A DNA stretch of 64,000 nucleotides from NCBI RefSeq assembly GCF_001705435.1, contig NZ_MDEN01000047.1, positions 1 through 64,000 on the forward strand, written 5' to 3'. Shown one piece after another: positions 1 through 64,000 of this stretch. The notes under the pieces are model-generated. The model searched no databases. It saw only the letters and a program-made list of their open reading frames with translations, and was not told where the DNA came from. The stretch's first letter is position 1; each line of letters opens with the position of its first letter. The position numbers and the translations under genes are program-made. The DNA comes from Pseudomonas graminis. Its GTDB lineage: Bacteria; Pseudomonadota; Gammaproteobacteria; Pseudomonadales; Pseudomonadaceae.

Positions 1-5
1 GAGCA

Positions 6-42
6 AGCACCCTTGGTTACTTGGGGTGCTTTTCCAAGTAAC
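6..42 (+). terminator. Possible terminator with two mutually exclusive hairpins
   Basis: Bases 6-12 pair with 24-30 (7 bp) and are followed by a short T run, like the intrinsic terminator of a plus-strand gene lying to the left of the window. Bases 16-24 also pair perfectly with 34-42 (9 bp). The two stems share base 24 and cannot form together. Two further small hairpins follow at 44-56 and 60-77. Whether this is a terminator or a REP-like palindrome cluster cannot be decided from the sequence. Confidence 0.45.
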
Positions 43-83
43 TCGCCGAAGGCGAAACAGTCTGCCCCCAGGCAGACACCCTA

Positions 84-112
84 GATCTTGATCTTGATCT
101 TGATCTTGATCT
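84..112. repeat. Hexamer tandem repeat (gatctt)n
   Basis: Four full gatctt units and a five-base fifth lie just downstream of the stop codon of the minus-strand chemoreceptor gene. The last unit can pair with an aagatc at 115-120. The repeat is outside the coding sequence, so copy-number change would not alter the protein. Confidence 0.8.
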
Positions 113-118
113 CAAAGA

Positions 119-1432
119 TCAATCCCGCCCAGCGAACATTTTGACGGCATCCACCGCATCATTCGTCCCCGAACTGATCTGCACAATCGCAGCCCCCGCC
201 TGATCCGCCAGATCCACACCCTTCACCGCCGTACTCCGCGTATTGTCCATACTCACAATCGCCTGACGCGTCTCAGTCTGAATCACCTGAATCATCTCCG
301 AAATCTCCTGCGTCGACCGACTCGTACGACCCGCCAGTTGCCGAACCTCATCGGCCACCACCGCAAACCCACGGCCCTGATCGCCGGCCCGGGCCGCCTC
401 GATCGCCGCATTCAACGCCAACAGATTCGTCTGATCCGCAATACTGCGAATCGTGTTCACGATCGCCGTAATCTGCTCCGAGCGCTCACCCAACTGACCG
501 ATGATCCGCGACGAATCATCGATATTCTGCGAAATCTGACGCATCTCACTGGCCGCCTGCTGAATCACCTGCGTGCCTTGCTCAGCGTATTTCTGCGTCT
601 GCACCGAAATGTGATAGGCCTGCGCAGCACTCTGGGAATCCTCCTCGTGCTTCTGAATACGCGCGGTCACATCCGACGCAAACTTCACCACCTTCCACAG
701 CTTGCCGCTGGCGTCATACACCGGGTTATAGGACGCCTCCAGCCAGAGCGTTCGGCCCTGCTTGCCGACGCGCTTGAACTGATCGCTGAAAAACTCACCC
801 TTGTTCAACCGACGCCAGAAGTCCTGATAATCGGCGCTGTTGCTGAACTCAGGTGGGCAGAGCATCTTGTGGCTTTTGCCCAACAACTCCTGCCGACTGT
901 AGCCCAACAAACGCAGGAGGTTATCATTGGCCGCGATGATCGTGCCGTCCAGGTCGAACTCAATCACCGCCATGGCGCGGTCGATGGCCTGCAACTTGTT
1001 GTGGGTTTCGCTCTCGGCCTGAAGCTTGGCGGTCACGTCCATGGCGTACTTGACCACCCGGATGACCTTGCCGTCCGAATCCCTGACCGGGTTGTAACTG
1101 GCCTCCAGCCACACCGTGCTGCCGTCGCCGGCGACACGCTGGAACGTCGCGGTCACAAACTCGCCGCTGCGCAAACGTGACCACAACTGAGCGTACTCAG
1201 GGCTGCGCGCGTGTTCCGGGGTGCAGAACATGCGGTGCTCTTTACCGATGACCTGCTCGGGCCGGTAGCGCATGGTGTTGAAGAAGTTGTCGTTTGCCTT
1301 GAGCACCACACCGTTCAGATCGAACTCGATGCTGGCCATCGAGCGATTGATCGCTTCCAGCAGACTGGCCTGATGGGCGACGGTCAGCTGCAGGTCCTGG
1401 ATGATTTTATTCTTGGACGAGTCGAAAAACAT
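119..1432 (-). CDS. Dual-PAS soluble methyl-accepting chemotaxis protein, BdlA-like
   Basis: The 437-residue protein has two tandem PAS domains (about residues 25-135 and 145-258) that share the pattern WLEASYNPV near their ends. An MCP signalling domain (about 270-437) follows, with the conserved hairpin [15 protein letters not shown] near residue 336. There is no transmembrane segment or signal peptide, so it should act in the cytoplasm. The layout and length match BdlA of P. aeruginosa (about 417 residues), which links redox or carbon sensing to biofilm dispersal; that role is family knowledge, and other PAS-PAS-MCP receptors are possible. The ATG at 1432 has only a weak upstream GAG. The gene is separate from the inositol regulator upstream of it. 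Confidence 0.85.
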
Positions 1433-1600
1433 GATGGCGGCTCACGCAGGTGGAGAGGCGAGGGTCCAGGTCCATGACCGTGCGAGCGAGAGTCAGCTCA
1501 GATGCGTGTTCCCTGTGCAGTCCAGCGGATAATCACGCAGGTGATGTTAAAAAGCTATACCAAAGTTATACAGCTCGTCGGGTTTGTACAAGGCTGCCAG

Positions 1601-2527
1601 TTAATCGTCGAAACCGGCCTGCTCGGAGATCTCGTCCACCTTCAGCTCCAGTCGATAGGCCACGGCAATGAACAGTGCCTGACACAAACACAACGTAGCG
1701 CTGAGCGAACGAAACGCGAACGAGCTGCCTTCGTTGACCAGCAGCACGGCGTTGGCGCGCTTGGCCAGGGGCGACAGATTGCTGTCAGTAATGATCAAGG
1801 TCTTGGCCTGATGATGCTGGGCGATGCGCAGACAGTGCTGGGTTTCCTTGCCGTAGGGCGTGAAGCTGATGGCGATTACCAGGTCATTGGCGCGCACGCT
1901 GCGCATCTGCTCGCGGTAACTGCCGCCGAGGCCGGAAATCAGGTGGATGCGCTTATTGGTGTGCTGCAGGTTGTAGACCAGATAGTCGGCGACGGCGAAG
2001 GAGCGTCGTACCCCGACCACGTAGATGTTGTCGGCGTTGACCACCAGGTCCACGGCTTTCTCGAACGCTTCGTCGTCCAGTTCCAGCGCCAGCCGTTCCA
2101 GCCCCGACAGTGTGGCGTTCACGCATTCGCGGGCCAGGTCGCCGGCGCTGGCCTTCTGGGATTTGTTGGCGATCATGCTGCGAATGCGTTGCTGGTAGTT
2201 CTGCACCGGGGTGGTTTTGTGGGTGTAGGCCTCGCGAAACAGCGCCTGCATTTCGCTGAATCCGCTGAAGCCGAAGCGCTGGGAGAACCGCACAATGGCC
2301 GAAGGATGCACCTCGCATTCCCGGGCGATGTCGCTGATGCGGTCGACCATGATCCGGTCGCTCTGCTGGCTCATGTAGCTGGCGATGCGTTTGAGCTGGC
2401 GCGGCAGGCTCTCGTATTCGGCCGTGATCAGCTTGAGCAGGGCATCGGCGGTCTCCGGCGCGGCGGTGACGGGCGTTTCGCCGTCGGCTCCGGTATCGGG
2501 CGCGCCTGGCTGATCGAGGCTGGACAT
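1601..2527 (-). CDS. iolR: RpiR-family transcriptional regulator of inositol catabolism
   Basis: The 308-residue protein has an N-terminal RpiR-type helix-turn-helix domain (about residues 30-105, with ISDIARECEVHPSAIVRFSQ) and a C-terminal SIS phosphosugar-binding domain (about 145-285). RpiR proteins usually repress sugar operons until a phosphosugar binds the SIS domain. It is divergent from the iol operon and has a palindrome in the shared gap, so the target is inferred to be inositol catabolism with autoregulation. I chose the ATG at 2527 because AAAGGA lies nine bases upstream; the frame is open to 2614 without a better site. Related regulators are called IolR in rhizobia and Pseudomonas. 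Confidence 0.85.
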   Translation of the reverse strand: MSSLDQPGAPDTGADGETPVTAAPETADALLKLITAEYESLPRQLKRIASYMSQQSDRIMVDRISDIARECEVHPSAIVRFSQRFGFSGFSEMQALFREAYTHKTTPVQNYQQRIRSMIANKSQKASAGDLARECVNATLSGLERLALELDDEAFEKAVDLVVNADNIYVVGVRRSFAVADYLVYNLQHTNKRIHLISGLGGSYREQMRSVRANDLVIAISFTPYGKETQHCLRIAQHHQAKTLIITDSNLSPLAKRANAVLLVNEGSSFAFRSLSATLCLCQALFIAVAYRLELKVDEISEQAGFDD

Positions 2528-2615
2528 ACGTGCAAATCCTTTGGCGGGTGGTGGCTTGGCGGATTGTCCGGGAAGACAGGCGGCCAGTTTTGCAGGCTGT
2601 GACCCGCAATGCAAA

Positions 2616-2633
2616 GTGGAATAAATATTCCAC
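2616..2633. promoter_or_regulatory. Putative IolR operator, GGAA-N6-TTCC palindrome
   Basis: The site reads GTGGAAT-AAAT-ATTCCAC, a perfect 7-bp inverted repeat with a 4-bp spacer. Its core is GGAA-N6-TTCC (2618-2631). The same core has been reported for IolR of Sinorhizobium meliloti. It overlaps the predicted transcription start of iolR and lies about 25 bp upstream of the predicted iolC -35 box. Binding is inferred. Confidence 0.6.
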
Positions 2634-2636
2634 CTG

Positions 2637-2665
2637 AAAATAATTTAGAAAAATTCATTGATCAA
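2637..2665 (-). promoter_or_regulatory. Predicted iolR promoter
   Basis: On the minus strand TTGATC (2665-2660) is followed after exactly 17 bp by TATTTT (2642-2637). Each box matches four of six consensus bases for the housekeeping sigma factor. The expected start near 2630 falls inside the operator palindrome. Confidence 0.4.
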
Positions 2666-2686
2666 GGCCCGGCGCCGTTCTAGTCT
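2658..2686 (+). promoter_or_regulatory. Predicted iolC operon promoter
   Basis: TTGATC (2658-2663) is followed after 17 bp by TAGTCT (2681-2686). The -35 box overlaps the opposite-strand -35 box of iolR through the palindrome TTGATCAA (2658-2665). The -10 match is weak (three of six), so this is tentative. Confidence 0.3.
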
Positions 2687-2749
2687 GCATCCACGAACTC
2701 GCTTGCAAGCATCGGTTTCGCAGGCAAGGGCATCAGCACTCATATCCAT

Positions 2750-2757
2750 AACAATAA
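2750..2757 (+). promoter_or_regulatory. AAnAAnAA (Crc/Hfq-type) motif before iolC
   Basis: AACAATAA lies 16 bases upstream of the iolC start codon and runs into the purine-rich ribosome site AAGAAGAGGGG. AAnAAnAA is the catabolite-activity motif bound by Hfq with Crc in pseudomonads. A role here is inferred. Confidence 0.45.
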
Positions 2758-2773
2758 AAGAAGAGGGGCCGGC

Positions 2774-4711
2774 ATGGGCCAGACTCGTTTTGCCACTGGG
2801 CGTCAGCTGGACGTGATTTGTCTCGGGCGCCTGGGTGTCGATCTCTACGCGCAGCAGATCGGCGCGCGCCTGGAGGACGTCAGCAGTTTCGCCAAATACC
2901 TCGGCGGCTCCTCCGCCAACATCGCGTTTGGCACCGCACGGTTGGGTGTGAAATCCGCCATGCTGACCCGCGTTGGCGACGACCACATGGGCCGTTTTCT
3001 GGTGGAGTCCCTGGCGCGGGAAGGCTGCGACGTCAGCGGCGTCAAGGTCGACGCCGAACGCCTGACCGCCATGGTCCTGCTCGGCATCAAGGACCGCGAA
3101 ACCTTTCCGCTGGTGTTCTACCGCGAGAACTGCGCCGACATGGCGCTGCAACCGGAAGACATCGACGAAGCGCAGATCGCCTCCAGCAAGGCGCTGTTGA
3201 TCACCGGCACGCATTTCTCCACCGATCAGGTGTTCCGCGCCAGCAGTCAGGCGCTGGACTACGCCGAAAAACACCACGTCAAACGCGTCCTCGACATCGA
3301 TTACCGCCCGGTGCTCTGGGGCCTGGCCGGCAAGGCTGACGGCGAGACGCGCTTTGTCGCCAACGACACCGTCAGCCAGCACGTGCAGCGCATCCTGCCG
3401 CGCTTCGACCTGATCGTCGGCACCGAAGAAGAATTCCTCATCGCCGGTGGCACGACCGATTTGCTCAGCGCCCTGCGTCGGGTCCGCGAACTCAGTGCCG
3501 CGACCCTGGTGGTGAAGCTTGGGCCCCAAGGCTGCACGGTGATTCACGGTGCGATTCCGGCAAAGCTGGAAGACGGCGCGATCTACCCCGGCGTGCGCGT
3601 CGAAGTGCTGAATGTGCTGGGCGCGGGCGATGCGTTTATGTCCGGCTTTCTCAAGGGTTGGCTCAACGACGAGAGCGATGAGCGCTGCTGCCAGTTGGCG
3701 AATGCCTGCGGCGGTCTGGTGGTGTCGCGGCATGCGTGCGCGCCGGCCATGCCGACGCTGGTCGAACTGGAATACCTGTTCAACAGCCCGGTGCCGATTA
3801 CCCGACCCGATCAGGACGCGGTGCTGCAGCGCCTGCACCGGGTCAGCGTGCCCCGTCGCGAATGGCAGCCGTTGTTCATCTTCGCCTTCGATCACCGCGG
3901 GCAACTGGTGGAGCTGGCGCAAAAGGCCGGGCGCGATCCGGCCTGTATCGGCCAGCTCAAGCAGTTGTTCGTGCAAGCGGTCGCGCGGGTCGAAGCCGAG
4001 TTGCACACGCGCGGCATCGCTGCCGATGTCGGCGTGCTGGCGGATCAGCGCTTCGGTCAGGATTCACTGAATGCCGCCAGCGGGCGCGGCTGGTGGGTGG
4101 CTCGCCCGGTGGAAGTCCAGGGTTCACGCCCGTTGGCGTTCGAGCACGGGCGTTCGGTGGGCAGCACGCTGCAAAGCTGGCCTCAGGAACAGATCATCAA
4201 GTGCCTGGTGCAATACCACCCGGACGACGAGCCGATGCTGCGCCTGGAACAGGAAGCGCAACTGCTGGGGCTGTATCAGGCGGCACTGGCCAGTGGTCAC
4301 GAACTGCTGCTGGAGGTTATTCCGCCCAAGGATCATCCTTCGACCCATCCAGACGTTATCTACCGTTCCCTCAAGCGCCTCTACAACCTCGGCATTTACC
4401 CGGCCTGGTGGAAAATCGAGTCGCAGCCCGCCGAGGTCTGGGAGCAGCTCGACGCGCTGATTCACGAGCGCGATCCGTACTGCCGGGGCGTGGTGTTGCT
4501 GGGGCTGAACGCGCCCGCCGAAACCCTGGCGGCCGGTTTTCGTCAGGCGGCGAAAAGCACCACCTGCCGGGGTTTTGCCGTCGGCCGGACGATTTTTCAC
4601 GAGCCCAGCCGAGCCTGGCTGGAAGGCGAAATCGATGACGCGGGCCTGATCACGCGGGTGCAGAGCAATTTCGGTTTCCTCATCGAATCCTGGCGCGACG
4701 CCCGGGCCTGA
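2774..4711 (+). CDS. iolC: Bifunctional 5-dehydro-2-deoxygluconokinase / DKGP aldolase (IolC-DUF2090 fusion)
   Basis: The 645-residue protein joins a PfkB-family sugar kinase (about residues 10-330) to a DUF2090 domain (about 340-640). The kinase half shows GGSSANIA near residue 44 and the catalytic GAGDAF near residue 283. The kinase phosphorylates 5-dehydro-2-deoxy-D-gluconate. The DUF2090 half resembles class I aldolases and is generally assigned the cleavage of DKG-phosphate to DHAP and malonate semialdehyde, the IolJ step. No separate iolJ is seen in the cluster, which fits a fused role. The ATG at 2774 has a strong AGAGGGG site. It is the first gene of the operon, 60 bp before iolE. Confidence 0.93.
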   Translation: MGQTRFATGRQLDVICLGRLGVDLYAQQIGARLEDVSSFAKYLGGSSANIAFGTARLGVKSAMLTRVGDDHMGRFLVESLAREGCDVSGVKVDAERLTAMVLLGIKDRETFPLVFYRENCADMALQPEDIDEAQIASSKALLITGTHFSTDQVFRASSQALDYAEKHHVKRVLDIDYRPVLWGLAGKADGETRFVANDTVSQHVQRILPRFDLIVGTEEEFLIAGGTTDLLSALRRVRELSAATLVVKLGPQGCTVIHGAIPAKLEDGAIYPGVRVEVLNVLGAGDAFMSGFLKGWLNDESDERCCQLANACGGLVVSRHACAPAMPTLVELEYLFNSPVPITRPDQDAVLQRLHRVSVPRREWQPLFIFAFDHRGQLVELAQKAGRDPACIGQLKQLFVQAVARVEAELHTRGIAADVGVLADQRFGQDSLNAASGRGWWVARPVEVQGSRPLAFEHGRSVGSTLQSWPQEQIIKCLVQYHPDDEPMLRLEQEAQLLGLYQAALASGHELLLEVIPPKDHPSTHPDVIYRSLKRLYNLGIYPAWWKIESQPAEVWEQLDALIHERDPYCRGVVLLGLNAPAETLAAGFRQAAKSTTCRGFAVGRTIFHEPSRAWLEGEIDDAGLITRVQSNFGFLIESWRDARA

Positions 4712-4750
4712 CGTCAGAACCCGCGGCCTCTGTTTTCAGTTGAACGAGAT

Positions 4751-4761
4751 AACAACAATAA
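4751..4761 (+). promoter_or_regulatory. AAnAAnAA motif before iolE
   Basis: AACAACAATAA, a run of overlapping AAnAAnAA motifs, directly precedes the ribosome site AAGG of iolE (start 4772). It nearly matches the leader of iolD. Inferred Crc/Hfq target. Confidence 0.55.
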
Positions 4762-4771
4762 AGGTGCAGCC

Positions 4772-5725
4772 ATGCCCGCTTCTGCAATCCGAATTGGCAT
4801 CAACCCGATTTCCTGGAGCAACGACGACCTCCCGGCCCTCGGCGGCGAAACGCCCCTGAGCACCGCGCTGAGTGAGGGCAAGGAAATCGGCTACGAAGGC
4901 TTCGAGCTCAACGGCAAATTCCCCAAGGATGCCCAAGGCGTGGCCGATGTGTTGCGCCCCTATGACCTGGCGCTGGTGTCGGGCTGGTATTCCGGTCGGC
5001 TCGCCAGCCGCTCGGCGGCCGAGGAAATCGACGCCATCGCCAGCCACGTCGAGCTGCTCAAGCACAATGGCGCCACGGTGCTGGTTTACGGCGAAGTGGC
5101 CGATTCGATTCAGGGTCAGCGCATTCGATTGGTCGAGCGACCGCGTTTCCACAGCGCCAGCGCCTGGCAGGCCTACGCCGACAAGCTCACCGAGCTGGCC
5201 CGGTTTACCCTGTCCCAGGGCGTGCGCCTGGCCTACCACCACCACATGGGCGCGTACGTGGAATCGCCGAAGGACATCGACACGCTGATGGCGCTGACGG
5301 GCGATGAAGTCGGCCTGCTGTTCGATTCCGGTCACTGCTACATGGGCGGCGGCGAACCGCTTCAAGTGCTGAGCAAACACATCGACCGCGTCTGTCACGT
5401 TCACTTCAAGGACGTGCGCAAGCCAGTGGTGCAACTGGCGCGCAACCATTTGTGGAGCTTTCCGGACTGCATCGTCAACGGCACCTTCACCGTGCCCGGC
5501 GATGGCGACATCGATTTCGCCGCGCTGCTGGATGTGTTGATGCAGGCCGGTTACCAAGGCTGGCTGGTGGTCGAAGCGGAACAGGACCCGGCCGTCGCGC
5601 CGAGCTATGCCTATGCAAAGAAAGGCTACGAGACCCTGCGCGCGTTGCTGGCCGCCGCGCAGGTCAATCACTCCGCTCGACAACACCGCACGCCCCAACA
5701 ACCGCCTGAACACAGGAGTCTGTGA
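4772..5725 (+). CDS. iolE: myo-Inosose-2 dehydratase
   Basis: The 317-residue protein belongs to the xylose-isomerase-like TIM-barrel family. It dehydrates 2-keto-myo-inositol (scyllo-inosose) to 3D-trihydroxycyclohexane-1,2-dione, the second step of inositol breakdown. Visible family features are the start GINPISWSNDDLP, the metal-site strands YHHHMGAYVES and LLFDSGHCYMGGG, and the late VVEAEQDPA. Length is near the usual 300. The C-terminal extension of about 20 polar residues overlaps the leader of iolB. It sits between iolC and iolB in the same operon. Confidence 0.93.
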   Translation: MPASAIRIGINPISWSNDDLPALGGETPLSTALSEGKEIGYEGFELNGKFPKDAQGVADVLRPYDLALVSGWYSGRLASRSAAEEIDAIASHVELLKHNGATVLVYGEVADSIQGQRIRLVERPRFHSASAWQAYADKLTELARFTLSQGVRLAYHHHMGAYVESPKDIDTLMALTGDEVGLLFDSGHCYMGGGEPLQVLSKHIDRVCHVHFKDVRKPVVQLARNHLWSFPDCIVNGTFTVPGDGDIDFAALLDVLMQAGYQGWLVVEAEQDPAVAPSYAYAKKGYETLRALLAAAQVNHSARQHRTPQQPPEHRSL

Positions 5726-5727
5726 AC

Positions 5728-6537
5728 ATGAATCTCTTGGTCAAGAGCAAGGCCGAAGGGCGCGACGTGGTCGCGCTGGCCGACGGCGTGCTGACGTACG
5801 TCGGCTTCTCCGCCCATCGATTGAGCGTCGGCGAACGTCTGCCGGTGAGTGCGGGCGACAAGGAAATCTGCCTGGTGCTGCTCAGCGGTCGCATCAGCGT
5901 CAGCGGCGAGGCGCCGGGGCAGGGCGGTTTCAACTGGGAAAACCTAGGTGATCGGCAGTCCGTGTTCGAGGACAAATCTCCCTTTGCGGTGTATCTGCCG
6001 CCGGGCAGCCAGGCCGAAGTCACGGCGTTGAGCGCGGTGCAGATTGCCGTGTGCGCGGCGCCCGGCGATGCGTCCAAAGACCTGCCGGCGCGAGTCATCA
6101 CCCCCGACACGATGAAACGCAGCGTGCGCGGCCGGGCGGCCAACACCCGTTACGTCTGCGACATTCTCCCTGATTCCGAGCCCGCGCATTCGTTGCTGGT
6201 GGTGGAGGTGCGCACGCCCTCGGGCCACTCATCCAGCTACCCGCCGCACAAGCACGACACAGATGATTTACCGCACCAGAGCTTTCTCGAAGAAACCTAT
6301 TACCATCAGGTCAACCCGCCCCAGGGCTATGTGTTCCAGCGCGTGTACACCGACGATCGCAGCATCGATCAGGCCATGGCCGTGGAGAACAACGACCTGG
6401 TCACGGTGCCCAAGGGGTATCACCCGGTCACCGTGCCGTACGGCTACGAATCCTATTACCTGAACGTGATGGCCGGCCCCAAACGCGCCTGGCAATTTCA
6501 TAACGATCCGCAGCATAGCTGGCTGCTCGATTTGTAA
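5728..6537 (+). CDS. iolB: 5-deoxy-glucuronate isomerase
   Basis: The 269-residue KduI/IolB-type bicupin protein isomerises 5-deoxy-D-glucuronate to 5-dehydro-2-deoxy-D-gluconate, the substrate of IolC. The second cupin carries the metal-binding YPPHKHD and the following [16 protein letters not shown] chose ATG 5728 rather than the in-frame GTG at 5722, because GGAG at 5715-5718 is nine bases from the ATG and only three from the GTG. The iolE stop codon lies two bases upstream, consistent with coupled translation. Confidence 0.92.
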
Positions 6538-6559
6538 ATCTATTGGAAGGAGCCCCTCA

Positions 6560-8059
6560 ATGAGCACTGCCCCGATCATTGGCCACTACATCAACGGCCA
6601 GATTCACGACAGCGCCGAGCGTTTCAGCGATGTGTTCAATCCGGCCACCGGCGCCGTGCAGGCCCGGGTCGCGCTGGCGGAACTGAAGACCGTCGATGAA
6701 GCCGTTGCCGCTGCCCAGGCGGCGTTTCCCGCCTGGGCAGACCAGTCGTCCCTGCGCCGTGCGCGGGTCATGTTCAAGTTCAAGGAGCTGCTGGACCAGC
6801 ACCATGACGAGCTGGCGGCCATCATCTGCCGCGAGCACGGCAAGGTGTTTTCCGATGCCAAGGGCGAAGTGGTCCGTGGCATCGAAATCGTCGAGTTCGC
6901 CTGTGGCGCGCCGAGCCTGTTGAAAAGCGACTACAGCGACAACATCGGTGGCGGCATCGACAACTGGAACCTGCGTCAGCCACTGGGCGTCTGCGCCGGC
7001 GTCACGCCGTTCAATTTCCCGGTGATGGTGCCGCTGTGGATGATCCCCATGGCGCTGGTCACCGGCAACTGCTTCATCCTCAAGCCGTCCGAACGCGACC
7101 CGTCTGCAAGTCTGCTGATGGCGCAACTGTTGAAACAGGCGGGCCTGCCGGATGGCGTGTTCAACGTGGTGCAGGGCGACAAAGTGGCCGTGGACGCGCT
7201 GTTGCAGCACAAGGGCATCGAGGCGATTTCCTTTGTCGGCTCCACGCCCATCGCCGAATACATTCATCAGCAGGGCACGGCCCACGGCAAGCGCGTGCAG
7301 GCCCTCGGCGGTGCGAAAAACCACATGATCGTCATGCCCGATGCCGACCTGGATCAGGCGGCCGACGCATTGATCGGCGCGGCCTACGGTTCGGCGGGCG
7401 AGCGCTGCATGGCGATTTCCATCGCCGTGGTGGTGGGTGACGTGGGGCAGAAACTCATCGACAAGCTGCTGCCGCGCATCGATGCCCTCAAGGTCGGCAA
7501 CGGCATGAACGCCGACTCGGACATGGGCCCGCTGGTCACGGCGGTGCACAAGGCCAAGGTCGAAGGCTACATCGCCCAGGGCGTGCAAGAGGGCGCGAAG
7601 CTGATTGTCGACGGGCGCAACTTCACCGTGCCGGGGGCGGAACAGGGCTTCTTCGTCGGTGCCACGCTGTTCGATGAGGTGACGCCGGAGATGACTATCT
7701 ATAAGGAGGAAATATTCGGACCGGTGCTGGGCATCGTCCACGTGCCCGATTTTGCCTCGGCGGTGGAGCTGATCAACGCCCACGAATTCGGCAACGGCGT
7801 GTCGTGCTTCACCAGCGACGGCGGCATTGCCCGGGCCTTTGCGCGCAACATCAAGGTCGGCATGGTGGGCATCAACGTGCCGATTCCGGTGCCGATGGCC
7901 TGGCATTCGTTCGGCGGCTGGAAGCGCTCGCTGTTCGGCGATCACCATGCCTACGGCGAAGAAGGCCTGCGGTTCTACAGCCGCTACAAGAGCGTCATGC
8001 AGCGCTGGCCGGACAGCATCGCCAAGGGCGCGGAATTCAGCATGCCGACGGCGAAGTAG
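6560..8059 (+). CDS. mmsA: CoA-acylating methylmalonate/malonate-semialdehyde dehydrogenase
   Basis: The 499-residue aldehyde dehydrogenase superfamily enzyme has the thiol nucleophile at Cys283 in [11 protein letters not shown], the MmsA/IolA signature. In this pathway it converts malonate semialdehyde from DKGP cleavage to acetyl-CoA with NAD and CoA. GAAGGAG gives a strong ribosome site 22 bp after iolB. The family can also serve valine breakdown; position in the iol operon argues for the inositol role, for which the name iolA is also used. Confidence 0.92.
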
Positions 8060-8094
8060 GGGAACAACGTTAATCGTTTGCTGAACGCGGTCGA

Positions 8095-8186
8095 TGTGGG
8101 AGCGAGCTTGCTCGCGAAGGCGGCTGTATGGCCACTGGGGATGTGCCAGACGGACCGGCCCCTTCGTGAGCAAGCTCACTCCCACA
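8095..8186. repeat. REP pair between mmsA and iolD
   Basis: A Pseudomonas-type REP beginning TGTGGGAGCGAGCTTGCTCG and an inverted partner ending GAGCAAGCTCACTCCCACA enclose about 35 bp. The hairpin could slow transcription or protect upstream mRNA within the iol operon. Confidence 0.85.
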
Positions 8187-8262
8187 GGGATCATCGCTGA
8201 GTCTGAATATTCAGCCCAGTCAGCCAAGTCCGCTAACCATTCCCAGGGCTTTCATCACCGCC

Positions 8263-8273
8263 AATAACAACAA
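8263..8273 (+). promoter_or_regulatory. AAnAAnAA motif before iolD
   Basis: AATAACAACAA runs straight into the AAGG ribosome site of iolD (start 8283), the same arrangement as before iolE. Inferred Crc/Hfq target. Confidence 0.55.
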
Positions 8274-8282
8274 GGTGCAAGC

Positions 8283-10214
8283 ATGACCACGACTCGATTG
8301 ACCATGGCCCAGGCCCTGGTGAAGTTTCTCGATAACCAGTACGTCGAAGTCGACGGCGTGCAGAGCAAGTTCGTCGCCGGGGTGTTCACCATTTTCGGTC
8401 ACGGCAACGTGCTCGGCCTGGGCCAGGCGCTGGAGCAGGACAGCGGCGAGCTCATCGTCCATCAAGGCCGCAACGAACAAGGCATGTGCCACGCCGCCAT
8501 GGGTTTTGCCAAGCAACACCTGCGGCGCAAGGTCTACGCCTGTAGCTCGTCGGTCGGCCCCGGCGCCGCCAACATGATCACTGCCGCGGCCACCGCGTCG
8601 GCCAATCGCATTCCGCTGTTGTTGCTGCCCGGCGATGTCTACGCCAGTCGCCAGCCCGATCCGGTGCTGCAACAGATCGAACAGTTCCACGACCTCAGCA
8701 TCAGCACCAACGACGCCTTCAAGGCCGTGAGCAAATACTGGGACCGCATCAACCGCCCCGAGCAGCTGATGAGCGCGGCCCTCAACGCCATGCGCGTGCT
8801 CACGGACCCTGCCGAAACCGGCGCCGTCACCCTGGCACTGCCCCAGGATGTTCAGGCCGAAGCCTACGACTACCCCGATTCATTCCTGCAAAAGCGCGTG
8901 CATCGCATCGACCGTCGTCCGCCCACCGAAGCGATGCTCAACGATGCCGTGACGCTGCTCAAAGGCAAACGCAAGCCGCTACTGATCTGTGGCGGCGGCG
9001 TGCGTTATTCCGGTGCGGCCGCCGAGTTGCAGGCGTTCGCCGAGCGCTTCGGCATCCCATTCAGCGAAACCCAGGCAGGCAAGAGCGCCATCGTCTCCGC
9101 TCATCCACTGAACATGGGCGGCATCGGCGAGACCGGCACCCTGGCGGCGAATACCCTGGCCCGGGAGGCGGACCTGATCATCGGCGTCGGCACCCGTTAC
9201 AGCGATTTCACCACCGGCTCCAAATCCCTGTTCCAGAACCCTGACGTGCAATTCCTCAACCTCAACGTTGGCGCATTCGATGTGCAGAAACTGGATGGCG
9301 TGCAGGTGTTGGCCGATGCGCGCCTCGCGCTTCTCTCCCTGTCGGATCAGTTGGGGGACTACCGCGCGCAGTGGGGCACTCAGCCGCGCGAGGCGAGGGC
9401 TGCTCTGGATGCGGAAGTGGATCGGCTGTACGCCGTGGAATACCAGGCCGAGGCTTTCGAGCCGGAAGTCAGCGGTCATCTCGACCCGCAGGTGCTGCGC
9501 GATTTCATCGAAATGACCGGTTCGTGCCTGACCCAGAGCCGGGTATTGGGGGTGCTCAACCAGCAATTACCCTCGGACGCGGTCATCGTCGCGGCGGCCG
9601 GCAGTCTGCCCGGCGATTTGCAGCGGGCGTGGCGCAGCACCAGCGTCGACAGTTACCACGTCGAGTACGGCTATTCCTGCATGGGCTATGAGGTCAACGC
9701 CGCGTTGGGCGTGAAGATGGCGGCGCCGGAGCGTGAGGTGTACGCGCTGGTGGGTGACGGTTCCTACATGATGCTGCACTCGGAACTGGCCACGTCGATT
9801 CAGGAACGGCGCAAGATCAACGTGGTGCTCCTCGACAACATGGCCTTCGGTTGCATCAACAATTTGCAGATGGGCAACGGCATGGGCAGTTTCGGCACCG
9901 AGCTCCGCTATCGCAATCCCAAGACCGGTCAGCTGGATGGCGACTTAGTGCCGGTGGATTTCGCCATGAGTGCCGCGGCCTATGGCTGCAAGACCTACAA
10001 GGTCAGCAACGCCCGGGAGCTGGAGGCGGCACTGGCCGATGCCCGCACGCAGACCGTTTCGACGCTGATCGACATCAAGGTGCTGCCGAAAACCATGATC
10101 CACGGCTACCTGTCGTGGTGGCGCGTGGGCGTGGCGCAGGTGTCGACCACTGGAACAACGGCCGAGGCGTACGAGCGGCAAAAAGCGGCGTTGGCCAAGG
10201 CCCGCCAGTATTGA
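8283..10214 (+). CDS. iolD: 3D-(3,5/4)-trihydroxycyclohexane-1,2-dione acylhydrolase
   Basis: The 643-residue thiamine-diphosphate enzyme opens the ring of trihydroxycyclohexanedione to give 5-deoxy-glucuronate. The N-terminal pyrimidine domain contains the conserved Glu in [14 protein letters not shown] central domain follows, and the C-terminal pyrophosphate domain has [11 protein letters not shown] followed by the LLDNMAF stretch that completes the ThDP/Mg motif. Length matches IolD (about 640) rather than acetolactate synthase (about 570). It follows a REP pair 220 bp after mmsA and has its own A-rich leader. Confidence 0.93.
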
Positions 10215-10221
10215 ACACAGG

Positions 10222-10363
10222 CCCTGTAGGAGCGTGGCTTGTCCCGCGATCTGCCGGGAACCGGCAGCACATTCAGGCAACGCGATGTGTCTGATACACC
10301 GCATTGGCTGGATTGACGACGACTGCGTCGCCGATCGCGGGACAAAGCCACGCTCCTACAGGG
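10222..10363. repeat. Inverted REP pair between iolD and the dehydrogenase gene
   Basis: CCCTGTAGGAGCGTGGCTTG at 10222 is matched in inverse by a copy ending at 10363, with about 80 bp between the arms. This is a REP doublet of a different sequence type from the one at 8095. Confidence 0.85.
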
Positions 10364-10377
10364 CAAGGAGATTACTT

Positions 10378-11397
10378 ATGAAAATCGGACTCATCGGCTA
10401 CGGCAAGGGCGGGCGTTACTTTCACGCGCCGCTGATTGCCAGCCAGCCCGGCATGACGTTTGCCGGCGTGGTCACCCGTTCGCCGGAACGCCGCCAGGAC
10501 CTGCGCAACGATTACCCCAAGGTCCCGGCCTTCGACAGCCTGGCCGATCTGGTCGCGGCCGGTGTCGATGCGGTGGTGATCTCGACGCCGCTGGCCTCCC
10601 GCCGTGCCTTGATTCTCGAAGCCATCGAACTCGGCGTCCCGGTCGTCAGCGACAAACCGTTCGCGCCGGATGCCCAGGCGGCCCAGGAACTGGTAGACGC
10701 CGCCGAACGCCGAGGCGTGCTGCTGGGCGTGTACCAGAACCGTCGCTGGGACTCGGATTTTCTCACCGTGCGCAAGCTGATCGATCAGGGCGTTCTCGGC
10801 GACATCAGCCGCTTCGAGTCCCGGGTCGAGCGCTATTCGCCGTCCTCGGTTGGCAAGGAAAGCGGCGGCGGCATTCTCCGCGATCTCGGCAGCCATCTGG
10901 TGGATCAGGCACTGCTGCTGTTCGGGCCGGTGAAGCGGGTGTACGCCGAGCTTGAGTTCGCGACGCCGGAGCAAAAGGTCGATCACGGCTTCTTTATTTC
11001 ACTGACCCATGCCAACGGCGTGGTTTCGCACCTCTGGGGCAACTGCCTGCAAAACGCCCAGGGCCCGCGTTTTCGAGTCAACGGTTCACAGGGCTGCTAT
11101 ACCGTGGAGGGCCTCGACGGTCAGGAAGCTGCCGCACTGGCCGGGTTGTCCCCCCGATCCGAAGGCGATCGCTGGGGCGTGGAAGAACACCGACGCTGGG
11201 GCTGGTTCGAGCAGGGCGAGCACCGCGAGCGGGTCCCGTCGGAGCGTGGCTGCTGGACCGAGTTTTACCGGCAGTGGCAGGAAGCGGTGATGAACCAGGG
11301 GCGTAATCCTGTGGATGCAAACGATGCGGTGGCCTCGGCCCGCGTGCTGGATGCCGCGAGGATCAGCGCGATGGAGGGCAGGGTGGTTGTGCTGTAG
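10378..11397 (+). CDS. Gfo/Idh/MocA-family oxidoreductase, probable inositol dehydrogenase (IolW/YdgJ-like)
   Basis: The 339-residue protein has an N-terminal Rossmann fold (GLIGYGKGGRYFHAP), the SDKPF motif near residue 97 and YQNRRWDSDF near residue 120. That last motif is typical of the IolW/YvaA/YdgJ branch, which includes NADP-linked scyllo-inositol dehydrogenases, rather than of classical IolG. Position suggests it supplies an inositol oxidation step. ATG 10378 has AAGGAG seven bases upstream; the frame is open to 10234 but that region is REP sequence. Whether it oxidises myo-inositol, or a true iolG lies elsewhere, cannot be told here. Confidence 0.8.
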   Translation: MKIGLIGYGKGGRYFHAPLIASQPGMTFAGVVTRSPERRQDLRNDYPKVPAFDSLADLVAAGVDAVVISTPLASRRALILEAIELGVPVVSDKPFAPDAQAAQELVDAAERRGVLLGVYQNRRWDSDFLTVRKLIDQGVLGDISRFESRVERYSPSSVGKESGGGILRDLGSHLVDQALLLFGPVKRVYAELEFATPEQKVDHGFFISLTHANGVVSHLWGNCLQNAQGPRFRVNGSQGCYTVEGLDGQEAAALAGLSPRSEGDRWGVEEHRRWGWFEQGEHRERVPSERGCWTEFYRQWQEAVMNQGRNPVDANDAVASARVLDAARISAMEGRVVVL

Positions 11398-11475
11398 GAC
11401 GTGCACCCGGATGTCCCGCGAGGGAGTGCGCTGCACCCACCGGATTGACCGGACGAGGCGCATCAAACCGAAAAT

Positions 11476-11488
11476 AGAAATTAATTCT
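11476..11488. promoter_or_regulatory. Weak palindrome upstream of the importer promoter
   Basis: AGAA-ATTAA-TTCT resembles the GGAA-N6-TTCC operator but has a five-base spacer and altered end bases. It lies one to two helical turns upstream of the better site and may be an auxiliary operator. Confidence 0.3.
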
Positions 11489-11496
11489 AAAAGCTG

Positions 11497-11525
11497 TTGA
11501 AGTAGAAATTATTTTCCAATAGAGT
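11497..11525 (+). promoter_or_regulatory. Predicted importer promoter with embedded IolR operator
   Basis: TTGAAG (11497-11502), a 17-bp spacer and TAGAGT (11520-11525) form a plausible housekeeping promoter, four of six matches in each box. The spacer contains AGAA-ATTATT-TTCC (11504-11517), one base from the palindrome in the iolR/iolC gap. Repressor bound there would block RNA polymerase. Both assignments are by inspection. Confidence 0.5.
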
Positions 11526-11904
11526 CATTTCCAGGTTGCCGACGATCGCCGTCAGCGCCTGGTGCCGGGTTTCCCGGCAGCAGGCCGAACGAGCGACACA
11601 AAAACAAGAAAGCCAATCGCAGACAGGTACCGCCAATGAATATCTTCAGATCAGCCGCCAAGGCTTGCCGTCCCTTCTTACTCGCGCTTCCTGCTATCCC
11701 CCGCGCTGTTTCCCACAGATTGATCAACGCCGCCCCCGCTGTCGAATCCGCCCTCGAAACCATCGCCCATGTGCTCTGCGTCCAACGCCGCGGCGTTGTG
11801 GTATGCGGCGCATCGGGTGGTTCGGTCGCGCACCTTTCAGACACAGCGCGCACTGCTCCGCGCTGAGTGTCAGTACCTCCAGCCGTCATCATCCCTGTCA
11901 TTAC

Positions 11905-11915
11905 AACAACAAGAA
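11905..11915 (+). promoter_or_regulatory. AAnAAnAA motif before the inositol-binding protein gene
   Basis: AACAACAAGAA lies 19 bases upstream of the start codon, just before GGAGAAAG. Inferred Crc/Hfq target. Confidence 0.5.
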
Positions 11916-11933
11916 TCTGGAGAAAGACCGTTC

Positions 11934-12860
11934 ATGAATACCCCGCTCCGTTTCACCTCACTCGCTCTAGCCCTCATGCTGAGCAGCGGCGCCACCCTGG
12001 CCGCCGACCTGAAGATCGGCGTGTCCATGTCGCAGTTCGATGACACGTATCTGACCTACATGCGCGAGGACATGGACAAAAAAGTCAAAGCCATGGGCGG
12101 CGTCGATTTGCAGTTTGTCGATGGCCGCAATGACGTGAACAAACAGCTCGATCAGGTGCAAGAGCTGATTGGCAAGAAGGTTGACGCACTGATCGTCAAC
12201 CCCGTCGACACCGAAGCCACCGTGAAGATCACCAAGGCTGCCACGGATGCCGGCATTCCGCTGGTCTACGTCAACCGCCGTCCGGACGATCCGAAGCTGC
12301 CCGCAGGCGTTGCCTCTGTGACCTCCGACGACAAGGAAGCCGGGCGCATGCAAATGGAATACCTGGCCAAGAAAATGGACGGCAAGGGCAACGTCGTCAT
12401 CTTGCTCGGTGAGCTGGCCAATAACTCGACCCGCGACCGCACGGCGGGCGTCAAGGAAGTCCTGAAAAACTACCCCGACATCAAGGTCACTCAGGAGCAG
12501 ACCGGCGCCTGGCAGCGGCAGAAAGGCATGGACGTCACCAATGACTGGCTGACCCAGGGCCGCGACTTCAAGGCGGTCATCTCCAACAACGACGAAATGG
12601 CCATCGGTGCGGCCATGGCCCTGAAGCAGGCGGGCAAAAAAGGTGAGGTATTTGTGGCCGGTGTCGACGGCACGCCGGACGGTCTGAGCGCGGTCAAGAA
12701 AGGCGACCTCTCGGTCTCGGTGTTTCAGGACGCCAAGGGGCAGGGCGAGGGCGCAATCGATGCCGCTGTGAAACTGGCGAAGAAGGAAACGCTGCCCGAA
12801 CAGGCCATCGTGATTCCTTTCAAGCTGATCACCCCGGAAAACGTCAACACCTTCAAATAA
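11934..12860 (+). CDS. Sugar (probable inositol) ABC transporter substrate-binding protein
   Basis: The 308-residue protein starts with a Sec signal peptide of about 24 residues (cleavage expected after ATLAA or nearby). The rest is a periplasmic-binding-protein type 1 fold of the RbsB/IbpA kind, with DALIVNPVDTEAT, NRRPDD and the hinge region VFVAGVDGTPDGLSAV. It would deliver inositol to the ATPase and permease encoded next. The ligand is inferred from the adjoining iol operon. I chose ATG 11934 for the signal peptide and the GGAGAAAG site; the frame is open upstream to 11769. Confidence 0.88.
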   Translation: MNTPLRFTSLALALMLSSGATLAADLKIGVSMSQFDDTYLTYMREDMDKKVKAMGGVDLQFVDGRNDVNKQLDQVQELIGKKVDALIVNPVDTEATVKITKAATDAGIPLVYVNRRPDDPKLPAGVASVTSDDKEAGRMQMEYLAKKMDGKGNVVILLGELANNSTRDRTAGVKEVLKNYPDIKVTQEQTGAWQRQKGMDVTNDWLTQGRDFKAVISNNDEMAIGAAMALKQAGKKGEVFVAGVDGTPDGLSAVKKGDLSVSVFQDAKGQGEGAIDAAVKLAKKETLPEQAIVIPFKLITPENVNTFK

Positions 12861-12945
12861 CCGCTCATCTCAGACCGACTGACACCCGGCAGAGCACCGC
12901 CTGGCCGTGCCTCTGCCGACCCTGTCAACCGAGGAGCCTGTGACC

Positions 12946-14508
12946 ATGTTCGCTTCCACAACCGCTTCGGCTTCAACCCTCTCGCCTGTCTCCGGGACGA
13001 CGAACGACGCCGAGCACCCTTATCTGCTGGAAATCACCAACATCAGCAAGGGCTTCCCCGGGGTGGTGGCGCTGGACAACGTGCAACTGCGCGTGCGGCC
13101 CGGCAGCGTGCTGGCGCTGATGGGCGAGAACGGCGCGGGCAAGTCCACGCTGATGAAAATCATTGCCGGCATCTACCAGCCCGACAGCGGCGAAATCCGC
13201 CTGCGTGGCGAGCCGGTGGTGTTCCAGTCGCCGCTGGCGGCGCTGCAATCGGGCATTGCCATGATCCATCAGGAGCTCAACCTGATGCCCCACATGAGCA
13301 TCGCCGAGAACATCTGGATCGGCCGCGAGCAGCTTAACGGCCTGCACATGGTCGACCACCGTGCGATGCACCGCTGCACGGCGGAATTGCTTGGACGCCT
13401 GCGCATCAACCTCGATCCAGAGGAGATGGTCGGCAACCTGAGCATCGCCGAGCGGCAGATGGTCGAGATCGCCAAGGCCGTTTCCTACGACTCCGACGTA
13501 CTGATCATGGACGAGCCGACCTCCGCCATTACGGAGACGGAGGTCGCCCACCTGTTTTCGATCATTGCCGACCTGCGGGCCCAGGGTAAGGGCATCATCT
13601 ACATCACCCACAAGATGAACGAAGTGTTCGCCATCGCCGATGAAGTGGCGGTGTTCCGGGACGGCGCCTATATCGGTCTGCAGCGGGCCGACAGCATGAA
13701 CGGCGACAGCCTGATTTCGATGATGGTTGGCCGTGAACTCACCCAGCTGTTTCCCGAGCGCGACCAGCCCGTGGGCAAGTTGCTGCTGTCGGTTCGCGAC
13801 CTGTCGCTCAACGGCGTGTTCGAAGGCGTGTCGTTCGACCTGCACGCCGGCGAAGTGTTGGGCATCGCCGGGCTGATGGGCTCGGGGCGCACCAATGTCG
13901 CTGAAACGATCTTCGGCATCACCCCCAGTACGCGCGGGGAAATCCTCCTCGACGGCACGCCGATCCGTGTCAGCGACCCGCACTTCGCCATCGAGAAGGG
14001 CTTCGCGTTGCTCACCGAGGATCGCAAGCTCAGCGGCCTGTTTCCGTGCCTGTCGGTGCTGGAAAACATGGAGATGGCGGTGCTTCCCCATTACGCTGGC
14101 AACGGTTTTGTCCACCAGAAAGCCCTGCGCGTGCTGTGCGAAGACATGTGCAAAAAGCTGCGGGTGAAGACGCCGTCCCTTGAGCAGTGCATCGACACGC
14201 TGTCCGGCGGCAATCAGCAGAAGGCGCTGCTGGCGCGCTGGCTGATGACCAACCCGCGGGTGCTGATCCTCGATGAGCCCACCCGTGGCATCGACGTCGG
14301 CGCCAAGGCCGAGATCTATCGGCTGATTTCCCTGCTCGCCAGCGAGGGCATGGCGGTGATCATGATTTCTTCCGAACTGCCGGAAGTGCTGGGGATGAGC
14401 GACCGGGTCATGGTCATGCACGAAGGCGAAATGATGGGCACCCTCGACCGCGCCGAGGCCACCCAGGAGCGGGTCATGCACCTGGCGTCCGGAAACCCGG
14501 TCCACTGA
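12946..14508 (+). CDS. Sugar (probable inositol) ABC transporter ATP-binding protein
   Basis: The 520-residue protein holds two nucleotide-binding domains in tandem, as in RbsA and MglA. The first has Walker [10 protein letters not shown] (about residue 60) and signature [14 protein letters not shown]. The second has a degenerate Walker [10 protein letters not shown], and signature [15 protein letters not shown], the usual asymmetry of this family. It would energise uptake on the cytoplasmic face of the permease. ATG 12946 has GAGGAG nine bases upstream. The N-terminal 25 residues are rich in Ser, Thr and Ala and precede the first domain. Confidence 0.9.
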
Positions 14509-14580
14509 ATCTCGGGCTATTGACGCTCCGATTCAAGCACTGCACCACGCCCCAGTCACACTGCCCCAGTCGGGTCGCAC

Positions 14581-14588
14581 AAGAACAA
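14581..14588 (+). promoter_or_regulatory. AAnAAnAA motif before the permease gene
   Basis: AAGAACAA immediately precedes the AGAGG ribosome site of the permease gene (start 14598). Inferred Crc/Hfq target, the fifth such motif in this locus. Confidence 0.45.
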
Positions 14589-14597
14589 GAGGCACAC

Positions 14598-15626
14598 ATG
14601 AAGATGAACGCGATGCTGGAAAACAAACCCGCACTGGCGCCCCGCAAGCACAAGCGCCGGCTGCCCACCGAATTGAGCATCTTTCTGGTGCTGATCGGCA
14701 TTGGTCTGATCTTCGAGTTGTTCGGGTGGATCGTCCGCGATCAGAGCTTTCTGATGAATTCCCAGCGGCTGGTGCTGATGATTCTGCAGGTGTCGATCAT
14801 CGGTCTGCTGGCCATCGGCGTGACCCAGGTCATCATCACCACCGGCATCGACTTGTCGTCAGGTTCGGTGCTGGCGCTGTCGGCGATGATTGCCGCCAGC
14901 CTGGCGCAATCGTCGGACTACACCCGCGCCGTGTTTCCGTCGCTGACCGATCTGCCGGTGTGGGCGCCCGTCATCGCCGGCCTTGGGGTGGGGCTGCTCG
15001 CCGGGGCGATCAACGGCAGCATCATCGCCATCACCGGCATCCCGCCGTTCATTGCCACGCTGGGCATGATGGTCTCGGCGCGGGGGCTGGCGCGCTATTA
15101 CACCGGCGGCCAGCCCGTGAGCATGCTGAATGATTCCTACACCGCGATCGGCCAGGGCGCCATGCCGGTGATCATCTTTCTGGTGGTCGCGGTGATCTTT
15201 CACATCGCCCTGCGCTACACCAAGTACGGGAAATACACCTACGCCATCGGCGGCAACATGCAGGCGGCGCGCACCTCGGGGATCAACGTCAAGCGGCATC
15301 TGGTGATCGTCTACAGCATCGCGGGTCTGCTGGCCGGGCTGGCCGGGGTGGTGGCGTCGGCACGGGCGGCCACCGGGCAGGCCGGCATGGGCGTTTCCTA
15401 CGAGCTGGACGCCATCGCGGCGGCGGTGATCGGCGGCACGAGCCTGGCCGGTGGCGTCGGGCGGATCACCGGCACGGTCATCGGCGCGCTGATCCTCGGG
15501 GTCATGGCCAGCGGCTTTACCTTCGTCGGCGTCGATGCCTACGTGCAGGACATCATCAAGGGCCTGATCATTGTCGTCGCCGTGGTCATCGATCAGTACC
15601 GCAACAAGCGCAAGCTCAAGCGCTGA
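14598..15626 (+). CDS. Sugar (probable inositol) ABC transporter permease
   Basis: The 342-residue RbsC-like membrane protein has a cationic N-terminus and about eight to ten hydrophobic segments. The family stretches TTGIDLSSGSVLALSAM and AAAVIGGTSLAGGVGRITG are both visible. It forms the translocation pore with the preceding ATPase. I chose ATG 14598, with AGAGG upstream; ATG 14604 is an alternative. It is the last gene before an intrinsic terminator, so binding protein, ATPase and permease form one transcript. Confidence 0.9.
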   Translation: MKMNAMLENKPALAPRKHKRRLPTELSIFLVLIGIGLIFELFGWIVRDQSFLMNSQRLVLMILQVSIIGLLAIGVTQVIITTGIDLSSGSVLALSAMIAASLAQSSDYTRAVFPSLTDLPVWAPVIAGLGVGLLAGAINGSIIAITGIPPFIATLGMMVSARGLARYYTGGQPVSMLNDSYTAIGQGAMPVIIFLVVAVIFHIALRYTKYGKYTYAIGGNMQAARTSGINVKRHLVIVYSIAGLLAGLAGVVASARAATGQAGMGVSYELDAIAAAVIGGTSLAGGVGRITGTVIGALILGVMASGFTFVGVDAYVQDIIKGLIIVVAVVIDQYRNKRKLKR

Positions 15627-15647
15627 GTCGTTCAGGCGTCATCAAAG

Positions 15648-15676
15648 AGGGCCTCATTGCAGGCCCTTTTCGTTTT
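15648..15676 (+). terminator. Intrinsic terminator of the importer operon
   Basis: AGGGCCT (15648-15654), loop CATTGC, AGGCCCT (15661-15667), then TTTTCGTTTTT. It lies 22 bases after the permease stop codon. Confidence 0.85.
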
Positions 15677-15975
15677 TCATCGGTTTGAACCGATCACGCC
15701 ACGGTCGGTCAGACACCATCTGCCTCGTTTCGAGGACGCCCGGGCCGGGTGAAGGGTGCGATCAAATCCCCGGCGCGACCCAATGCCACCGGGTATTGCG
15801 GCCCTTGTTGGACGAATCCTGATCAATTATGTTGCCGAGTACCGAACCCGGCCTTAGACTGCCGCCCCTCGTAAATTGAGTGCCAAGCGGCGCTTCGAGA
15901 CTACGGCGCGTTTAATGCCAGGTTGAGGCGCACCTTTGAGATCGCCTTAATGCACGTTTTTTTATAGAGAAATCA
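15677..15975. other. Intergenic region before the DksA-like gene
   Basis: This roughly 300-base gap holds a perfect small palindrome ATCGGTT-TG-AACCGAT at 15679-15694 and a T-rich tract just before the gene (about 15957-15963). I see no further gene and no confident promoter. Confidence 0.5.
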
Positions 15976-16380
15976 ATGACCAAGGAAAAGTTGCTGGCGA
16001 TGCCGGCCGATGACTACATGAACGCCGAGCAGCACGCGTTCTTCGTCGGCCTGTTGCAAGCCATGAAAGTCGAAATCCACGAGCGCATCGAGCAGAGCCG
16101 TATCGCGATCGAAAGCCTGGACACCCCGGCTGACCCTGCCGACGCCGCTTCCGTGGAAGAAGAGCGCCACTGGCTGGTGAACGTGATTGACCGCGATCAG
16201 CGCATGCTGCCTCAGCTGGAAATGGCCTTGAGCCGCATCGCTGACGACAGCTTTGGCTGGTGTGAAGACAGCGGCGAGCCGATTGGCCTCAAGCGCCTGC
16301 TGATCAGCCCGACCACCAAGTACTGCATCGAAGCTCAGGAACGTCACGAGCAGATCGACCGCCACCAGCGTCAGGCGTGA
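15976..16380 (+). CDS. DksA/TraR-family RNA polymerase-binding protein, two-cysteine type
   Basis: The 134-residue protein has a coiled-coil N-terminal half and a C-terminal zinc-finger-like region. The coiled-coil tip motif DxxDxA is kept at D53-P-A-D56-A-A58, so it should still reach the RNA polymerase secondary channel. The zinc site is reduced: Cys96 and Cys117 remain, while the partner positions are Ser99 and Ala120. This resembles the zinc-independent DksA2 paralogues of Pseudomonas, which can replace DksA in the ppGpp response when zinc is scarce. The ribosome site is weak (GAGAA). Identity as DksA2 itself is likely but not proven. Confidence 0.85.
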   Translation: MTKEKLLAMPADDYMNAEQHAFFVGLLQAMKVEIHERIEQSRIAIESLDTPADPADAASVEEERHWLVNVIDRDQRMLPQLEMALSRIADDSFGWCEDSGEPIGLKRLLISPTTKYCIEAQERHEQIDRHQRQA

Positions 16381-16565
16381 TCCATCGGGTTCGACCGCCC
16401 GCAACGGGTGGTCGAGCCGTTCCCTTGCGCACCTTTCAAGCGCCTACCGTATAGCCCCCCCGTCGCAGCACATTCCGACCGACTACCACCAATGACTCAT
16501 GGCGCATGGCCGCTATTTGGGCGTTTAATGCTTTCACAATAATGAAAGCAGGGCAGGTCCCGGAC

Positions 16566-18188
16566 ATGGATGCGAAAGGTCGTCACGCAGCAACACCCTC
16601 CCACCCCGCGCACGCGGCCGTCGACAGTCAGGTTGTCACCGGTTCGCGCTGGCTGACGCCCGCCCTGCAAAGCCTTGGCTTGTGCCTGCTGTTTGCGGCG
16701 ATGGCGTGGGGTTATGTGTCCGTTTACGTGTGCCTGCCCGTCGCGCTGTTGATTCTGTGGTTGCCGCCGCTGTTCGCCGGCCGAACGCCGGTGGCGGCGG
16801 GAGAGGCGGGCGAAGACACCATGACCCGTCTGACCCGGGACCTGTCCCGAAGCACCAGTCACAACGCGTTGTCTGCTGCGGCCGTGGCGTTTTCGGTCAG
16901 GCAACTGGCGGGCAAGCTGCAGTCTCAGGTCAACGCGGCCGAGCAGATCGTCAGCAGCGCCGATGTGATGATCGCTACCGAGCGCGCCACGTCGACCCTC
17001 AGCCAGCAAGCGCTGACGGCCGCCAGCCAGGCGCGGGAGAGCAGCGGCGCCGGGCTCAACGTCCTCAACGCTTCCATCGGCCTCATGCACCAACTCAGTG
17101 AGCGGGCCGACAGCAGCCGTGAACTGATCGAAGCGCTCAGCCAGCGCAGCGAAGACATTCAGCGTGTGACGGCGGTGATTCAGTCCATCGCCAGCCAGAC
17201 CAATCTGCTCGCCCTCAACGCCGCCATCGAAGCCGCGCGGGCCGGCGAACACGGCCGTGGCTTTGCGGTGGTGGCCGATGAAGTGCGCGGGCTGGCCGGG
17301 CGCACGGCGACGGCGACCAGTGAAGTCGGGGAGATGGTCGTTGATATCCAGCAGCGCACCCGTCAGGTGGTCGAGCAGATCCGGCAGTTGTCGGGCGACC
17401 TGAGTGGCGGCGTGGCGCAGGTCGAATCCACCGGTCAGCAACTGGCGAGCATCGCTCAGCTGGCGGTTGGCGTAGAGCAGCAAGTGGGTGAGATCGCGCG
17501 GGGCGCCCAGACCAATCAGGCGCAATTGAGCAGCCTGTTCGTGGCCGTCGAGCAAATGCGCAGCGACCTTGCCGTCAGCGATGACCAGACCCGGCGCCTG
17601 GCGCAATCTGCGTTGCAGATGGAGGAGCAGGCGGAAACCATCAGCGAACGCCTGGCCCAGGTCGGTCTGGATGACTATCACCAGCGCATTTACGACCTCG
17701 CCCGCGAAGGCGCCAGTCAGATCGCCGCCACGTTCGAGGAGGACATCGATCAGGGCCGGGTCAGCCTGACCGATCTGTTCGACCGCACCTATCAGCCCAT
17801 CGCCAACACCTCGCCGGCCAAGTACCAGACGCGCTACGACCGCTACACCGACCAGACGCTGCCGGCCATTCAGGAACCTCTGCTGACCCGTCATGAGGGG
17901 CTGGTGTTCGCCATCGCCTGCACGCAGCAAGGCTACGTGCCGACCCACAATCAGGCGTTCAGCCGACCTTTGACGGGCGACACGGCAGTCGACGCGGTCA
18001 ACAACCGCACCAAGCGCAAGTTCGACGACCGCACCGGGATTCGCTGCGGCAGTCACCAGCAGCCGGTTCTGTTGCAGACCTACACCCGCGATACCGGCGA
18101 ACTGATGCACGATCTTTCCGTGCCTGTCATGGTCAAGGGCCGGCATTGGGGCGGGCTGCGACTGGGCTATAGGCCGGAGAAAAGCTGA
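16566..18188 (+). CDS. Methyl-accepting chemotaxis protein with C-terminal domain
   Basis: The 540-residue protein has two N-terminal hydrophobic segments (about residues 30-70, [13 protein letters not shown] and [15 protein letters not shown]) with almost no periplasmic loop between them. The MCP signalling region follows, with [20 protein letters not shown]. About 150 residues beyond it form a separate domain containing [20 protein letters not shown] and [14 protein letters not shown]. With no periplasmic domain, sensing is probably cytoplasmic and by the C-terminal part. ATG 16566 has GGCAGG eight bases upstream; ATG 16542 and 16506 are in frame but lack sites. Confidence 0.85.
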
Positions 18189-18198
18189 GGACTGGGTT

Positions 18199-18279
18199 GC
18201 AAGCTACAAGCTTCAAGTGAAGAGCAGTGAGCAGTGATCGGGCGTCTTGTGGCTTGCCGCTTGAAGCTTGCAGCTCTTC
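18199..18279. repeat. Inverted repeat (REP-like) after the chemoreceptor gene
   Basis: Arms 18202-18217 and 18260-18275 are inverse with one mismatch (AGCTACAAGCTTCAAG type). A related degenerate copy lies at 50905-50938. It may serve as a terminator for the chemoreceptor gene. Confidence 0.75.
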
Positions 18280-18461
18280 GCGGAGCGTTAGTTGTGAGAC
18301 TAAGGCCCTTCAATTATTTAAACGTCCGATATTGAAGTAGGAAGCGTCTGAAGTGCAGTTCCATCGGTTGACGGGACGTTAACTGCGATCATCCTGTGAG
18401 TATATGTCCGAATATGTAAATGCCTGTTCGGGACTCATGTCAGTACTCACGGATGAATCAA

Positions 18462-19925
18462 ATGACAAAGAAAACTATCACTCACGCGTCGGCCGATTCC
18501 CGCACCGACGCGCCGGAAGTCACCGTTCGTCTCGGTGTGTTCTTCGACGGGACCGGTAATAATCGCGTCAATAGCCAGATAGGCGCCGACTGCGAGGCCA
18601 TGGCGGAAGTCTACGGCGGCGTGCATATAAAAGAGTGTGGTGGCCGACACACTGACCCCGGCAGCAGTTACAGCAACAGCCCCACCAATATCGCGAGACT
18701 GGCCGGCTTATATAAGCAACAGCGCAAGGCGATCATTAAAGCCGACGGCCTGTATGTATATGGTGCGGTGTATGTCAGCGGCGTTGGCACTACCTCTGGC
18801 GGGCGCGATTCACGCGTGTCGGGCCAGGGCTTTGGTCGCGGCACCACCGGCGTGGTGGCAAAAGTGTCGCGGGGCATCAAAAAACTCGCCGACGAACTTC
18901 AGATGTTTGAAAGCGATAACCCGGGTTGTGTCATCGGTGCGCTGGAACTGGACGTGTTTGGCTTCAGTCGGGGTGCGGCCTCGGCCCGGCATCTGGCCAA
19001 CGAAGTGCTGAAAAAATCCCGGGGCGCGCTGGACCCGGTTCTGGACCCGCGCAAACTGCCGCTGTCGGATAGCTTTTCATGGGCCAGCGGCAGCGTACGG
19101 TTGAAGGTTATCGGGCTGTTCGACACCGTGGCCGCCGTCGGTGGGATCGCCGATCTGGGCAGCGTTCGGGATGCGGTCAATAAACGGGTCAATCTGTTTC
19201 TGCCGCCCGGGTGCGCGCAGCAGGTGCTGCATCTGGTGGCCGGCGATGAGCATCGGCGCAACTTCGTCCTAAACAGCGTCAAGCCCGACTGGCCCCGGGA
19301 AATCGTGCTGCCCGGCAGCCATTCGGACATCGGCGGCGGTTACCAGCCTCAGGAGGTGGAGAAGGTGTCGCTGTTCCGGCCACGCCGCAGCCTGGTATGC
19401 GTCAACACGCCCTACGACGAAACGGACGCCTGGCTGCAGGCCCACGCCGAGCTGTCCACCCTCGACGCCAGGCGTCTGCTCGACCCCACCGATGAGAGCG
19501 CTTCGCTCGGCGTTGAATGTTTCGAACGGTTTGCCAGCAGCTCACGCGGGGTCAAAACGGTGGTCGCGACGGTGACGCTGGAACGCCGCGTCTACAACCA
19601 CCTTGCCCACGTTTACCTGCGGCTCATGCACACCCTGGCGAGTGACGAAGGTGTGCCGTTTTTGCCGATCCGTGATTCCGCAGAAATCACCCTGCCACCA
19701 GAATTGCGTCCCATCGCCGCCAAGCTGATCAGCCATGCAAAAGGAGAGGGCGGGGTGCTGAACGACGCCGAGCTGACGCTGTTGCATCAGCGCTACATTC
19801 ATCGCTCGGCGCACTGGAACAACGCCCGACGCGATGCGCTGGTGGATGGCCTTTTCGTGCACGCGCCTGCGCGGAATGGGCGGCAGATGTTTTCCAATGT
19901 CGGCCAGCCCGGTTACCCACAGTGA
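18462..19925 (+). CDS. DUF2235 alpha/beta-hydrolase, Tle-like putative T6SS lipase effector
   Basis: The 487-residue protein opens with the DUF2235 signature VRLGVFFDGTGNN. It carries the nucleophile elbow GFSRG (Ser169), an Asp in GLFDTVAAVG and a His in GSHSDIGGG, together a serine-lipase triad pattern. Such proteins include the Tle1-type phospholipase effectors of type VI secretion. No vgrG, PAAR or immunity lipoprotein gene is adjacent, so the secretion link is family inference only. The first 120 codons use ATA, TTA and GTA, rare in the neighbours, and the upstream 150 bases are AT-rich, both hints of transfer. ATG 18462 has GGA nearby; 18453 and 18420 are alternative starts. Confidence 0.75.
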   Translation: MTKKTITHASADSRTDAPEVTVRLGVFFDGTGNNRVNSQIGADCEAMAEVYGGVHIKECGGRHTDPGSSYSNSPTNIARLAGLYKQQRKAIIKADGLYVYGAVYVSGVGTTSGGRDSRVSGQGFGRGTTGVVAKVSRGIKKLADELQMFESDNPGCVIGALELDVFGFSRGAASARHLANEVLKKSRGALDPVLDPRKLPLSDSFSWASGSVRLKVIGLFDTVAAVGGIADLGSVRDAVNKRVNLFLPPGCAQQVLHLVAGDEHRRNFVLNSVKPDWPREIVLPGSHSDIGGGYQPQEVEKVSLFRPRRSLVCVNTPYDETDAWLQAHAELSTLDARRLLDPTDESASLGVECFERFASSSRGVKTVVATVTLERRVYNHLAHVYLRLMHTLASDEGVPFLPIRDSAEITLPPELRPIAAKLISHAKGEGGVLNDAELTLLHQRYIHRSAHWNNARRDALVDGLFVHAPARNGRQMFSNVGQPGYPQ

Positions 19926-19978
19926 CCGGGCTGCCTTGAGGGGTTGGGGCACGATAATGGCGGATCAGGCAAAAAAAT

Positions 19979-20003
19979 GGCGGCCTCGAAGGGCCGCCTT
20001 TTT
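19979..20003. terminator. Bidirectional intrinsic terminator
   Basis: GGCGGCC (19979-19985) pairs with GGCCGCC (19992-19998), followed by TTTTT and preceded by a run of seven A residues. It separates the convergent DUF2235 and DUF2789 genes and can end both. Confidence 0.85.
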
Positions 20004-20018
20004 CACACGTGCGCCGGG

Positions 20019-20255
20019 TCAGGTCGGCGTGTGCAGCAACACATTCAGCTCGTCAACGATGGGCGCCCAATCGTCATCCAGCTGAATCTTCTCCTTGAGC
20101 AGTCCGGCTTGATTCTCCGTCCAGAAATCGGCTTCGGAGACCTTCTCACCTTCCGGCAGTTGGTGCGCGGCGACAAATGCGTCGATGCTGGCCTGATCGG
20201 ACTCCAGCCCCAGTTGTTCGAACAACATTTCAAGCGACGGCGTCATGATTTCCAT
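20019..20255 (-). CDS. DUF2789 family protein
   Basis: The 78-residue acidic protein (SLEMLFEQLGLESDQASIDAF and WTENQAGLLKEKIQLDDDWA) matches the small DUF2789 family of pseudomonads, whose function is unknown. I chose ATG 20255 because GGGAG lies seven bases upstream; the frame is open to 20375 without a ribosome site. A CGGGTC-AAG-GACCCG hairpin sits at 20269-20283 in its leader. Confidence 0.8.
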   Translation of the reverse strand: MEIMTPSLEMLFEQLGLESDQASIDAFVAAHQLPEGEKVSEADFWTENQAGLLKEKIQLDDDWAPIVDELNVLLHTPT

Positions 20256-20366
20256 TTTTTCTCCCGAACGGGTCAAGGACCCGGGTTGGCGTGTCAGTGA
20301 GTAACCTTCTGCTGCATGGGAGTACGCGCGGCAGGCAAGAGTTCTAACTGATTGCCTGAAGAGCCG

Positions 20367-20755
20367 CTGACACACCGCGCGCTTTAGTAGGACTGGCTTA
20401 AGCCGGGAAAGCGTCAGGCGTCACACCGCGAGATTGAGGGTGTTCAATCAGGCCTCTTCCCGGCTGAAGCCGGTCCTACGAAAACAAAATCGCAACTGAC
20501 ACACCACGCGCTTTTAGTAGGACTGGCTTTAGCCGGGAAAGCGTCAGGTGTCACACCGCGAAATTGAGGGTGTTCAATCAGGCCTCTTCCCGGCTGAAGC
20601 CGGTCCCACTAAAACAAAATCGCAACTGACACACCACGCGCTGTTAGTAGGACTGGCTTTAGCCGGGAAGGCGTCAGGTGTCACACCGCAGAATTGAGGT
20701 TGCCCGATCAGGCCTCTTCCCGGCTGAAGCCGGTCCTACTAGAACAAAATCGCAT
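20367..20755. repeat. Three tandem REP-pair units of about 129 bp
   Basis: Units run 20367-20495, 20496-20625 and 20626-20755 and differ by a few substitutions and one indel. Each carries a forward REP arm (TAGTAGGACTGGCTTTAGCC type) and an inverted one (TTCCCGGCTGAAGCCGGTCC type) about 60 bp apart, that is, a REPIN-like hairpin. The same REP family recurs at 41435-41561, 43678-43759 and 49517-49580. No transposase gene is present in the window. Confidence 0.9.
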
Positions 20756-21009
20756 GGCTCTTTACTGGGGTGAATCCACCCCACTCAAACATCCGATGGC
20801 GTCTTGCCGTGTCGGGCCAGTCCCACCGAAACATCGTATGGCGGCAAAAACGTCATCGCAGCGGACGAAAGGGATATAGCCCGTATAGACTGACTGCCGG
20901 TAGAATCCGTACCCACGCCAGCGTCCGGCTTCAGGACGCACCATTTCTCGTTTTTTTCTCGCCCGGTCCGCTGTCCGGGCGAGTTCCTATCTGGTTGGGA
21001 GTTTGTACA
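20756..21009. promoter_or_regulatory. Leader region with strong hairpin before the 155-residue gene
   Basis: The region holds GGGGTG-AATC-CACCCC at 20767-20782 and a 9-bp stem CTCGCCCGG / CCGGGCGAG at 20958-20966 and 20975-20983, preceded by a run of seven T residues. The second hairpin ends 13 bases before the GGGAG ribosome site of the next gene and could affect its translation. I see no gene in this stretch. Confidence 0.5.
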
Positions 21010-21477
21010 TTGGCAGTAGGTAATCTGGATACCCACGCGTTATTCGTGCTCGGCGACGTGCGCGCGAAGTTGGTGAAGCTATTCCAGGCGCGATTCGTTT
21101 ACGTCATCGAACAATCCCCTGAAGGCATTTACATGTCGGAGGTCGACACCGACACCGCACTGGTGGTCGATGACAAACCCGGTCTGGAGCTGAAAGTGGG
21201 TGACCACTTCCGTGCCGCGGTATTGCCCAGCCGCGAAGGCGGCAAATTCGAAATCCGCTTTCGCGACATCAGGATGACCATCTATGGTCTGGGCGAATAC
21301 GCGTTTGTCGAAGTGCCTGAAGGCCAGGGCATCGTGTTCAAAGAGTCCCACAGCATCTTCATGGTGTTCGCCGCCCACGAGCAGATTGAGTCCGGCCTGA
21401 GCAAAGTCCTCAAAGCCGCCACCGCCAAAGCCGCGAAATGGCGCAAGGGCGAGCTGACGTTCAAAGCCAGCGAGTAA
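21010..21477 (+). CDS. Conserved protein of unknown function (155 residues)
   Basis: I do not recognise a named domain. The protein begins AVGNLDTHALFVLGD, is rich in beta-type alternating residues (YVIEQSPEGIYMSEVDTD, FEIRFRDIRMTIYGLGEY) and ends in a basic Ala/Lys stretch (KAATAKAAKWRKG). There is no signal peptide or membrane segment. The start is taken as TTG 21010, because GGGAG lies eight to nine bases upstream and the sequence upstream is hairpin and non-conserved in style. It is a single gene, convergent with the Mrp operon. Confidence 0.65.
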   Translation: MAVGNLDTHALFVLGDVRAKLVKLFQARFVYVIEQSPEGIYMSEVDTDTALVVDDKPGLELKVGDHFRAAVLPSREGGKFEIRFRDIRMTIYGLGEYAFVEVPEGQGIVFKESHSIFMVFAAHEQIESGLSKVLKAATAKAAKWRKGELTFKASE

Positions 21478-21584
21478 GCGCCGCGCTTCAACACACCTGC
21501 ACACGGAACGCGCCCACATCCCCCCACGCCACAAGCGATGGGTGGCGGGCATGCGTGCGTCCGGCTATCGCCAACGGCACAGCA

Positions 21585-21950
21585 TCAATGCCCTTGCTGT
21601 CTGCCGTCGCTGACTTCAGGTGGCACGTCGTCACCGGCCATGCGCTTGCGAAACAGTCCGGTGCGCGCCAGCAGCAAGGTGGTGACCGGCACGGTGATGG
21701 CGAGCAGGATCGGGATCAGCCACGCGTGCAGCACGGGACCTTCCTTCAGCGCCGAGAAGTAGACGATGGACGCCAGCGCCACGCACCACGCGCCGAGGGT
21801 CGATGCCAAGGCAGGCGGGTGCATGCGCTGAAAAAAGTCTTTCATGCGCAACAGACCCAGCGCGCCGATCAGCCCGAACAGGCTGCTCAGCACCAGCAGG
21901 ACGGCGGTCAGCACTTCGACCCAGAACGGCAGAACCTGCAACGAATTCAT
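21585..21950 (-). CDS. mrpG: Cation/proton antiporter subunit G
   Basis: The 121-residue subunit of the Mrp (Mnh/Pha/Sha) multicomponent Na+/H+ antiporter has three hydrophobic segments and the family stretch LGLLRMKDFFQRMHPPA. It is the last gene of the operon and overlaps mrpF by four bases (ATGA), showing translational coupling. Mrp complexes export Na+ or other cations using the proton gradient and help with salt and alkaline tolerance. In P. aeruginosa the set is called shaA-G. Confidence 0.9.
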   Translation of the reverse strand: MNSLQVLPFWVEVLTAVLLVLSSLFGLIGALGLLRMKDFFQRMHPPALASTLGAWCVALASIVYFSALKEGPVLHAWLIPILLAITVPVTTLLLARTGLFRKRMAGDDVPPEVSDGRQQGH

Positions 21951-22225
21951 TCGATCACCTCGCCGCGCAACAGAAATTTGGCCAGCGCAAATGAGCCGAC
22001 GAAGCCGAACAGTGCGATCAGCAGCGCCGCCTCGAAGTAGGTGTCACTGGCATAGCGAATCCCCAGCACCAGCATCATCAGCATCGCCAGGATGTACAGG
22101 TAGTCCAGCGCCAGCACCCGGTCCTGCGCCGACGGGCCTTTGAACAGGCGGATCAAGGTCAGGACCATGGCGAGGGTGAACACCGACAGCGTAAAAAGAA
22201 TCGCGTTTGTGAGCAGGGCGCTCAT
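21947..22225 (-). CDS. mrpF: Cation/proton antiporter subunit F
   Basis: The 92-residue membrane protein has three helices and the motif GPSAQDRVLALD found in MrpF/PhaF. It overlaps mrpG at its end and mrpE at its start by four bases each. It is a structural part of the antiporter complex; some MrpF proteins have been linked to bile-salt efflux elsewhere, which is not suggested here. Confidence 0.9.
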   Translation of the reverse strand: MSALLTNAILFTLSVFTLAMVLTLIRLFKGPSAQDRVLALDYLYILAMLMMLVLGIRYASDTYFEAALLIALFGFVGSFALAKFLLRGEVIE

Positions 22226-22710
22226 TGGAAAATCTCCATCAGTGGCCGTTCGTACGTGCTCTTGAAGTGCTCGATGAAGGCAGCTTCGTCGTCCAGATCG
22301 AACACATGCATCAGCAGCACGCTGCGATCCAGCGCCAGTTCAGACCAGACCGTGCCCGGCACCACCGTGCAGATCATCGCCAGCGCCGCGAGGCCGTGGG
22401 CGTCGTGCAGGTCCAGCGGCACCTTGACGAAGGCCGAGCGCGGTGGACGGCGGCCCGCGCGCAGTACGCCCCAGGCGACGGCCAGATTGGACACCACCAC
22501 ATCGCGGCCCACCAGCAAGAACAAGCGCAGTGCGGCGCCGGGTTTGCGGATTCGCGCGGGCGAAGGGCGCAACGGCGCGAAGATGTAGGGCGCGAAAAAG
22601 CCGAGCAGGGCGCCCAGCAGCAGATTGCCCGGGCTCAGCGACAGGTTGAGCAACAGCCACAACCCCCACAGCGACAGCGACAACAGTGGCGCGGGAAACA
22701 GGCGCTTCAT
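22222..22710 (-). CDS. mrpE: Cation/proton antiporter subunit E
   Basis: The 162-residue subunit has an N-terminal hydrophobic pair of segments (LLSLSLWGLWLLLNLSLSP) and a cytoplasmic C-terminal domain with VPGTVWSELALDRSVLLMHV, the usual MrpE pattern. The start overlaps the mrpD stop by four bases. Confidence 0.9.
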   Translation of the reverse strand: MKRLFPAPLLSLSLWGLWLLLNLSLSPGNLLLGALLGFFAPYIFAPLRPSPARIRKPGAALRLFLLVGRDVVVSNLAVAWGVLRAGRRPPRSAFVKVPLDLHDAHGLAALAMICTVVPGTVWSELALDRSVLLMHVFDLDDEAAFIEHFKSTYERPLMEIFQ

Positions 22711-24386
22711 GGCTGCACCTCCGCCGCTGCCGAAGCGGGCCCCGGTATCGGCCTGGCTGCCTTGACGGAGAGCACGTATTGCTGCGGGTCATGCAGCGCC
22801 TGGGCGGTGTCCTGGGTGTAATGCAACAGCGCCTGGGCCTTGAACGTCAGCACGATGGCGCAGCCCACCAGCAAGGCGATCGGCAGGCATTCGTTGAGCC
22901 GCAGCAGTGGCGCCGCATGTTCCTGGGGCGTCCAGAAGCGTTTGATGCCGACCCGCACGAAGGCAAACAGCGACGTCAGTCCGGAAATAATCAGCAGTGC
23001 CACCAGCGTCCAACTGTCGCCGCGAATGGCCTCGGCCTTCGCCACATCAAGGCCCAGCGGATTGAGCAGGGCGCTGATCAGTGTCAGCTTGCCGAGGAAG
23101 CCCGACAGCGGCGGCATGCCGATGATCAACAGTGCGCAGGCAATGAAACTCAGGCCCAGAAACGCCATGGTCCAGGGGATGACGTGGCCGACCACGGCTT
23201 TCTGCTCGTCATCCAGATTGGTCCCCGGCACCGGGTGCAACGACTCCAGCGCCTTGGGCAACTGGTCGGCGTCCTCGTCGAGGGCGATGTCATTGGCCGA
23301 GCGTGAGCGTTCGATCAACTCCGCCAGCAGGAACATCGCGCTGAGCGCCAGGGTCGAGCTGACCAGATAAAACAGTGCGCCTGCGGTCAGGCTCGGCTGG
23401 GCGAAACCGACCGCCGAGAGCAGGATCCCCGCCGACACCAGAATGCTCAGACTGGCCATGCGCTCCAGGCGCTGGGCGGCCACCACTGAGATCGCCGCCA
23501 CGGTCACGGTGGCCATGCCCCCCCAGATCAGCCAGTCCCCGCCGAAGAACGCCGACGCGCCGGCCTGACCGGAAAACAGCAGCGTCCACAGCCGCAGCAG
23601 CGTGTAGAAACCGACCTTGGTCATGATCGCGAACAGCGCCGCCACCGGTGCGCTGGCGGCGGAATACGCCGGCACCAGCCAGAAATTCAGCGGCCACATG
23701 CCGGCCTTGGCCAGAAACGCCACTGCCAGAATGGCCGCGCCCGCGTGCAGCAAGCCCAGATCGCCCTCCGGCACCTGAGGAATTTTCACCGCCAGGTCGG
23801 CCAGGTTTAGCGTACCGGTGACGCCGTAAATCAGCGCCGCGCCAATCAGAAACAATGACGAAGCCAGCAGGTTGATGGTGATGTAATGCAGGCCCGCGGA
23901 CACCCGCGCGCGGCCCGAGCCGTGCAGCATCAGGCCATAAGATGCCGCCAGCAAAACCTCGAAGAACACGAACAGGTTGAACAGGTCGGCAGTAAGAAAG
24001 GCGCCATACAACCCCATCAGTTGAATCTGAAACAGCGCGTGGAAACTGGCGCCCGCGCGGTCCCAACGGGCCAGGGCGAAGAGCAGGGCGCAGAAGGCGA
24101 CGATGCCGGTCAGCACCAGCATCAGCGCCGACAGGTGGTCGACCACCAGCACGATGCCGAATGGCGCCTCCCAGTTGCCCGGCAGGTACACGCCAATGGA
24201 GCCGGTGGTGCCGGTCTTCTGCACCCAGATCATCAGCGTGATGGCGATCGCCAGGCCGAGTCCGGTGGAGAACAGGTTGATCCGCGCTTTCAGCGGGCGG
24301 TGTTTCTCGCCGAGCCACAGCACCAGCGCAGCGGTGAGCACCGGCAGCAGGATCGGTGCGACGATCAGTTGATTCATCACACTCAT
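22707..24386 (-). CDS. mrpD: Cation/proton antiporter subunit D
   Basis: The 559-residue polytopic protein is related to NuoM/NuoN of complex I (Proton_antipo_M domain). It shows the conserved Glu and Lys regions FEVLLAASYGLML and FLAKAGMWPLNFWLVPAY, which line the proton path in this superfamily. It is longer than many MrpD proteins (about 500) through a hydrophilic insert near residues 370-400. It works with MrpA as the ion-translocating core. Overlaps with both neighbours are four bases. Confidence 0.93.
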   Translation of the reverse strand: MSVMNQLIVAPILLPVLTAALVLWLGEKHRPLKARINLFSTGLGLAIAITLMIWVQKTGTTGSIGVYLPGNWEAPFGIVLVVDHLSALMLVLTGIVAFCALLFALARWDRAGASFHALFQIQLMGLYGAFLTADLFNLFVFFEVLLAASYGLMLHGSGRARVSAGLHYITINLLASSLFLIGAALIYGVTGTLNLADLAVKIPQVPEGDLGLLHAGAAILAVAFLAKAGMWPLNFWLVPAYSAASAPVAALFAIMTKVGFYTLLRLWTLLFSGQAGASAFFGGDWLIWGGMATVTVAAISVVAAQRLERMASLSILVSAGILLSAVGFAQPSLTAGALFYLVSSTLALSAMFLLAELIERSRSANDIALDEDADQLPKALESLHPVPGTNLDDEQKAVVGHVIPWTMAFLGLSFIACALLIIGMPPLSGFLGKLTLISALLNPLGLDVAKAEAIRGDSWTLVALLIISGLTSLFAFVRVGIKRFWTPQEHAAPLLRLNECLPIALLVGCAIVLTFKAQALLHYTQDTAQALHDPQQYVLSVKAARPIPGPASAAAEVQP

Positions 24387-24727
24387 TCACCCAGCTCCCG
24401 GCCGTCGACGTGGTCGTTGCCGGTCAGACCGCGCGACGCCAGCAGCACCACCAGGAACAGCGCAGTCATGGCGAAGCTGATGACGATGGCCGTCAGCACC
24501 AGCGCCTGGGGCAGGGGATCGGTGTAATTGAGCAGGTCCTGGGGCACGCCGTCCTTGATGATCGGCTCCTTGCCGATGAACAGGCTGCCCATGCTGAAGA
24601 TAAACAGATTGACGCCGTAGGACAGCAGGCACAGGCCCATCACGACCTGAAAGGTCCGTGGACGCAGGATCAGCCACACGCCGGACGCGGCAAGCACGCC
24701 GATGGCAATGGCGATGACTTCTTCCAT
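24383..24727 (-). CDS. mrpC: Cation/proton antiporter subunit C
   Basis: The 114-residue NuoK-like protein has three transmembrane helices and the family segment GLCLLSYGVNLFIFSMG, followed by DPLPQALVLTAIVI with the conserved PxxxALVLTAIVI. Its start ATG touches the last base of the mrpA stop codon. Confidence 0.93.
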   Translation of the reverse strand: MEEVIAIAIGVLAASGVWLILRPRTFQVVMGLCLLSYGVNLFIFSMGSLFIGKEPIIKDGVPQDLLNYTDPLPQALVLTAIVISFAMTALFLVVLLASRGLTGNDHVDGRELGE

Positions 24728-27669
24728 CAGATGGCTCCTTGTGAAATCGGACTGTCGGCCGGGACCGGTTCAATGGGCTGCGGCAGCGAGGTCGGGCGAT
24801 GGCTGCGCACCGACTGGTGAGCCAGCGCCGTGAGGATCAACAGGGTCGAGCCGACCACCACCGCGTACACGCCGATGTCGAAAAACAGCGCGCTGGCGAT
24901 GTGCAGGTCACCCAGTATCGGCAGGACCACATGCGCGGTGTGGGTGGTCATGAACGGATAACCGAGGGCCATCGAGCCCAGACCCGTGGCCAGCGCGAAG
25001 AACAGCCCGGTGCCCATCCAGCGCAACGGCCGCAGGCTCATGTTGGCCTCGACCCACTGGGTGCCGGCCACCATGTATTGCAGGATGAACGCCACTGACA
25101 TGACCAGCCCGGCCACGAAACCGCCGCCCGGCTGGTTATGCCCGCGCATGAACAGGTACATCGAGACCACAAAAGCCACCGGCAACAGCAGGCGCACCAG
25201 CACCGCCGGCACCATCATGAAGCCCAGTGCGGTATCGGCGGCGTGACGCGGATTGACCAGATCGGTGACCACGTCACGGGCCAGCAAGCGCTGTTGGGCT
25301 GGCAGGGCAATGCTCTCTTTCGGTGGACGGAAGCGCCGCAGCAGGGCAAAGACCGTCAGCGCCACCACGGCCAGCACGGTGATTTCGCCAAAGGTGTCGA
25401 AGCCACGGAAGTCCACGAGCATGACGTTGACCGCATTGGTGCCGCCGCCCTGGGCCAGGGCACGGCTCAGGTAAAACTCGGAAATGGCGTTCGGCGTCGG
25501 CCGCGTCAGCATCGCGTAGGACAACACCGCCATGCCGCCACCCACCGCCACGGCGAGGACGAAGTCGCGGATCCGCCGCACCTTGGCCCGGCGTCGCGCC
25601 TGGGACGGTGGTGGCACGTTTTCGTTACGTCGCGGCAGCCAGCGCAGGCCGAGCAGGATCAACACCGTGGTGACGACTTCCACCGCCAGTTGGGTTAGTG
25701 CCAGGTCCGGCGCGGAAAACCAGACGAAGGTCACACAGGTCATCAGCCCACACACGCTGACCATGGTCACGGCCGCCAGCCGGTGATATTTGGCCTGCCA
25801 CGCAGCGCCAATGGCGCAGGCAATCGCGATCAGCCAGAGCATCACAAATACGCCGGAACCCGGGATCTTCGGTCGATCGCCCCAGCTCAGCCCGCTTTCG
25901 TACATCGGCACGAAACCGGCGACCAGCGCGGCCAGCACCATCAGAAACAGCTGCGCCTGCAAACGACGTGTGGTCAGCAGCCTCATCAGTCGGCGGGCGC
26001 CGCGCATCTTCCACACCAGCACGCGCTCGAACATGCGCTTGCCGTTCAGGCGCCACATCAGCGGCGGGCCGTTGACCTGTTTGCGCTTGATCGGGCCGCG
26101 CAGCAGCAGGTATAGAACGATGCCAGCCGCCATGGCGATCAGGCTCATGATCATCGGCGCGTTCAACCCGTGCCAGATCGCCAGGCTGTACTCGGGGAGT
26201 TCACCCCCCACCACCGGCTGTGCCGCAGCGGCCAGCAACGGGCCAACGGAGTGCGTGGGAAAAATGCCGACGATCAGGCACGCCAGCACCAGCAATTCCA
26301 CGGGCAGGCGCATCCAGCGCGGCGGCTCGTGGGGCGTGTGAGGCAGGCGCGTGGCTTTAGGGCCGAAGAACACGTCGACGGTAAAGCGCAGGGAATACGC
26401 CACGCTGAAGATCCCGGCGATCGTGGCGATCACCGGCAGGGCGATCTCGACCCAGTCGGTTGAGGTGATGAACACCGTTTCTGCGAAGAACATTTCCTTG
26501 GACAGGAAGCCATTGAGCAGCGGCACCCCCGCCATTGATGCGCTGGCGACCATGGCCAGCGTCGCGGTGTAGGGCATCAGCTTGATCAGCCCGCTGAGTT
26601 TGCGGATGTCGCGGGTGCCGCTTTCGTGGTCGATGATCCCCGCCGCCATGAACAGCGAGGCCTTGAACGTGGCGTGGTTGAGGATGTGAAACACCGCCGC
26701 GACGGCGGCCAGTGGACTGTTCAGGCCCAGCAGCAGGGTGATCAGCCCCAGGTGACTGATGGTGGAATAGGCCAGCAGGCCCTTGAGGTCGTTTTGAAAC
26801 ATGGCCGAATAAGCGCCGATCACCAGTGTGCACGCCCCCGCGCCGCTGACGATCCAGAACCACTGCTCACTGCCCGACAGCGATGGCCACAGGCGCGCGA
26901 GCAGGAACACCCCGGCCTTGACCATGGTCGCCGAGTGCAGATACGCCGACACCGGTGTCGGCGCCGCCATGGCGTGGGGCAGCCAGAAGTGGAAGGGGAA
27001 TTGCGCGCTCTTGCTCAGCGCGCCGATCAGGATCAGCGTCAACAGCACGGGGTACAGCGCGTGGGCGCGAATCGCATCGCCTGAAGCCAGCACGCGATCC
27101 AGGTCATAACTGCCGACGACATGCCCGAGCAGCATCATCCCCACCAGCAGCGCAAGGCCGCCAGCGCCGGTGACCATCAGCGCCATGTAAGCGCCGCGTC
27201 GGGCGTCGGCGCGGTGGTGCCAATAGCCGATCAGCAGGAACGAGAAGACGCTGGTCAGCTCCCAGAAAAACACGATCTGAATGAGGTTGCCGGACATGAC
27301 CAGTCCGAGCATGGCGCCCATGAACGCCAGAAAAAACGAGAAGAAGCGCGGCACCGGGTCGTCCGGCGACATGTAATAACGCGCATACAGCGACACCAGC
27401 GCGCCGATTCCCAGCACCAGCATCGAGAACAGCCAGGCAAAACCGTCCAGGCGCAGGACGAAGTTCAGGCCCAGGCTGGGCAGCCAGAAAAACTCTTCTC
27501 GGATGACCCCGCCGTGGGCGATCTGCGGATACCACAGTGCGACCTGCACCGCGCCGATCAAGGCGATCAGGCCGGCGAGGAGGGATTCACTGTTGCGTGC
27601 GTTGTGCGGCAAAAGCGCCGCCAGACAGCTGCCGATGAAAGGCAGAAGCAGTAGAACTATCAGGGACAT
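24727..27669 (-). CDS. mrpA: Cation/proton antiporter subunit A/B fusion
   Basis: The 980-residue protein fuses a NuoL-like MrpA (about residues 1-770) to an MrpB-type domain (about 790-940, with GHNQPGGGFVAGLVMSVAF). The MrpA part carries the conserved FFWELTSVFSFLLIGYW and the Lys-bearing GALSKSAQFPFHFWLPHAM. The fusion is normal for the six-gene group 2 operons of Pseudomonas and Sinorhizobium. It is the first gene of the operon. A perfect 17-bp palindrome lies 80 bp upstream. Confidence 0.93.
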   Translation of the reverse strand: MSLIVLLLLPFIGSCLAALLPHNARNSESLLAGLIALIGAVQVALWYPQIAHGGVIREEFFWLPSLGLNFVLRLDGFAWLFSMLVLGIGALVSLYARYYMSPDDPVPRFFSFFLAFMGAMLGLVMSGNLIQIVFFWELTSVFSFLLIGYWHHRADARRGAYMALMVTGAGGLALLVGMMLLGHVVGSYDLDRVLASGDAIRAHALYPVLLTLILIGALSKSAQFPFHFWLPHAMAAPTPVSAYLHSATMVKAGVFLLARLWPSLSGSEQWFWIVSGAGACTLVIGAYSAMFQNDLKGLLAYSTISHLGLITLLLGLNSPLAAVAAVFHILNHATFKASLFMAAGIIDHESGTRDIRKLSGLIKLMPYTATLAMVASASMAGVPLLNGFLSKEMFFAETVFITSTDWVEIALPVIATIAGIFSVAYSLRFTVDVFFGPKATRLPHTPHEPPRWMRLPVELLVLACLIVGIFPTHSVGPLLAAAAQPVVGGELPEYSLAIWHGLNAPMIMSLIAMAAGIVLYLLLRGPIKRKQVNGPPLMWRLNGKRMFERVLVWKMRGARRLMRLLTTRRLQAQLFLMVLAALVAGFVPMYESGLSWGDRPKIPGSGVFVMLWLIAIACAIGAAWQAKYHRLAAVTMVSVCGLMTCVTFVWFSAPDLALTQLAVEVVTTVLILLGLRWLPRRNENVPPPSQARRRAKVRRIRDFVLAVAVGGGMAVLSYAMLTRPTPNAISEFYLSRALAQGGGTNAVNVMLVDFRGFDTFGEITVLAVVALTVFALLRRFRPPKESIALPAQQRLLARDVVTDLVNPRHAADTALGFMMVPAVLVRLLLPVAFVVSMYLFMRGHNQPGGGFVAGLVMSVAFILQYMVAGTQWVEANMSLRPLRWMGTGLFFALATGLGSMALGYPFMTTHTAHVVLPILGDLHIASALFFDIGVYAVVVGSTLLILTALAHQSVRSHRPTSLPQPIEPVPADSPISQGAI

Positions 27670-27748
27670 AGGCTTCTAATCTGCGGAGAAATGTCAAGGA
27701 TCATACGTGCCGGGTCCGGGATGACCAAACGCCAAGATGTCGCAGAAT

Positions 27749-27765
27749 CCTACAAAGTTTGTAGG
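27749..27765. promoter_or_regulatory. Perfect palindrome between the Mrp operon and tusA
   Basis: CCTACAAA-G-TTTGTAGG is an exact 8-1-8 dyad in the divergent gap, 80 bp before mrpA and 153 bp before tusA. It resembles a dimeric regulator site. No regulator gene is adjacent, and it could instead be a decayed repeat. Confidence 0.4.
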
Positions 27766-27819
27766 CAGCAGCGTAGTTGACAGTCTGGTTCGCGTAAGGT
27801 TGGCGGCTATCTGCCCTAT

Positions 27820-27846
27820 TGTGGGAGCGAGCTTGCTCGCGAAAGG
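27820..27846. repeat. Single REP element upstream of tusA
   Basis: A lone copy of the TGTGGGAGCGAGCTTGCTCG type of REP with the palindromic core GCGAGC-TT-GCTCGC at 27827-27840. Confidence 0.8.
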
Positions 27847-27918
27847 GCCGAGGCAAAGTGCCGATTGGCGGCATGTACCGATTAGGCGACAATGCCGGCC
27901 TGTTTCCGGAGCCCCCTC

Positions 27919-28194
27919 ATGTCTGATTCGATCACCCCCCTGTCTGATCCCATTGAAAGCCCCGCCGTCGATGCCGTCCTCGACGCCACCGGCCTCAACT
28001 GCCCCGAGCCGGTCATGATGCTGCACCAGAAGGTGCGCGACCTGCCGCCCGGCGGCCTGCTCAAGGTGATCGCCACCGATCCTTCCACCCAGCGGGATAT
28101 CCCGAAATTCTGTGTCTTCCTCGGCCACGAACTGGTGGATAAACAGGCGGGCGACGGCGAGTTCCTGTACTGGATCCGCAAGAAGCTAGACTGA
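27919..28194 (+). CDS. tusA: TusA-family sulfurtransferase
   Basis: The 91-residue protein has the CPxP motif in [18 protein letters not shown]. The Cys there takes persulfide sulfur from IscS and passes it on for 2-thiouridine formation in tRNA; that chemistry is family knowledge. The N-terminal 20 residues are a short acidic extension. ATG 27919 is preceded by CGGAG; the frame is open to 27892. It is followed 88 bp later by pdxB. Confidence 0.9.
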
Positions 28195-28282
28195 TTTGCG
28201 ACCTACTCGCTGACGCGTTGCGCGTCACGCTGGCTCGACGGGGCGCTGGCGCCTACACTGCGGCCACTCCAGGAGCCCTGAC

Positions 28283-29431
28283 ATGCGCATAGTTGCCGAC
28301 GAAAACATTCCCTTGCTCGACGCCTTTTTCGCCGGACTCGGTGATATCCAGCGTTACCCGGGCCGCACCCTTGACCGTGCCGCCGTTGCCGACGCCGATA
28401 TTCTGTTGGTGCGCTCGGTGACCCGGGTCGACCGCGCCTTGCTCGAAGGCACACCCGTACGATTCGTCGGCACCTGCACCATCGGCACCGATCACCTCGA
28501 CCTCGATTACTTCAAAGAAGCCGGCATTCAATGGTCCAGCGCCCCGGGCTGCAATGCCCGCGGCGTGGTGGACTACGTGCTGGGCAGCCTGCTGACCCTC
28601 TCGGAAATCGAAGGCGTCGGCCTCGCCAGTCGCACCTACGGCGTGGTCGGCGCGGGGCAGGTCGGCGGTCGCTTGATCAAGGTGTTGCGCGGCCTAGGCT
28701 GGAACGTCCTGGTCTGCGACCCGCCGCGTCAGGCCAGCGAGGGCGGCGATTACGTCAGCCTCGACGAGATCATTGCCCGCTGCGATGTGATCAGCCTGCA
28801 CACACCGCTGGATAAAACCGGCGACACGCCCACCTGGCACCTGTTCGACCGCACCCGCTTGCAACAGCTCAAGCCCGGCGCCTGGCTGATCAACGCGGCG
28901 CGTGGCCCGGTGGTCGACAACACCGCCTTGCGCCAAGTGTTGCTGGAGCGCGAAGACCTGCAAGCGGTGCTGGATGTCTGGGAGCAGGAACCGGCGGTCG
29001 ACGTCGAGCTGGCCGAGCTGTGCGTCATCGGCACGCCCCACATCGCCGGTTACAGCCTCGACGGCAGGCAGCGCGGCACGGCGCAAATCTATCAGGCCCT
29101 GTGTGCGCACCTTGAGCAACCGGCGAGCATCCGTCTTGAAGATCTGCTGCCCAAGCCGTGGCTGGCCGAGGTCACGCTGGATGCCGCCACGGACCCGGTC
29201 TGGGCGCTGAACACGCTGTGTCGCGGCGTGTACGATCCGCGCCGCGATGACGCGGATTTCCGCCGCAGTCTGGTGGGGGATGCCCAGAGCCAGCGCCTGG
29301 CCTTCGATGCCCTGCGCAAGCATTATCCGCCCCGTCGGGAAATCGACAGCCTGCGGGTTCGCCTCAACGGTGAGTCGGCGACGTTGAGTCAGATCGTCGA
29401 GGCCTTGGGCGCCACCGTTGTCACTGAGTGA
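28283..29431 (+). CDS. pdxB: Erythronate-4-phosphate dehydrogenase
   Basis: The 382-residue NAD-dependent 2-hydroxyacid dehydrogenase catalyses the second step of pyridoxal phosphate synthesis. It has the nucleotide-binding [16 protein letters not shown] near residue 120, the catalytic Arg in [10 protein letters not shown], a Glu in VLDVWEQEP and a His in [12 protein letters not shown]. The C-terminal DUF3410 dimerisation domain (about residues 290-375) sets PdxB apart from other family members. Length is typical. It ends one base from the convergent zeta-toxin-like gene. Confidence 0.95.
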
Positions 29432-29432
29432 G

Positions 29433-30413
29433 TCACTCGCTGTATTTTTTGATGTAAGACCAGAGTGTCTCGGGCAGGCGGGGCGGAACGTGCTGCCAGA
29501 ATCGGCGCATTCTCGGGAGTGCGTTGTAGGCCTCTTGCCAGGCTTCCAGGCGATCTTCAGCGCCTGAGACAGGGGCTTGGATCAGCGCGATGAAGCTGGC
29601 AAAGCTGCAGGGGGTGGGTAACGCTTCGCTGCGTTCGATCCGGTGCACCTGTTCCTGCAACGTGATTTCTGTGCCTTGTTCATTGGTGAACACGTACGGG
29701 GTCAGCGAGTCGACTCGATCACAGCGGCTGCTGCAGATTTTTTTGCGGTCTTTGAGCTCACCGAAGCCGCGCTCGTACAGGGTGATGGTGGAGCCGCTCA
29801 CCCTCATGCAAGCCTCCTCGAACGCATTGAGAATGACCTCGGCGTTCTCGATGCTCGTCTCGATGGTGGCGATATCGACAAAACGCTCGAGGGTCCCGGC
29901 TTCCAGCGCGTTGAAGGCGCGCCTGATGGTTGAAAGGTGCACGAAATCCTTCTTGCAGCCAATCAGGTGAACGTCGAACTGGTAGGCGGCCAGTGCCTGG
30001 CCCGAGATCACCGTGGCGAAGGCTTTGGTGTCCAGCGCGGTTTCCATCACGATGTTGAACGTGTTGCTGTGGGCATAAGCAAAGATGCGGCTGCACAGCT
30101 CCCAGATGAAGGTTTCAGTGTGCTTGTAGCGGCGGGTCACGTCCTGATCGGCGAACTCGGCATAGCGCGGGTGCAGCTCGCGAAAATACTCCTGATAAAG
30201 ATGCACGTAGTTGCCGTATCCGGGAATCTTGAGCAGCGTGTTGTTCAGCATGTAGGTCTTGCCGGACCCTTGTACGCCGGCGACCACCAGAATTTTCGGG
30301 GCGGGCTGCCCATCGTCTGCAATGTCCTTCGGTACATCGAAGATGGTGTTCACAACTGCCTCAAATACGGCATCCAGTTCTTTTGGTGTGTAGGCGTAGT
30401 GAGTGTCGGTCAT
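29433..30413 (-). CDS. Zeta-toxin-domain P-loop kinase without visible antitoxin
   Basis: The 326-residue protein has a Walker A GVQGSGKT (residues 46-53) followed by the zeta-type stretch NIVMETALDTKAFATVI and RRAFNALEAGTLERFVDI. Zeta toxins phosphorylate UDP-N-acetylglucosamine and block cell wall synthesis, and are usually neutralised by an adjacent epsilon antitoxin. No epsilon-like small gene lies on either side, so it may be an orphan kinase with another substrate or be self-limited by its C-terminal region of about 100 residues. ATG 30413 has AAGGA nine bases upstream; the frame runs open to 30491. Confidence 0.78.
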   Translation of the reverse strand: MTDTHYAYTPKELDAVFEAVVNTIFDVPKDIADDGQPAPKILVVAGVQGSGKTYMLNNTLLKIPGYGNYVHLYQEYFRELHPRYAEFADQDVTRRYKHTETFIWELCSRIFAYAHSNTFNIVMETALDTKAFATVISGQALAAYQFDVHLIGCKKDFVHLSTIRRAFNALEAGTLERFVDIATIETSIENAEVILNAFEEACMRVSGSTITLYERGFGELKDRKKICSSRCDRVDSLTPYVFTNEQGTEITLQEQVHRIERSEALPTPCSFASFIALIQAPVSGAEDRLEAWQEAYNALPRMRRFWQHVPPRLPETLWSYIKKYSE

Positions 30414-30538
30414 GGCAGGTCTTCCTTGAGTTGAGTCGGATTGACTGTTGAAAGTCCCAAGGACGTAATCGGAGTGCCCGCCGATGGGCAACGGAATAAA
30501 CGCGCTGTGTATTGCAGAATGTTTATCGCGCCCATAAA

Positions 30539-30567
30539 AAACCCGGCGCCATGGCCGGGTTTCAAGC
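30539..30567 (-). terminator. Intrinsic terminator after the PA1571-like gene
   Basis: AAACCCGGC (30539-30547) pairs with GCCGGGTTT (30554-30562). On the minus strand the stem is followed by a T run formed by the A tract at 30536-30541. It lies 17 bases past the small gene and insulates the zeta-like gene downstream. Confidence 0.8.
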
Positions 30568-30578
30568 AGATCTGTGCA

Positions 30579-30755
30579 TCAATCTTGTTTTTCGGGCTGC
30601 ACCCAGTACTTCTCGCATTCCTGACAGGCAGCCTGAACCATTTCTTCAGTGATCAGGATTTCCTGCCCGTTTCTGTCGAGAATCGCGCCGCCCAGTTGCA
30701 GCTCAGGTTGCGGGCGGAACACGGGTTCTTGATTGCTGCTGCTTTGCAAGCTCAT
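30579..30755 (-). CDS. Small conserved protein, PA1571-like
   Basis: The 58-residue protein (LGGAILDRNGQEILITEEMV, then CQECEKYWVQPEK) resembles the PA1571 family of short Pseudomonas proteins; this is recognised from memory with moderate confidence. Function is unknown. GAGGAG lies seven bases before ATG 30755. The family is found only in this group, as far as I know. Confidence 0.7.
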   Translation of the reverse strand: MSLQSSSNQEPVFRPQPELQLGGAILDRNGQEILITEEMVQAACQECEKYWVQPEKQD

Positions 30756-31006
30756 GGGCTGTCTCCTCATCAGGGGGTTGCGCGTCATAGTAGCCACGCC
30801 CGCGTGACTGCGCCGTGACACCTGCTCCGGCCGATCTGCGTCGCGGTCGCGAGTCGTCGGGGAAGGCGGTGTGCAAGGCCCATGCACGCAGGGCGTGAGA
30901 ACAATCCATGACTGACGACGGCGCGCAGAGTTCAGCGAAAGCTGACGAGCGTGCGCGGGGAGGGAGGTGTAGGCTCTGCGACTGATTCGTCTTGCGAGTG
31001 TTCTCC

Positions 31007-32785
31007 ATGGCTTCAGTTTTTTCCGGCCGTCAGCGGCATGCCATTCGTCTTGCCTTGCGCATGATCGCCCCGTACCGCAAGCAAGCCCTCGGCGCGTTGC
31101 TCGCGCTGGTGGTCACTGCCGGCATCACGCTGTCGATGGGGCAAGGCATCCGGCTGATGGTCGATCAGGGGTTCATGACCCGTTCGCCGACGCTGCTCAA
31201 TGAAACCATCGGCCTGTTCATGGGGCTGGTGATCGCCCTCGCCATCGGCACCTTCGCGCGGTTTTATCTGGTGTCGTGGATCGGCGAACGGGTGGTCGCC
31301 GATCTGCGCAAGCAGGTGTTCGACCATCTGGTCAGCCTCCACCCGGGCTTCTATGAGAACAACCGCAGCTCGGAAATCCAGTCGCGCCTGACCGCCGACA
31401 CCACGCTGCTGCAATCGGTGATCGGCTCGTCGCTGTCGATGTTCCTGCGCAACGCGCTGATGGTCATTGGCGGAATCATCCTGCTGTTCTTCACCAACCC
31501 CAAGCTCACCAGCATCGTCGTCGTGGCACTGCCGCTGGTGATCGCGCCGATTCTGATTTTCGGGCGGCGTGTGCGCAGCCTGTCGCGGGAGAGCCAGGAC
31601 CGCGTGGCGGATGTCGGCAGCTACGTGTCCGAGGCCCTGGGACAGATCAAAACCGTCCAGGCCTACAACCATCAGGAGCAGGATCGACAGCGTTTCGCGC
31701 AGACCGCCGAAGGCGCCTTCGAGACGGCACGCAAGCGGATTCTGCAGCGCTCGTGGCTGATTACCCTGGTGATCGTGCTGGTGCTGGGCGCGGTGGGTGT
31801 GATGCTCTGGGTCGGCGGGATGGACGTGATTGCCGGCCGCATCTCCGGGGGCGAGCTGGCAGCGTTCGTGTTCTACAGCCTGATCGTCGGCAGCGCGTTC
31901 GGCACCCTCAGCGAGGTGATCGGGGAAATGCAACGGGCGGCGGGCGCGGCAGAGCGGATCAGCGAGTTGCTGCAGGCGCGCAGTGAAATCACCGCGCCCG
32001 CCAGTGATCTGCTCACGCTGCCCGAGCGCATCAGCGGTCGCCTGGCGCTGGAAAACCTCAGTTTCGCCTACCCCTCTCGCCCGGAACGCAATGCCGTAGA
32101 CGGCTTGAGCCTGAGCGTCGAAGCGGGGGAAACCCTGGCGCTGGTCGGGCCTTCGGGCGCGGGCAAGTCGACCTTGTTCGACCTGCTGTTGCGCTTCTAT
32201 GACCCGCAACAGGGCCGCGTGCTGATTGAAGGCATCCCCGCCGAGCGCCTTGATCCTCTGGACCTGCGCCGGTGCTTCGCCTGGGTGTCACAGACCCCTG
32301 CGCTGTTTTTCGGCTCGGTGGAGGACAACATTCGCTACGGCAACCCGGCGGCGAGTGTCGAGCAGGTGGAGGCCGCGGCGCGGATTGCCCATGCCCATGA
32401 GTTCATTCAACTGCTGCCCCAGGGTTATCAGACGCACCTGGGTGACGGCGGCATGGGCTTGTCGGGCGGGCAGCGTCAGCGGTTGGCGATCGCCCGGGCT
32501 TTGCTGGCCGATGCGCCGATTCTGTTGCTCGACGAGGCCACCAGCGCACTGGATGCCCAGAGCGAGTACCTGATTCAGCAGGCGTTGCCAACGTTGATGA
32601 AGGGCCGCACGACCCTGGTGATCGCCCACCGACTGGCGACGGTGCAGAACGCAGACCGAATTGCTGTCATGGATCAGGGGAAATTGGTCGCGGTGGGAAC
32701 CCATCGCGAGCTGATTGCCAGCAACCCGCTGTACGCGCGGCTGGCAGCCTTGCAGTTCAATGCCGGGGTGGAGCAGGCCGGCTGA
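31007..32785 (+). CDS. ABC transporter, fused permease and ATPase (MsbA-like exporter)
   Basis: The 592-residue half-transporter has an N-terminal six-helix exporter domain (about residues 15-310) and a C-terminal ATPase. The ATPase shows Walker A GPSGAGKST, signature LSGGQRQRLAIARAL, Walker B ILLLDEATSALD and the H-loop VIAHRLATV. It should work as a homodimer in the inner membrane and export a lipid, peptide or drug; the substrate is unknown. It is not next to lpxK, which argues against its being the essential lipid A flippase MsbA. ATG 31007 has a poor site (GAG). It stands alone. Confidence 0.85.
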   Translation: MASVFSGRQRHAIRLALRMIAPYRKQALGALLALVVTAGITLSMGQGIRLMVDQGFMTRSPTLLNETIGLFMGLVIALAIGTFARFYLVSWIGERVVADLRKQVFDHLVSLHPGFYENNRSSEIQSRLTADTTLLQSVIGSSLSMFLRNALMVIGGIILLFFTNPKLTSIVVVALPLVIAPILIFGRRVRSLSRESQDRVADVGSYVSEALGQIKTVQAYNHQEQDRQRFAQTAEGAFETARKRILQRSWLITLVIVLVLGAVGVMLWVGGMDVIAGRISGGELAAFVFYSLIVGSAFGTLSEVIGEMQRAAGAAERISELLQARSEITAPASDLLTLPERISGRLALENLSFAYPSRPERNAVDGLSLSVEAGETLALVGPSGAGKSTLFDLLLRFYDPQQGRVLIEGIPAERLDPLDLRRCFAWVSQTPALFFGSVEDNIRYGNPAASVEQVEAAARIAHAHEFIQLLPQGYQTHLGDGGMGLSGGQRQRLAIARALLADAPILLLDEATSALDAQSEYLIQQALPTLMKGRTTLVIAHRLATVQNADRIAVMDQGKLVAVGTHRELIASNPLYARLAALQFNAGVEQAG

Positions 32786-32795
32786 GCGCCGGCCT
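32775..32795. terminator. Hairpin over the exporter stop codon
   Basis: AGGCCGGC (32775-32782) pairs with GCCGGCCT (32788-32795), with the stop codon in the loop. There is no T run, so it may only protect the 3' ends of the convergent transcripts. Confidence 0.4.
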
Positions 32796-32806
32796 GAATC
32801 TGCGTA

Positions 32807-33094
32807 TCAGTCTTTGCGGTATTCGCAGAGGTAGGCGGTTTCTTCGGTGGCTTCGACGTCGAATTTGACGTTCGCCGGGATCTTGAAATCCGTGCCGGCT
32901 TTGAAGGTTTCCCAATCATTGGCGCCCGGCAGCAGCACTTTCAGCTCGCCTGAGATCACGTGCATGATTTCCCGGTCGCCGGTGCCGAAGTTGTATTTTC
33001 CGGGAGCCATGACGCCGATGGTCGCGTCGCCTGCTGCTTGCTTGAAGGCGATGGATTTGACGGTACCGTCGAAATACTCGTTGACCTTGAACAT
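32807..33094 (-). CDS. ppnP: Pyrimidine/purine nucleoside phosphorylase
   Basis: The 95-residue single-cupin protein (formerly DUF1255/YaiE) has [16 protein letters not shown] at the start, then [20 protein letters not shown] and [20 protein letters not shown]. The E. coli relative phosphorolyses a wide range of nucleosides to base and ribose-1-phosphate. Length is exactly that of the family. ATG 33094 is chosen over an upstream in-frame start because the cupin begins here. Confidence 0.92.
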
Positions 33095-33184
33095 GGCTGA
33101 ATTCCTTGGGAAGGGCTGGAAAGGGCCGGACAGTATGCCGAACGTATAAAAGGCCGTCATCCGCTTTGATAAATGCGTCACGCC

Positions 33185-33727
33185 CTAGCCGGGAATCACC
33201 AGCGGTAACAACCGTGCGGTATTGCGCGCGTCTGACAACGCCCGGTGCTGCTGGCCGTTGAAATGCATTCCCGCCAGTTGCAGCGCGGTGTTCAGGCCGC
33301 AGGGCTTTTGCAGGTGACGGGCTTTGGCGAAGCGTTGTTTCAGGTTGATGTGGGGCAGGGTGGCGAGTTCGCTGGCGAGCCGGTGCTGATGCCAATCCTG
33401 TTGCAGTTGCTGGCGGTCGTAATCGCCCCAACTGGTCCAGGCCACCAGTCGCTCGCGGTGTTGGGCGATCCAGCGTTCGAACTGTGGCCATACGGCGGGC
33501 AGCGTCAAGGCGCTGTCGATGACGCTCTGCCGAATGTGCGTCAGCTCGCGGCAGAAGGGCGTGAGCAACGGCCGGCGCATGGGCCGCACGTAACGTTCGA
33601 AATGGTCGATTTCGCGCCCGTCCTGATTGACCAGCGACGCACCGATTTCGATGATTTCCATTTCCGCCACCGGCCACCCGCCCTCTTCGGTGGTGGCCTC
33701 CAGGTCTATCACCAGCCAGTAGGGCAT
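33185..33727 (-). CDS. DEDDh-family 3'-5' exonuclease
   Basis: The 180-residue protein has ExoI motif VIDLEATTEEG near its start, a central Asp in WGDYDRQQL and the closing motif HRALSDARNTARLL (H-x4-D). These give the four acidic metal ligands and the catalytic His. It resembles the ERI1/KapD-like exonuclease group that trims RNA or DNA 3' ends. ATG 33727 has CAGGAG six bases upstream; the much longer open frame upstream lacks exonuclease features. Confidence 0.85.
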   Translation of the reverse strand: MPYWLVIDLEATTEEGGWPVAEMEIIEIGASLVNQDGREIDHFERYVRPMRRPLLTPFCRELTHIRQSVIDSALTLPAVWPQFERWIAQHRERLVAWTSWGDYDRQQLQQDWHQHRLASELATLPHINLKQRFAKARHLQKPCGLNTALQLAGMHFNGQQHRALSDARNTARLLPLVIPG

Positions 33728-34147
33728 TTCGAACTCCTGTCTCATAACCTGCGGCAGCGCCCTGGAGCGTAGCCACATCACGGCCCTTACGTCCAACTGC
33801 CGGCGCAGATGATCCATGATTGGGACTCGCGGCGGGCAGGAAGGTTTGCCGGGCCAGCGTCTTTTGTAGTGCCTGACTTGCATATGGCCGGGACAGCGCT
33901 TGCCTGGCCCCCATCCCTCGGCATAAATTGCAGGCGCATTGGTCCTCACATAAAGCGCTGCGCGGTCGATAATGCACAGGACAAGGACAGCTTCAGCCCG
34001 GATGTGGGCTAAAAGGGAAAGGGGGCAGCAAGGCGCAAGGAGGGCGAGAGTTGGAACGACAGAGGCGATTTAGCTTCCGTTTGACCGTTGTCTAATTGAT
34101 CGCGAACGCATAGCTTACGTACTCCGTTTCGCCTGAGGTGCCTTTTC
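33728..34147. other. Intergenic region before the solute-binding protein gene
   Basis: About 420 bases lie between divergent genes. I see a purine-rich stretch at 34015-34050 and an AT-richer stretch around 34070-34120 where a promoter may lie, but no clear boxes and no gene. Confidence 0.4.
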
Positions 34148-34981
34148 TTGATATCCACGCCGATGCGGATGGTTTTTAAAACCCTGCTGTTCACGACCAC
34201 AACGCTGTGGGCCTGGCAGGTCGGTGCGACCCAGATCGTGCGCATTGGTGCAGCGCATTTCCCGCCGTATACGATTCGTCCCGAGCGCGGCGAAGACACC
34301 GGGCTGCTGCCGCAGATGATCAGCGCACTGAACGCGATGCAGACCGAATACCGCTTCGAAGCGGTGCCCACGTCCATCCCGCGCCGGTTTCGCGATTTCC
34401 AGCAGGCACGCTTCGACATGGCCATTTTCGAAAACCCCGACTGGGGCTGGAAAGGCATTCCCCACGAAGCGGTCGATATGGGGCTCGAAGACGCCGAAGT
34501 GTTTGTGGCCCATCGCTTGAAGGGCAGGACCCAGACCTATTTCGATGAGCTGCATGGCAAGCGCCTTGCGCTGTTCAGCGGCTATCACTATGCGTTCGCG
34601 GGGTTCGACCCCGACCCTAAATTTCTTGCCGACAACTACAACGCCACGCTGACCTATTCCCACGACAGCAACTTGCTGATGGTGCTGCGTGACCGTGCGG
34701 ACATCGCCCTGGTGACGCGCTCCTACCTGAGCACGTTCATGTCGAACAACCCGCAGGACGCCGATCAGTTTCTGATCTCGGACCGTGTGGATCAGGTCTA
34801 TCGCCACTACGCGTTGTTGCGTCCGGATGCGCCCATCAGCGGCGAACGCTTCAGCGAACTGCTGCGGCAGCTCCGGGAGAACGGGGAGATGTTCAAAATC
34901 TTTCAGCCGTTTCGCATCGCGGTGACACCGCAGTCCACCCGTCGCGCGGTGGCGTTGGGCGACAGGAAGGAGGGGGACTGA
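34148..34981 (+). CDS. Periplasmic solute-binding protein, family 3-like
   Basis: The 277-residue protein has an N-terminal signal sequence (MVFKTLLFTTTTLWAWQVGAT) and a bacterial extracellular solute-binding family 3 fold. The mature start reads IVRIGAAHFPPYTI, and the later FDELHGKRLALFSGYHYAF is the usual second-lobe entry. No transporter genes are next to it, so it may be an orphan receptor or serve a distant ABC system. TTG 34148 has GAGG about nine bases upstream; ATG 34163 and 34169 are alternatives without a site. Confidence 0.75.
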   Translation: MISTPMRMVFKTLLFTTTTLWAWQVGATQIVRIGAAHFPPYTIRPERGEDTGLLPQMISALNAMQTEYRFEAVPTSIPRRFRDFQQARFDMAIFENPDWGWKGIPHEAVDMGLEDAEVFVAHRLKGRTQTYFDELHGKRLALFSGYHYAFAGFDPDPKFLADNYNATLTYSHDSNLLMVLRDRADIALVTRSYLSTFMSNNPQDADQFLISDRVDQVYRHYALLRPDAPISGERFSELLRQLRENGEMFKIFQPFRIAVTPQSTRRAVALGDRKEGD

Positions 34982-35097
34982 CGAGGGCACCTATTACCGG
35001 CTGAGGAAGCGCGGCGCAAGAGGGGGGGCGCGCGATGCGGGAGCGCTGGCAGCGTGCTCCCGCAATGGGCTTTAACCGTATCGTTTGGCGGGCTGAC

Positions 35098-35265
35098 TCA
35101 GCGGTCCCGCGCTTCTTTTGCGTCCATCTCGGCATTGCGCTCGTGGACACGCTTGAGCTGTTCATCAGTCAGGGGCAGTTTCTTCGCTGAGTCCTTGAGC
35201 ATCAGCAGACCGCCGACGATCGAGCCGATTGCAACGACCAGAATTAACCAGGCATACCAGGGCAT
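35098..35265 (-). CDS. Small membrane protein, DUF2897-like
   Basis: A 55-residue protein begins MPWYAWLILVVAIGSIVGGL, a single transmembrane helix, followed by a charged tail (KLPLTDEQLKRVHERNAEMD). It matches the DUF2897 family of gammaproteobacterial small membrane proteins, of unknown function. AAGGAG lies seven bases before the ATG, which supports real translation. It is divergent from pyrF. Confidence 0.8.
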   Translation of the reverse strand: MPWYAWLILVVAIGSIVGGLLMLKDSAKKLPLTDEQLKRVHERNAEMDAKEARDR

Positions 35266-35440
35266 AACGCTCTCCTTCTTGTGATAGAGGTTGGAGCAGC
35301 GACGCTGCCCAGTGGTTCAATTGTAGAAGATGCCCGACGCCTGGTGCGTGTCGGGCAGGCATTTACCGATTGCCGGGTCCCGCCATGGGGGATGTTCGGC
35401 TACAATGCGCGCCGATTTCGACTTGCCAGAGAACCCGCTC

Positions 35441-36139
35441 ATGTCCGCCTGCCAGACCCCCATCATCGTCGCCCTGGATTTCCCGACCCGCGAAGCCGCG
35501 TTGAATCTGGCTGATCAGCTTGACCCCAAGCTGTGCCGGGTCAAAGTGGGCAAGGAGCTGTTCACCAGCTGTGCATCGGACATCGTCGAAACCCTTAACG
35601 GCAAGGGCTTCGACGTGTTTCTGGACCTCAAATTCCATGACATTCCCAACACCACGGCGATGGCGGTCAAGGCCGCTGCTGAGATGGGCGTATGGATGGT
35701 CAACGTGCACTGCTCAGGCGGCCTGCGCATGATGGCGGCCTGCCGTGACGTGCTGGATCAGCGCACCGGCCCCAAGCCGCTGTTGATCGGCGTCACCGTG
35801 CTGACCAGCATGGAACGCGAGGATCTGGCCGGGATCGGTCTGGACATTGAGCCCCAGGAGCAAGTGCTTCGGTTGGCGGCGCTGGCTGAAAAAGCCGGGA
35901 TGGACGGTCTGGTGTGTTCCGCACTGGAGGCCCAGGCGCTGAAAACCGCGCATCCGTCACTGCAACTGGTGACCCCGGGCATTCGTCCGGCTGGCAGTGC
36001 GCTGGATGATCAGCGCCGCATCCTGACGCCGCGTCAGGCACTGGATGCGGGGTCTGATTATCTGGTTATCGGCCGCCCGATCAGCCAGGCGGCCGATCCG
36101 GCGAAAGCATTGGCTGCGGTGGTGGCAGAGCTGGCTTAA
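35441..36139 (+). CDS. pyrF: Orotidine 5'-phosphate decarboxylase
   Basis: The 232-residue TIM-barrel enzyme makes UMP from OMP, the last step of pyrimidine synthesis. The catalytic motif [10 protein letters not shown] (Asp-x-Lys-x2-Asp) is intact, and the phosphate-binding end TPGIRP and DYLVIGRPI is present. Length is that of the Pseudomonas enzyme. I chose ATG 35441; the open frame upstream to 35330 has no family match. Confidence 0.96.
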
Positions 36140-36153
36140 AACCGTCGGGCATT

Positions 36154-36183
36154 TGTGGGAGTGACCGGGGTGGCGCTCCCACA
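36154..36183. repeat. Degenerate REP hairpin between pyrF and glpQ
   Basis: TGTGGGAG (36154-36161) pairs with CTCCCACA (36176-36183) across 14 bases, in the gap between convergent genes, and may stop transcription from either side. Confidence 0.6.
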
Positions 36184-36204
36184 TCCTGATCACTGGTTTC
36201 GACG

Positions 36205-37344
36205 TTAGAAACCGCTGCGTTTCAGGATCGAGTCCATGCTTTCCTTCGACGGCCGGCCGTAGAACTTCAGCAATTCCGCAGCCCGGTTGGTGAAGAACCC
36301 GTCCACCCCTTGTTCGCTGATCGCTTTGAAGTCCACCGCGTCATCCACGGTGTACGGGTGAACGATCATTCCGCGATCGTGGGCCATCTTGTTCATCCAA
36401 GGCTGCACCAGGTCACTGTAGCTCTGGTCCCCGCCGTTCTTCAGCGCTGCCGACGGCCCGGTCCCTACGGCGCCGTGGGCTTTGGCCCAGTCCATCCAGG
36501 CGGCGAACTCCTCTTTCGATTTCACCTGCTGGCTGGCGTAGAAGCTGGCCTTGTCCTTTGCGCCCGAATCCTTGAATGTCTTGCCCGAAGCCGTTTCGAT
36601 CGAGCCGTCACCCAGCCACAGCAGCAGGACTTTCGGCGTGTCGGGCATACTCTTTTGCAGCAATTCCAGGCTTGGTTTTTCGAAGGTCTGCAGGACCACG
36701 CGGCCCGGCATGTGGGCGACGTTGACGTAGCCTTTCTCGGCGGCAGGGCGCTGGCTCAGCCAACCGCGCTGATCGAGTTTCTTCTTCAAATCTTCTTCGA
36801 TGCCCGGAAACTGTGCCGGCACCTTGGTTTCGATGTACAGACCGGGCTTGTTCTTGCCGCCTTCGGCGATGTCGATGACTTCGTCCAGCGTCAGAATCTT
36901 CAGCCCGGCGTAGGTGGCGCGGGCGCGATCGGGGTAGGCCTTGTTGAACCAGGAGCCGGCGTCAAGGCGCTTGATTTCTTCCAGCGTGAAGGTGTTCAGC
37001 GGGTCCTTGGCCCGTTGCGGATAGACGTCGGCGATGTTGGTCGTCCGCTCCAGCGTGTTGTCATGCAGCGCGATGAGCACGCCATCCTTGGTGCGCTGAA
37101 TGTCCATCTCCAGGTAGTCCGCGCCCAGTTCGCGGGCCAGCGTGTACGAAGGCACTGTTTCTTCGGGCGCATTGAACGAAGCACCGCGATGGGCGATCAC
37201 CGCCGGCCACGGCACACCGATCTTCGCCGCCAGCGCCCGACCCGGTGCGTTGCCGGTGTCAGCGGCGGCCATGGCCACGGCAGATGACAACAACACGCCG
37301 GCAATCGCGGCGCCGCTCAACGTTCTGGATAATCCTTTCAACAT
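36205..37344 (-). CDS. glpQ: Periplasmic glycerophosphodiester phosphodiesterase
   Basis: The 379-residue protein begins with a signal peptide ending near AVAMAAADT. The GDPD TIM barrel follows with the catalytic pairs VIAHRGASFNAPEETVPSY and LEMDIQRTKDGVLIALHDNTL. It hydrolyses glycerophosphodiesters to glycerol-3-phosphate and an alcohol. The usual PENT motif reads PEET here. ATG 37344 has AAGGA eleven bases upstream; ATG 37368 is an alternative. No glpT is beside it. Confidence 0.92.
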   Translation of the reverse strand: MLKGLSRTLSGAAIAGVLLSSAVAMAAADTGNAPGRALAAKIGVPWPAVIAHRGASFNAPEETVPSYTLARELGADYLEMDIQRTKDGVLIALHDNTLERTTNIADVYPQRAKDPLNTFTLEEIKRLDAGSWFNKAYPDRARATYAGLKILTLDEVIDIAEGGKNKPGLYIETKVPAQFPGIEEDLKKKLDQRGWLSQRPAAEKGYVNVAHMPGRVVLQTFEKPSLELLQKSMPDTPKVLLLWLGDGSIETASGKTFKDSGAKDKASFYASQQVKSKEEFAAWMDWAKAHGAVGTGPSAALKNGGDQSYSDLVQPWMNKMAHDRGMIVHPYTVDDAVDFKAISEQGVDGFFTNRAAELLKFYGRPSKESMDSILKRSGF

Positions 37345-37764
37345 GGTTCTGATGTTCCTTTTGTGCATGTCCGTTCATGGCGCAGCCGTTGCCGCACCGC
37401 GTGGCACATCGTTTTGTCGTGACGAAATCGGGTGTCGCAGGGCTCAGACCTTAAACAGCAAAGCGCGTCGCGGGCAACCGGGGTTGTCGCTGTGAGGGGA
37501 ATTGCTGTCGGTTTGAGTGTTAATGCGGCGCTGCCAGTTTCCGGGATTTTTATGACATTGAGGCCGATGGTCCTAACCGGGGGTTACGACTCAGCGACGG
37601 GGATTAGCGCAGTGGGCCTCGTTTTAGCTGGGAAAAACTCAGTCGGGCTGGCACTCCGGCACCGTGTCTATTATGAAATCCATCTCTATCTGGCTTCCAA
37701 CCCTGCCAAACCGCTCTTACTCGCGCTACTGTCAGCTCCACGAATTTCGCGCAGCGGAGGGATG
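37345..37764. other. Divergent intergenic region glpQ / hydroxyacid dehydrogenase
   Basis: About 420 bases hold the promoters of both genes by position. I see no repeat and no gene; an open frame through the plus strand is without ribosome site until the GGAGG at 37756. Confidence 0.4.
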
Positions 37765-38697
37765 ATGAAAACAGTGTTGGTGCTGGTTGAGAGCGTGAAC
37801 ATGTATTTGCCGATTCTGGAAAGCAGCGGCTTTCGCCTGATTCTGGCGCCGACGCCGGCGATGCGCGCGGAGGCGGTGGTGAACGGGGGTGGGGAGATTG
37901 ACGCCGTGTTGACCCGTGGCCCGTTGGGGTTCACCGCCGAGGAGATGGCCGCGATGCCGAACCTCGGCATCATCTGTGTGATTGGCGCGGGCTACGAGCG
38001 CGTCGACCTCGAAGCCGCCGAAGCGCGAGGCATCGTGGTGACCAACGGGGCAGGGGTAAATGCCCCGACGGTGGCGGACCACGCGATGGCCTTGCTGCTG
38101 GCGGCGGTCCGCGACATTCCCCAGGCCGACGCGTCGGTGCGCCGCAACGAATGGCGCAAGGTCACCCGGCCCTCGTTCGCTGGCAAACGCCTGGGCATTC
38201 TTGGCCTTGGCTCGGTCGGGATGACCATCGCCAAACGCGCGCTGGGGTTTGACATGATCATCAACTATCACAGCCGTTCGCCCCGGGCGGGCGTGGATTT
38301 CAACTATTGCGCGACGCCGCTGGCGCTGGCAGAAGCGTCTGACTTTCTGGTGGTGGCAACGCCGGGCGGCGGGTCGACGCGGCACCTGATCGACAAGGCC
38401 GCCATCGAAGCGTTGGGCGCTGACGGCTTCATCGTGAACATCGCCCGGGCCAGTGTTGTCGACACCGATGCGCTGATCGACGCGCTCAAGCAGGGTCGCC
38501 TGGCTGGGGCGGCGCTGGACGTGTTCGACGATGAACCGCAGGTCCCCGATGCCTTGAAGGCGCTGAACAACGTGGTTCTCACGCCGCACCTTGCGGGGCT
38601 GTCGCCGGAAGCATCGCGCGACACCGTGCAAAGGGTTGCCGACAACCTGCTGGCGTTTTACGCGGGCAAGCCGGTGCTGACGCCTGTTCACAGCTGA
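37765..38697 (+). CDS. D-isomer specific 2-hydroxyacid dehydrogenase
   Basis: The 310-residue NAD(P) enzyme has the nucleotide-binding LGILGLGSVGMTIAKRAL near residue 145, the catalytic Arg in VNIARASVVD, Glu in DVFDDEPQVP and His in LTPHLAGLS. It resembles glyoxylate/hydroxypyruvate reductases. The substrate is unknown; the neighbouring SDR and FAH-type hydrolase suggest a sugar-acid or ring-cleavage route. GGAGG precedes two adjacent ATGs; 37765 has the better spacing. Confidence 0.87.
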   Translation: MKTVLVLVESVNMYLPILESSGFRLILAPTPAMRAEAVVNGGGEIDAVLTRGPLGFTAEEMAAMPNLGIICVIGAGYERVDLEAAEARGIVVTNGAGVNAPTVADHAMALLLAAVRDIPQADASVRRNEWRKVTRPSFAGKRLGILGLGSVGMTIAKRALGFDMIINYHSRSPRAGVDFNYCATPLALAEASDFLVVATPGGGSTRHLIDKAAIEALGADGFIVNIARASVVDTDALIDALKQGRLAGAALDVFDDEPQVPDALKALNNVVLTPHLAGLSPEASRDTVQRVADNLLAFYAGKPVLTPVHS

Positions 38698-38739
38698 CGA
38701 TCAGTGGTCTGGCACTCTCTGACAAAAAAGGAATCGTGC

Positions 38740-39504
38740 ATGTCTTCATCTTCTGTGTTGAAAGTTGCTTTGGTGACGGGCGCCGGGAGCGGCATTGGCC
38801 GTGCTGTGGCGCTGCAATTACTGGCCGACGGTTTTGCTGTCGTGCTGGCCGGTCGTCGGTCTGAACCGTTGCAGGCGCTGGTTGAACAGGCCGAGGCTGC
38901 CGGTCAGCAGGCGCTGGCGGTGCCGACGGACGTGCGCGATCCGGCCAGTGTCGAGGCGCTGTTCGCTACCATTGAACGCTCTTTCGGCCGGCTGGACGTT
39001 TCGTTCAATAACGCCGGCATCGGCGCACCCGCTGTACCGATGGATGAGCTGTCGGTCGAGCAGTGGAAGAACGTCATCGACACCAACGTCACCGGGATGT
39101 TTTTGTGCGTGCGTGCAGCGTTCGGCCTGATGCGGCGCCAAGCGCCCCAAGGCGGCCGGATCATCAACAATGGCTCGATTTCCGCGCACACGCCACGTCT
39201 CTTCAGCTCGCCTTATACGTCCAGCAAACACGCCGTGCTGGGCCTGACCAAAAGCACCGCGCTGGACGGCCGGCAATTCAATATCGCCTGCGGTCAGATC
39301 GACATTGGCAACGCCCTGACTGAAATGACCGATCGCATGACCAAAGGCGTCTTGCAGCCTGACGGTGAGCTGCAAGTCGAGCCGACCATGAATGTGCAGC
39401 ACGTGGCTGAAGCGGTGAGTTACATGGCCGGGCTGCCACTGTCGGCCAACGTGCTGAACATGACTGTCATGGCCAGCAGCATGCCGTTTGTGGGACGTGG
39501 CTGA
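38740..39504 (+). CDS. Short-chain dehydrogenase/reductase
   Basis: The 254-residue classical SDR has TGAGSGIG for cofactor binding near residue 11, FNNAGIG near residue 88, the catalytic Ser in [10 protein letters not shown] and YTSSK. An acidic or basic residue after the second beta strand (AGRRSE) favours NADP. It follows the hydroxyacid dehydrogenase by 42 bp with AAGGAA before ATG 38740, so the two are probably cotranscribed. Substrate unknown. Confidence 0.87.
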
Positions 39505-39635
39505 TTGACCGGGGCGGCTCGTTGCGTTGAGTTGCGTTGTTTTGTCCAAGAGCTGGCGGGATCCGTCCAACCCGGCTGAAGGATCAATCGCCACACTCAA
39601 CCCATGCCGCGCCACCTTCAATCGAGGACACTGCC

Positions 39636-40325
39636 ATGACCGAGTTCGTTATCGCCCCCGTTGCCACACCGTCCCTGGCCGTCGCCGGGACGTCCGGCCG
39701 CTTTCCGATTCGTCGGGTTTTCTGCGTCGGCCGCAATTATTCCGACCACGCCCGGGAAATGGGCCACGACCCCGACCGCGAGCCGCCGTTCTTCTTCATG
39801 AAGCCCGCCGATGCCGTGGTGCCCGCCGAAGGCCGGATTGCCTACCCGCCGCTCACCGAGGACCTGCATCACGAGATCGAACTGGTCGTGGCGATCGGCA
39901 AGGACGGCGTGAACATCGACCCGCAGGATGCCTTGGCCCACGTCTGGGGCTACGGCGTCGGTCTGGACCTGACGCGCCGCGACTTGCAGGCGCAGGCCAA
40001 GAAAATGGGCCGGCCGTGGGAGTGGGCCAAAGCCTTCGACGCCTCTGCGCCTGCCACACCGTTGCGTCCGGTCAGCGAGATCGGCCACCCGGAAGCCGGG
40101 GCGATCTGGCTCGACATCAATGGCGAGCGCCGTCAGCGCGGCGATCTGTCTGACCAGATCTGGGCTGTGCGGGACGTGATTGCGCACCTGTCGCAGTCGG
40201 TCGGGATCAAGGCGGGCGACCTGATCTACACCGGCACGCCGGCCGGTGTAGGTGCGTTGCAGCGTGGCGATGTGCTCACCGCCGGGATCGAAGGCATTGC
40301 CGAACTCAGTGTGACAATTGGCTGA
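39636..40325 (+). CDS. Fumarylacetoacetate hydrolase family protein
   Basis: The 229-residue protein has the FAH fold with VFCVGRNYSDHAREMG, the metal-binding HHEIELVVAIGKDG and YTGTPAGVGALQRGD. Length and sequence fit the small fumarylpyruvate or acylpyruvate hydrolases rather than full FAH (about 420). It would hydrolyse a 2,4-diketo acid. GAGGAC precedes ATG 39636. It lies 131 bp after the SDR, so an internal promoter is possible. Confidence 0.87.
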   Translation: MTEFVIAPVATPSLAVAGTSGRFPIRRVFCVGRNYSDHAREMGHDPDREPPFFFMKPADAVVPAEGRIAYPPLTEDLHHEIELVVAIGKDGVNIDPQDALAHVWGYGVGLDLTRRDLQAQAKKMGRPWEWAKAFDASAPATPLRPVSEIGHPEAGAIWLDINGERRQRGDLSDQIWAVRDVIAHLSQSVGIKAGDLIYTGTPAGVGALQRGDVLTAGIEGIAELSVTIG

Positions 40326-40421
40326 TCCGATGTGGATGCCCGCCTGATAATCGATTGGTCCGGCTGCTGCCGTTGCCCTACCATGGGGCAGTCCGAACCA
40401 GCGATTTCAGGTGTTTCAGCG

Positions 40422-41327
40422 ATGGCCCATCCGTCCCGCATCCAGACCTATGGCATGCAGCAGCGCAGCGACCGCATGGATTTCTACATCCGTGACAAGT
40501 CCGCCCGACCCGCGCTGACAGCGCCCCATCGCCATGAATATTTCCAGATCCAGATCAACCTCGGCGGCGACACCGTGCAGCACATCGGTGGCGCGGTCAG
40601 GCCATTTCCGCGCAACACCCTGGCGTTCATCCTGCCCCATCGACTGCACGTGATTCCGCACCCCGAAGACGGCAATTTTGTGCTGATCAATTTTTCTCAG
40701 GAATTTCTCCTGCAGCATCTGCAGTGCGATCCGATGGACCTTGAAGACGTGCCCGTCGCCGACGCGCCTGAGCTGGCGCCGTTCCGGTTTCAGGAGCATG
40801 TGGATTTCACACTCGACGACGCTGACTTCGCTGAGGTAACCGCGCTGTTGATGCGGATGCGCGACATGGATCGCGCCAGGCCATTGGGTTCAGGCGCGAT
40901 CCTGCGGGGGTGTCTGCTGCAGTTGATCGGCACGGTGTGCAATCGCTACGAAGCGCAGTTGCTGGCGCTGTCGGCGAACAAGGCCGAGCGGCGGGGACGG
41001 CGCGATGCGATGGGCCGGGTGATCGACTACATTCGCGCGCACATCGCCGATCCGGCCTTGACCCTCACCGATGCCGCGTCGGCGGCCTTTTTGTCGCCCA
41101 ATTACCTGACCCACCTGCTGCGCAAGGAAACCGGCAGCAGCTTTTCCGAACTGGTCCTGGAGCGGCGCATGCGGCTGGCGCGCACGCATTTGATGAACAG
41201 CAGCAAACCCTTGAGCCACATCGCCGAGATCTGCGGGTTCGCCGACGAAGCCTATTTCTCGCGGCGTTTTCGCAAAGCCCACGGCATGCCGCCGGGGCAG
41301 TTTCGCCGGGAGCGGCGGGGTGGTTGA
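40422..41327 (+). CDS. AraC-family transcriptional regulator
   Basis: The 301-residue protein has an N-terminal cupin-like sensor domain (HRHEYFQIQINLGG) and a C-terminal double helix-turn-helix (about residues 200-298) with LTDAASAAFLSPNYLTHLLRK and SHIAEICGFADEAYFSRRFRK. It probably activates the preceding three catabolic genes in response to their substrate. CAGG lies about ten bases before ATG 40422; the frame is open to 40332. Confidence 0.87.
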   Translation: MAHPSRIQTYGMQQRSDRMDFYIRDKSARPALTAPHRHEYFQIQINLGGDTVQHIGGAVRPFPRNTLAFILPHRLHVIPHPEDGNFVLINFSQEFLLQHLQCDPMDLEDVPVADAPELAPFRFQEHVDFTLDDADFAEVTALLMRMRDMDRARPLGSGAILRGCLLQLIGTVCNRYEAQLLALSANKAERRGRRDAMGRVIDYIRAHIADPALTLTDAASAAFLSPNYLTHLLRKETGSSFSELVLERRMRLARTHLMNSSKPLSHIAEICGFADEAYFSRRFRKAHGMPPGQFRRERRGG

Positions 41328-41347
41328 AGAGGGTTTGGAACGGTTTT

Positions 41348-41397
41348 AAAGGGGACTGATTTATTTACAGCGCTTCACCGTAAATTAATCTGTCCCC
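41348..41397. repeat. Left 50-bp inverted repeat
   Basis: This 50-bp sequence is repeated exactly, in inverse orientation, at 43623-43672. It is itself an imperfect palindrome, beginning AAAGGGGACTGATTTATTT and ending TAAATTAATCTGTCCCC. Similar GGGGACAG-ATTTATTT palindromes are dispersed in many proteobacterial genomes. Confidence 0.9.
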
Positions 41398-41434
41398 GTT
41401 CGAGGGAGAAAGTGATGGCGCCGGGACTGGCCTC

Positions 41435-41561
41435 TTCCCGGCTAAAGCCGGTCCCACTGAAAGCATCTTGCCCGCTCAATCGCAATGTGCTGACTTCTTT
41501 CCTGCCTGAACCCAGGCCACCTGAACACCGCCTACTTAGTGGGACCGGCTTTAGCCGGGAA
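41435..41561. repeat. REP pair with perfect 24-bp arms
   Basis: Bases 41435-41458 and 41538-41561 are exact inverse copies of the TTCCCGGCTAAAGCCGGTCC type. They lie between the AraC gene and the end of the LysR gene, just inside the left 50-bp repeat. Confidence 0.9.
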
Positions 41562-41600
41562 GGCGTCGACACAGCTGGCATCAATCTGGCGCCGTCTAAC

Positions 41601-42539
41601 CTACAGCTCAATCGCCTTGGTCAGCTCGCTGAACAGCGCCGACACCGAGCGCAGCGCCCGGCAATCCGGCCGGGTCAGCAGCCACAGCCCGGTGTCATGC
41701 CCTGCGAGTGCTTCAGTAATGGGCTGAACCTCGCTGTCCCGAACCATGAAATCCGGCAGCGCTGCCACACCCATGCCTGCGCGCACCAGTTGCGCCACTG
41801 CCAGCATGGAGCTGCAGCGATAAGCGAGGTTCACGCCGGGCAGATGCTGCCAGCGCCACATCACGGTCGGGTGATCGGGGAGGAAATCGTCGGGGGCGAT
41901 CCAGGCCATGTCGTCGAGGGCCCGATCACCGCAGCGTTGTGCGTAGGCCTCGCTCGAACAGACCTGATACGTAACCGTGCCCAGGCGAGTCCCGACCAAG
42001 TGCTCAGGCGGTGTGTTGGTCAGACGCAGCGCGATGTCGGCGTCGCGGCGGCTCAGGTTGGCAAAGGTGCTGGAGGTGTTCAGTTCCAGGCGCAGGCCCG
42101 GGTAGTCCGGCATGAAGCGGCTCAGGGCGGGGAGCAACAGGCTTTGCAGAACAGCTTCGGTACAGGTCAGGCGCACGGTGCCGCTGACGACTTGCCGGCC
42201 CTGCTCAAGGCTCAATTGCGCGAGGGCCAGCGCGTTCTCGGCACTTTCGGCCTGCTGGGCAAGCGCCAGTGCTGCGCTGGTCGGCACATAGCCGGCGCGG
42301 CTCTTGTCGAAGAGCGCCGTGCCCACCGCCTTTTCCATCCGACGCACCGCGCGAAACACCGTCGAGACATCGACCCTCAGCAGTTCAGCGGCCTTGGCCA
42401 GCGTCCGCCCACGCACCAGCGCGAGGATGAGGGTGAGGTCGGCATGATTGATTCGATAGTGCGCAGCTGCATTGATCACTTGCCTGGACGCCAATTCTGA
42501 TTGCAGAACGACAAGCTTATAGTCGCCCCCGGACCTCAT
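41601..42539 (-). CDS. LysR-family transcriptional regulator
   Basis: The 312-residue protein has a winged helix-turn-helix (ALVRGRTLAKAAELLRVDVSTVFRAVRRMEK split over about residues 40-70) and a periplasmic-binding-like effector domain. It is divergent from the amidotransferase-like gene by 29 bp and so is its likely regulator. The start is uncertain: ATG 42539 has no clear ribosome site, and GTG 42479 (CAGG upstream) would give a form 20 residues shorter with the usual distance to the DNA-binding helix. Confidence 0.85.
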   Translation of the reverse strand: MRSGGDYKLVVLQSELASRQVINAAAHYRINHADLTLILALVRGRTLAKAAELLRVDVSTVFRAVRRMEKAVGTALFDKSRAGYVPTSAALALAQQAESAENALALAQLSLEQGRQVVSGTVRLTCTEAVLQSLLLPALSRFMPDYPGLRLELNTSSTFANLSRRDADIALRLTNTPPEHLVGTRLGTVTYQVCSSEAYAQRCGDRALDDMAWIAPDDFLPDHPTVMWRWQHLPGVNLAYRCSSMLAVAQLVRAGMGVAALPDFMVRDSEVQPITEALAGHDTGLWLLTRPDCRALRSVSALFSELTKAIEL

Positions 42540-42568
42540 GCAAAGCGTTTTGATATCAGGGAGCACAC

Positions 42569-43279
42569 ATGACTCAGCGGCAGAAAATCCGAATCGCGTT
42601 GGTGGGAGACTACGACCCGAGCGTGCCGGCGCATCAAGCGATACCCGTGGCGCTGGACAGGGTGGCGAACGAAACGGGGCTCGACGTCCAGGCAACGTGG
42701 GTCCCGACGACGGACATCGGGGATGGCGCGAGCCCGCAGGGGTTCGCGGGCATCTGGTGCGTGCCGGCCAGCCCCTACCTCGACATGGACGGCGCGCTGA
42801 CGGCGATTCGCTTCGCCCGGGAGCGGCAGGTGCCCTTCCTCGGGACGTGCGGCGGCTTTCAGCATGCGTTGCTGGAGTACGCGCGCAATTATCTGGGCTG
42901 GGCCGATGCCGAGCACGCCGAAACGGCGCCGGAATCGGAGAACGCCATCATCACGCCCTTGACTTGCTCGCTGGTCGAGGCCTTCGCGCCGATTCGTCTA
43001 CGGGCCGGGTCGCGGATTGCCGCTGCGTACAACTCGCTCGAAACCCGGGAGCGCTACCGTTGCCGTTATGGTTTGCGCAAGGAACTGGAGGCCGACGTGT
43101 TTGCCGGCCCGCTGAGAGTGTCGGGTTACGACGAAGACGACGAGGTCCGGGCTGTGGAACTCGATGGTCATCCGTTTTTCGTCGCCACGTTGTTTCAACC
43201 GGAACGCGCCGCGCTGGAGGGCAGCACCCCGCCGCTGGTGAAGGCTTTTGTGCGCGCCTGCGCGGCGGAGTTGATTTGA
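42569..43279 (+). CDS. CTP-synthase C-terminal-like class I amidotransferase homologue
   Basis: The 236-residue protein matches the glutaminase half of CTP synthase without the synthetase half. The nucleophile elbow FLGTCGGFQHALLEY is kept with Cys94, as in glutamine amidotransferases. The catalytic His normally found in the FHPE motif is replaced: the sequence is ATLFQPERAAL with Gln210 and Glu212. Glutaminase activity may therefore be lost or changed. Standalone proteins of this type are annotated as CTP synthase C-terminal-related, of unknown function. A monooxygenase gene starts two bases after its stop codon. Confidence 0.8.
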   Translation: MTQRQKIRIALVGDYDPSVPAHQAIPVALDRVANETGLDVQATWVPTTDIGDGASPQGFAGIWCVPASPYLDMDGALTAIRFARERQVPFLGTCGGFQHALLEYARNYLGWADAEHAETAPESENAIITPLTCSLVEAFAPIRLRAGSRIAAAYNSLETRERYRCRYGLRKELEADVFAGPLRVSGYDEDDEVRAVELDGHPFFVATLFQPERAALEGSTPPLVKAFVRACAAELI

Positions 43280-43280
43280 C

Positions 43281-43610
43281 ATGATGATGGCCAACACGTT
43301 TGGTGTGCCGTATTACGCGGTGATCTTCACTTCGATCCGCACTGAGCTCGAAGCACCGGAATATGACGACGCGGCCCGACGGATGCTCGAACTTGTTCGT
43401 CAGCAGCGGGGTTTCCTTGGCGTGGAGTCGGCACGCGGCGACGATGGGCTGGGGATCACTGTGTCTTACTGGGCGGATGAAGCCGCGATCCTGGCCTGGA
43501 AAGAACATCCGGAACATCGAGCAATCCGTGAGCGCGGCCGGTCGACCTGGTATCGGCAATGTACGACGCGGGTTTGCAGGGTGGAGCGGGAGTACAGCTT
43601 TGGCAGTTGA
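43281..43610 (+). CDS. ABM-fold antibiotic biosynthesis monooxygenase-like protein
   Basis: The 109-residue protein has the dimeric ferredoxin-like ABM fold: AVIFTSIRTE, RQQRGFLGVESARG, ITVSYWADEAAILAWKEHPEH. Family members include quinone-forming monooxygenases, heme-degrading enzymes and stress proteins of the YqjZ type, closest here by the WKEHPEH stretch. It begins two bases after the amidotransferase-like gene, so the two are translationally linked. The first of three possible Met codons is taken. Confidence 0.8.
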   Translation: MMMANTFGVPYYAVIFTSIRTELEAPEYDDAARRMLELVRQQRGFLGVESARGDDGLGITVSYWADEAAILAWKEHPEHRAIRERGRSTWYRQCTTRVCRVEREYSFGS

Positions 43611-43622
43611 AGTACCGTAGCC

Positions 43623-43672
43623 GGGGACAGATTAATTTACGGTGAAGCGCTGTAAATAAATCAGTCCCCTTT
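43623..43672. repeat. Right 50-bp inverted repeat
   Basis: Exact inverse of 41348-41397. It starts 12 bases past the monooxygenase stop codon. The REP pair immediately to its right has a shortened left arm. Confidence 0.9.
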
Positions 43673-43677
43673 GTGCA

Positions 43678-43759
43678 TAGCCGGGAAGGGGCCTTCACAT
43701 GCACCCTCGATTGTGCGGTGTGGCGAATGACGTCTTCCCGGCTAGAGCCGGTCCTAATT
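43678..43759. repeat. REP pair with truncated left arm
   Basis: The right arm (43734-43759) is complete but the left retains only about AGCCGGGAAG (43679-43688), where it meets the end of the 50-bp repeat. It lies at the 3' end of atoE. Confidence 0.75.
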
Positions 43760-43765
43760 ATCTAA

Positions 43766-45184
43766 TCAAGGCATGACCGGCGGGATGTACGCCAGCGTCG
43801 TACCCAGCACCCACAACAGAAACAGCACCAGCGGCGTATGCACCAGCAACTGCACGAACGAGAAGCCGATCAAATCCCGTGCCTTCAGGCCGAGCACGCC
43901 CAGCAGCGGCAGCATGTAGAACGGGTTGATCAGGTTCGGCAGGGCTTCGGCAGCGTTGTAGATCTGCACCGCCCAGCCGAGGTGGTATTTGAGGTCGTTG
44001 GCGACCTGCATCACGTACGGCGCTTCGATGATCCACTTGCCGCCGCCGGACGGGATGAAGAACCCGAGAATCGCCGAGTACACACCCATCAGCAGCGCAT
44101 AGGTGTCGTGGGAGGCGATGCTGGTGAAGAACGTCGAGATGTGGTGCGCGACCGTTTGCGCGTCACCGCCCTTGACGGTTGTCAGCAGCGCGGCGATCGA
44201 GCCGTACAACGGAAACTGAATCAGCACGCCGGTGGTGGTCGGCACTGCTCGGGCGACGGCATCGAGGAAACTGCGCGGACGCCAGTGCAGCAGCGCGCCG
44301 ACCATGATGAACAGGAAGTTGTAGGTGTTCAGGCCGGAAATCGCGGTGATGGCGGGCTTAGTGCTGAACTCGTTGTACAACCAGCCGGACGCCAGCGCGA
44401 CCATCAGAATGATCAGCAGCGGGCTGTATTCCAGCCATTCGCCCGGGCGGGTGCGCGGCGGCAGCGGTGGCAGGCTGAAGCTCGGGTCGATGCCGCATTC
44501 CTTGGCATCGCGGGCGTTGGCCGGGCCGGGCGCCGTGGCGTAGGCGACGATGATCGAGACCACCACCAGGGCCAGCAGCATTACCCCGGACTGCCAGAGA
44601 AAGATCGTCTGGGTGAACGGAATCACCCCGGTGATCGCCAGAATCGACGGCGGCAGGCTGGCCGGGTTGGCTTGCAGCTGCGCGGCGGACGACGACAAGC
44701 CCAGGGCCCACACCGCGCCCAGACCCAGATAAGCCGCAGCACCGGCGGCGCGGTAGTCCATTTTCAGATCGGTACGACGGGCGAGGGCCCGCACCAGCAA
44801 GCCGCCGAACACCAGCGACAGTCCCCAGTTGAGCAGTGAGGCCACCATGCTGATCAGCGCGACCCAGGCCACGGCCGAGCGGCCGTTTTTCGGGAGGCGC
44901 GCCAGGCGGTCGATCAGTTTGACCGCCGGCGGCGAACTGGCGACGACGTAACCGCCGATGACCACGAAGGCCATTTGCATGGTGAACGGGATCAGGCTCC
45001 AGAAACCGTCACCGAAGGCTTTGGCGGTGTCGGCGGGTTTGGCGCCGATGACCAGCGTGGCGAGGGTGACGATGACCACGGCCAGGGCGGCGAACACCCA
45101 CGAGTCCGGGAACCAGCGTTCCGCCCATTTGGCGCAACGCAGGGCAAAGCGGGCGGAGCGGCTTTCTTCGATGTCGGCGGCCAC
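43766..45184 (-). CDS. atoE: Short-chain fatty acid transporter
   Basis: The 472-residue polytopic protein of the AtoE family (with FIPSGGGKWIIEAPYVM and INPFYMLPLLGVLGLKARD) imports short-chain fatty acids such as butyrate or acetoacetate. The start is GTG 45184, with GAGG nine bases upstream. On the minus strand its leader reads AAAAATAACTAA (45211-45200), an AAnAAnAA-type motif. It lies downstream of the CoA-transferase genes but behind a terminator, so it probably has its own promoter. Confidence 0.9.
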   Translation of the reverse strand: MAADIEESRSARFALRCAKWAERWFPDSWVFAALAVVIVTLATLVIGAKPADTAKAFGDGFWSLIPFTMQMAFVVIGGYVVASSPPAVKLIDRLARLPKNGRSAVAWVALISMVASLLNWGLSLVFGGLLVRALARRTDLKMDYRAAGAAAYLGLGAVWALGLSSSAAQLQANPASLPPSILAITGVIPFTQTIFLWQSGVMLLALVVVSIIVAYATAPGPANARDAKECGIDPSFSLPPLPPRTRPGEWLEYSPLLIILMVALASGWLYNEFSTKPAITAISGLNTYNFLFIMVGALLHWRPRSFLDAVARAVPTTTGVLIQFPLYGSIAALLTTVKGGDAQTVAHHISTFFTSIASHDTYALLMGVYSAILGFFIPSGGGKWIIEAPYVMQVANDLKYHLGWAVQIYNAAEALPNLINPFYMLPLLGVLGLKARDLIGFSFVQLLVHTPLVLFLLWVLGTTLAYIPPVMP

Positions 45185-45281
45185 GTGTGTTACCTCATTT
45201 TAGTTATTTTTCAGGTTTTTTGGACGGCAGTTTCAAGTGTTGGCGGTGACGTGAAAAAAGCACCGGTTCAGATACAGCAAA

Positions 45282-45303
45282 GCCCCTTCATCGCTGAAGG
45301 GGC
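45282..45303 (-). terminator. Intrinsic terminator after the CoA-transferase genes
   Basis: GCCCCTTCA (45282-45290) pairs with TGAAGGGGC (45295-45303) over a four-base loop. On the minus strand it is followed by TTTGCTG, a modest T tail. Confidence 0.65.
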
Positions 45304-45405
45304 AGGGCGGTCTGACGAAAGGTGCGGGTGTGGCAAACGCTTACGCTGTGGCGAAAACGTGGGGCATGACGCGGATCCTGCAGAACCGCGCCATTGCCGG
45401 GGCGA

Positions 45406-46062
45406 TCAAAACGTCATTTCAATCACGTCATCCGGCACGATCAGTTTGCCGGCGGTCTTGGCGATGATTTCATCCACGGTCACGCCCGGGGCGGTTTCGC
45501 GCAGCACGAAGGCGCCGTTTTCGATCTCAAGGTACGCAAGGTCGGTCAGCACTTTCTTGATGCAGCCGGCGCCGGTCAACGGCAGGCTGCAGCGTGACAG
45601 CAGCTTGGATTCGCCGTCCTTGGACGCGTGGGTCATGGTGACGATGATGTTTTCGGCGCCAGCCACCAGATCCATCGCGCCGCCCATGCCCTTGACCAGC
45701 TTGCCGGGGATCATCCACGACGCAATGTTGCCCTCGACGTCCACCTCGAACGCGCCGAGCACGGTCAGGTCGACGTGGCCGCCACGGATCATCGCAAAGG
45801 ACTCGGCCGACGAAAAGATCGATGCGCCCTTGCGTGCGGTCACGGTCTGTTTGCCGGCGTTGATCATGTCCGCGTCGATGGTCTCTTCAGTCGGAAAGGC
45901 GCCCATGCCGAGCAGACCGTTTTCCGATTGCAGCATCACGTCGATGCCGTCCGGGACGTAGTTGGCGACCAGGGTCGGAATGCCGATGCCCAGGTTCACG
46001 TAGAAGCCGTCTTGCAGTTCGCGCGCAACGCGCTGTGCCATTTGTTCGCGGGAGAGTGCCAT
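45406..46062 (-). CDS. scoB: 3-oxoacid CoA-transferase subunit B
   Basis: The 218-residue subunit has the GIGIPT loop (residues 25-30) and the catalytic Glu47 in QSENGLLGMG. With subunit A it moves CoA from succinyl-CoA or acetyl-CoA to acetoacetate or a similar acid. The gene follows scoA by 82 bp. Names scoB and atoA are both used; the linkage to atoE fits short-chain acid use. Confidence 0.93.
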   Translation of the reverse strand: MALSREQMAQRVARELQDGFYVNLGIGIPTLVANYVPDGIDVMLQSENGLLGMGAFPTEETIDADMINAGKQTVTARKGASIFSSAESFAMIRGGHVDLTVLGAFEVDVEGNIASWMIPGKLVKGMGGAMDLVAGAENIIVTMTHASKDGESKLLSRCSLPLTGAGCIKKVLTDLAYLEIENGAFVLRETAPGVTVDEIIAKTAGKLIVPDDVIEMTF

Positions 46063-46144
46063 GGTCTTGGGTCTCTTTTATTCTGTCCGGACTGTAGAAA
46101 ACCGGAGATACAAGGGGGAAATCGGTGCGAGTACGGCGCTTGGG

Positions 46145-46846
46145 TCAGGCTTTTCTGACGGTTCGCTGCTCGATGCGTTTCTCGAACGTGCCCAGGATCA
46201 CGCGATCGACATAGATGCCGGGGGTGTGGATTTCGGTGGGCAGCAGCACGCCGGGCTCAACGATTTCTTCGACTTCCACCACGGTGATCTTGCCGGCGGT
46301 GGCCACGACCGGATTGAAGTTCTGCGCGGTGTGACGGTAGACCACGTTGCCGAAGTGGTCGGCCTTCCAGCCTTTGACGATGGCGAAGTCGCCGGTGATG
46401 GCTTCTTCCAGAATCACGTTGCGGCCGTTGAACTGACGGGTTTCCTTGCCTTCCGCGACGGGCGTGCCGTAGCCGGTGGCGGTATAGAAGGCGGGAATGC
46501 CGGCGCCGCCTGCGCGCATTTTTTCGGCCAGGGTGCCTTGGGGGGTGAGCTCGACTTCCAGCTCGCCGCTGAGCAACTGGCGTTCGAACAGGGCGTTTTC
46601 ACCGACGTAGGACGCGACCATTTTGCGGATCTGCCGGTCTTCCAGGAGGATGCCCAGGCCAAAGCCATCGACGCCGCAGTTGTTGGAAACCACCGTCAGG
46701 CCTTTCACGCCCATGCGTTTGATTTCTGCGATGAGGTTTTCCGGGATGCCGCACAATCCGAAGCCGCCGGACAGCACGGTCATGTTGTCGGTCAGCCCGG
46801 CGAGGGCTTCAGCGTAGGTTGCCACGCGTTTGTCGAGTCCAGCCAT
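46145..46846 (-). CDS. scoA: 3-oxoacid CoA-transferase subunit A
   Basis: The 233-residue subunit contains [18 protein letters not shown] near residue 25, the CoA-binding region of the family, and [19 protein letters not shown]. It forms a heterotetramer with ScoB. It is divergent from a LysR gene across a 130-bp gap that has an 18-bp imperfect dyad. Confidence 0.93.
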
Positions 46847-46945
46847 GGTGAGATCCCGCCTTATTTGTAGTTGTGTCCGACAATCTAAGCATCGGAGAGC
46901 GTTGGCCGCATCTTCTCTCGCACGCAGTGATTTGTTAATTTTGAT

Positions 46946-46963
46946 TTATTCATCGATTGATAA
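46946..46963. promoter_or_regulatory. Imperfect dyad in the scoA / lysR gap
   Basis: TTATTCATCGATTGATAA is centred on ATCGAT with ATTC-N7-GATA spacing like a LysR-type box. It lies 13 bp before the regulator's start codon and could be its own operator. Low confidence. Confidence 0.35.
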
Positions 46964-46976
46964 GTAATCCAAATAT

Positions 46977-47900
46977 ATGAACGTGAAACAGCTTCGTGCG
47001 TTTCTGGCGGTGGCGCAGTGCCTGAGTTTCGCTCAGGCCGGCGAGCGGCTGCATGTGTCGCAACCGGCCTTAAGCCTGACCATCAAGGCGCTGGAGGAAG
47101 ACCTGGGCGGGCAGTTGCTGACCCGCACCACGCGCCATGTCAGCCTGACCCCGGAGGGCGAGGCCTTGCTGCCACTGGCCCGCCAGTTGCTCGCTGATTG
47201 GGACAACACCGAGGAACTCCTGCGTCAGCGTTTCACCCTGCAGATGGGCAAGGTGTCGGTGGCCGCCATGCCGTCCTACGCGGGCAATCTGCTGCCCATC
47301 GCGCTGAAGGTGTTTCGCGAGCGCTACCCACGGGTGAACGTGGCGGTGCACGACGTGATCAACGAGCAGGTGGTGGAAATGGTCGGCCATCGCCGCGTGG
47401 AACTGGGCATCGGCTTCGAGCCCGAGGCGGGCACTAACCTGATCTTCACGCCGTTCTACATGGATCGGTTTGTCGCCGTGGTGCCGAAAGATTCGCCACT
47501 GGCCGCGCGCCGCGAAGTGAGTTGGGATGAGCTGCTGCGTCACGACTTCATCACCCTGCAACGCCCGTCCGCCGTGCGCCTGCTGCTGGAGCAGGACCTG
47601 CAGAGCCAGCACGGCAAGCTGTCGGTGGCGTTCGAAAGCCATCAGCTGTCGACGGTGGGGCGCATGGTCGCCAATGGCCTGGGGGTCAGCGCGGTGCCAT
47701 CGCTGTGCATCGCGCAGATGGAAGAACTCGGCGCCCGCTGCATTGCCCTGGAAGGCCCGCGCATCGAGCGTCGTATTGGTTTGATGACCCAGGCGGATCA
47801 CCAACTGTCGGCAGCGGCCCAGGGGTTGCGCGAGGTGCTGATCGAATGCGCGCGGGATTCGAATGCCGCCCTCGCGAGCAAGCTCGCTCCCGCTGGGTGA
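46977..47900 (+). CDS. LysR-family regulator, probable regulator of scoAB
   Basis: The 307-residue protein has a standard N-terminal helix-turn-helix (AVAQCLSFAQAGERLHVSQP, then LSLTIKALEEDLG) and a LysR substrate-binding domain. Being divergent from scoAB it is the likely regulator. Its last twelve residues (NAALASKLAPAG) and stop codon are encoded by a REP element at 47871-47895, so the original C-terminus seems to have been replaced by repeat sequence. Confidence 0.87.
   Translation: MNVKQLRAFLAVAQCLSFAQAGERLHVSQPALSLTIKALEEDLGGQLLTRTTRHVSLTPEGEALLPLARQLLADWDNTEELLRQRFTLQMGKVSVAAMPSYAGNLLPIALKVFRERYPRVNVAVHDVINEQVVEMVGHRRVELGIGFEPEAGTNLIFTPFYMDRFVAVVPKDSPLAARREVSWDELLRHDFITLQRPSAVRLLLEQDLQSQHGKLSVAFESHQLSTVGRMVANGLGVSAVPSLCIAQMEELGARCIALEGPRIERRIGLMTQADHQLSAAAQGLREVLIECARDSNAALASKLAPAG
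47871..47895. repeat. REP element overlapping the end of the LysR gene
   Basis: CTCGCGAGCAAGCTCGCTCC belongs to the same REP type as those at 8095 and 27820, here read in frame as part of the coding sequence. Confidence 0.8.
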
Positions 47901-48053
47901 TACCGCATTCCACGTTGGAGACCGGCGGCGAAACGGCCAGATCCTGTAAAAATTTAACTGCGACGCAATGCCGCATCCGGTATGGTTCGGCCGGTTGAAA
48001 CATATTGTTTCAAAACATCCCGAGATAAAAACCGAACGGTAAGGGGCTCCGCG

Positions 48054-49424
48054 TTGGATCTGTCGTCTGCTGCCTGGGTGTTTCATGACACTCGCCTGAT
48101 CATCTGCTGCCTGATCGCCATTGCCACCATCATCGTGCTGATCAGCGCCACCAAGCTCCCGCCGTTTCTGTCGATTCTGGTGGGCACATTCATCGCAGGG
48201 ATAGGCGCGGGGTTGCCAGCGGAAGCAGTGGCAAAGGCGTTCAGCAAGGGCGCGGGCGGGATTCTCGGAGAGGCCGGGATCATCATTGCCCTCGGTGCCA
48301 TGCTCGGTGCGCTGATGGCCGAATCGGGGGCGGCGGATCGCATCGCGTCGACGCTGCTGGGGCTGGGCAAGGGCAAGATGCTGCCGTGGGTCATGGCCTT
48401 GGTGGCCATGGTCATTGGTCTGCCGCTGTTCTTCGAAGTGGGCCTGGTGATGATGGTGCCGATCATCTTCGTCATGGCGCGCCAGTCGAATCAGCCGCTG
48501 CTGAAAATCGCCATTCCGGCGCTGGCCGGCATGACCACGCTGCATGCGCTGATGCCGCCGCACCCGGGGCCGCTGATCGCCGTCGCTGCGTTGCACGCCG
48601 ATCTGGGCCTGACCATGTTGCTGGGGTTTTGCGTGGCGGTGCCGGCGGTGATTCTCGCCGGTCCGCTGTACGGCAACTGGCTGTCAAAGCGCATGCACAT
48701 CGAGGAGCCGGCAGAGCTGGGCGAGCTGTTCTCGGCCAAACCCACTGCCTCCCGCCAACCGGGCTTCGGCATCTCGTTGCTGATCATCCTGCTGCCAGTG
48801 ATCCTGATGCTCGGCAGCACCCTGGCGAAAATCGCCATGGCGCCGGAAAGCAACACCGCCCTGACGCTGAAATTTCTCGGTGAGCCGTTGGTGGCGTTGG
48901 GCATTGCGGTGCTGGCGGCGACGGTGTGTCTGGGCTGGGCCAACGGTATCTCCCGCGAGCAAGTGGGCGGCACGCTGCGTAAGAGTCTCGCGCCGATTGC
49001 CGTGCTGCTGTTGACCATCGGCGCGGGCGGCGGCTTGAAGCAAACCTTGCTGGACGCCGGCGTCAGCCAGACCATCAGCAAAGTGGCCGAAGGCGCGCAC
49101 ATGCCGTACCTGCTGCTGGCGTGGTTGATTGCCGTCGCGCTGCGTCAGGCGACCGGTTCGGCCACCGTCGCGACGACCACCACGGCGGGCATCCTTGCGC
49201 CGATGATGGCCGGGCTGGCGCCGGTGGAAGCGTCACTGGTGGCGCTGGTGATCGGGGCGGGCTCGGTGTTCTTCTGCCACGTCAACGACGCCGGGTTCTG
49301 GATGGTCCGCGAATACTTCGGCCTGCAACTGAAGCAGACAATCTGGGTCTGGTCGGTGCTACAGACCATTGTGTCGGTGGTGGGTCTGATCGGCACGTCG
49401 CTGTTGTGGCACTTTTTGGTCTGA
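48054..49424 (+). CDS. GntP-family gluconate/organic acid permease
   Basis: The 456-residue polytopic protein (with GAMLGALMAESGAADRIA, FFEVGLVMMVPIIFVMA and the MPPHPGPLIA loop) is a GntP/GntT-type proton symporter for gluconate or a related hydroxyacid. The start is TTG 48054, with AAGGGG eight bases upstream; the frame is open to 47982. It lies 153 bp after the LysR gene on the same strand. The substrate could be D-3-hydroxybutyrate rather than gluconate given its neighbours, which is inference. Confidence 0.87.
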   Translation: MDLSSAAWVFHDTRLIICCLIAIATIIVLISATKLPPFLSILVGTFIAGIGAGLPAEAVAKAFSKGAGGILGEAGIIIALGAMLGALMAESGAADRIASTLLGLGKGKMLPWVMALVAMVIGLPLFFEVGLVMMVPIIFVMARQSNQPLLKIAIPALAGMTTLHALMPPHPGPLIAVAALHADLGLTMLLGFCVAVPAVILAGPLYGNWLSKRMHIEEPAELGELFSAKPTASRQPGFGISLLIILLPVILMLGSTLAKIAMAPESNTALTLKFLGEPLVALGIAVLAATVCLGWANGISREQVGGTLRKSLAPIAVLLLTIGAGGGLKQTLLDAGVSQTISKVAEGAHMPYLLLAWLIAVALRQATGSATVATTTTAGILAPMMAGLAPVEASLVALVIGAGSVFFCHVNDAGFWMVREYFGLQLKQTIWVWSVLQTIVSVVGLIGTSLLWHFLV

Positions 49425-49516
49425 CCATGTCCAGAGCAAACGCTGAAGCCTTTTCGGAGTGAGGAGCCTTATGGAATGGTATTTGCCAAGAAATTGATGG
49501 CGGTCATGCGGGCCTC

Positions 49517-49580
49517 TTCCCGGCTGAAGCCGGTCCTACAATGGGTATGCGGTGTCTGTAGGACCGGCTTCAGCCGGGAA
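49517..49580. repeat. REP pair with perfect 24-bp arms
   Basis: Bases 49517-49540 and 49557-49580 are exact inverse copies of the TTCCCGGCTGAAGCCGGTCC type, separated by only 16 bp, and would form a long hairpin after the permease gene. Confidence 0.92.
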
Positions 49581-49722
49581 GCTTTTGATCTCGATCTTCG
49601 AACGCAAAAAGTCCAGTCACCGCCCAACCCGATAGCCACTATCAAGACGACTGATTTCTGCTGGAAAGGCCCGGGGCGTAGCCTTGGCTTCATTCCGGAA
49701 ACGAGCCGAATGGAGGCTCCCA

Positions 49723-49998
49723 ATGAACCGTCTTCTTGTCCTCTCCCTGTTACTCTGCGCCTCCCTCCTCGCCGGTTGTGCCGCTGGCAATCATCCCGAG
49801 CTGCGTGCCTACAGCGCTGAAGAAACCCACCAGCTGGCCCTCGAAGACCTCAATCGTCGTGGCTTGTCCTACGACGAATTCCAGGCCCGCAAAGCCCGAC
49901 TGATCGAACAGCCACAGCTGCAACGGGCCCACGCGTTCGATAACCGTGGTGAAGTGAATGCCGAAGTCAGCGTCGCGTCGAAAGCCCGTCAGGGTTAA
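49723..49998 (+). CDS. Small lipoprotein with SHOCT-like C-terminal stretch
   Basis: The 91-residue protein has a lipoprotein signal with lipobox LLAGC (Cys19). The mature part contains LALEDLNRRGLSYDEFQARK, similar in pattern to short SHOCT-type helical motifs. GGAGG lies seven bases before ATG 49723. It should be anchored in the envelope; function unknown. Confidence 0.75.
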   Translation: MNRLLVLSLLLCASLLAGCAAGNHPELRAYSAEETHQLALEDLNRRGLSYDEFQARKARLIEQPQLQRAHAFDNRGEVNAEVSVASKARQG

Positions 49999-50008
49999 GC
50001 CGGAACAC

Positions 50009-50590
50009 TTACAACGCCAGCTTCAAGTGCCCGCCCGCTTCCTTGTGACGCGCCTGAGTCCGGTGTTGCAGGCCCAGTAAAAAGTGATCCAGACCGTCAT
50101 GCAGGCGCTGGGTCAGCAGTTCATCCAGCTCACCGCCCAACGCGTTCTCGCCATAGCTGATCTGGCTGTCGATGGCGAATACACCGTGCAGCACTTCCTG
50201 GCATTTCAGTGCCGACAGCACGGGTTTCAGCGCGTAATCCACCGCCAGCATGTGGGCAATGCTCCCCCCCGTTGCGATCGGCAAGACCACTTTGCCGTGC
50301 AATGAACGCTCCGGCAGCAGGTCGAGCAGCGTCTTCAACGCCCCCGAAAACGACGCCTTGTACACCGGCGTGCCGATCAGCAAACCGTCCGCCTTCGCCA
50401 CCGCGTCGATGAAAGCCACCACCTGGGGGCTGTCGAATCGGGCGTACAGCAAATCCTCGGCAGCAAAATCCTGAATGCGCACACCGCTGACTTCGACGCC
50501 ACGGTCCTTGAGCCAGTGCGCCGCATGCTGCAACACCACGCCCGAGCGCGATCGGGTGGAAGGGCTACCTGAAATCGAAACTACCAACAT
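50009..50590 (-). CDS. ssuE: NADPH-dependent FMN reductase, SsuE-like
   Basis: The 193-residue flavodoxin-like protein has [14 protein letters not shown] at the start and [20 protein letters not shown], typical of SsuE/MsuE. These enzymes supply reduced FMN to alkanesulfonate monooxygenases during sulfur starvation. No ssuD, ssuA or msu gene is beside it in this window, so the exact partner is open. Convergent with the lipoprotein gene. Confidence 0.85.
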
Positions 50591-50856
50591 GTGTTGTTTC
50601 CTTGGGGTCAGTCACCCGAGGTGCGAGGCACCGAGCAGGCCGCGTTCAACGCGAAGTAATGGGCGTGAAGACCCTTCGCCGGTACTCAAGCAGCATGCGT
50701 GCCAGCGCTCTCCATCGCCCGCCGCCCCCGTCAATCCAGCGATCACACACAGCTGCAATCCTGCCAACCACCCCAAACTGTTGATCCAGGCGCACGCGAC
50801 TGTTGATCCACTGTTTCCCCAGCGACACTTGCCCTCATCAAATCAAACCCAAAAAA
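50591..50856. other. Intergenic region upstream of ssuE-like gene
   Basis: This 266-base stretch lies between the ssuE start and the exopolysaccharide terminator. I see no clear promoter boxes, repeat or gene in it. Confidence 0.4.
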
Positions 50857-50886
50857 AATCCCCGCAGTCGGACCACTGCGGGGATT
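50851..50886 (-). terminator. Strong terminator of the exopolysaccharide operon
   Basis: AATCCCCGCAGT (50857-50868) pairs over 12 bp with ACTGCGGGGATT (50875-50886). On the minus strand the stem runs into a tract of eight T residues (A tract 50851-50858). It lies 57 bases after the last gene of the cluster. Confidence 0.92.
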
Positions 50887-50904
50887 TCTCTGTTGCTCTG
50901 CTGT

Positions 50905-50938
50905 CAGCTTGAAGCTTCAGACTTGCGGCTTGAAGCTG
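50905..50938. repeat. Degenerate REP-like inverted repeat
   Basis: CAGCTTGAAGCTTCAG and CTTGCGGCTTGAAGCTG resemble the element at 18199-18279. It sits between the last exopolysaccharide gene and its terminator. Confidence 0.55.
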
Positions 50939-50942
50939 GCAC

Positions 50943-52025
50943 TCAATTCCTGAACATCGCACCGGTCTGGATGATGTTGTTCGAGCCCAGCAACTGGCTC
51001 ACGTAACGGCTCCAGCGGGTGATGTTGGCCGGGCCGACAAACACCACGTCCTGGGCGGCCAGCTCGAAGCCTTTCGCCAGCGCGTAACTGGTCGGCTTCT
51101 TCGCGGCCAGGTGATAGACCGTCGCGCCGTGGGTGGCGTCTTGTGCACGAATCACATACACCGCATCGCCATCGGCTGCGTCAGGGCTCAGGCCGCCAGA
51201 GGTGCCAAGCGCTTCCAGCAAGGTCACGCTGGTGGTGCTGAAGGAGATCACCTGCGGGCGCTGAACTTCGCCCAGCACGTAGATCTTGTTCTTCGAATTG
51301 CTGTTGAGGTGCAGGTAGTCGCCGTCTTTCAGGAAGATCTTGCTGATCTGCGAATCCTTGCGGTTGAGCGAGTCCACGTCGATCACGTAATCCTTGCCAT
51401 CGCGACGCAGGGTCAGGCCGGCAAGGTTGGCGTCGGTCGAATCAAGACCGGCCTGGCTGATGGCCTGAACCAGGCTCAGCGGAATGTTGGTAATCGGTTG
51501 CGGGCCAGCCGATTTGAAGGCACCCGAGAGCAGGACGCGCTGACTGTTGTAACGCAGCACTTTGACGTCGACTTTCACTTCGGTGTACTGCGGCGCCAGC
51601 CCCATGCGCAGTTGATCGCGGATCTGCGAAACGGTCTTGCCGGCGGCCTGGATACGGCCCACGTACGGGAAGAACACGGTGCCGTCGTTCAGCACTTCGC
51701 GGCTGTTGGCGTCCAGTTGTTCCTGGGAGCCGGGCGCGGTCAGTTCAGGGTGTTCGAACACCGTCACCAGCAAGGCGTCGCCCGGGCCGACGACGTATTC
51801 AGGCGTCTTGTAGTTCAGCAGTTCCGGGGGCAGCGGTTTGGCCGCTGCGTCCGCCGTTTTCTGCTGCTGCGCAAGGGTGGCAGGGGTGATGTTGATCAGC
51901 GTGACCTGGGGACCGTCGGGGTCTTTCTCGGTGACATCGCTGTAAGACATGTACTGACCGGGGGCGAATGCGCAGCCTTGCAACACCAGACTGGAAAGCA
52001 GCACGACCGCTAACGTTACTTTCAT
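50943..52025 (-). CDS. Outer-membrane polysaccharide export lipoprotein (Wza/PslD-like)
   Basis: The 360-residue protein has a lipoprotein signal (LVLQGC lipobox), then the Poly_export domain (YVVGPGDALLVTVFEHPEL) and SLBB repeats (KIYVLGEVQRPQVISF). It would form the octameric outer-membrane channel for the exopolysaccharide. I chose ATG 52025 because AAGGAA is eight bases upstream. It is the last gene of the operon; 168 bp separate it from the preceding glycosyl-phosphate transferase gene and may hold an internal promoter. Confidence 0.9.
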   Translation of the reverse strand: MKVTLAVVLLSSLVLQGCAFAPGQYMSYSDVTEKDPDGPQVTLINITPATLAQQQKTADAAAKPLPPELLNYKTPEYVVGPGDALLVTVFEHPELTAPGSQEQLDANSREVLNDGTVFFPYVGRIQAAGKTVSQIRDQLRMGLAPQYTEVKVDVKVLRYNSQRVLLSGAFKSAGPQPITNIPLSLVQAISQAGLDSTDANLAGLTLRRDGKDYVIDVDSLNRKDSQISKIFLKDGDYLHLNSNSKNKIYVLGEVQRPQVISFSTTSVTLLEALGTSGGLSPDAADGDAVYVIRAQDATHGATVYHLAAKKPTSYALAKGFELAAQDVVFVGPANITRWSRYVSQLLGSNNIIQTGAMFRN

Positions 52026-52193
52026 ATGAATGTTCCTTCTCATCCTACTAATAGGTGCGTACTGGCACCGCAGTGATTTCTTTGCATCCCTTACTTACAC
52101 CGAACATCGGATCACATTCGCTCATGCACCCGTGCACCTCCCGCCAAGCTTACTAGCCCTTGGCCATGTTTGTGGTTATTGGCAGATTTTCTT

Positions 52194-53606
52194 TTAGAAG
52201 GCGTTCTTGTTGACGAAGCCTTTGAAGAGCGTCAGCAGGATGATTTTCAGGTCCAGCCAGACCGACCAGTGCTCGATGTACTGCAGGTCGAATTCAACGC
52301 GTTTCTGCATCTTGTCCAGCGTGTCGGTTTCGCCGCGCCAGCCGTTGATCTGTGCCCAGCCGGTGATGCCCGGCTTGACCTTGTGCCGCAGCATGTAACC
52401 CGACACCTGTTTGCGGTACTGCTCGTTGTGCGCCACGGCGTGGGGGCGCGGGCCGACGATGGACATCTCGCCGCGCAGCACATTGAAGAACTGCGGCAGC
52501 TCGTCCAGCGAAGTGCGCCGCAGGAACGCGCCCAGCGGCGTGATGCGACTGTCGTTGCGCGTGGCCTGGGTCACCACCGAGCCGTTTTCCTGCACGCTCA
52601 TGCTGCGGAATTTCCAGACCATGATCGGCCGACCGTCCAGCCCGTAACGGCGTTGACGGAACAGCACCGGGCCGGGGGAGGTGAGCTTGATCGCCAGGGC
52701 AATCAGGATCAGCGGCAGGGCGATCATGGTCAGGATGATGCTCGACAGCACGATGTCTTCCAGCCGCTTGACCACGCTCCAGGCGCCGTCCATGGGCGAG
52801 TCGAAAATGCTGATGCTGGGCAGGCCGTTGATGCTCTCGCTGCGGGCGTGCAGCAACTCGAACATGAAAACGTCCGGGATCACGTAGACCGACGCGGTGG
52901 TGTCGCTCAAGCCTTTGATCAGTGCCTGCAAACGTTCCTGTGCACCGAGTTCAAGGGTGATGTAGACCTTGTCGATTTTGCCGTCGCGGGCGTCCTGGAT
53001 CAGTTGATCCAGATCGCCCAGCACCGGAATGCGCCGGCCAATGCGCGCCAGGTCGATCTGCTGCGGCGCTTCGTCATAAAAGCCCAGCAAGTTCAGGCCC
53101 ATCCAGGGCGCGCGCTCGATGGACATCGCCAGGCGCTCGCCGCAATGGCCGGTGCCGACGATCGCCACGCGCCGGGTATTGAAACCCTGGGCGCGCAAAC
53201 TGTGCAGCACGCTGCGGATCGCCAGACGGTAGCCACACAGCGTTACCAGCACGGCGGCAAACCAGGCCATCTGGCTGTTGTCGGCCAGATGGTCGGGCTG
53301 TAACAGCAGGTAGTCGACGAACAGCAGCAGCACGAAGGCCAGGCCCCAGTAATTGGCGACCTTCAGCAGCTCGCGCACGATGCGCTCGCCCCGCCACGAG
53401 CCGTACAGCTGGTGATATTCAGCCAGCCAGTGGAAAGCCACCGCCGCCAGCAGAATCTGCATCCAGGCTTCGGCGCTCATCGGCGTGCCGGCGAGCAGGT
53501 TGATGCCATAACCGCCGACCGCGATGACCGCCAGATCGAGCAGCCGGTGAGCGACGGACAGCGACGATGAATGGGCATGCAGGATGCCCCGTAATGGAGT
53601 GCGCAT
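52194..53606 (-). CDS. Undecaprenyl-phosphate glucose phosphotransferase (PslA/WcaJ-like)
   Basis: The 470-residue protein has four to five N-terminal membrane helices, a CoA-binding-like middle domain (VAIVGTGHCGERLAMSI) and a C-terminal bacterial sugar transferase domain with KRLEDIVLSSIIL, VWKFRSM and SLDELPQFFNVLRGEMSIVG. It attaches the first sugar phosphate to undecaprenyl phosphate and so starts the repeat unit. ATG 53606 is chosen; a TTG at 53642 would overlap the preceding glycosyltransferase gene. Confidence 0.92.
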   Translation of the reverse strand: MRTPLRGILHAHSSSLSVAHRLLDLAVIAVGGYGINLLAGTPMSAEAWMQILLAAVAFHWLAEYHQLYGSWRGERIVRELLKVANYWGLAFVLLLFVDYLLLQPDHLADNSQMAWFAAVLVTLCGYRLAIRSVLHSLRAQGFNTRRVAIVGTGHCGERLAMSIERAPWMGLNLLGFYDEAPQQIDLARIGRRIPVLGDLDQLIQDARDGKIDKVYITLELGAQERLQALIKGLSDTTASVYVIPDVFMFELLHARSESINGLPSISIFDSPMDGAWSVVKRLEDIVLSSIILTMIALPLILIALAIKLTSPGPVLFRQRRYGLDGRPIMVWKFRSMSVQENGSVVTQATRNDSRITPLGAFLRRTSLDELPQFFNVLRGEMSIVGPRPHAVAHNEQYRKQVSGYMLRHKVKPGITGWAQINGWRGETDTLDKMQKRVEFDLQYIEHWSVWLDLKIILLTLFKGFVNKNAF

Positions 53607-53619
53607 ATTCTGTGCTCGC

Positions 53620-54843
53620 TCAGACGGATTTGATCGGAACAACGCGGGCGGAGAGGTCGCTGCTGACCAGCGTCGGCGCGCTCAGGATCGGCCGGGTGTG
53701 TGCTGGCTGGCGGCTCTGACGGGCAGCGGTCAGGCGGGCCTCGACGAACTGGCGCATTTCCTGCTCGAAGCGGGCTTCGCTGAAGCGCTCGGCGTTGCTC
53801 CGGCAGGCTTGCGCGGTGATGCGTGAACCGTTGATCTCGAACGTCTCGATGGCGGCCATCAGCGACGCCACGCTCTGCTCCGGGTAGAGCACGCCGGTGG
53901 GCTGCGGGTGATCCAGGCCGCAGACCGTTTCCACCACGCCCCCCTTGGCGAACGCGATGACCGGCGTGCCGCAGGCCTGGGCTTCCACCGGGCTGATGCC
54001 GAAATCCTCTTCGGCGGCAAACACGAACGCCTTGGCGTTGCTCATGTGCTCCTGCAACACCGCGAACGGCTGATAACCCAGCAGCGTAACGTTCGGCGCG
54101 TTGGCCGCAGCGGCCTTGGCCTTGTCCATTTCCGGACCGTCGCCGATCACCACCAGCCGCTTGTTCGGCATGGCCGCGAAGGCTTCGATGATCATCGGCA
54201 TGCGCTTGTACGGGACCATGCGCGAGGCGGTGAAGTAGTAATCCTGCTTCTGTTCCTGCAGCGCGAATCCGCGGGTGTCCACGGGCGGGTAGATCACCGT
54301 GGATTCGCGACGGTAGGCCTTGGTGATGCGCGCGCCAATGAAGTGCGAGTTGGCGATGAAGTCATCGACGCCGGCGGCGGTGCGCTGATCCCACATGCGC
54401 ATGTAATGCAGGATCATCCGCGCCACTTTGCCCTTCAGGCCGGTGCTCAGGTTCGCCTCTTTGAGGTACTGATGCTGCAGGTCCCAGGCGTAGCGGATCG
54501 GCGAGTGCACGTAGCTGACGTGCAACTGGTCCGGGCCGCACAACACGCCTTTGGCCACGGCGTGGCTGCTGCTGATGATCAGGTCGTAACCGGACAGGTC
54601 CAGTTGCTCGATGGCCATCGGCATCAGCGGCAGATAGCGCTGGTATTTGGTCTTGGCCTTGGGCAGGCGCTGGATGAACGTGGTTGTCGCGACCTTGCCG
54701 CCCAATTGGGCGCGGTCCTGGTCGCTGAGGAAATCGATGACGGAGAACAGGTCCGCCTCGGGCCAGATGTTGATCAGCGATGCCAAAACCCTTTCGGCAC
54801 CGGCGTACGTCACCAACCAGTCGTGGACGATTGCAATTTTCAT
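53620..54843 (-). CDS. Glycosyltransferase family 4 (WbaZ-like)
   Basis: The 407-residue GT-B enzyme starts KIAIVHDWLVTYAGAERVLA and has the donor-site motif FVFAAEEDFGISPVEAQACG, with the E-x7-E pattern of GT4 retaining transferases. It probably adds mannose or another hexose to the lipid-linked unit. The C-terminal 40 residues are a polar extension. It ends 13 bp before the PslA-like gene. Confidence 0.88.
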   Translation of the reverse strand: MKIAIVHDWLVTYAGAERVLASLINIWPEADLFSVIDFLSDQDRAQLGGKVATTTFIQRLPKAKTKYQRYLPLMPMAIEQLDLSGYDLIISSSHAVAKGVLCGPDQLHVSYVHSPIRYAWDLQHQYLKEANLSTGLKGKVARMILHYMRMWDQRTAAGVDDFIANSHFIGARITKAYRRESTVIYPPVDTRGFALQEQKQDYYFTASRMVPYKRMPMIIEAFAAMPNKRLVVIGDGPEMDKAKAAAANAPNVTLLGYQPFAVLQEHMSNAKAFVFAAEEDFGISPVEAQACGTPVIAFAKGGVVETVCGLDHPQPTGVLYPEQSVASLMAAIETFEINGSRITAQACRSNAERFSEARFEQEMRQFVEARLTAARQSRQPAHTRPILSAPTLVSSDLSARVVPIKSV

Positions 54844-54939
54844 TGGAATTCTCTGCATTAACGGCCGAAGGACGCCCGGCACGTCGAGCGAAGCTCGCGA
54901 GGGCGGTCCCACAACCTTTCCATGTTCGCAGGCGCTAAA

Positions 54940-55980
54940 TCAGACGCTCACAGGCTGCGTCTTGGCGTTGCGGTTATTGAGGCGTTTTCCGAGCTGGATG
55001 AAAGGGTGTTCGATGTAGCGAAAGCACAGATGGGCGGCGCCCAGGGTCAGCACCGTCGCGACCAGCGCCACCAGCAGGCCCGGTGCGTCGGCCCCGCGCA
55101 GCAGAAACTCGCTGAGCATGCCCATCGACGGGTGCAGCAGGTACAGCGAATAACTCACTGCGCCCAGCCAGACCAGCGCCGGGTGGTTCAGACGCACACT
55201 GCGGGTCAGCAGCACGAAGCTGACGATGGCGACGGCGTAGGTGAAGCAGTAACGGCCCCAGGTTTCGCCGGTGCCCATGTCCTTGCTGTAAGCCATGATC
55301 AGCGTCGGCGGCAGCAGCACGGCGAAGGCCACGAACAGCATGTTCAGGTTTCGCGTCAGCGCCGCGCTGTGTTCGGCCAGCAACCACTGGCGCCACACCG
55401 AGCCGAAGAACATCAGCGACAACGCCAGGGGCAGCGCCACCGGCAGTTTGTGTTCGGTCAGTGCGCGGGCAATGCCCATTGCCAGCGCGGCGAGCAGAAA
55501 CACCAGCGAACAGCGCGCCCGGAATGCCAGGTCGTACAGCTTGCCGGCGATGAACAGCGCCAAACACAGCCCGTAGAACACCAGTTCGATGAACAGCGTC
55601 CAGTACAGGCCGACCACGTCGTCGAAGCCCAGTGCCGCTTGCACCATGGTCAGGTTGGCGACGATCTGCGGCCAGGACGGCAGCGGCGCGCCGGTCAACT
55701 GAAGCATGAGCACAAACAACACCAGCGACAGCCAGTAGGCCGGGTACAAACGCATGAAGCGTGAGATCAGAAAGCGTCGGGCGCCGTCGGGCACCGGCTT
55801 GAGGCTGTAGGGAATCACTACGCCGCTGATCATGAAAAACCACAGCACCCCCAATTTGCCGGGGTCGATCAGGTAATCCAGCGCCCAGACGTGACCGATC
55901 ACCGGTGCGTACAAATGGGTGAAGACCACCATCAAGGCAGCGATGCCGCGCAACGCGTCGAGGTAGGCAAGGCGTTTCAT
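54940..55980 (-). CDS. Acyltransferase family 3 (OafA/PslL-like)
   Basis: The 346-residue polytopic protein starts YLDALRGIAALMVVFTHLY, the acyltransferase-3 entry with the conserved Arg and His, and has about ten membrane helices. It would O-acetylate the polysaccharide at the inner membrane. GAGG precedes the ATG by nine bases, and the previous glycosyltransferase stops nine bases upstream. Confidence 0.9.
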   Translation of the reverse strand: MKRLAYLDALRGIAALMVVFTHLYAPVIGHVWALDYLIDPGKLGVLWFFMISGVVIPYSLKPVPDGARRFLISRFMRLYPAYWLSLVLFVLMLQLTGAPLPSWPQIVANLTMVQAALGFDDVVGLYWTLFIELVFYGLCLALFIAGKLYDLAFRARCSLVFLLAALAMGIARALTEHKLPVALPLALSLMFFGSVWRQWLLAEHSAALTRNLNMLFVAFAVLLPPTLIMAYSKDMGTGETWGRYCFTYAVAIVSFVLLTRSVRLNHPALVWLGAVSYSLYLLHPSMGMLSEFLLRGADAPGLLVALVATVLTLGAAHLCFRYIEHPFIQLGKRLNNRNAKTQPVSV

Positions 55981-55989
55981 GGCAGTGCC

Positions 55990-57111
55990 TCAGAGCTTGC
56001 TGGAAGATTCACGACCCAAGGCATCGCTGCCCTGGCTGCTGCGCCGGTCTCTGGCCGGACTCAGCAGCGCGTCGATGCGTTGGGAAACCTGGCGCGCCGA
56101 TTCTTCCCAGGAGAACCGCGCCACGTTGTTCAGTCCGCGTCGGCGCAGCGACAGCCGCAACGGCATGTCAGTCAGAATGCGCTCCATGGCGGCGGCCATG
56201 TGCTCAATGTCCAGCGGGTCGAAATACAGCGCGCTGGCCTGCAGCACTTCAGGAATCGACGCCGCGTTCGCCGCCAGCACCGGGCAACCGCACGCCTGGG
56301 CTTCCAGGGGCGGAATGCCGAAGCCTTCATACAGCGACGGAAACACAAAGGCCGTTGCGCCCTGATACTGGCTGATCAGCTCGTCGTCGCTCAGGCGCCC
56401 CAGAAAGCGGATGCGTGGGTCACGGCTGGCCAGGCGTTGCAGGTTGTCGTCGCTGAAGATCCCGCTGGCGCCACCGACGATGCGCAATTGCAGATCATCG
56501 TGACCGCGCAGCAGGAGGAACGCCTGAATCATCCGGCTGAAATTCTTGTGCGCGCTGGGCGAAGACACCGCCAGCAGGTAGTCCTGTTGCTCTTTAAGGG
56601 GCGGGCCCGGTTGAAACGCACCGCTGACGGCGTTGGGCACCACGAAGATTTTCTTCTCCGGGAATCTGTAGAACTGCGAGATTTCGCCCTTGGAGAAGGC
56701 GCTCACCGTCAGCAGCGATTTGATCCGGGACAGCATGATCGGCGTCATGGTCCGGTACAGCATTCGGAACGTGCGGGTGTAGCTTTCCGGGTGACGCACA
56801 TAGGTGACGTCGTGGTGGGTCGCGATCTGGTTGCGGTAAAACAGCGGCGCGGTGCTGCATAGGGAAATCAGCAGCGGGTTGCCCTGACGGCGCAGGTACA
56901 GCGGCAGGTCCAGTTGTTCCCACAGGTGGCCGCGGTGGCTGCCGATGCATTGCACGTCGAGGGCCTTGGCGCTCTCGTGCATCTGAATGCCGTGGGGCGC
57001 AACGAACACCACGTCGTCGCGCAGCTGCTTGAGGGCCAGGCAGATCTGTTCGGCGAAGCGTTGAACGCCACGCAATTCCTGGGTCAGGAAACGTGCATTG
57101 ATCACAATCAT
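55990..57111 (-). CDS. Glycosyltransferase family 4
   Basis: The 373-residue GT4 protein starts VINARFLTQELRGVQRFAEQ and has the C-terminal donor-binding stretch FVFPSLYEGFGIPPLEAQAC. It resembles mannosyltransferases of exopolysaccharide clusters. Acceptor and sugar are unknown. Confidence 0.9.
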   Translation of the reverse strand: MIVINARFLTQELRGVQRFAEQICLALKQLRDDVVFVAPHGIQMHESAKALDVQCIGSHRGHLWEQLDLPLYLRRQGNPLLISLCSTAPLFYRNQIATHHDVTYVRHPESYTRTFRMLYRTMTPIMLSRIKSLLTVSAFSKGEISQFYRFPEKKIFVVPNAVSGAFQPGPPLKEQQDYLLAVSSPSAHKNFSRMIQAFLLLRGHDDLQLRIVGGASGIFSDDNLQRLASRDPRIRFLGRLSDDELISQYQGATAFVFPSLYEGFGIPPLEAQACGCPVLAANAASIPEVLQASALYFDPLDIEHMAAAMERILTDMPLRLSLRRRGLNNVARFSWEESARQVSQRIDALLSPARDRRSSQGSDALGRESSSKL

Positions 57112-57213
57112 TGTGGTCGACCTGTAGAAGAGATAAAGGGGTCGTGCGCAGAGCCGTCAGCGCCCTGGATGAAGGGGCGCCCAAAAGAAGGGCCGAAATA
57201 AAAAAGGCAGAAA

Positions 57214-58536
57214 TCAGGGCAAGGCAAACAGTGCCGGGCGTGTGCCCAGGCTTATTATTTTCGGGAAGTCATCAATCGGCACTTGCGCCGAGCAACGCCC
57301 GTCGTTGCAGTTCCACGGGATACCGCTGTCGACCAGCCCGCGTTGCGGCTGGCGGGTGTCGATGTATTGCACGTTGCCGCGCAACACGCTGCTGGCGTCC
57401 ACCTTGATCGATCGCGGCAGCCCGGCGGTCCAGGCGACCATGATCTGTTCCGAACCCCGGGCGAACCGCAGCAGGTATTGCGAGTCGATTTCCCGACTCT
57501 TTTCAGCGTCGTAGCGGAATTGATGCAGCGTCGGGCTGATGGCCTTCAGCGTCAGGTACGCCTGCTTGACGCTCAGGTCCTGATTCAGCAGACCGAAGTT
57601 CTGCTCCGGGTCAGTGCCGTCGGGGCCATCGTTGAGCAGGCCGTTCCACCACATGCCCTTGATGTTGGGCATCGTCTGCGCCAGGAAGAAACTGCGCGCC
57701 AGAAACGCCGCCTGAATCTTCTCGTCACCGCCGCAGCGGCCGTCATTACTGGGCCAGCCTATTTCAGTGAGGTACAGCGGCACCGGCTCTTTGTTGCGGT
57801 TCTTTTCCGTCAGGTCCTCGCTGATCCGCCGCAGCCAGGCAATCCAGTTTTCCGGGGTGTTGCGCTCATCCGAACGGCAATACACATAGGGATGAAGCGA
57901 CAGCCCGTCGACATGGTTGAGCACCCCCGATTCCACCAGCCGATCGGCAAACCCCAGGTCCATGCCCTGGCTCGTCACCGCGCCGGCCAGGATCACCATC
58001 GGCCGCTGATTGGCACGAATGCGCTTGGCGGTCTGTTCGATGAGGAGGCTGTAGTCTTCGGCGAACCCAGGATCGACCGGGTTTTCCTTGTCCCACTCAT
58101 TCCAGATCTCGTAGAAGTCCACGCTGTCGGTGAGCTGGCGAGTGACGAAGCTGGCGTAGTTGCCGTAAGCATCGCGCATCGAGGGTTTACGCGGTTTGGC
58201 GTAGTTCTCGTAAAACGGGTTGCCGTAGCCCAGCACCAACAGCGGTCGCAGGCGGTTTTCCTGGGCGGTGCTCAGGAATGACTGCCACGAAGGCTCAATC
58301 TTCAATAACCCTCGTCGGGGCTCGGCGCTGGACCAATAGGCATCGTCGCGCACCGAGTCGACACCCGCCGCTTTGAGCAGCTGCAGCGCGCGGCCGGAGG
58401 TGCCGGGTTTGTTCATCAAGTGCGTGTCGACGCCGATGATGAACGCTTCGTCAGCCCGCGTGGCGCAACTGATCAACAAGCCCAGCAACAGGACGGCCGA
58501 GGGTCGTCGTAACCGGGTCAGGTATGGGATGAGCAT
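57214..58536 (-). CDS. Secreted glycoside hydrolase, PslG-like (GH39)
   Basis: The 440-residue protein has a hydrophobic N-terminal segment (SAVLLLGLLISCATR) and a TIM-barrel hydrolase domain. The acid/base Glu147 in EIWNEWD and nucleophile Glu258 in YLTEIGW are 111 residues apart, the same spacing as the two catalytic Glu residues of P. aeruginosa PslG. PslG is an endoglycosidase that trims Psl in the periplasm. The length matches (PslG is about 442). This is the best evidence that the cluster is Psl-like. Confidence 0.9.
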   Translation of the reverse strand: MLIPYLTRLRRPSAVLLLGLLISCATRADEAFIIGVDTHLMNKPGTSGRALQLLKAAGVDSVRDDAYWSSAEPRRGLLKIEPSWQSFLSTAQENRLRPLLVLGYGNPFYENYAKPRKPSMRDAYGNYASFVTRQLTDSVDFYEIWNEWDKENPVDPGFAEDYSLLIEQTAKRIRANQRPMVILAGAVTSQGMDLGFADRLVESGVLNHVDGLSLHPYVYCRSDERNTPENWIAWLRRISEDLTEKNRNKEPVPLYLTEIGWPSNDGRCGGDEKIQAAFLARSFFLAQTMPNIKGMWWNGLLNDGPDGTDPEQNFGLLNQDLSVKQAYLTLKAISPTLHQFRYDAEKSREIDSQYLLRFARGSEQIMVAWTAGLPRSIKVDASSVLRGNVQYIDTRQPQRGLVDSGIPWNCNDGRCSAQVPIDDFPKIISLGTRPALFALP

Positions 58537-58636
58537 GGCTTGTCTCAGTGAAGAGGCACGGTCCGGAGCACTTGCTCAGGTAGGTCTCGGGCCGTCGGCG
58601 TTAGTGTCGGCATCACGTGCAGGCATGCCGCTGTGT

Positions 58637-59890
58637 TCAGACCGGGTGGGGCAGCGTGTCCCGGTTTGGCTGGGCAATGTCGTCCAGCAGCGTCTGGGCA
58701 AAAATGCTTTGGTAACTGTCGAGCATCAACTCAAGGTTCAGTAATGACGCCACGCTGACCCGCGCTTGACCGCTCAGGCGCGCCAGCAATTCCGGGTTCT
58801 GGTGCAAACGCAACATCGCCTGGCCCAGTGAGTCGGGGTCCTGCGGGTCGCACAGCAAGCCGTTGAGCGGGTCCTGAATGATCTCCGGCAAACCGCCCAT
58901 GCGGCTGGCAATCACCGGCACCGAGTGGGCGCAGGCCTCGACGGCGACCATGCCGAACGGCTCGTTCCACAGTGACGGCACCACGGCGACGTCGATCTGG
59001 CGGTAGAACGCTTCAGGCGTCTGGTAACCGACGAAGCTGATCTTCGACGAATTCGCCAGCGCCTTGAAGGTGGCTTCGTCATCCGTCTGGCCACGCCCGG
59101 CGATCTGCAGCGTGGCGTCGAAGGGCAATCGCTGAAACTGCTCAATCAGCCAGGCCACGCCTTTCTGATGGGACAGCGTGCCCATGTAGCCGAAGCGCAA
59201 CGGCGCTTTTTTCGTCGCCTGGTCCGCTTGCCGCCGCTGATGGGGCGGGGTGGTGGGCGGCGTGAACGGGCTGGCGTTGTGCACCACGTACGGGCTGGCG
59301 GCGCTGAAATAACCGCGCTGCTGCAGCTTTTCCAGAATGAAGCGGCTGACACCGACCACCGCCGCGACCTGGGCCGAGCGCGCGTCGTGGCCCTTGCGGA
59401 AAGTCTGGCAGCTGCCACATTGCTCCTGGCAGCACTGGCCGCGTTTGAACATGTTGCTGCTCGGGCACATCAGGTACATGTCATGCAGCACCTGCACGAT
59501 CGGCAGTTTTGCTGCAGTGATCTCGTCCCAGACCGACACCGACCAGCCGGCCAGGTTGTGGCAGACCACCAGTTGCGGCTGCTCGTTGCCGATGACGTGT
59601 TTCACGTAGCGGCGCATTGCGCCGTTGTAGCGATCCCGCAAATGCCAGCCCAGGCGCGCCAGACGGCCAGGCCGTTGTGCGCCGAAATGCCAGTAGAAAT
59701 TACGCAGGCCGGCCCGGTAGACCTTGACGCCGTTCACCGCTTCAACGCTCAAGCCCGCGTCGGGGCCGGTCACCAGCACGCTGACTTCACAGCCGCGCTG
59801 CTGCAGGCCTTCGACGGTACGCTGAAGAATGATTTCCGCGCCGCCTCCAATGTGAGGGGCATACAGGCTGCTGATGAACAGTATTTTCAT
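58637..59890 (-). CDS. Glycosyltransferase family 4
   Basis: The 417-residue enzyme starts KILFISSLYAPHIGGGAEII and has the donor motif VVPSLWNEPFGMVAVEACA. A Cys-rich insert (MCPSSNMFKRGQCCQEQCGS) near residue 145 may bind a metal; such inserts occur in a subset of GT4 enzymes. The start overlaps the stop codon of the upstream GT2 gene by four bases. Confidence 0.9.
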   Translation of the reverse strand: MKILFISSLYAPHIGGGAEIILQRTVEGLQQRGCEVSVLVTGPDAGLSVEAVNGVKVYRAGLRNFYWHFGAQRPGRLARLGWHLRDRYNGAMRRYVKHVIGNEQPQLVVCHNLAGWSVSVWDEITAAKLPIVQVLHDMYLMCPSSNMFKRGQCCQEQCGSCQTFRKGHDARSAQVAAVVGVSRFILEKLQQRGYFSAASPYVVHNASPFTPPTTPPHQRRQADQATKKAPLRFGYMGTLSHQKGVAWLIEQFQRLPFDATLQIAGRGQTDDEATFKALANSSKISFVGYQTPEAFYRQIDVAVVPSLWNEPFGMVAVEACAHSVPVIASRMGGLPEIIQDPLNGLLCDPQDPDSLGQAMLRLHQNPELLARLSGQARVSVASLLNLELMLDSYQSIFAQTLLDDIAQPNRDTLPHPV

Positions 59891-60888
59891 AATGGATACG
59901 ACTGATTCAGACCCAGTACCCCGGACTCACCGTCGCGGATGGCTTGTTCGATCAGGCCGAGGCGCTCCTCGGCACCGCGCCGCTTGGCGATCAGCCGCAG
60001 CAGGCGGAAGAACACCCAGCGGTTGAGGCCGTACAGCAGCGACGAATTGGCCCAGATGTTTTTGTCGAACCAGGCCTGGTTGCGTGCGCCGTAGTAGGCG
60101 CGCAAGTCCGAGCCCCCCAGCAGGAAGCTCTCGTAAATGTTGTTGGTGCGCGCCTTGATGTTCCACGAGCTTTCCAGGTCGTCGAGCAAGGCGTCCGGCA
60201 CCAGAAAGATCCGGCCGCCACCGGCGGTGATGCGAAAGGTGTATTCGCTGTCGTCGGCGTACAGCATCAACGCGTCCAGCGGCAGGCCGATGCGGCGATA
60301 CAGATTGCGGTGGGCAAGCAGGCCGCCGTACGTGGCGAACGGCAACTGCACCATGGGCAGTTTGCGGTGCGGGCTTTGCGGCGCGCCCCACGGCAGTCGG
60401 CGCCAGATCTTGTACGGCAGCTGCGCGATGTGAAAACCGAAGAAGCTCGAGCGACGCTGAATGGCGAAGCGGTTCGGCACGCCGGCGGCGATGTCCGCCT
60501 GATGGGTTGGACGAAAGCCCAGCACGGCGGCCTTGTCTTCGCCGTCGACGCGTTTACGTTCTTCGAGCACCTGATGCAGCGTGGCGATGGCGTTGATGGT
60601 CGGCGCGTTGTCATCGTCCATCAGCCAGATGTGCTCGGCACCGGCGTCCAGCGCGGCCTGGATTCCCACCGAATAGCCCCGCGCCGAACCGGTGTTCTCG
60701 TGCATGTAGATCACGCTGACCTGATTCGGCCAGGTGCGCCGCAGGGTGTCCAGCGGCGCGGTGGACGCGTTGCTGACGATGATCACGCGATCGATCAGCG
60801 GACTTTCCAGGGAGCGGCTGACCAGCGTGTGCAGGTAGTTGAAACGATCACCATAGGTGAGCGTCACCAGTGTGGTTTTCTGGGTCAT
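59887..60888 (-). CDS. Glycosyltransferase family 2 (rhamnosyl- or galactofuranosyltransferase-like)
   Basis: The 333-residue GT-A enzyme starts TLVTLTYGDRFNYLHTLV and has the catalytic-metal motif WLMDDDNAP (DDD near residue 87) and YADDSEYTFRI. This three-Asp form is common in rhamnosyl- and galactofuranosyltransferases. ATG 60888 has GGAA upstream; ATGs further up lack a site. Confidence 0.88.
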   Translation of the reverse strand: MTQKTTLVTLTYGDRFNYLHTLVSRSLESPLIDRVIIVSNASTAPLDTLRRTWPNQVSVIYMHENTGSARGYSVGIQAALDAGAEHIWLMDDDNAPTINAIATLHQVLEERKRVDGEDKAAVLGFRPTHQADIAAGVPNRFAIQRRSSFFGFHIAQLPYKIWRRLPWGAPQSPHRKLPMVQLPFATYGGLLAHRNLYRRIGLPLDALMLYADDSEYTFRITAGGGRIFLVPDALLDDLESSWNIKARTNNIYESFLLGGSDLRAYYGARNQAWFDKNIWANSSLLYGLNRWVFFRLLRLIAKRRGAEERLGLIEQAIRDGESGVLGLNQSYPL

Positions 60889-60995
60889 GGCGAGTTCCGG
60901 GCGAAGGGGGGTCAAGAGGCTGAAAGCATCAGCCCCGTGGGAATCAGGATGTGTGGATCAGAGGTGCAAGAAGTTGAAGGGCAGTAAGGCTCGGT

Positions 60996-61529
60996 TCAAG
61001 CCTGGACTTGCATCCGCGACAGGCTGCTGACCGGCAGGCTGACCTTTTGCTCGCGTTGCAGCAGGTTAAGGAGAATCACCGCGCGTTCATCACCGTCGGC
61101 GGCGAGGAAGATCGCCTCGACGTCGTTGAAGCCCTCGGCGGTGATCCGCACCGTTTCACCTTCTTGAAAGGCGACCCTGCCCGGCGGCGCCAACGGCGCC
61201 AACAGACGCTGGCGGATTTGCTCGATCAACGCATCCTGCACCGGAACCGGCATGCCGCCGAAGGTGACGATGCGCGCCACGCCGCGGGTCGAGCGGATCG
61301 GGTACCAGTTGTCGCTGGCTTGATCCATGTGAATGAACAGGTAGCCGGGGAAGAGCTCTTCTTCGGCCGGCGCCCGTGAGCCGCGTTTTTTCTCGCCGTG
61401 CTTGACCGGGCGGTAGCACTCGAACTGCTGACGTTGCAGGTGCTCTGCCGCGCGTGCTTCCTGGCGGGGCTTGGTCTGGATGAGGTACCACCGCGCGGAG
61501 CCACAGGCGCTGTTGACGACTTCAGACAT
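60996..61529 (-). CDS. NusG-like transcription antiterminator (RfaH-like)
   Basis: The 177-residue protein has an N-terminal NGN domain (RWYLIQTKPRQEARAAEHLQ) and a C-terminal KOW domain (VAFQEGETVRITAEGFNDVE). It is a specialised NusG paralogue of the RfaH type that would keep RNA polymerase elongating through the long exopolysaccharide operon. ATG 61529 has GGAG eight bases upstream; the upstream gene's stop codon overlaps this site. Confidence 0.88.
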   Translation of the reverse strand: MSEVVNSACGSARWYLIQTKPRQEARAAEHLQRQQFECYRPVKHGEKKRGSRAPAEEELFPGYLFIHMDQASDNWYPIRSTRGVARIVTFGGMPVPVQDALIEQIRQRLLAPLAPPGRVAFQEGETVRITAEGFNDVEAIFLAADGDERAVILLNLLQREQKVSLPVSSLSRMQVQA

Positions 61530-61534
61530 ACATT

Positions 61535-62335
61535 TCACTCCACTGCGATCCGGTGCGACCCGGTCAGGACAACGTCAGGTTTTTGTGCCAGCCCGCGCAT
61601 TATGCCCGGCCCGGCGCAGGATGGATGCTTGTCCAGCCCGTATTCGGTCAACATCTGCTGCACCTGCTCGACGCAGTTGAACATCAGCACATCAATGATC
61701 GACAGGTTGGCGACAAAAGGTTGCCGAAACTGCCGATACACCACCGGGTTCATCCGGAAGAACCGCACCAGCAAACCGTTGCGGGCGAAGTGATCACGGT
61801 CGTAGAGCACCGATCCGCCTTCCGGGGTGATGAACGTGGTGGCTTCAAACGTGTGAGCGATGCGGATGATGCGCTCCTGCTTGTCCGCAGCGCTACCCAG
61901 TATAAGGTCCGAGCTGCGCAGGATCGGCGTCACGATGTGTAGATAAGCACAGATTTCACGGATGGCGTGTTCGGCATACAGCGCGATGTTCTGCTGCGGA
62001 AAACGGATCAACCGCTCCAGCAGCGGCATGACCTGCGCGAAACAGGGCGCCTCGCGATAGCTCTCGGCGAGCAGATCAATCAGCCGCAGCGCTTCATCGC
62101 TGAAGTGGTTGCAGAGTTGACGTTGATTGATCTGCAGCTCAAAGCGGTCTTTCTGCAACGGGAAGCTGAGCAGCTTCGCTTCGCCGTTGTGCAGGATGCG
62201 GTTGCGATTGACCCAGCCGGACCGCACATACTGCAGATCGTCTCCCAGGACGAAGACGTCTGCGGCGGCAATGAGCTGAAAGTAACCCAGGTAGGGAAAC
62301 AGATACGGCTGCATCACTGCAAGGGTCCTGGCCAT
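61535..62335 (-). CDS. WbqC-family protein
   Basis: The 266-residue protein starts LAVMQPYLFPYLGYFQLI, the WbqC signature, and has DVFVLGDDLQYVRSGWVNRN. WbqC-like proteins occur in O-antigen and glycolipid clusters and are thought to modify or transfer an amino group or acyl residue on a sugar; the exact reaction is not settled. AAGGAG precedes the ATG. It lies between the Wzc-like and RfaH-like genes. Confidence 0.85.
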   Translation of the reverse strand: MARTLAVMQPYLFPYLGYFQLIAAADVFVLGDDLQYVRSGWVNRNRILHNGEAKLLSFPLQKDRFELQINQRQLCNHFSDEALRLIDLLAESYREAPCFAQVMPLLERLIRFPQQNIALYAEHAIREICAYLHIVTPILRSSDLILGSAADKQERIIRIAHTFEATTFITPEGGSVLYDRDHFARNGLLVRFFRMNPVVYRQFRQPFVANLSIIDVLMFNCVEQVQQMLTEYGLDKHPSCAGPGIMRGLAQKPDVVLTGSHRIAVE

Positions 62336-62362
62336 GTGTGTCTCCTTGGCGTGCGTATCGAT

Positions 62363-64000
62363 TTACTTGCGGACCGTGGTGTAGTCGTAACCGTAGGCGG
62401 CGCAGTCGTAGTCGGCGGTCGACGCCTTGCGCAGGACACCGTTGAAGATCGCCCCCTTGATCAGAATGCCGTTGTGCATCAAGCGGCGCTTGCACGCTTC
62501 GATTTCCTTGGCGGTGCTCAGGCCGAAGCGGGTCACCAGCAGGCAGGTGCCGGACTGGCGGCCGACCAGCGTGGCATCGGTCACGGCCAGAATCGGCGGG
62601 GTGTCGATGATCACCAGGTCGTACAGCGGCGACAGCTCGCTGATCATTTTGTTGAAGTTGTCGTGCATCAACAGCTCGGACGGGTTCGGCGCCGCGTAAC
62701 CGCAGGAGATGAAGTCCAGGTTGCGCACTTCCGTGTGGTTGATGACTTCCTTGCTGCCCAGACGCGCGGCGAGGGTGTCCGACAAACCATGCTTGGGCGT
62801 CAGGTTGAACATCTTGTGCAGGTAGCCTTTGCGCATGTCGGCGTCGATCAGCAACACGCGTTTGCCGGTCTGCGCAATGATCACCGCCAGGTTGCTGGAG
62901 ACGAACGACTTGCCCACGCCCGGCGTCGGGCTGGAAATCATCAGCACGTTGTTGCGGGCTTCAAGCATGGCGAAGTGCAGGCTGGTGCGCAGGCTGCGCA
63001 GTGCTTCGATCGCCAGTTCCGTCGGCGCGCTGACGCTCAGCAGGCGCGGCTCCTTGCTCGCCGAACGGCTCTGGGCGGCCTTCTCCATGCGTTCCTGCAG
63101 TCGCGAATACGGCAGCGATGCGTACACCGGCATGCCGAGGTTTTCGATGACTTCCGGGTTGTCCACACCGCGATAGAACGCCTGGCGCACAAACACGGTG
63201 GCAACGGCCAGCAGCAGACCGATCAGGGCGGCGACCAGCACGATGATTTTGCGCATCGGCTTGACCGGCTCTTCGACGTTGGCGTCGGCGTTGTCGATGA
63301 TGCGGACGTTGCCAATGCTGCCCGCGCGCAGAATGTCCTGCTCCTGGCTCTTGTCCAGCAACAGGGTGTAGGTCTGCGAGGTGACCTGCATGTCCCGGTT
63401 CAGCCGCAGCAACTCTTGTTGCGTGGCCGGCAGGGCTTCGATCTTCTTCAGCAGCGCGGCTTTCTGCGATTCAACCTGGCCGATCTGCGTCATCAGGGCG
63501 CGGTAGGTCGGATGCTCCGGCGTGTACAGACGCTCGACGTCGACGCGCTTCATTTTCAGGTCTGACAGGGTGCCTTCCAGCTTGACCACCTGATCCAGAA
63601 CGGACTTGGTTTCAACGCTCAGGTCAACCGACTTGGCGCCCATCTGGAAGTTGTTCAGCGCGATTTCCGACTGCTCCAGCTGCTTGCGCACGGCAGGCAG
63701 TTGCGAACGCAGGAACTCCAGACGCTGGGCGGCTTCGGCCGAACTGCGCTCGACGTTCTGACGCACATACAGGCGGCTGACTTCGTTGAGGATGCGTTTG
63801 GCCAGTGCCGGGTCGGGGTCTTGGATCGACAGATAGACGATCCCGGAGTCCTTGCCCGCTTCCATGATTTTCAGACGGTCCTGATAATCCAGCGCGGTGG
63901 TCAGGGTGCGTTGACGCGCCACGGTGAACTCGGTGCCCGGACGGGCATTGAGCGCCGCCACCTGGATTTTGATGCCGCTGCCTTCCACAGTCTGGCCGAC
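62363..64000 (-). CDS. Polysaccharide co-polymerase / tyrosine kinase (Wzc/PslE-like), N-terminus cut by window edge
   Basis: At least 545 residues are seen; the gene continues past position 64000. The visible part holds the end of the Wzz domain, a long coiled coil (about 80-200), a GNVR-type loop and transmembrane segment (IIVLVAALIGLLLAVATVFV), and a C-terminal BY-kinase. The kinase has Walker A SPTPGVGKSF, A' LLIDADMRKG and Walker B LVIIDTPPIL. The C-terminus carries a tyrosine cluster (YDCAAYGYDY) for autophosphorylation. It controls chain length with the Wza channel. Confidence 0.92.
   Translation of the reverse strand, partial: VGQTVEGSGIKIQVAALNARPGTEFTVARQRTLTTALDYQDRLKIMEAGKDSGIVYLSIQDPDPALAKRILNEVSRLYVRQNVERSSAEAAQRLEFLRSQLPAVRKQLEQSEIALNNFQMGAKSVDLSVETKSVLDQVVKLEGTLSDLKMKRVDVERLYTPEHPTYRALMTQIGQVESQKAALLKKIEALPATQQELLRLNRDMQVTSQTYTLLLDKSQEQDILRAGSIGNVRIIDNADANVEEPVKPMRKIIVLVAALIGLLLAVATVFVRQAFYRGVDNPEVIENLGMPVYASLPYSRLQERMEKAAQSRSASKEPRLLSVSAPTELAIEALRSLRTSLHFAMLEARNNVLMISSPTPGVGKSFVSSNLAVIIAQTGKRVLLIDADMRKGYLHKMFNLTPKHGLSDTLAARLGSKEVINHTEVRNLDFISCGYAAPNPSELLMHDNFNKMISELSPLYDLVIIDTPPILAVTDATLVGRQSGTCLLVTRFGLSTAKEIEACKRRLMHNGILIKGAIFNGVLRKASTADYDCAAYGYDYTTVRK

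Follow-up and report, generated by a model that had tools for sequence, protein, structure and literature searches.

The iolC promoter and the importer promoter of the inositol cluster in the window (the whole 64,000-nt stretch of DNA analysed) probably each carry a two-part operator, at which the regulator IolR would block RNA polymerase until DKG-phosphate binds. In the mechanism proposed, IolR, an RpiR-family protein with a SIS domain, would bind each pair of dyads as a dimer of dimers (a tetramer) and thereby shut polymerase out at the importer and at iolC. 2-deoxy-5-keto-gluconate 6-phosphate, the predicted product of IolC, would then occupy the SIS domain and make IolR let go. The ability to use inositol probably benefits Pseudomonas that live on plants. 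A search of the literature, with RegPrecise lying outside it, returned no description of inositol operators in such bacteria.

Judged by IolE, whose nearest named locus is 97% identical, the window belongs to a Pseudomonas close to P. graminis. The cluster reads iolR (reverse strand), iolC, iolE, iolB, iolA, iolD, a Gfo/Idh/MocA dehydrogenase and an ABC importer (Table 1). The iolR product matches Pfam HTH_6 (49.1 bits, cut-off 28.3) and SIS (78.8 bits, cut-off 25), the domains of the RpiR/MurR family, and no NCBIfam equivalog reached its cut-off for this protein. Its gene accompanies the inositol catabolic genes and points away from iolC, both in the window and in the compared loci that have the two genes. 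The substrate of the importer is deduced from gene context, since no NCBIfam equivalog scored above cut-off for the binding protein.

Table 1. Features of the inositol cluster in the window, with the orphan iolR loci of other genomes in the last line
Feature	Position	Strand	Basis or remark
iolR, RpiR/MurR-type regulator (HTH_6 + SIS), 308 aa	1601..2527	-	ATG at 2527; divergent from iolC
Strong dyad of the iolR/iolC gap, candidate IolR box	2618..2631		GGAA-N6-TTCC; RGAA-N6-TTCY in 109/109 gaps
Weak partner dyad, iolC side	2647..2661		AGAA-N7-TTGA, 15 bp from the strong box
Putative iolC promoter	2658..2686	+	TTGATC-17-TAGTCT, read from conservation
iolC, fused 5-dehydro-2-deoxygluconokinase + aldolase	2774..4711	+	NCBIfam NF047869, 1088 bits, cut-off 600
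iolE, iolB, iolA, iolD, Gfo/Idh/MocA dehydrogenase	4772..11397	+	Pfam; order largely common to related loci
Weak partner dyad, importer	11476..11488		AGAA-N5-TTCT, 15 bp upstream of the strong box
Putative importer promoter	11497..11525	+	TTGAAG-17-TAGAGT, read from conservation; TTGA and TAnnnT in 74/74
Strong importer dyad, candidate IolR box	11504..11517		AGAA-N6-TTCC filling the promoter spacer; 74/74 upstream regions
Small conserved ORF (76 aa) at the head of the importer operon	11636..11866	+	57/74 loci
Importer substrate-binding protein (IbpA-like)	11931..12860	+	Pfam Peripla_BP_4
Importer ATPase + permease (IatA/IatP-like)	12946..15626	+	Pfam ABC_tran, BPD_transp_2
Orphan iolR loci	L118-L126, L128, L135		G036, G011, G055, G111, G097, G062, G019, G074, G033, G098, G034

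An earlier note on this DNA had proposed one dyad in the iolR/iolC gap and another inside the importer promoter, and both are present as described. The first, GGAATAAATATTCC (2618-2631), is an exact GGAA-N6-TTCC; the second, AGAAATTATTTTCC (11504-11517), is AGAA-N6-TTCC, one base off the palindrome, and lies between TTGAAG (11497-11502) and TAGAGT (11520-11525), 17 bp apart. Significance of the pattern by itself was rejected as support, GGAA-N6-TTCC being too common. The window holds two copies against 0.85 expected, which is not significant, and 21 with one mismatch against 20.3 expected, while the 5.96-Mb genome holds 91 against 49 for the reversed control. With the spacer confined to A and T (RGAAWWWWWWTTCY), the window yields exactly the two boxes against 0.01 expected (none of 100 shuffles reaches two) and the genome seven sites against one for the reversed-pattern control. 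What settles the reality of the boxes is conservation and not their pattern alone: every one of the 109 gaps and of the 74 importer promoters scored has its box. A scan of 2400-12000 with Rfam at E <= 1 gave no RNA element, and a plasmid search with the gap region as query gave no match.

The loci compared were the best 80 of 274 matches among named Pseudomonas together with 30 from the genus genomes, the window's own included. Two of them stop short of iolR and the window's genome is counted twice (as the window and as L081), so that 109 gaps are scored; the counts are not independent, because the loci are related. RGAA-N6-TTCY is found in every gap, in its exact form GGAA-N6-TTCC in 100 of the 109. 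All 74 importer upstream regions contain [AG]GAA[AT]6TTC[CT], and in each of them TTGA begins 7 bp before the box and TAnnnT 16 bp after its first base. Eighteen further regions were drawn from the more divergent end of the iolR matches. Where iolC adjoins iolR in these (seven clusters), the gap box is kept in all seven and the importer box in six; L127 has no such box in the 600 bp next to its importer gene.

The boxes add new members to a motif already known. GGAA-N6-TTCC is the motif of the IolR regulon in alphaproteobacteria, Caulobacter crescentus among them (Boutte et al. 2008, PMC2597717), and the two systems have in common the palindrome, an RpiR-class regulator, and iolC and the inositol importer as targets; in the window too, the palindrome stands upstream of both. 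Deletion of iolR in Caulobacter derepressed idhA, ibpA and iolC, and at iolC mutation of motif 1 raised expression while mutation of motif 2 had no effect (PMC2597717). The section cited reports no direct binding by IolR. The earlier prediction that the importer is repressed directly is well supported by the regulon motif, its conservation, the co-occurrence of IolR and the exact placement in the promoter spacer. Direct repression by IolR is the likely reading because the motif is the published Caulobacter one. In P. extremaustralis under nitrosative stress, iolR rises 2.62-fold together with iolB, iolD, iolE, iolG2 and iatA, and iolA, iolC/J, ibpA and iatP show no significant change (PMC11065229); as a sign of common control this co-induction offers at most weak support.

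The distribution of IolR across the genus bears on whether some other factor binds the boxes, which would then adjoin the iol genes for a different reason. An IolC query matches 65 of 149 genus genomes, and 64 of the 65 also hold an IolR orthologue. The exception, G129, has an IolC 66-67% identical and no IolR orthologue (best match 25%); its iol cluster contains no exact GGAA-N6-TTCC and one relaxed match, AGAACCGCTATTCC. This is a different inositol cluster (L226); it includes what looks by eye like a ROK-type gene, as well as importer-like genes and several that resemble Gfo/Idh/MocA. Eleven genomes have an IolR orthologue (76-83% identical) without adjacent iolC (Table 1); the same IolC query, in a search that carried no positive control, found no IolC anywhere in them at E <= 1e-40, and none of the eleven contains the exact 16-mer TGGAA(A/T)6TTCCA. 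A different binding protein would suit the commonness of GGAA-N6-TTCC in the genome. Nevertheless it is very improbable, given that motif and target genes are those of the Caulobacter IolR regulon (PMC2597717), that the exact 16-mer is missing where the cluster is missing, and that the cluster lacking an IolR orthologue lacks an exact box.

The orphan genomes raise the question of what IolR does where it is kept without an iol cluster. Their matches to the 16-mer, 28 in all and each with one mismatch, number one to five per genome against none for the reversed control. Two of these sites recur across the orphan genomes; in the five loci looked at they fall inside ORFs, and they were rejected as operators. 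RGAA-N6-TTCY was not found within about 15 kb in the five orphan loci scanned. In five orphan loci a chemotaxis-receptor-like gene lies nearby, resembling window 16506-18188, as if the iol cluster were missing between. The iolR frame of G034 is truncated.

Beyond the genus, the exact box occurs in nine of 28 IolR-like loci from a phylum sample (0.02-0.09 expected in each 3.8-kb locus), four of the nine being Pseudomonas. Among 20 loci with an IolR at most 43% identical, three have the exact box and four more a relaxed one. A class-wide IolR search at E <= 1e-45 gave two genomes out of 185, including that of the window, which is too few to use.

Column by column, conservation reveals in each promoter a second, weaker dyad exactly 15 bp from the strong one. 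The two-operator interpretation of the earlier note is well supported for both boxes and incomplete in that each box is half of a 15-bp pair. On the iolC side, 106 of 108 loci (and 43 of the 45 sequences in a non-redundant set) have RGAA at +29, counted from the first base of the strong box, and the full weak dyad reads RGAA-N6-TTGA in 87 and the N7 form, which the window has, in 12 of the 108. The putative iolC -35 begins with the right half of this dyad, so that a weak dyad covers the putative iolC promoter, a point that the first interpretation did not contain. At the importer, TTCTA stands at -19 in 74 of 74 loci (TTCY in 40 of 40 non-redundant sequences) and RGAA-N5-TTCT at -28 in 66, the left half being missing in the other 8. 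The weak dyads depart from the N6 spacing, with N5 at the importer and N7 in the iolC promoter of the window. What is found at both promoters, themselves inferred, is the arrangement of a tandem, MurR-like RpiR-family operator: two adjacent dyads at a fixed 15-bp spacing.

The pairs sit differently on the two promoters. On the importer promoter it is the strong dyad that occupies the spacer, with the weak one just upstream of the -35; on the iolC promoter the weak dyad overlaps the putative -35, and the strong one lies farther away from iolC, towards iolR. A more specific form of the proposal, tentative and slightly less probable than its negation, is that a Pseudomonas IolR tetramer reads two unequal dyads at a fixed 15-bp gap in these two registers, and that the two promoters are released at different inducer levels. 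With the strong dyad in the spacer in one register and the weak dyad on the -35 in the other, the single 15-bp gap lends itself to testing precisely how tetramers of the RpiR family recognise DNA.

It is also conceivable, though unlikely, that the IolR operators comprise the two strong dyads alone, with one dimer on each, and that the weak dyads belong to the promoters as such, one as the iolC -35 and the other as an AT-rich UP element upstream of the importer -35. TTGA in the weak iolC dyad is a plausible -35 in its own right, which would explain part of its conservation, and the importer partner is AT-rich, has N5 instead of N6 and lacks its left half in 8 of 74 loci; the ineffective second motif of Caulobacter iolC (PMC2597717) is in keeping with this as well. 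However, the left-half RGAA of the iolC dyad lies outside the -35 and is still kept at a fixed offset in nearly all loci, and the 15-bp gap recurs at the importer and at some distant loci. These distant cases come from 12 boxes in 10 loci of non-Pseudomonas type (IolR about 34-76% identical), scanned with the four best gaps kept per box. A gap of 15 was best or equal-best among gaps 8-25 for six of the 12 and not for the other six; L223, where such a box lies 155 bp upstream of the importer gene, is one of the six. For boxes whose second dyad scored at least 7 of 8, the gap was 15 in three of four, two of the three in one locus and all without a shuffled control.

Two-site operators are known in related regulators, and a 15-bp pair was not seen described in the literature found, RegPrecise again being outside the search. 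For Salmonella Typhimurium IolR, the three promoters analysed each contain two sites, one of high and one of low affinity (PMC5349611). These A and B sites resemble the pairs here in joining a strong to a weak site, the promoter of the main inositol transporter included, and an oligomer was suggested; their motif and spacing are absent from the passages cited. RpiR regulators form tetramers, and the model put forward for E. coli MurR has its tetramer link two sites that are separated by 17 bp and cover the -35 and -10 (PMC12713135). The MurR gap of 17 bp and span of 47 bp compare with 15 bp and 42-44 bp here, and MurR differs in its sequence and, by inference, in its sugar phosphate. The two motif copies at Caulobacter iolC precede the start codon by 104 and 45 bp (PMC2597717) and do not form a 15-bp-gapped pair of the present kind.

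Both promoters rest on conservation, because a sigma-70 consensus scan gave none in either the iolC or the importer region. Downstream of the gap box, TTGA is present in 102 of 109 loci, and TAGTCT follows the hexamer by 17 or 18 bp in 90. Just past the importer -10, TTTCCAG at 11528-11534 (+ strand; +24 to +30 from the start of the box) is strongly conserved.

The gap box was also said to overlap the start of iolR, which does not hold for the start codon: with the ATG at 2527 and AAGGA upstream of it, 90 bp separate the two. A minus-strand TTGATC-17-TATTTT would set the box at the iolR transcription start, and its -35 comes from TTGATCAA, a sequence kept in 6 of 108 loci; overlap with the transcription start could stand only if this poorly conserved promoter is accepted. 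Alternatively, the gap box may mainly repress iolR from the spacer of a divergent promoter, much like the importer box in its own spacer, leaving iolC controlled only through the weak dyad. Of 108 loci, 42 do show TT.A and TA...T on the other strand, directly on either side of the box and 17 bp apart, but the window hexamers at those positions, TTCAGG and TTTGCA, make a poor promoter and the other candidate needs the rarely kept sequence, so that this arrangement appears somewhat unlikely. Autorepression, which had been predicted along with importer repression, is plausible because it is known for Salmonella (PMC5349611), and is partly supported here; weighing against it are the distance from the start codon and the rarity of the proposed promoter. 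The Salmonella case is a demonstrated one, unlike the candidate here, and Caulobacter iolR is unresponsive to inositol (PMC2597717).

A third target of IolR is possible elsewhere in the genome of the window. Its A/T-only-spacer sites outside the cluster, L113-L117, were examined; L113, L114 and L116 were rejected as operators, each lying inside a mechanically listed ORF, as was L115, part of a longer, different-looking palindrome. L117 (G000:C62:68904-68919) is located upstream of a gene for a LacI-type regulator, with a divergent ORF on its other side. It is still a candidate because the genome has just two exact TGGAA(A/T)6TTCCA sites, the gap box and this one, and the case for it draws on Ensifer aridi, where a putative IolR site lies upstream of a LacI-type repressor (PMC8877191). 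The site is not kept in L138, the one relative found to have that gene (one of 28 other genomes searched). The role proposed above for DKG-phosphate follows the same source, which names it as the IolR inducer (PMC8877191, citing Kohler et al.).

Among the genes themselves, iolC of G051 looks truncated, since at L133 iolE starts about 560 bp after the iolC start and G051 is absent among the IolC matches. Between the importer promoter and the binding-protein gene, 57 of 74 loci carry a small ORF of 54-88 codons with the core LCV-x3-GV-x2-CG. Three indel-free groups, together 30 of these 57 loci, give a pN/pS of 0.21-0.42 in frame against 0.89-2.4 in the other frames, a pattern that points to a coding sequence under purifying selection. 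For the copy in the window, neither NCBIfam nor Pfam gave a match at E <= 1; Pfam matches of single alignment members (one of 11 at E 0.004, one of 11 at 0.13) were judged to be chance. Its structure model is poor (mean pLDDT 57, pTM 0.27). The 17 loci without the ORF have short leaders of 53-120 nt, and three of four such leaders aligned keep a tail resembling a deletion remnant. Across the genus, the small ORF occurs in 43 of 149 genomes (E <= 1e-4), once per genome, and IolR and IolC are present in every one of these.
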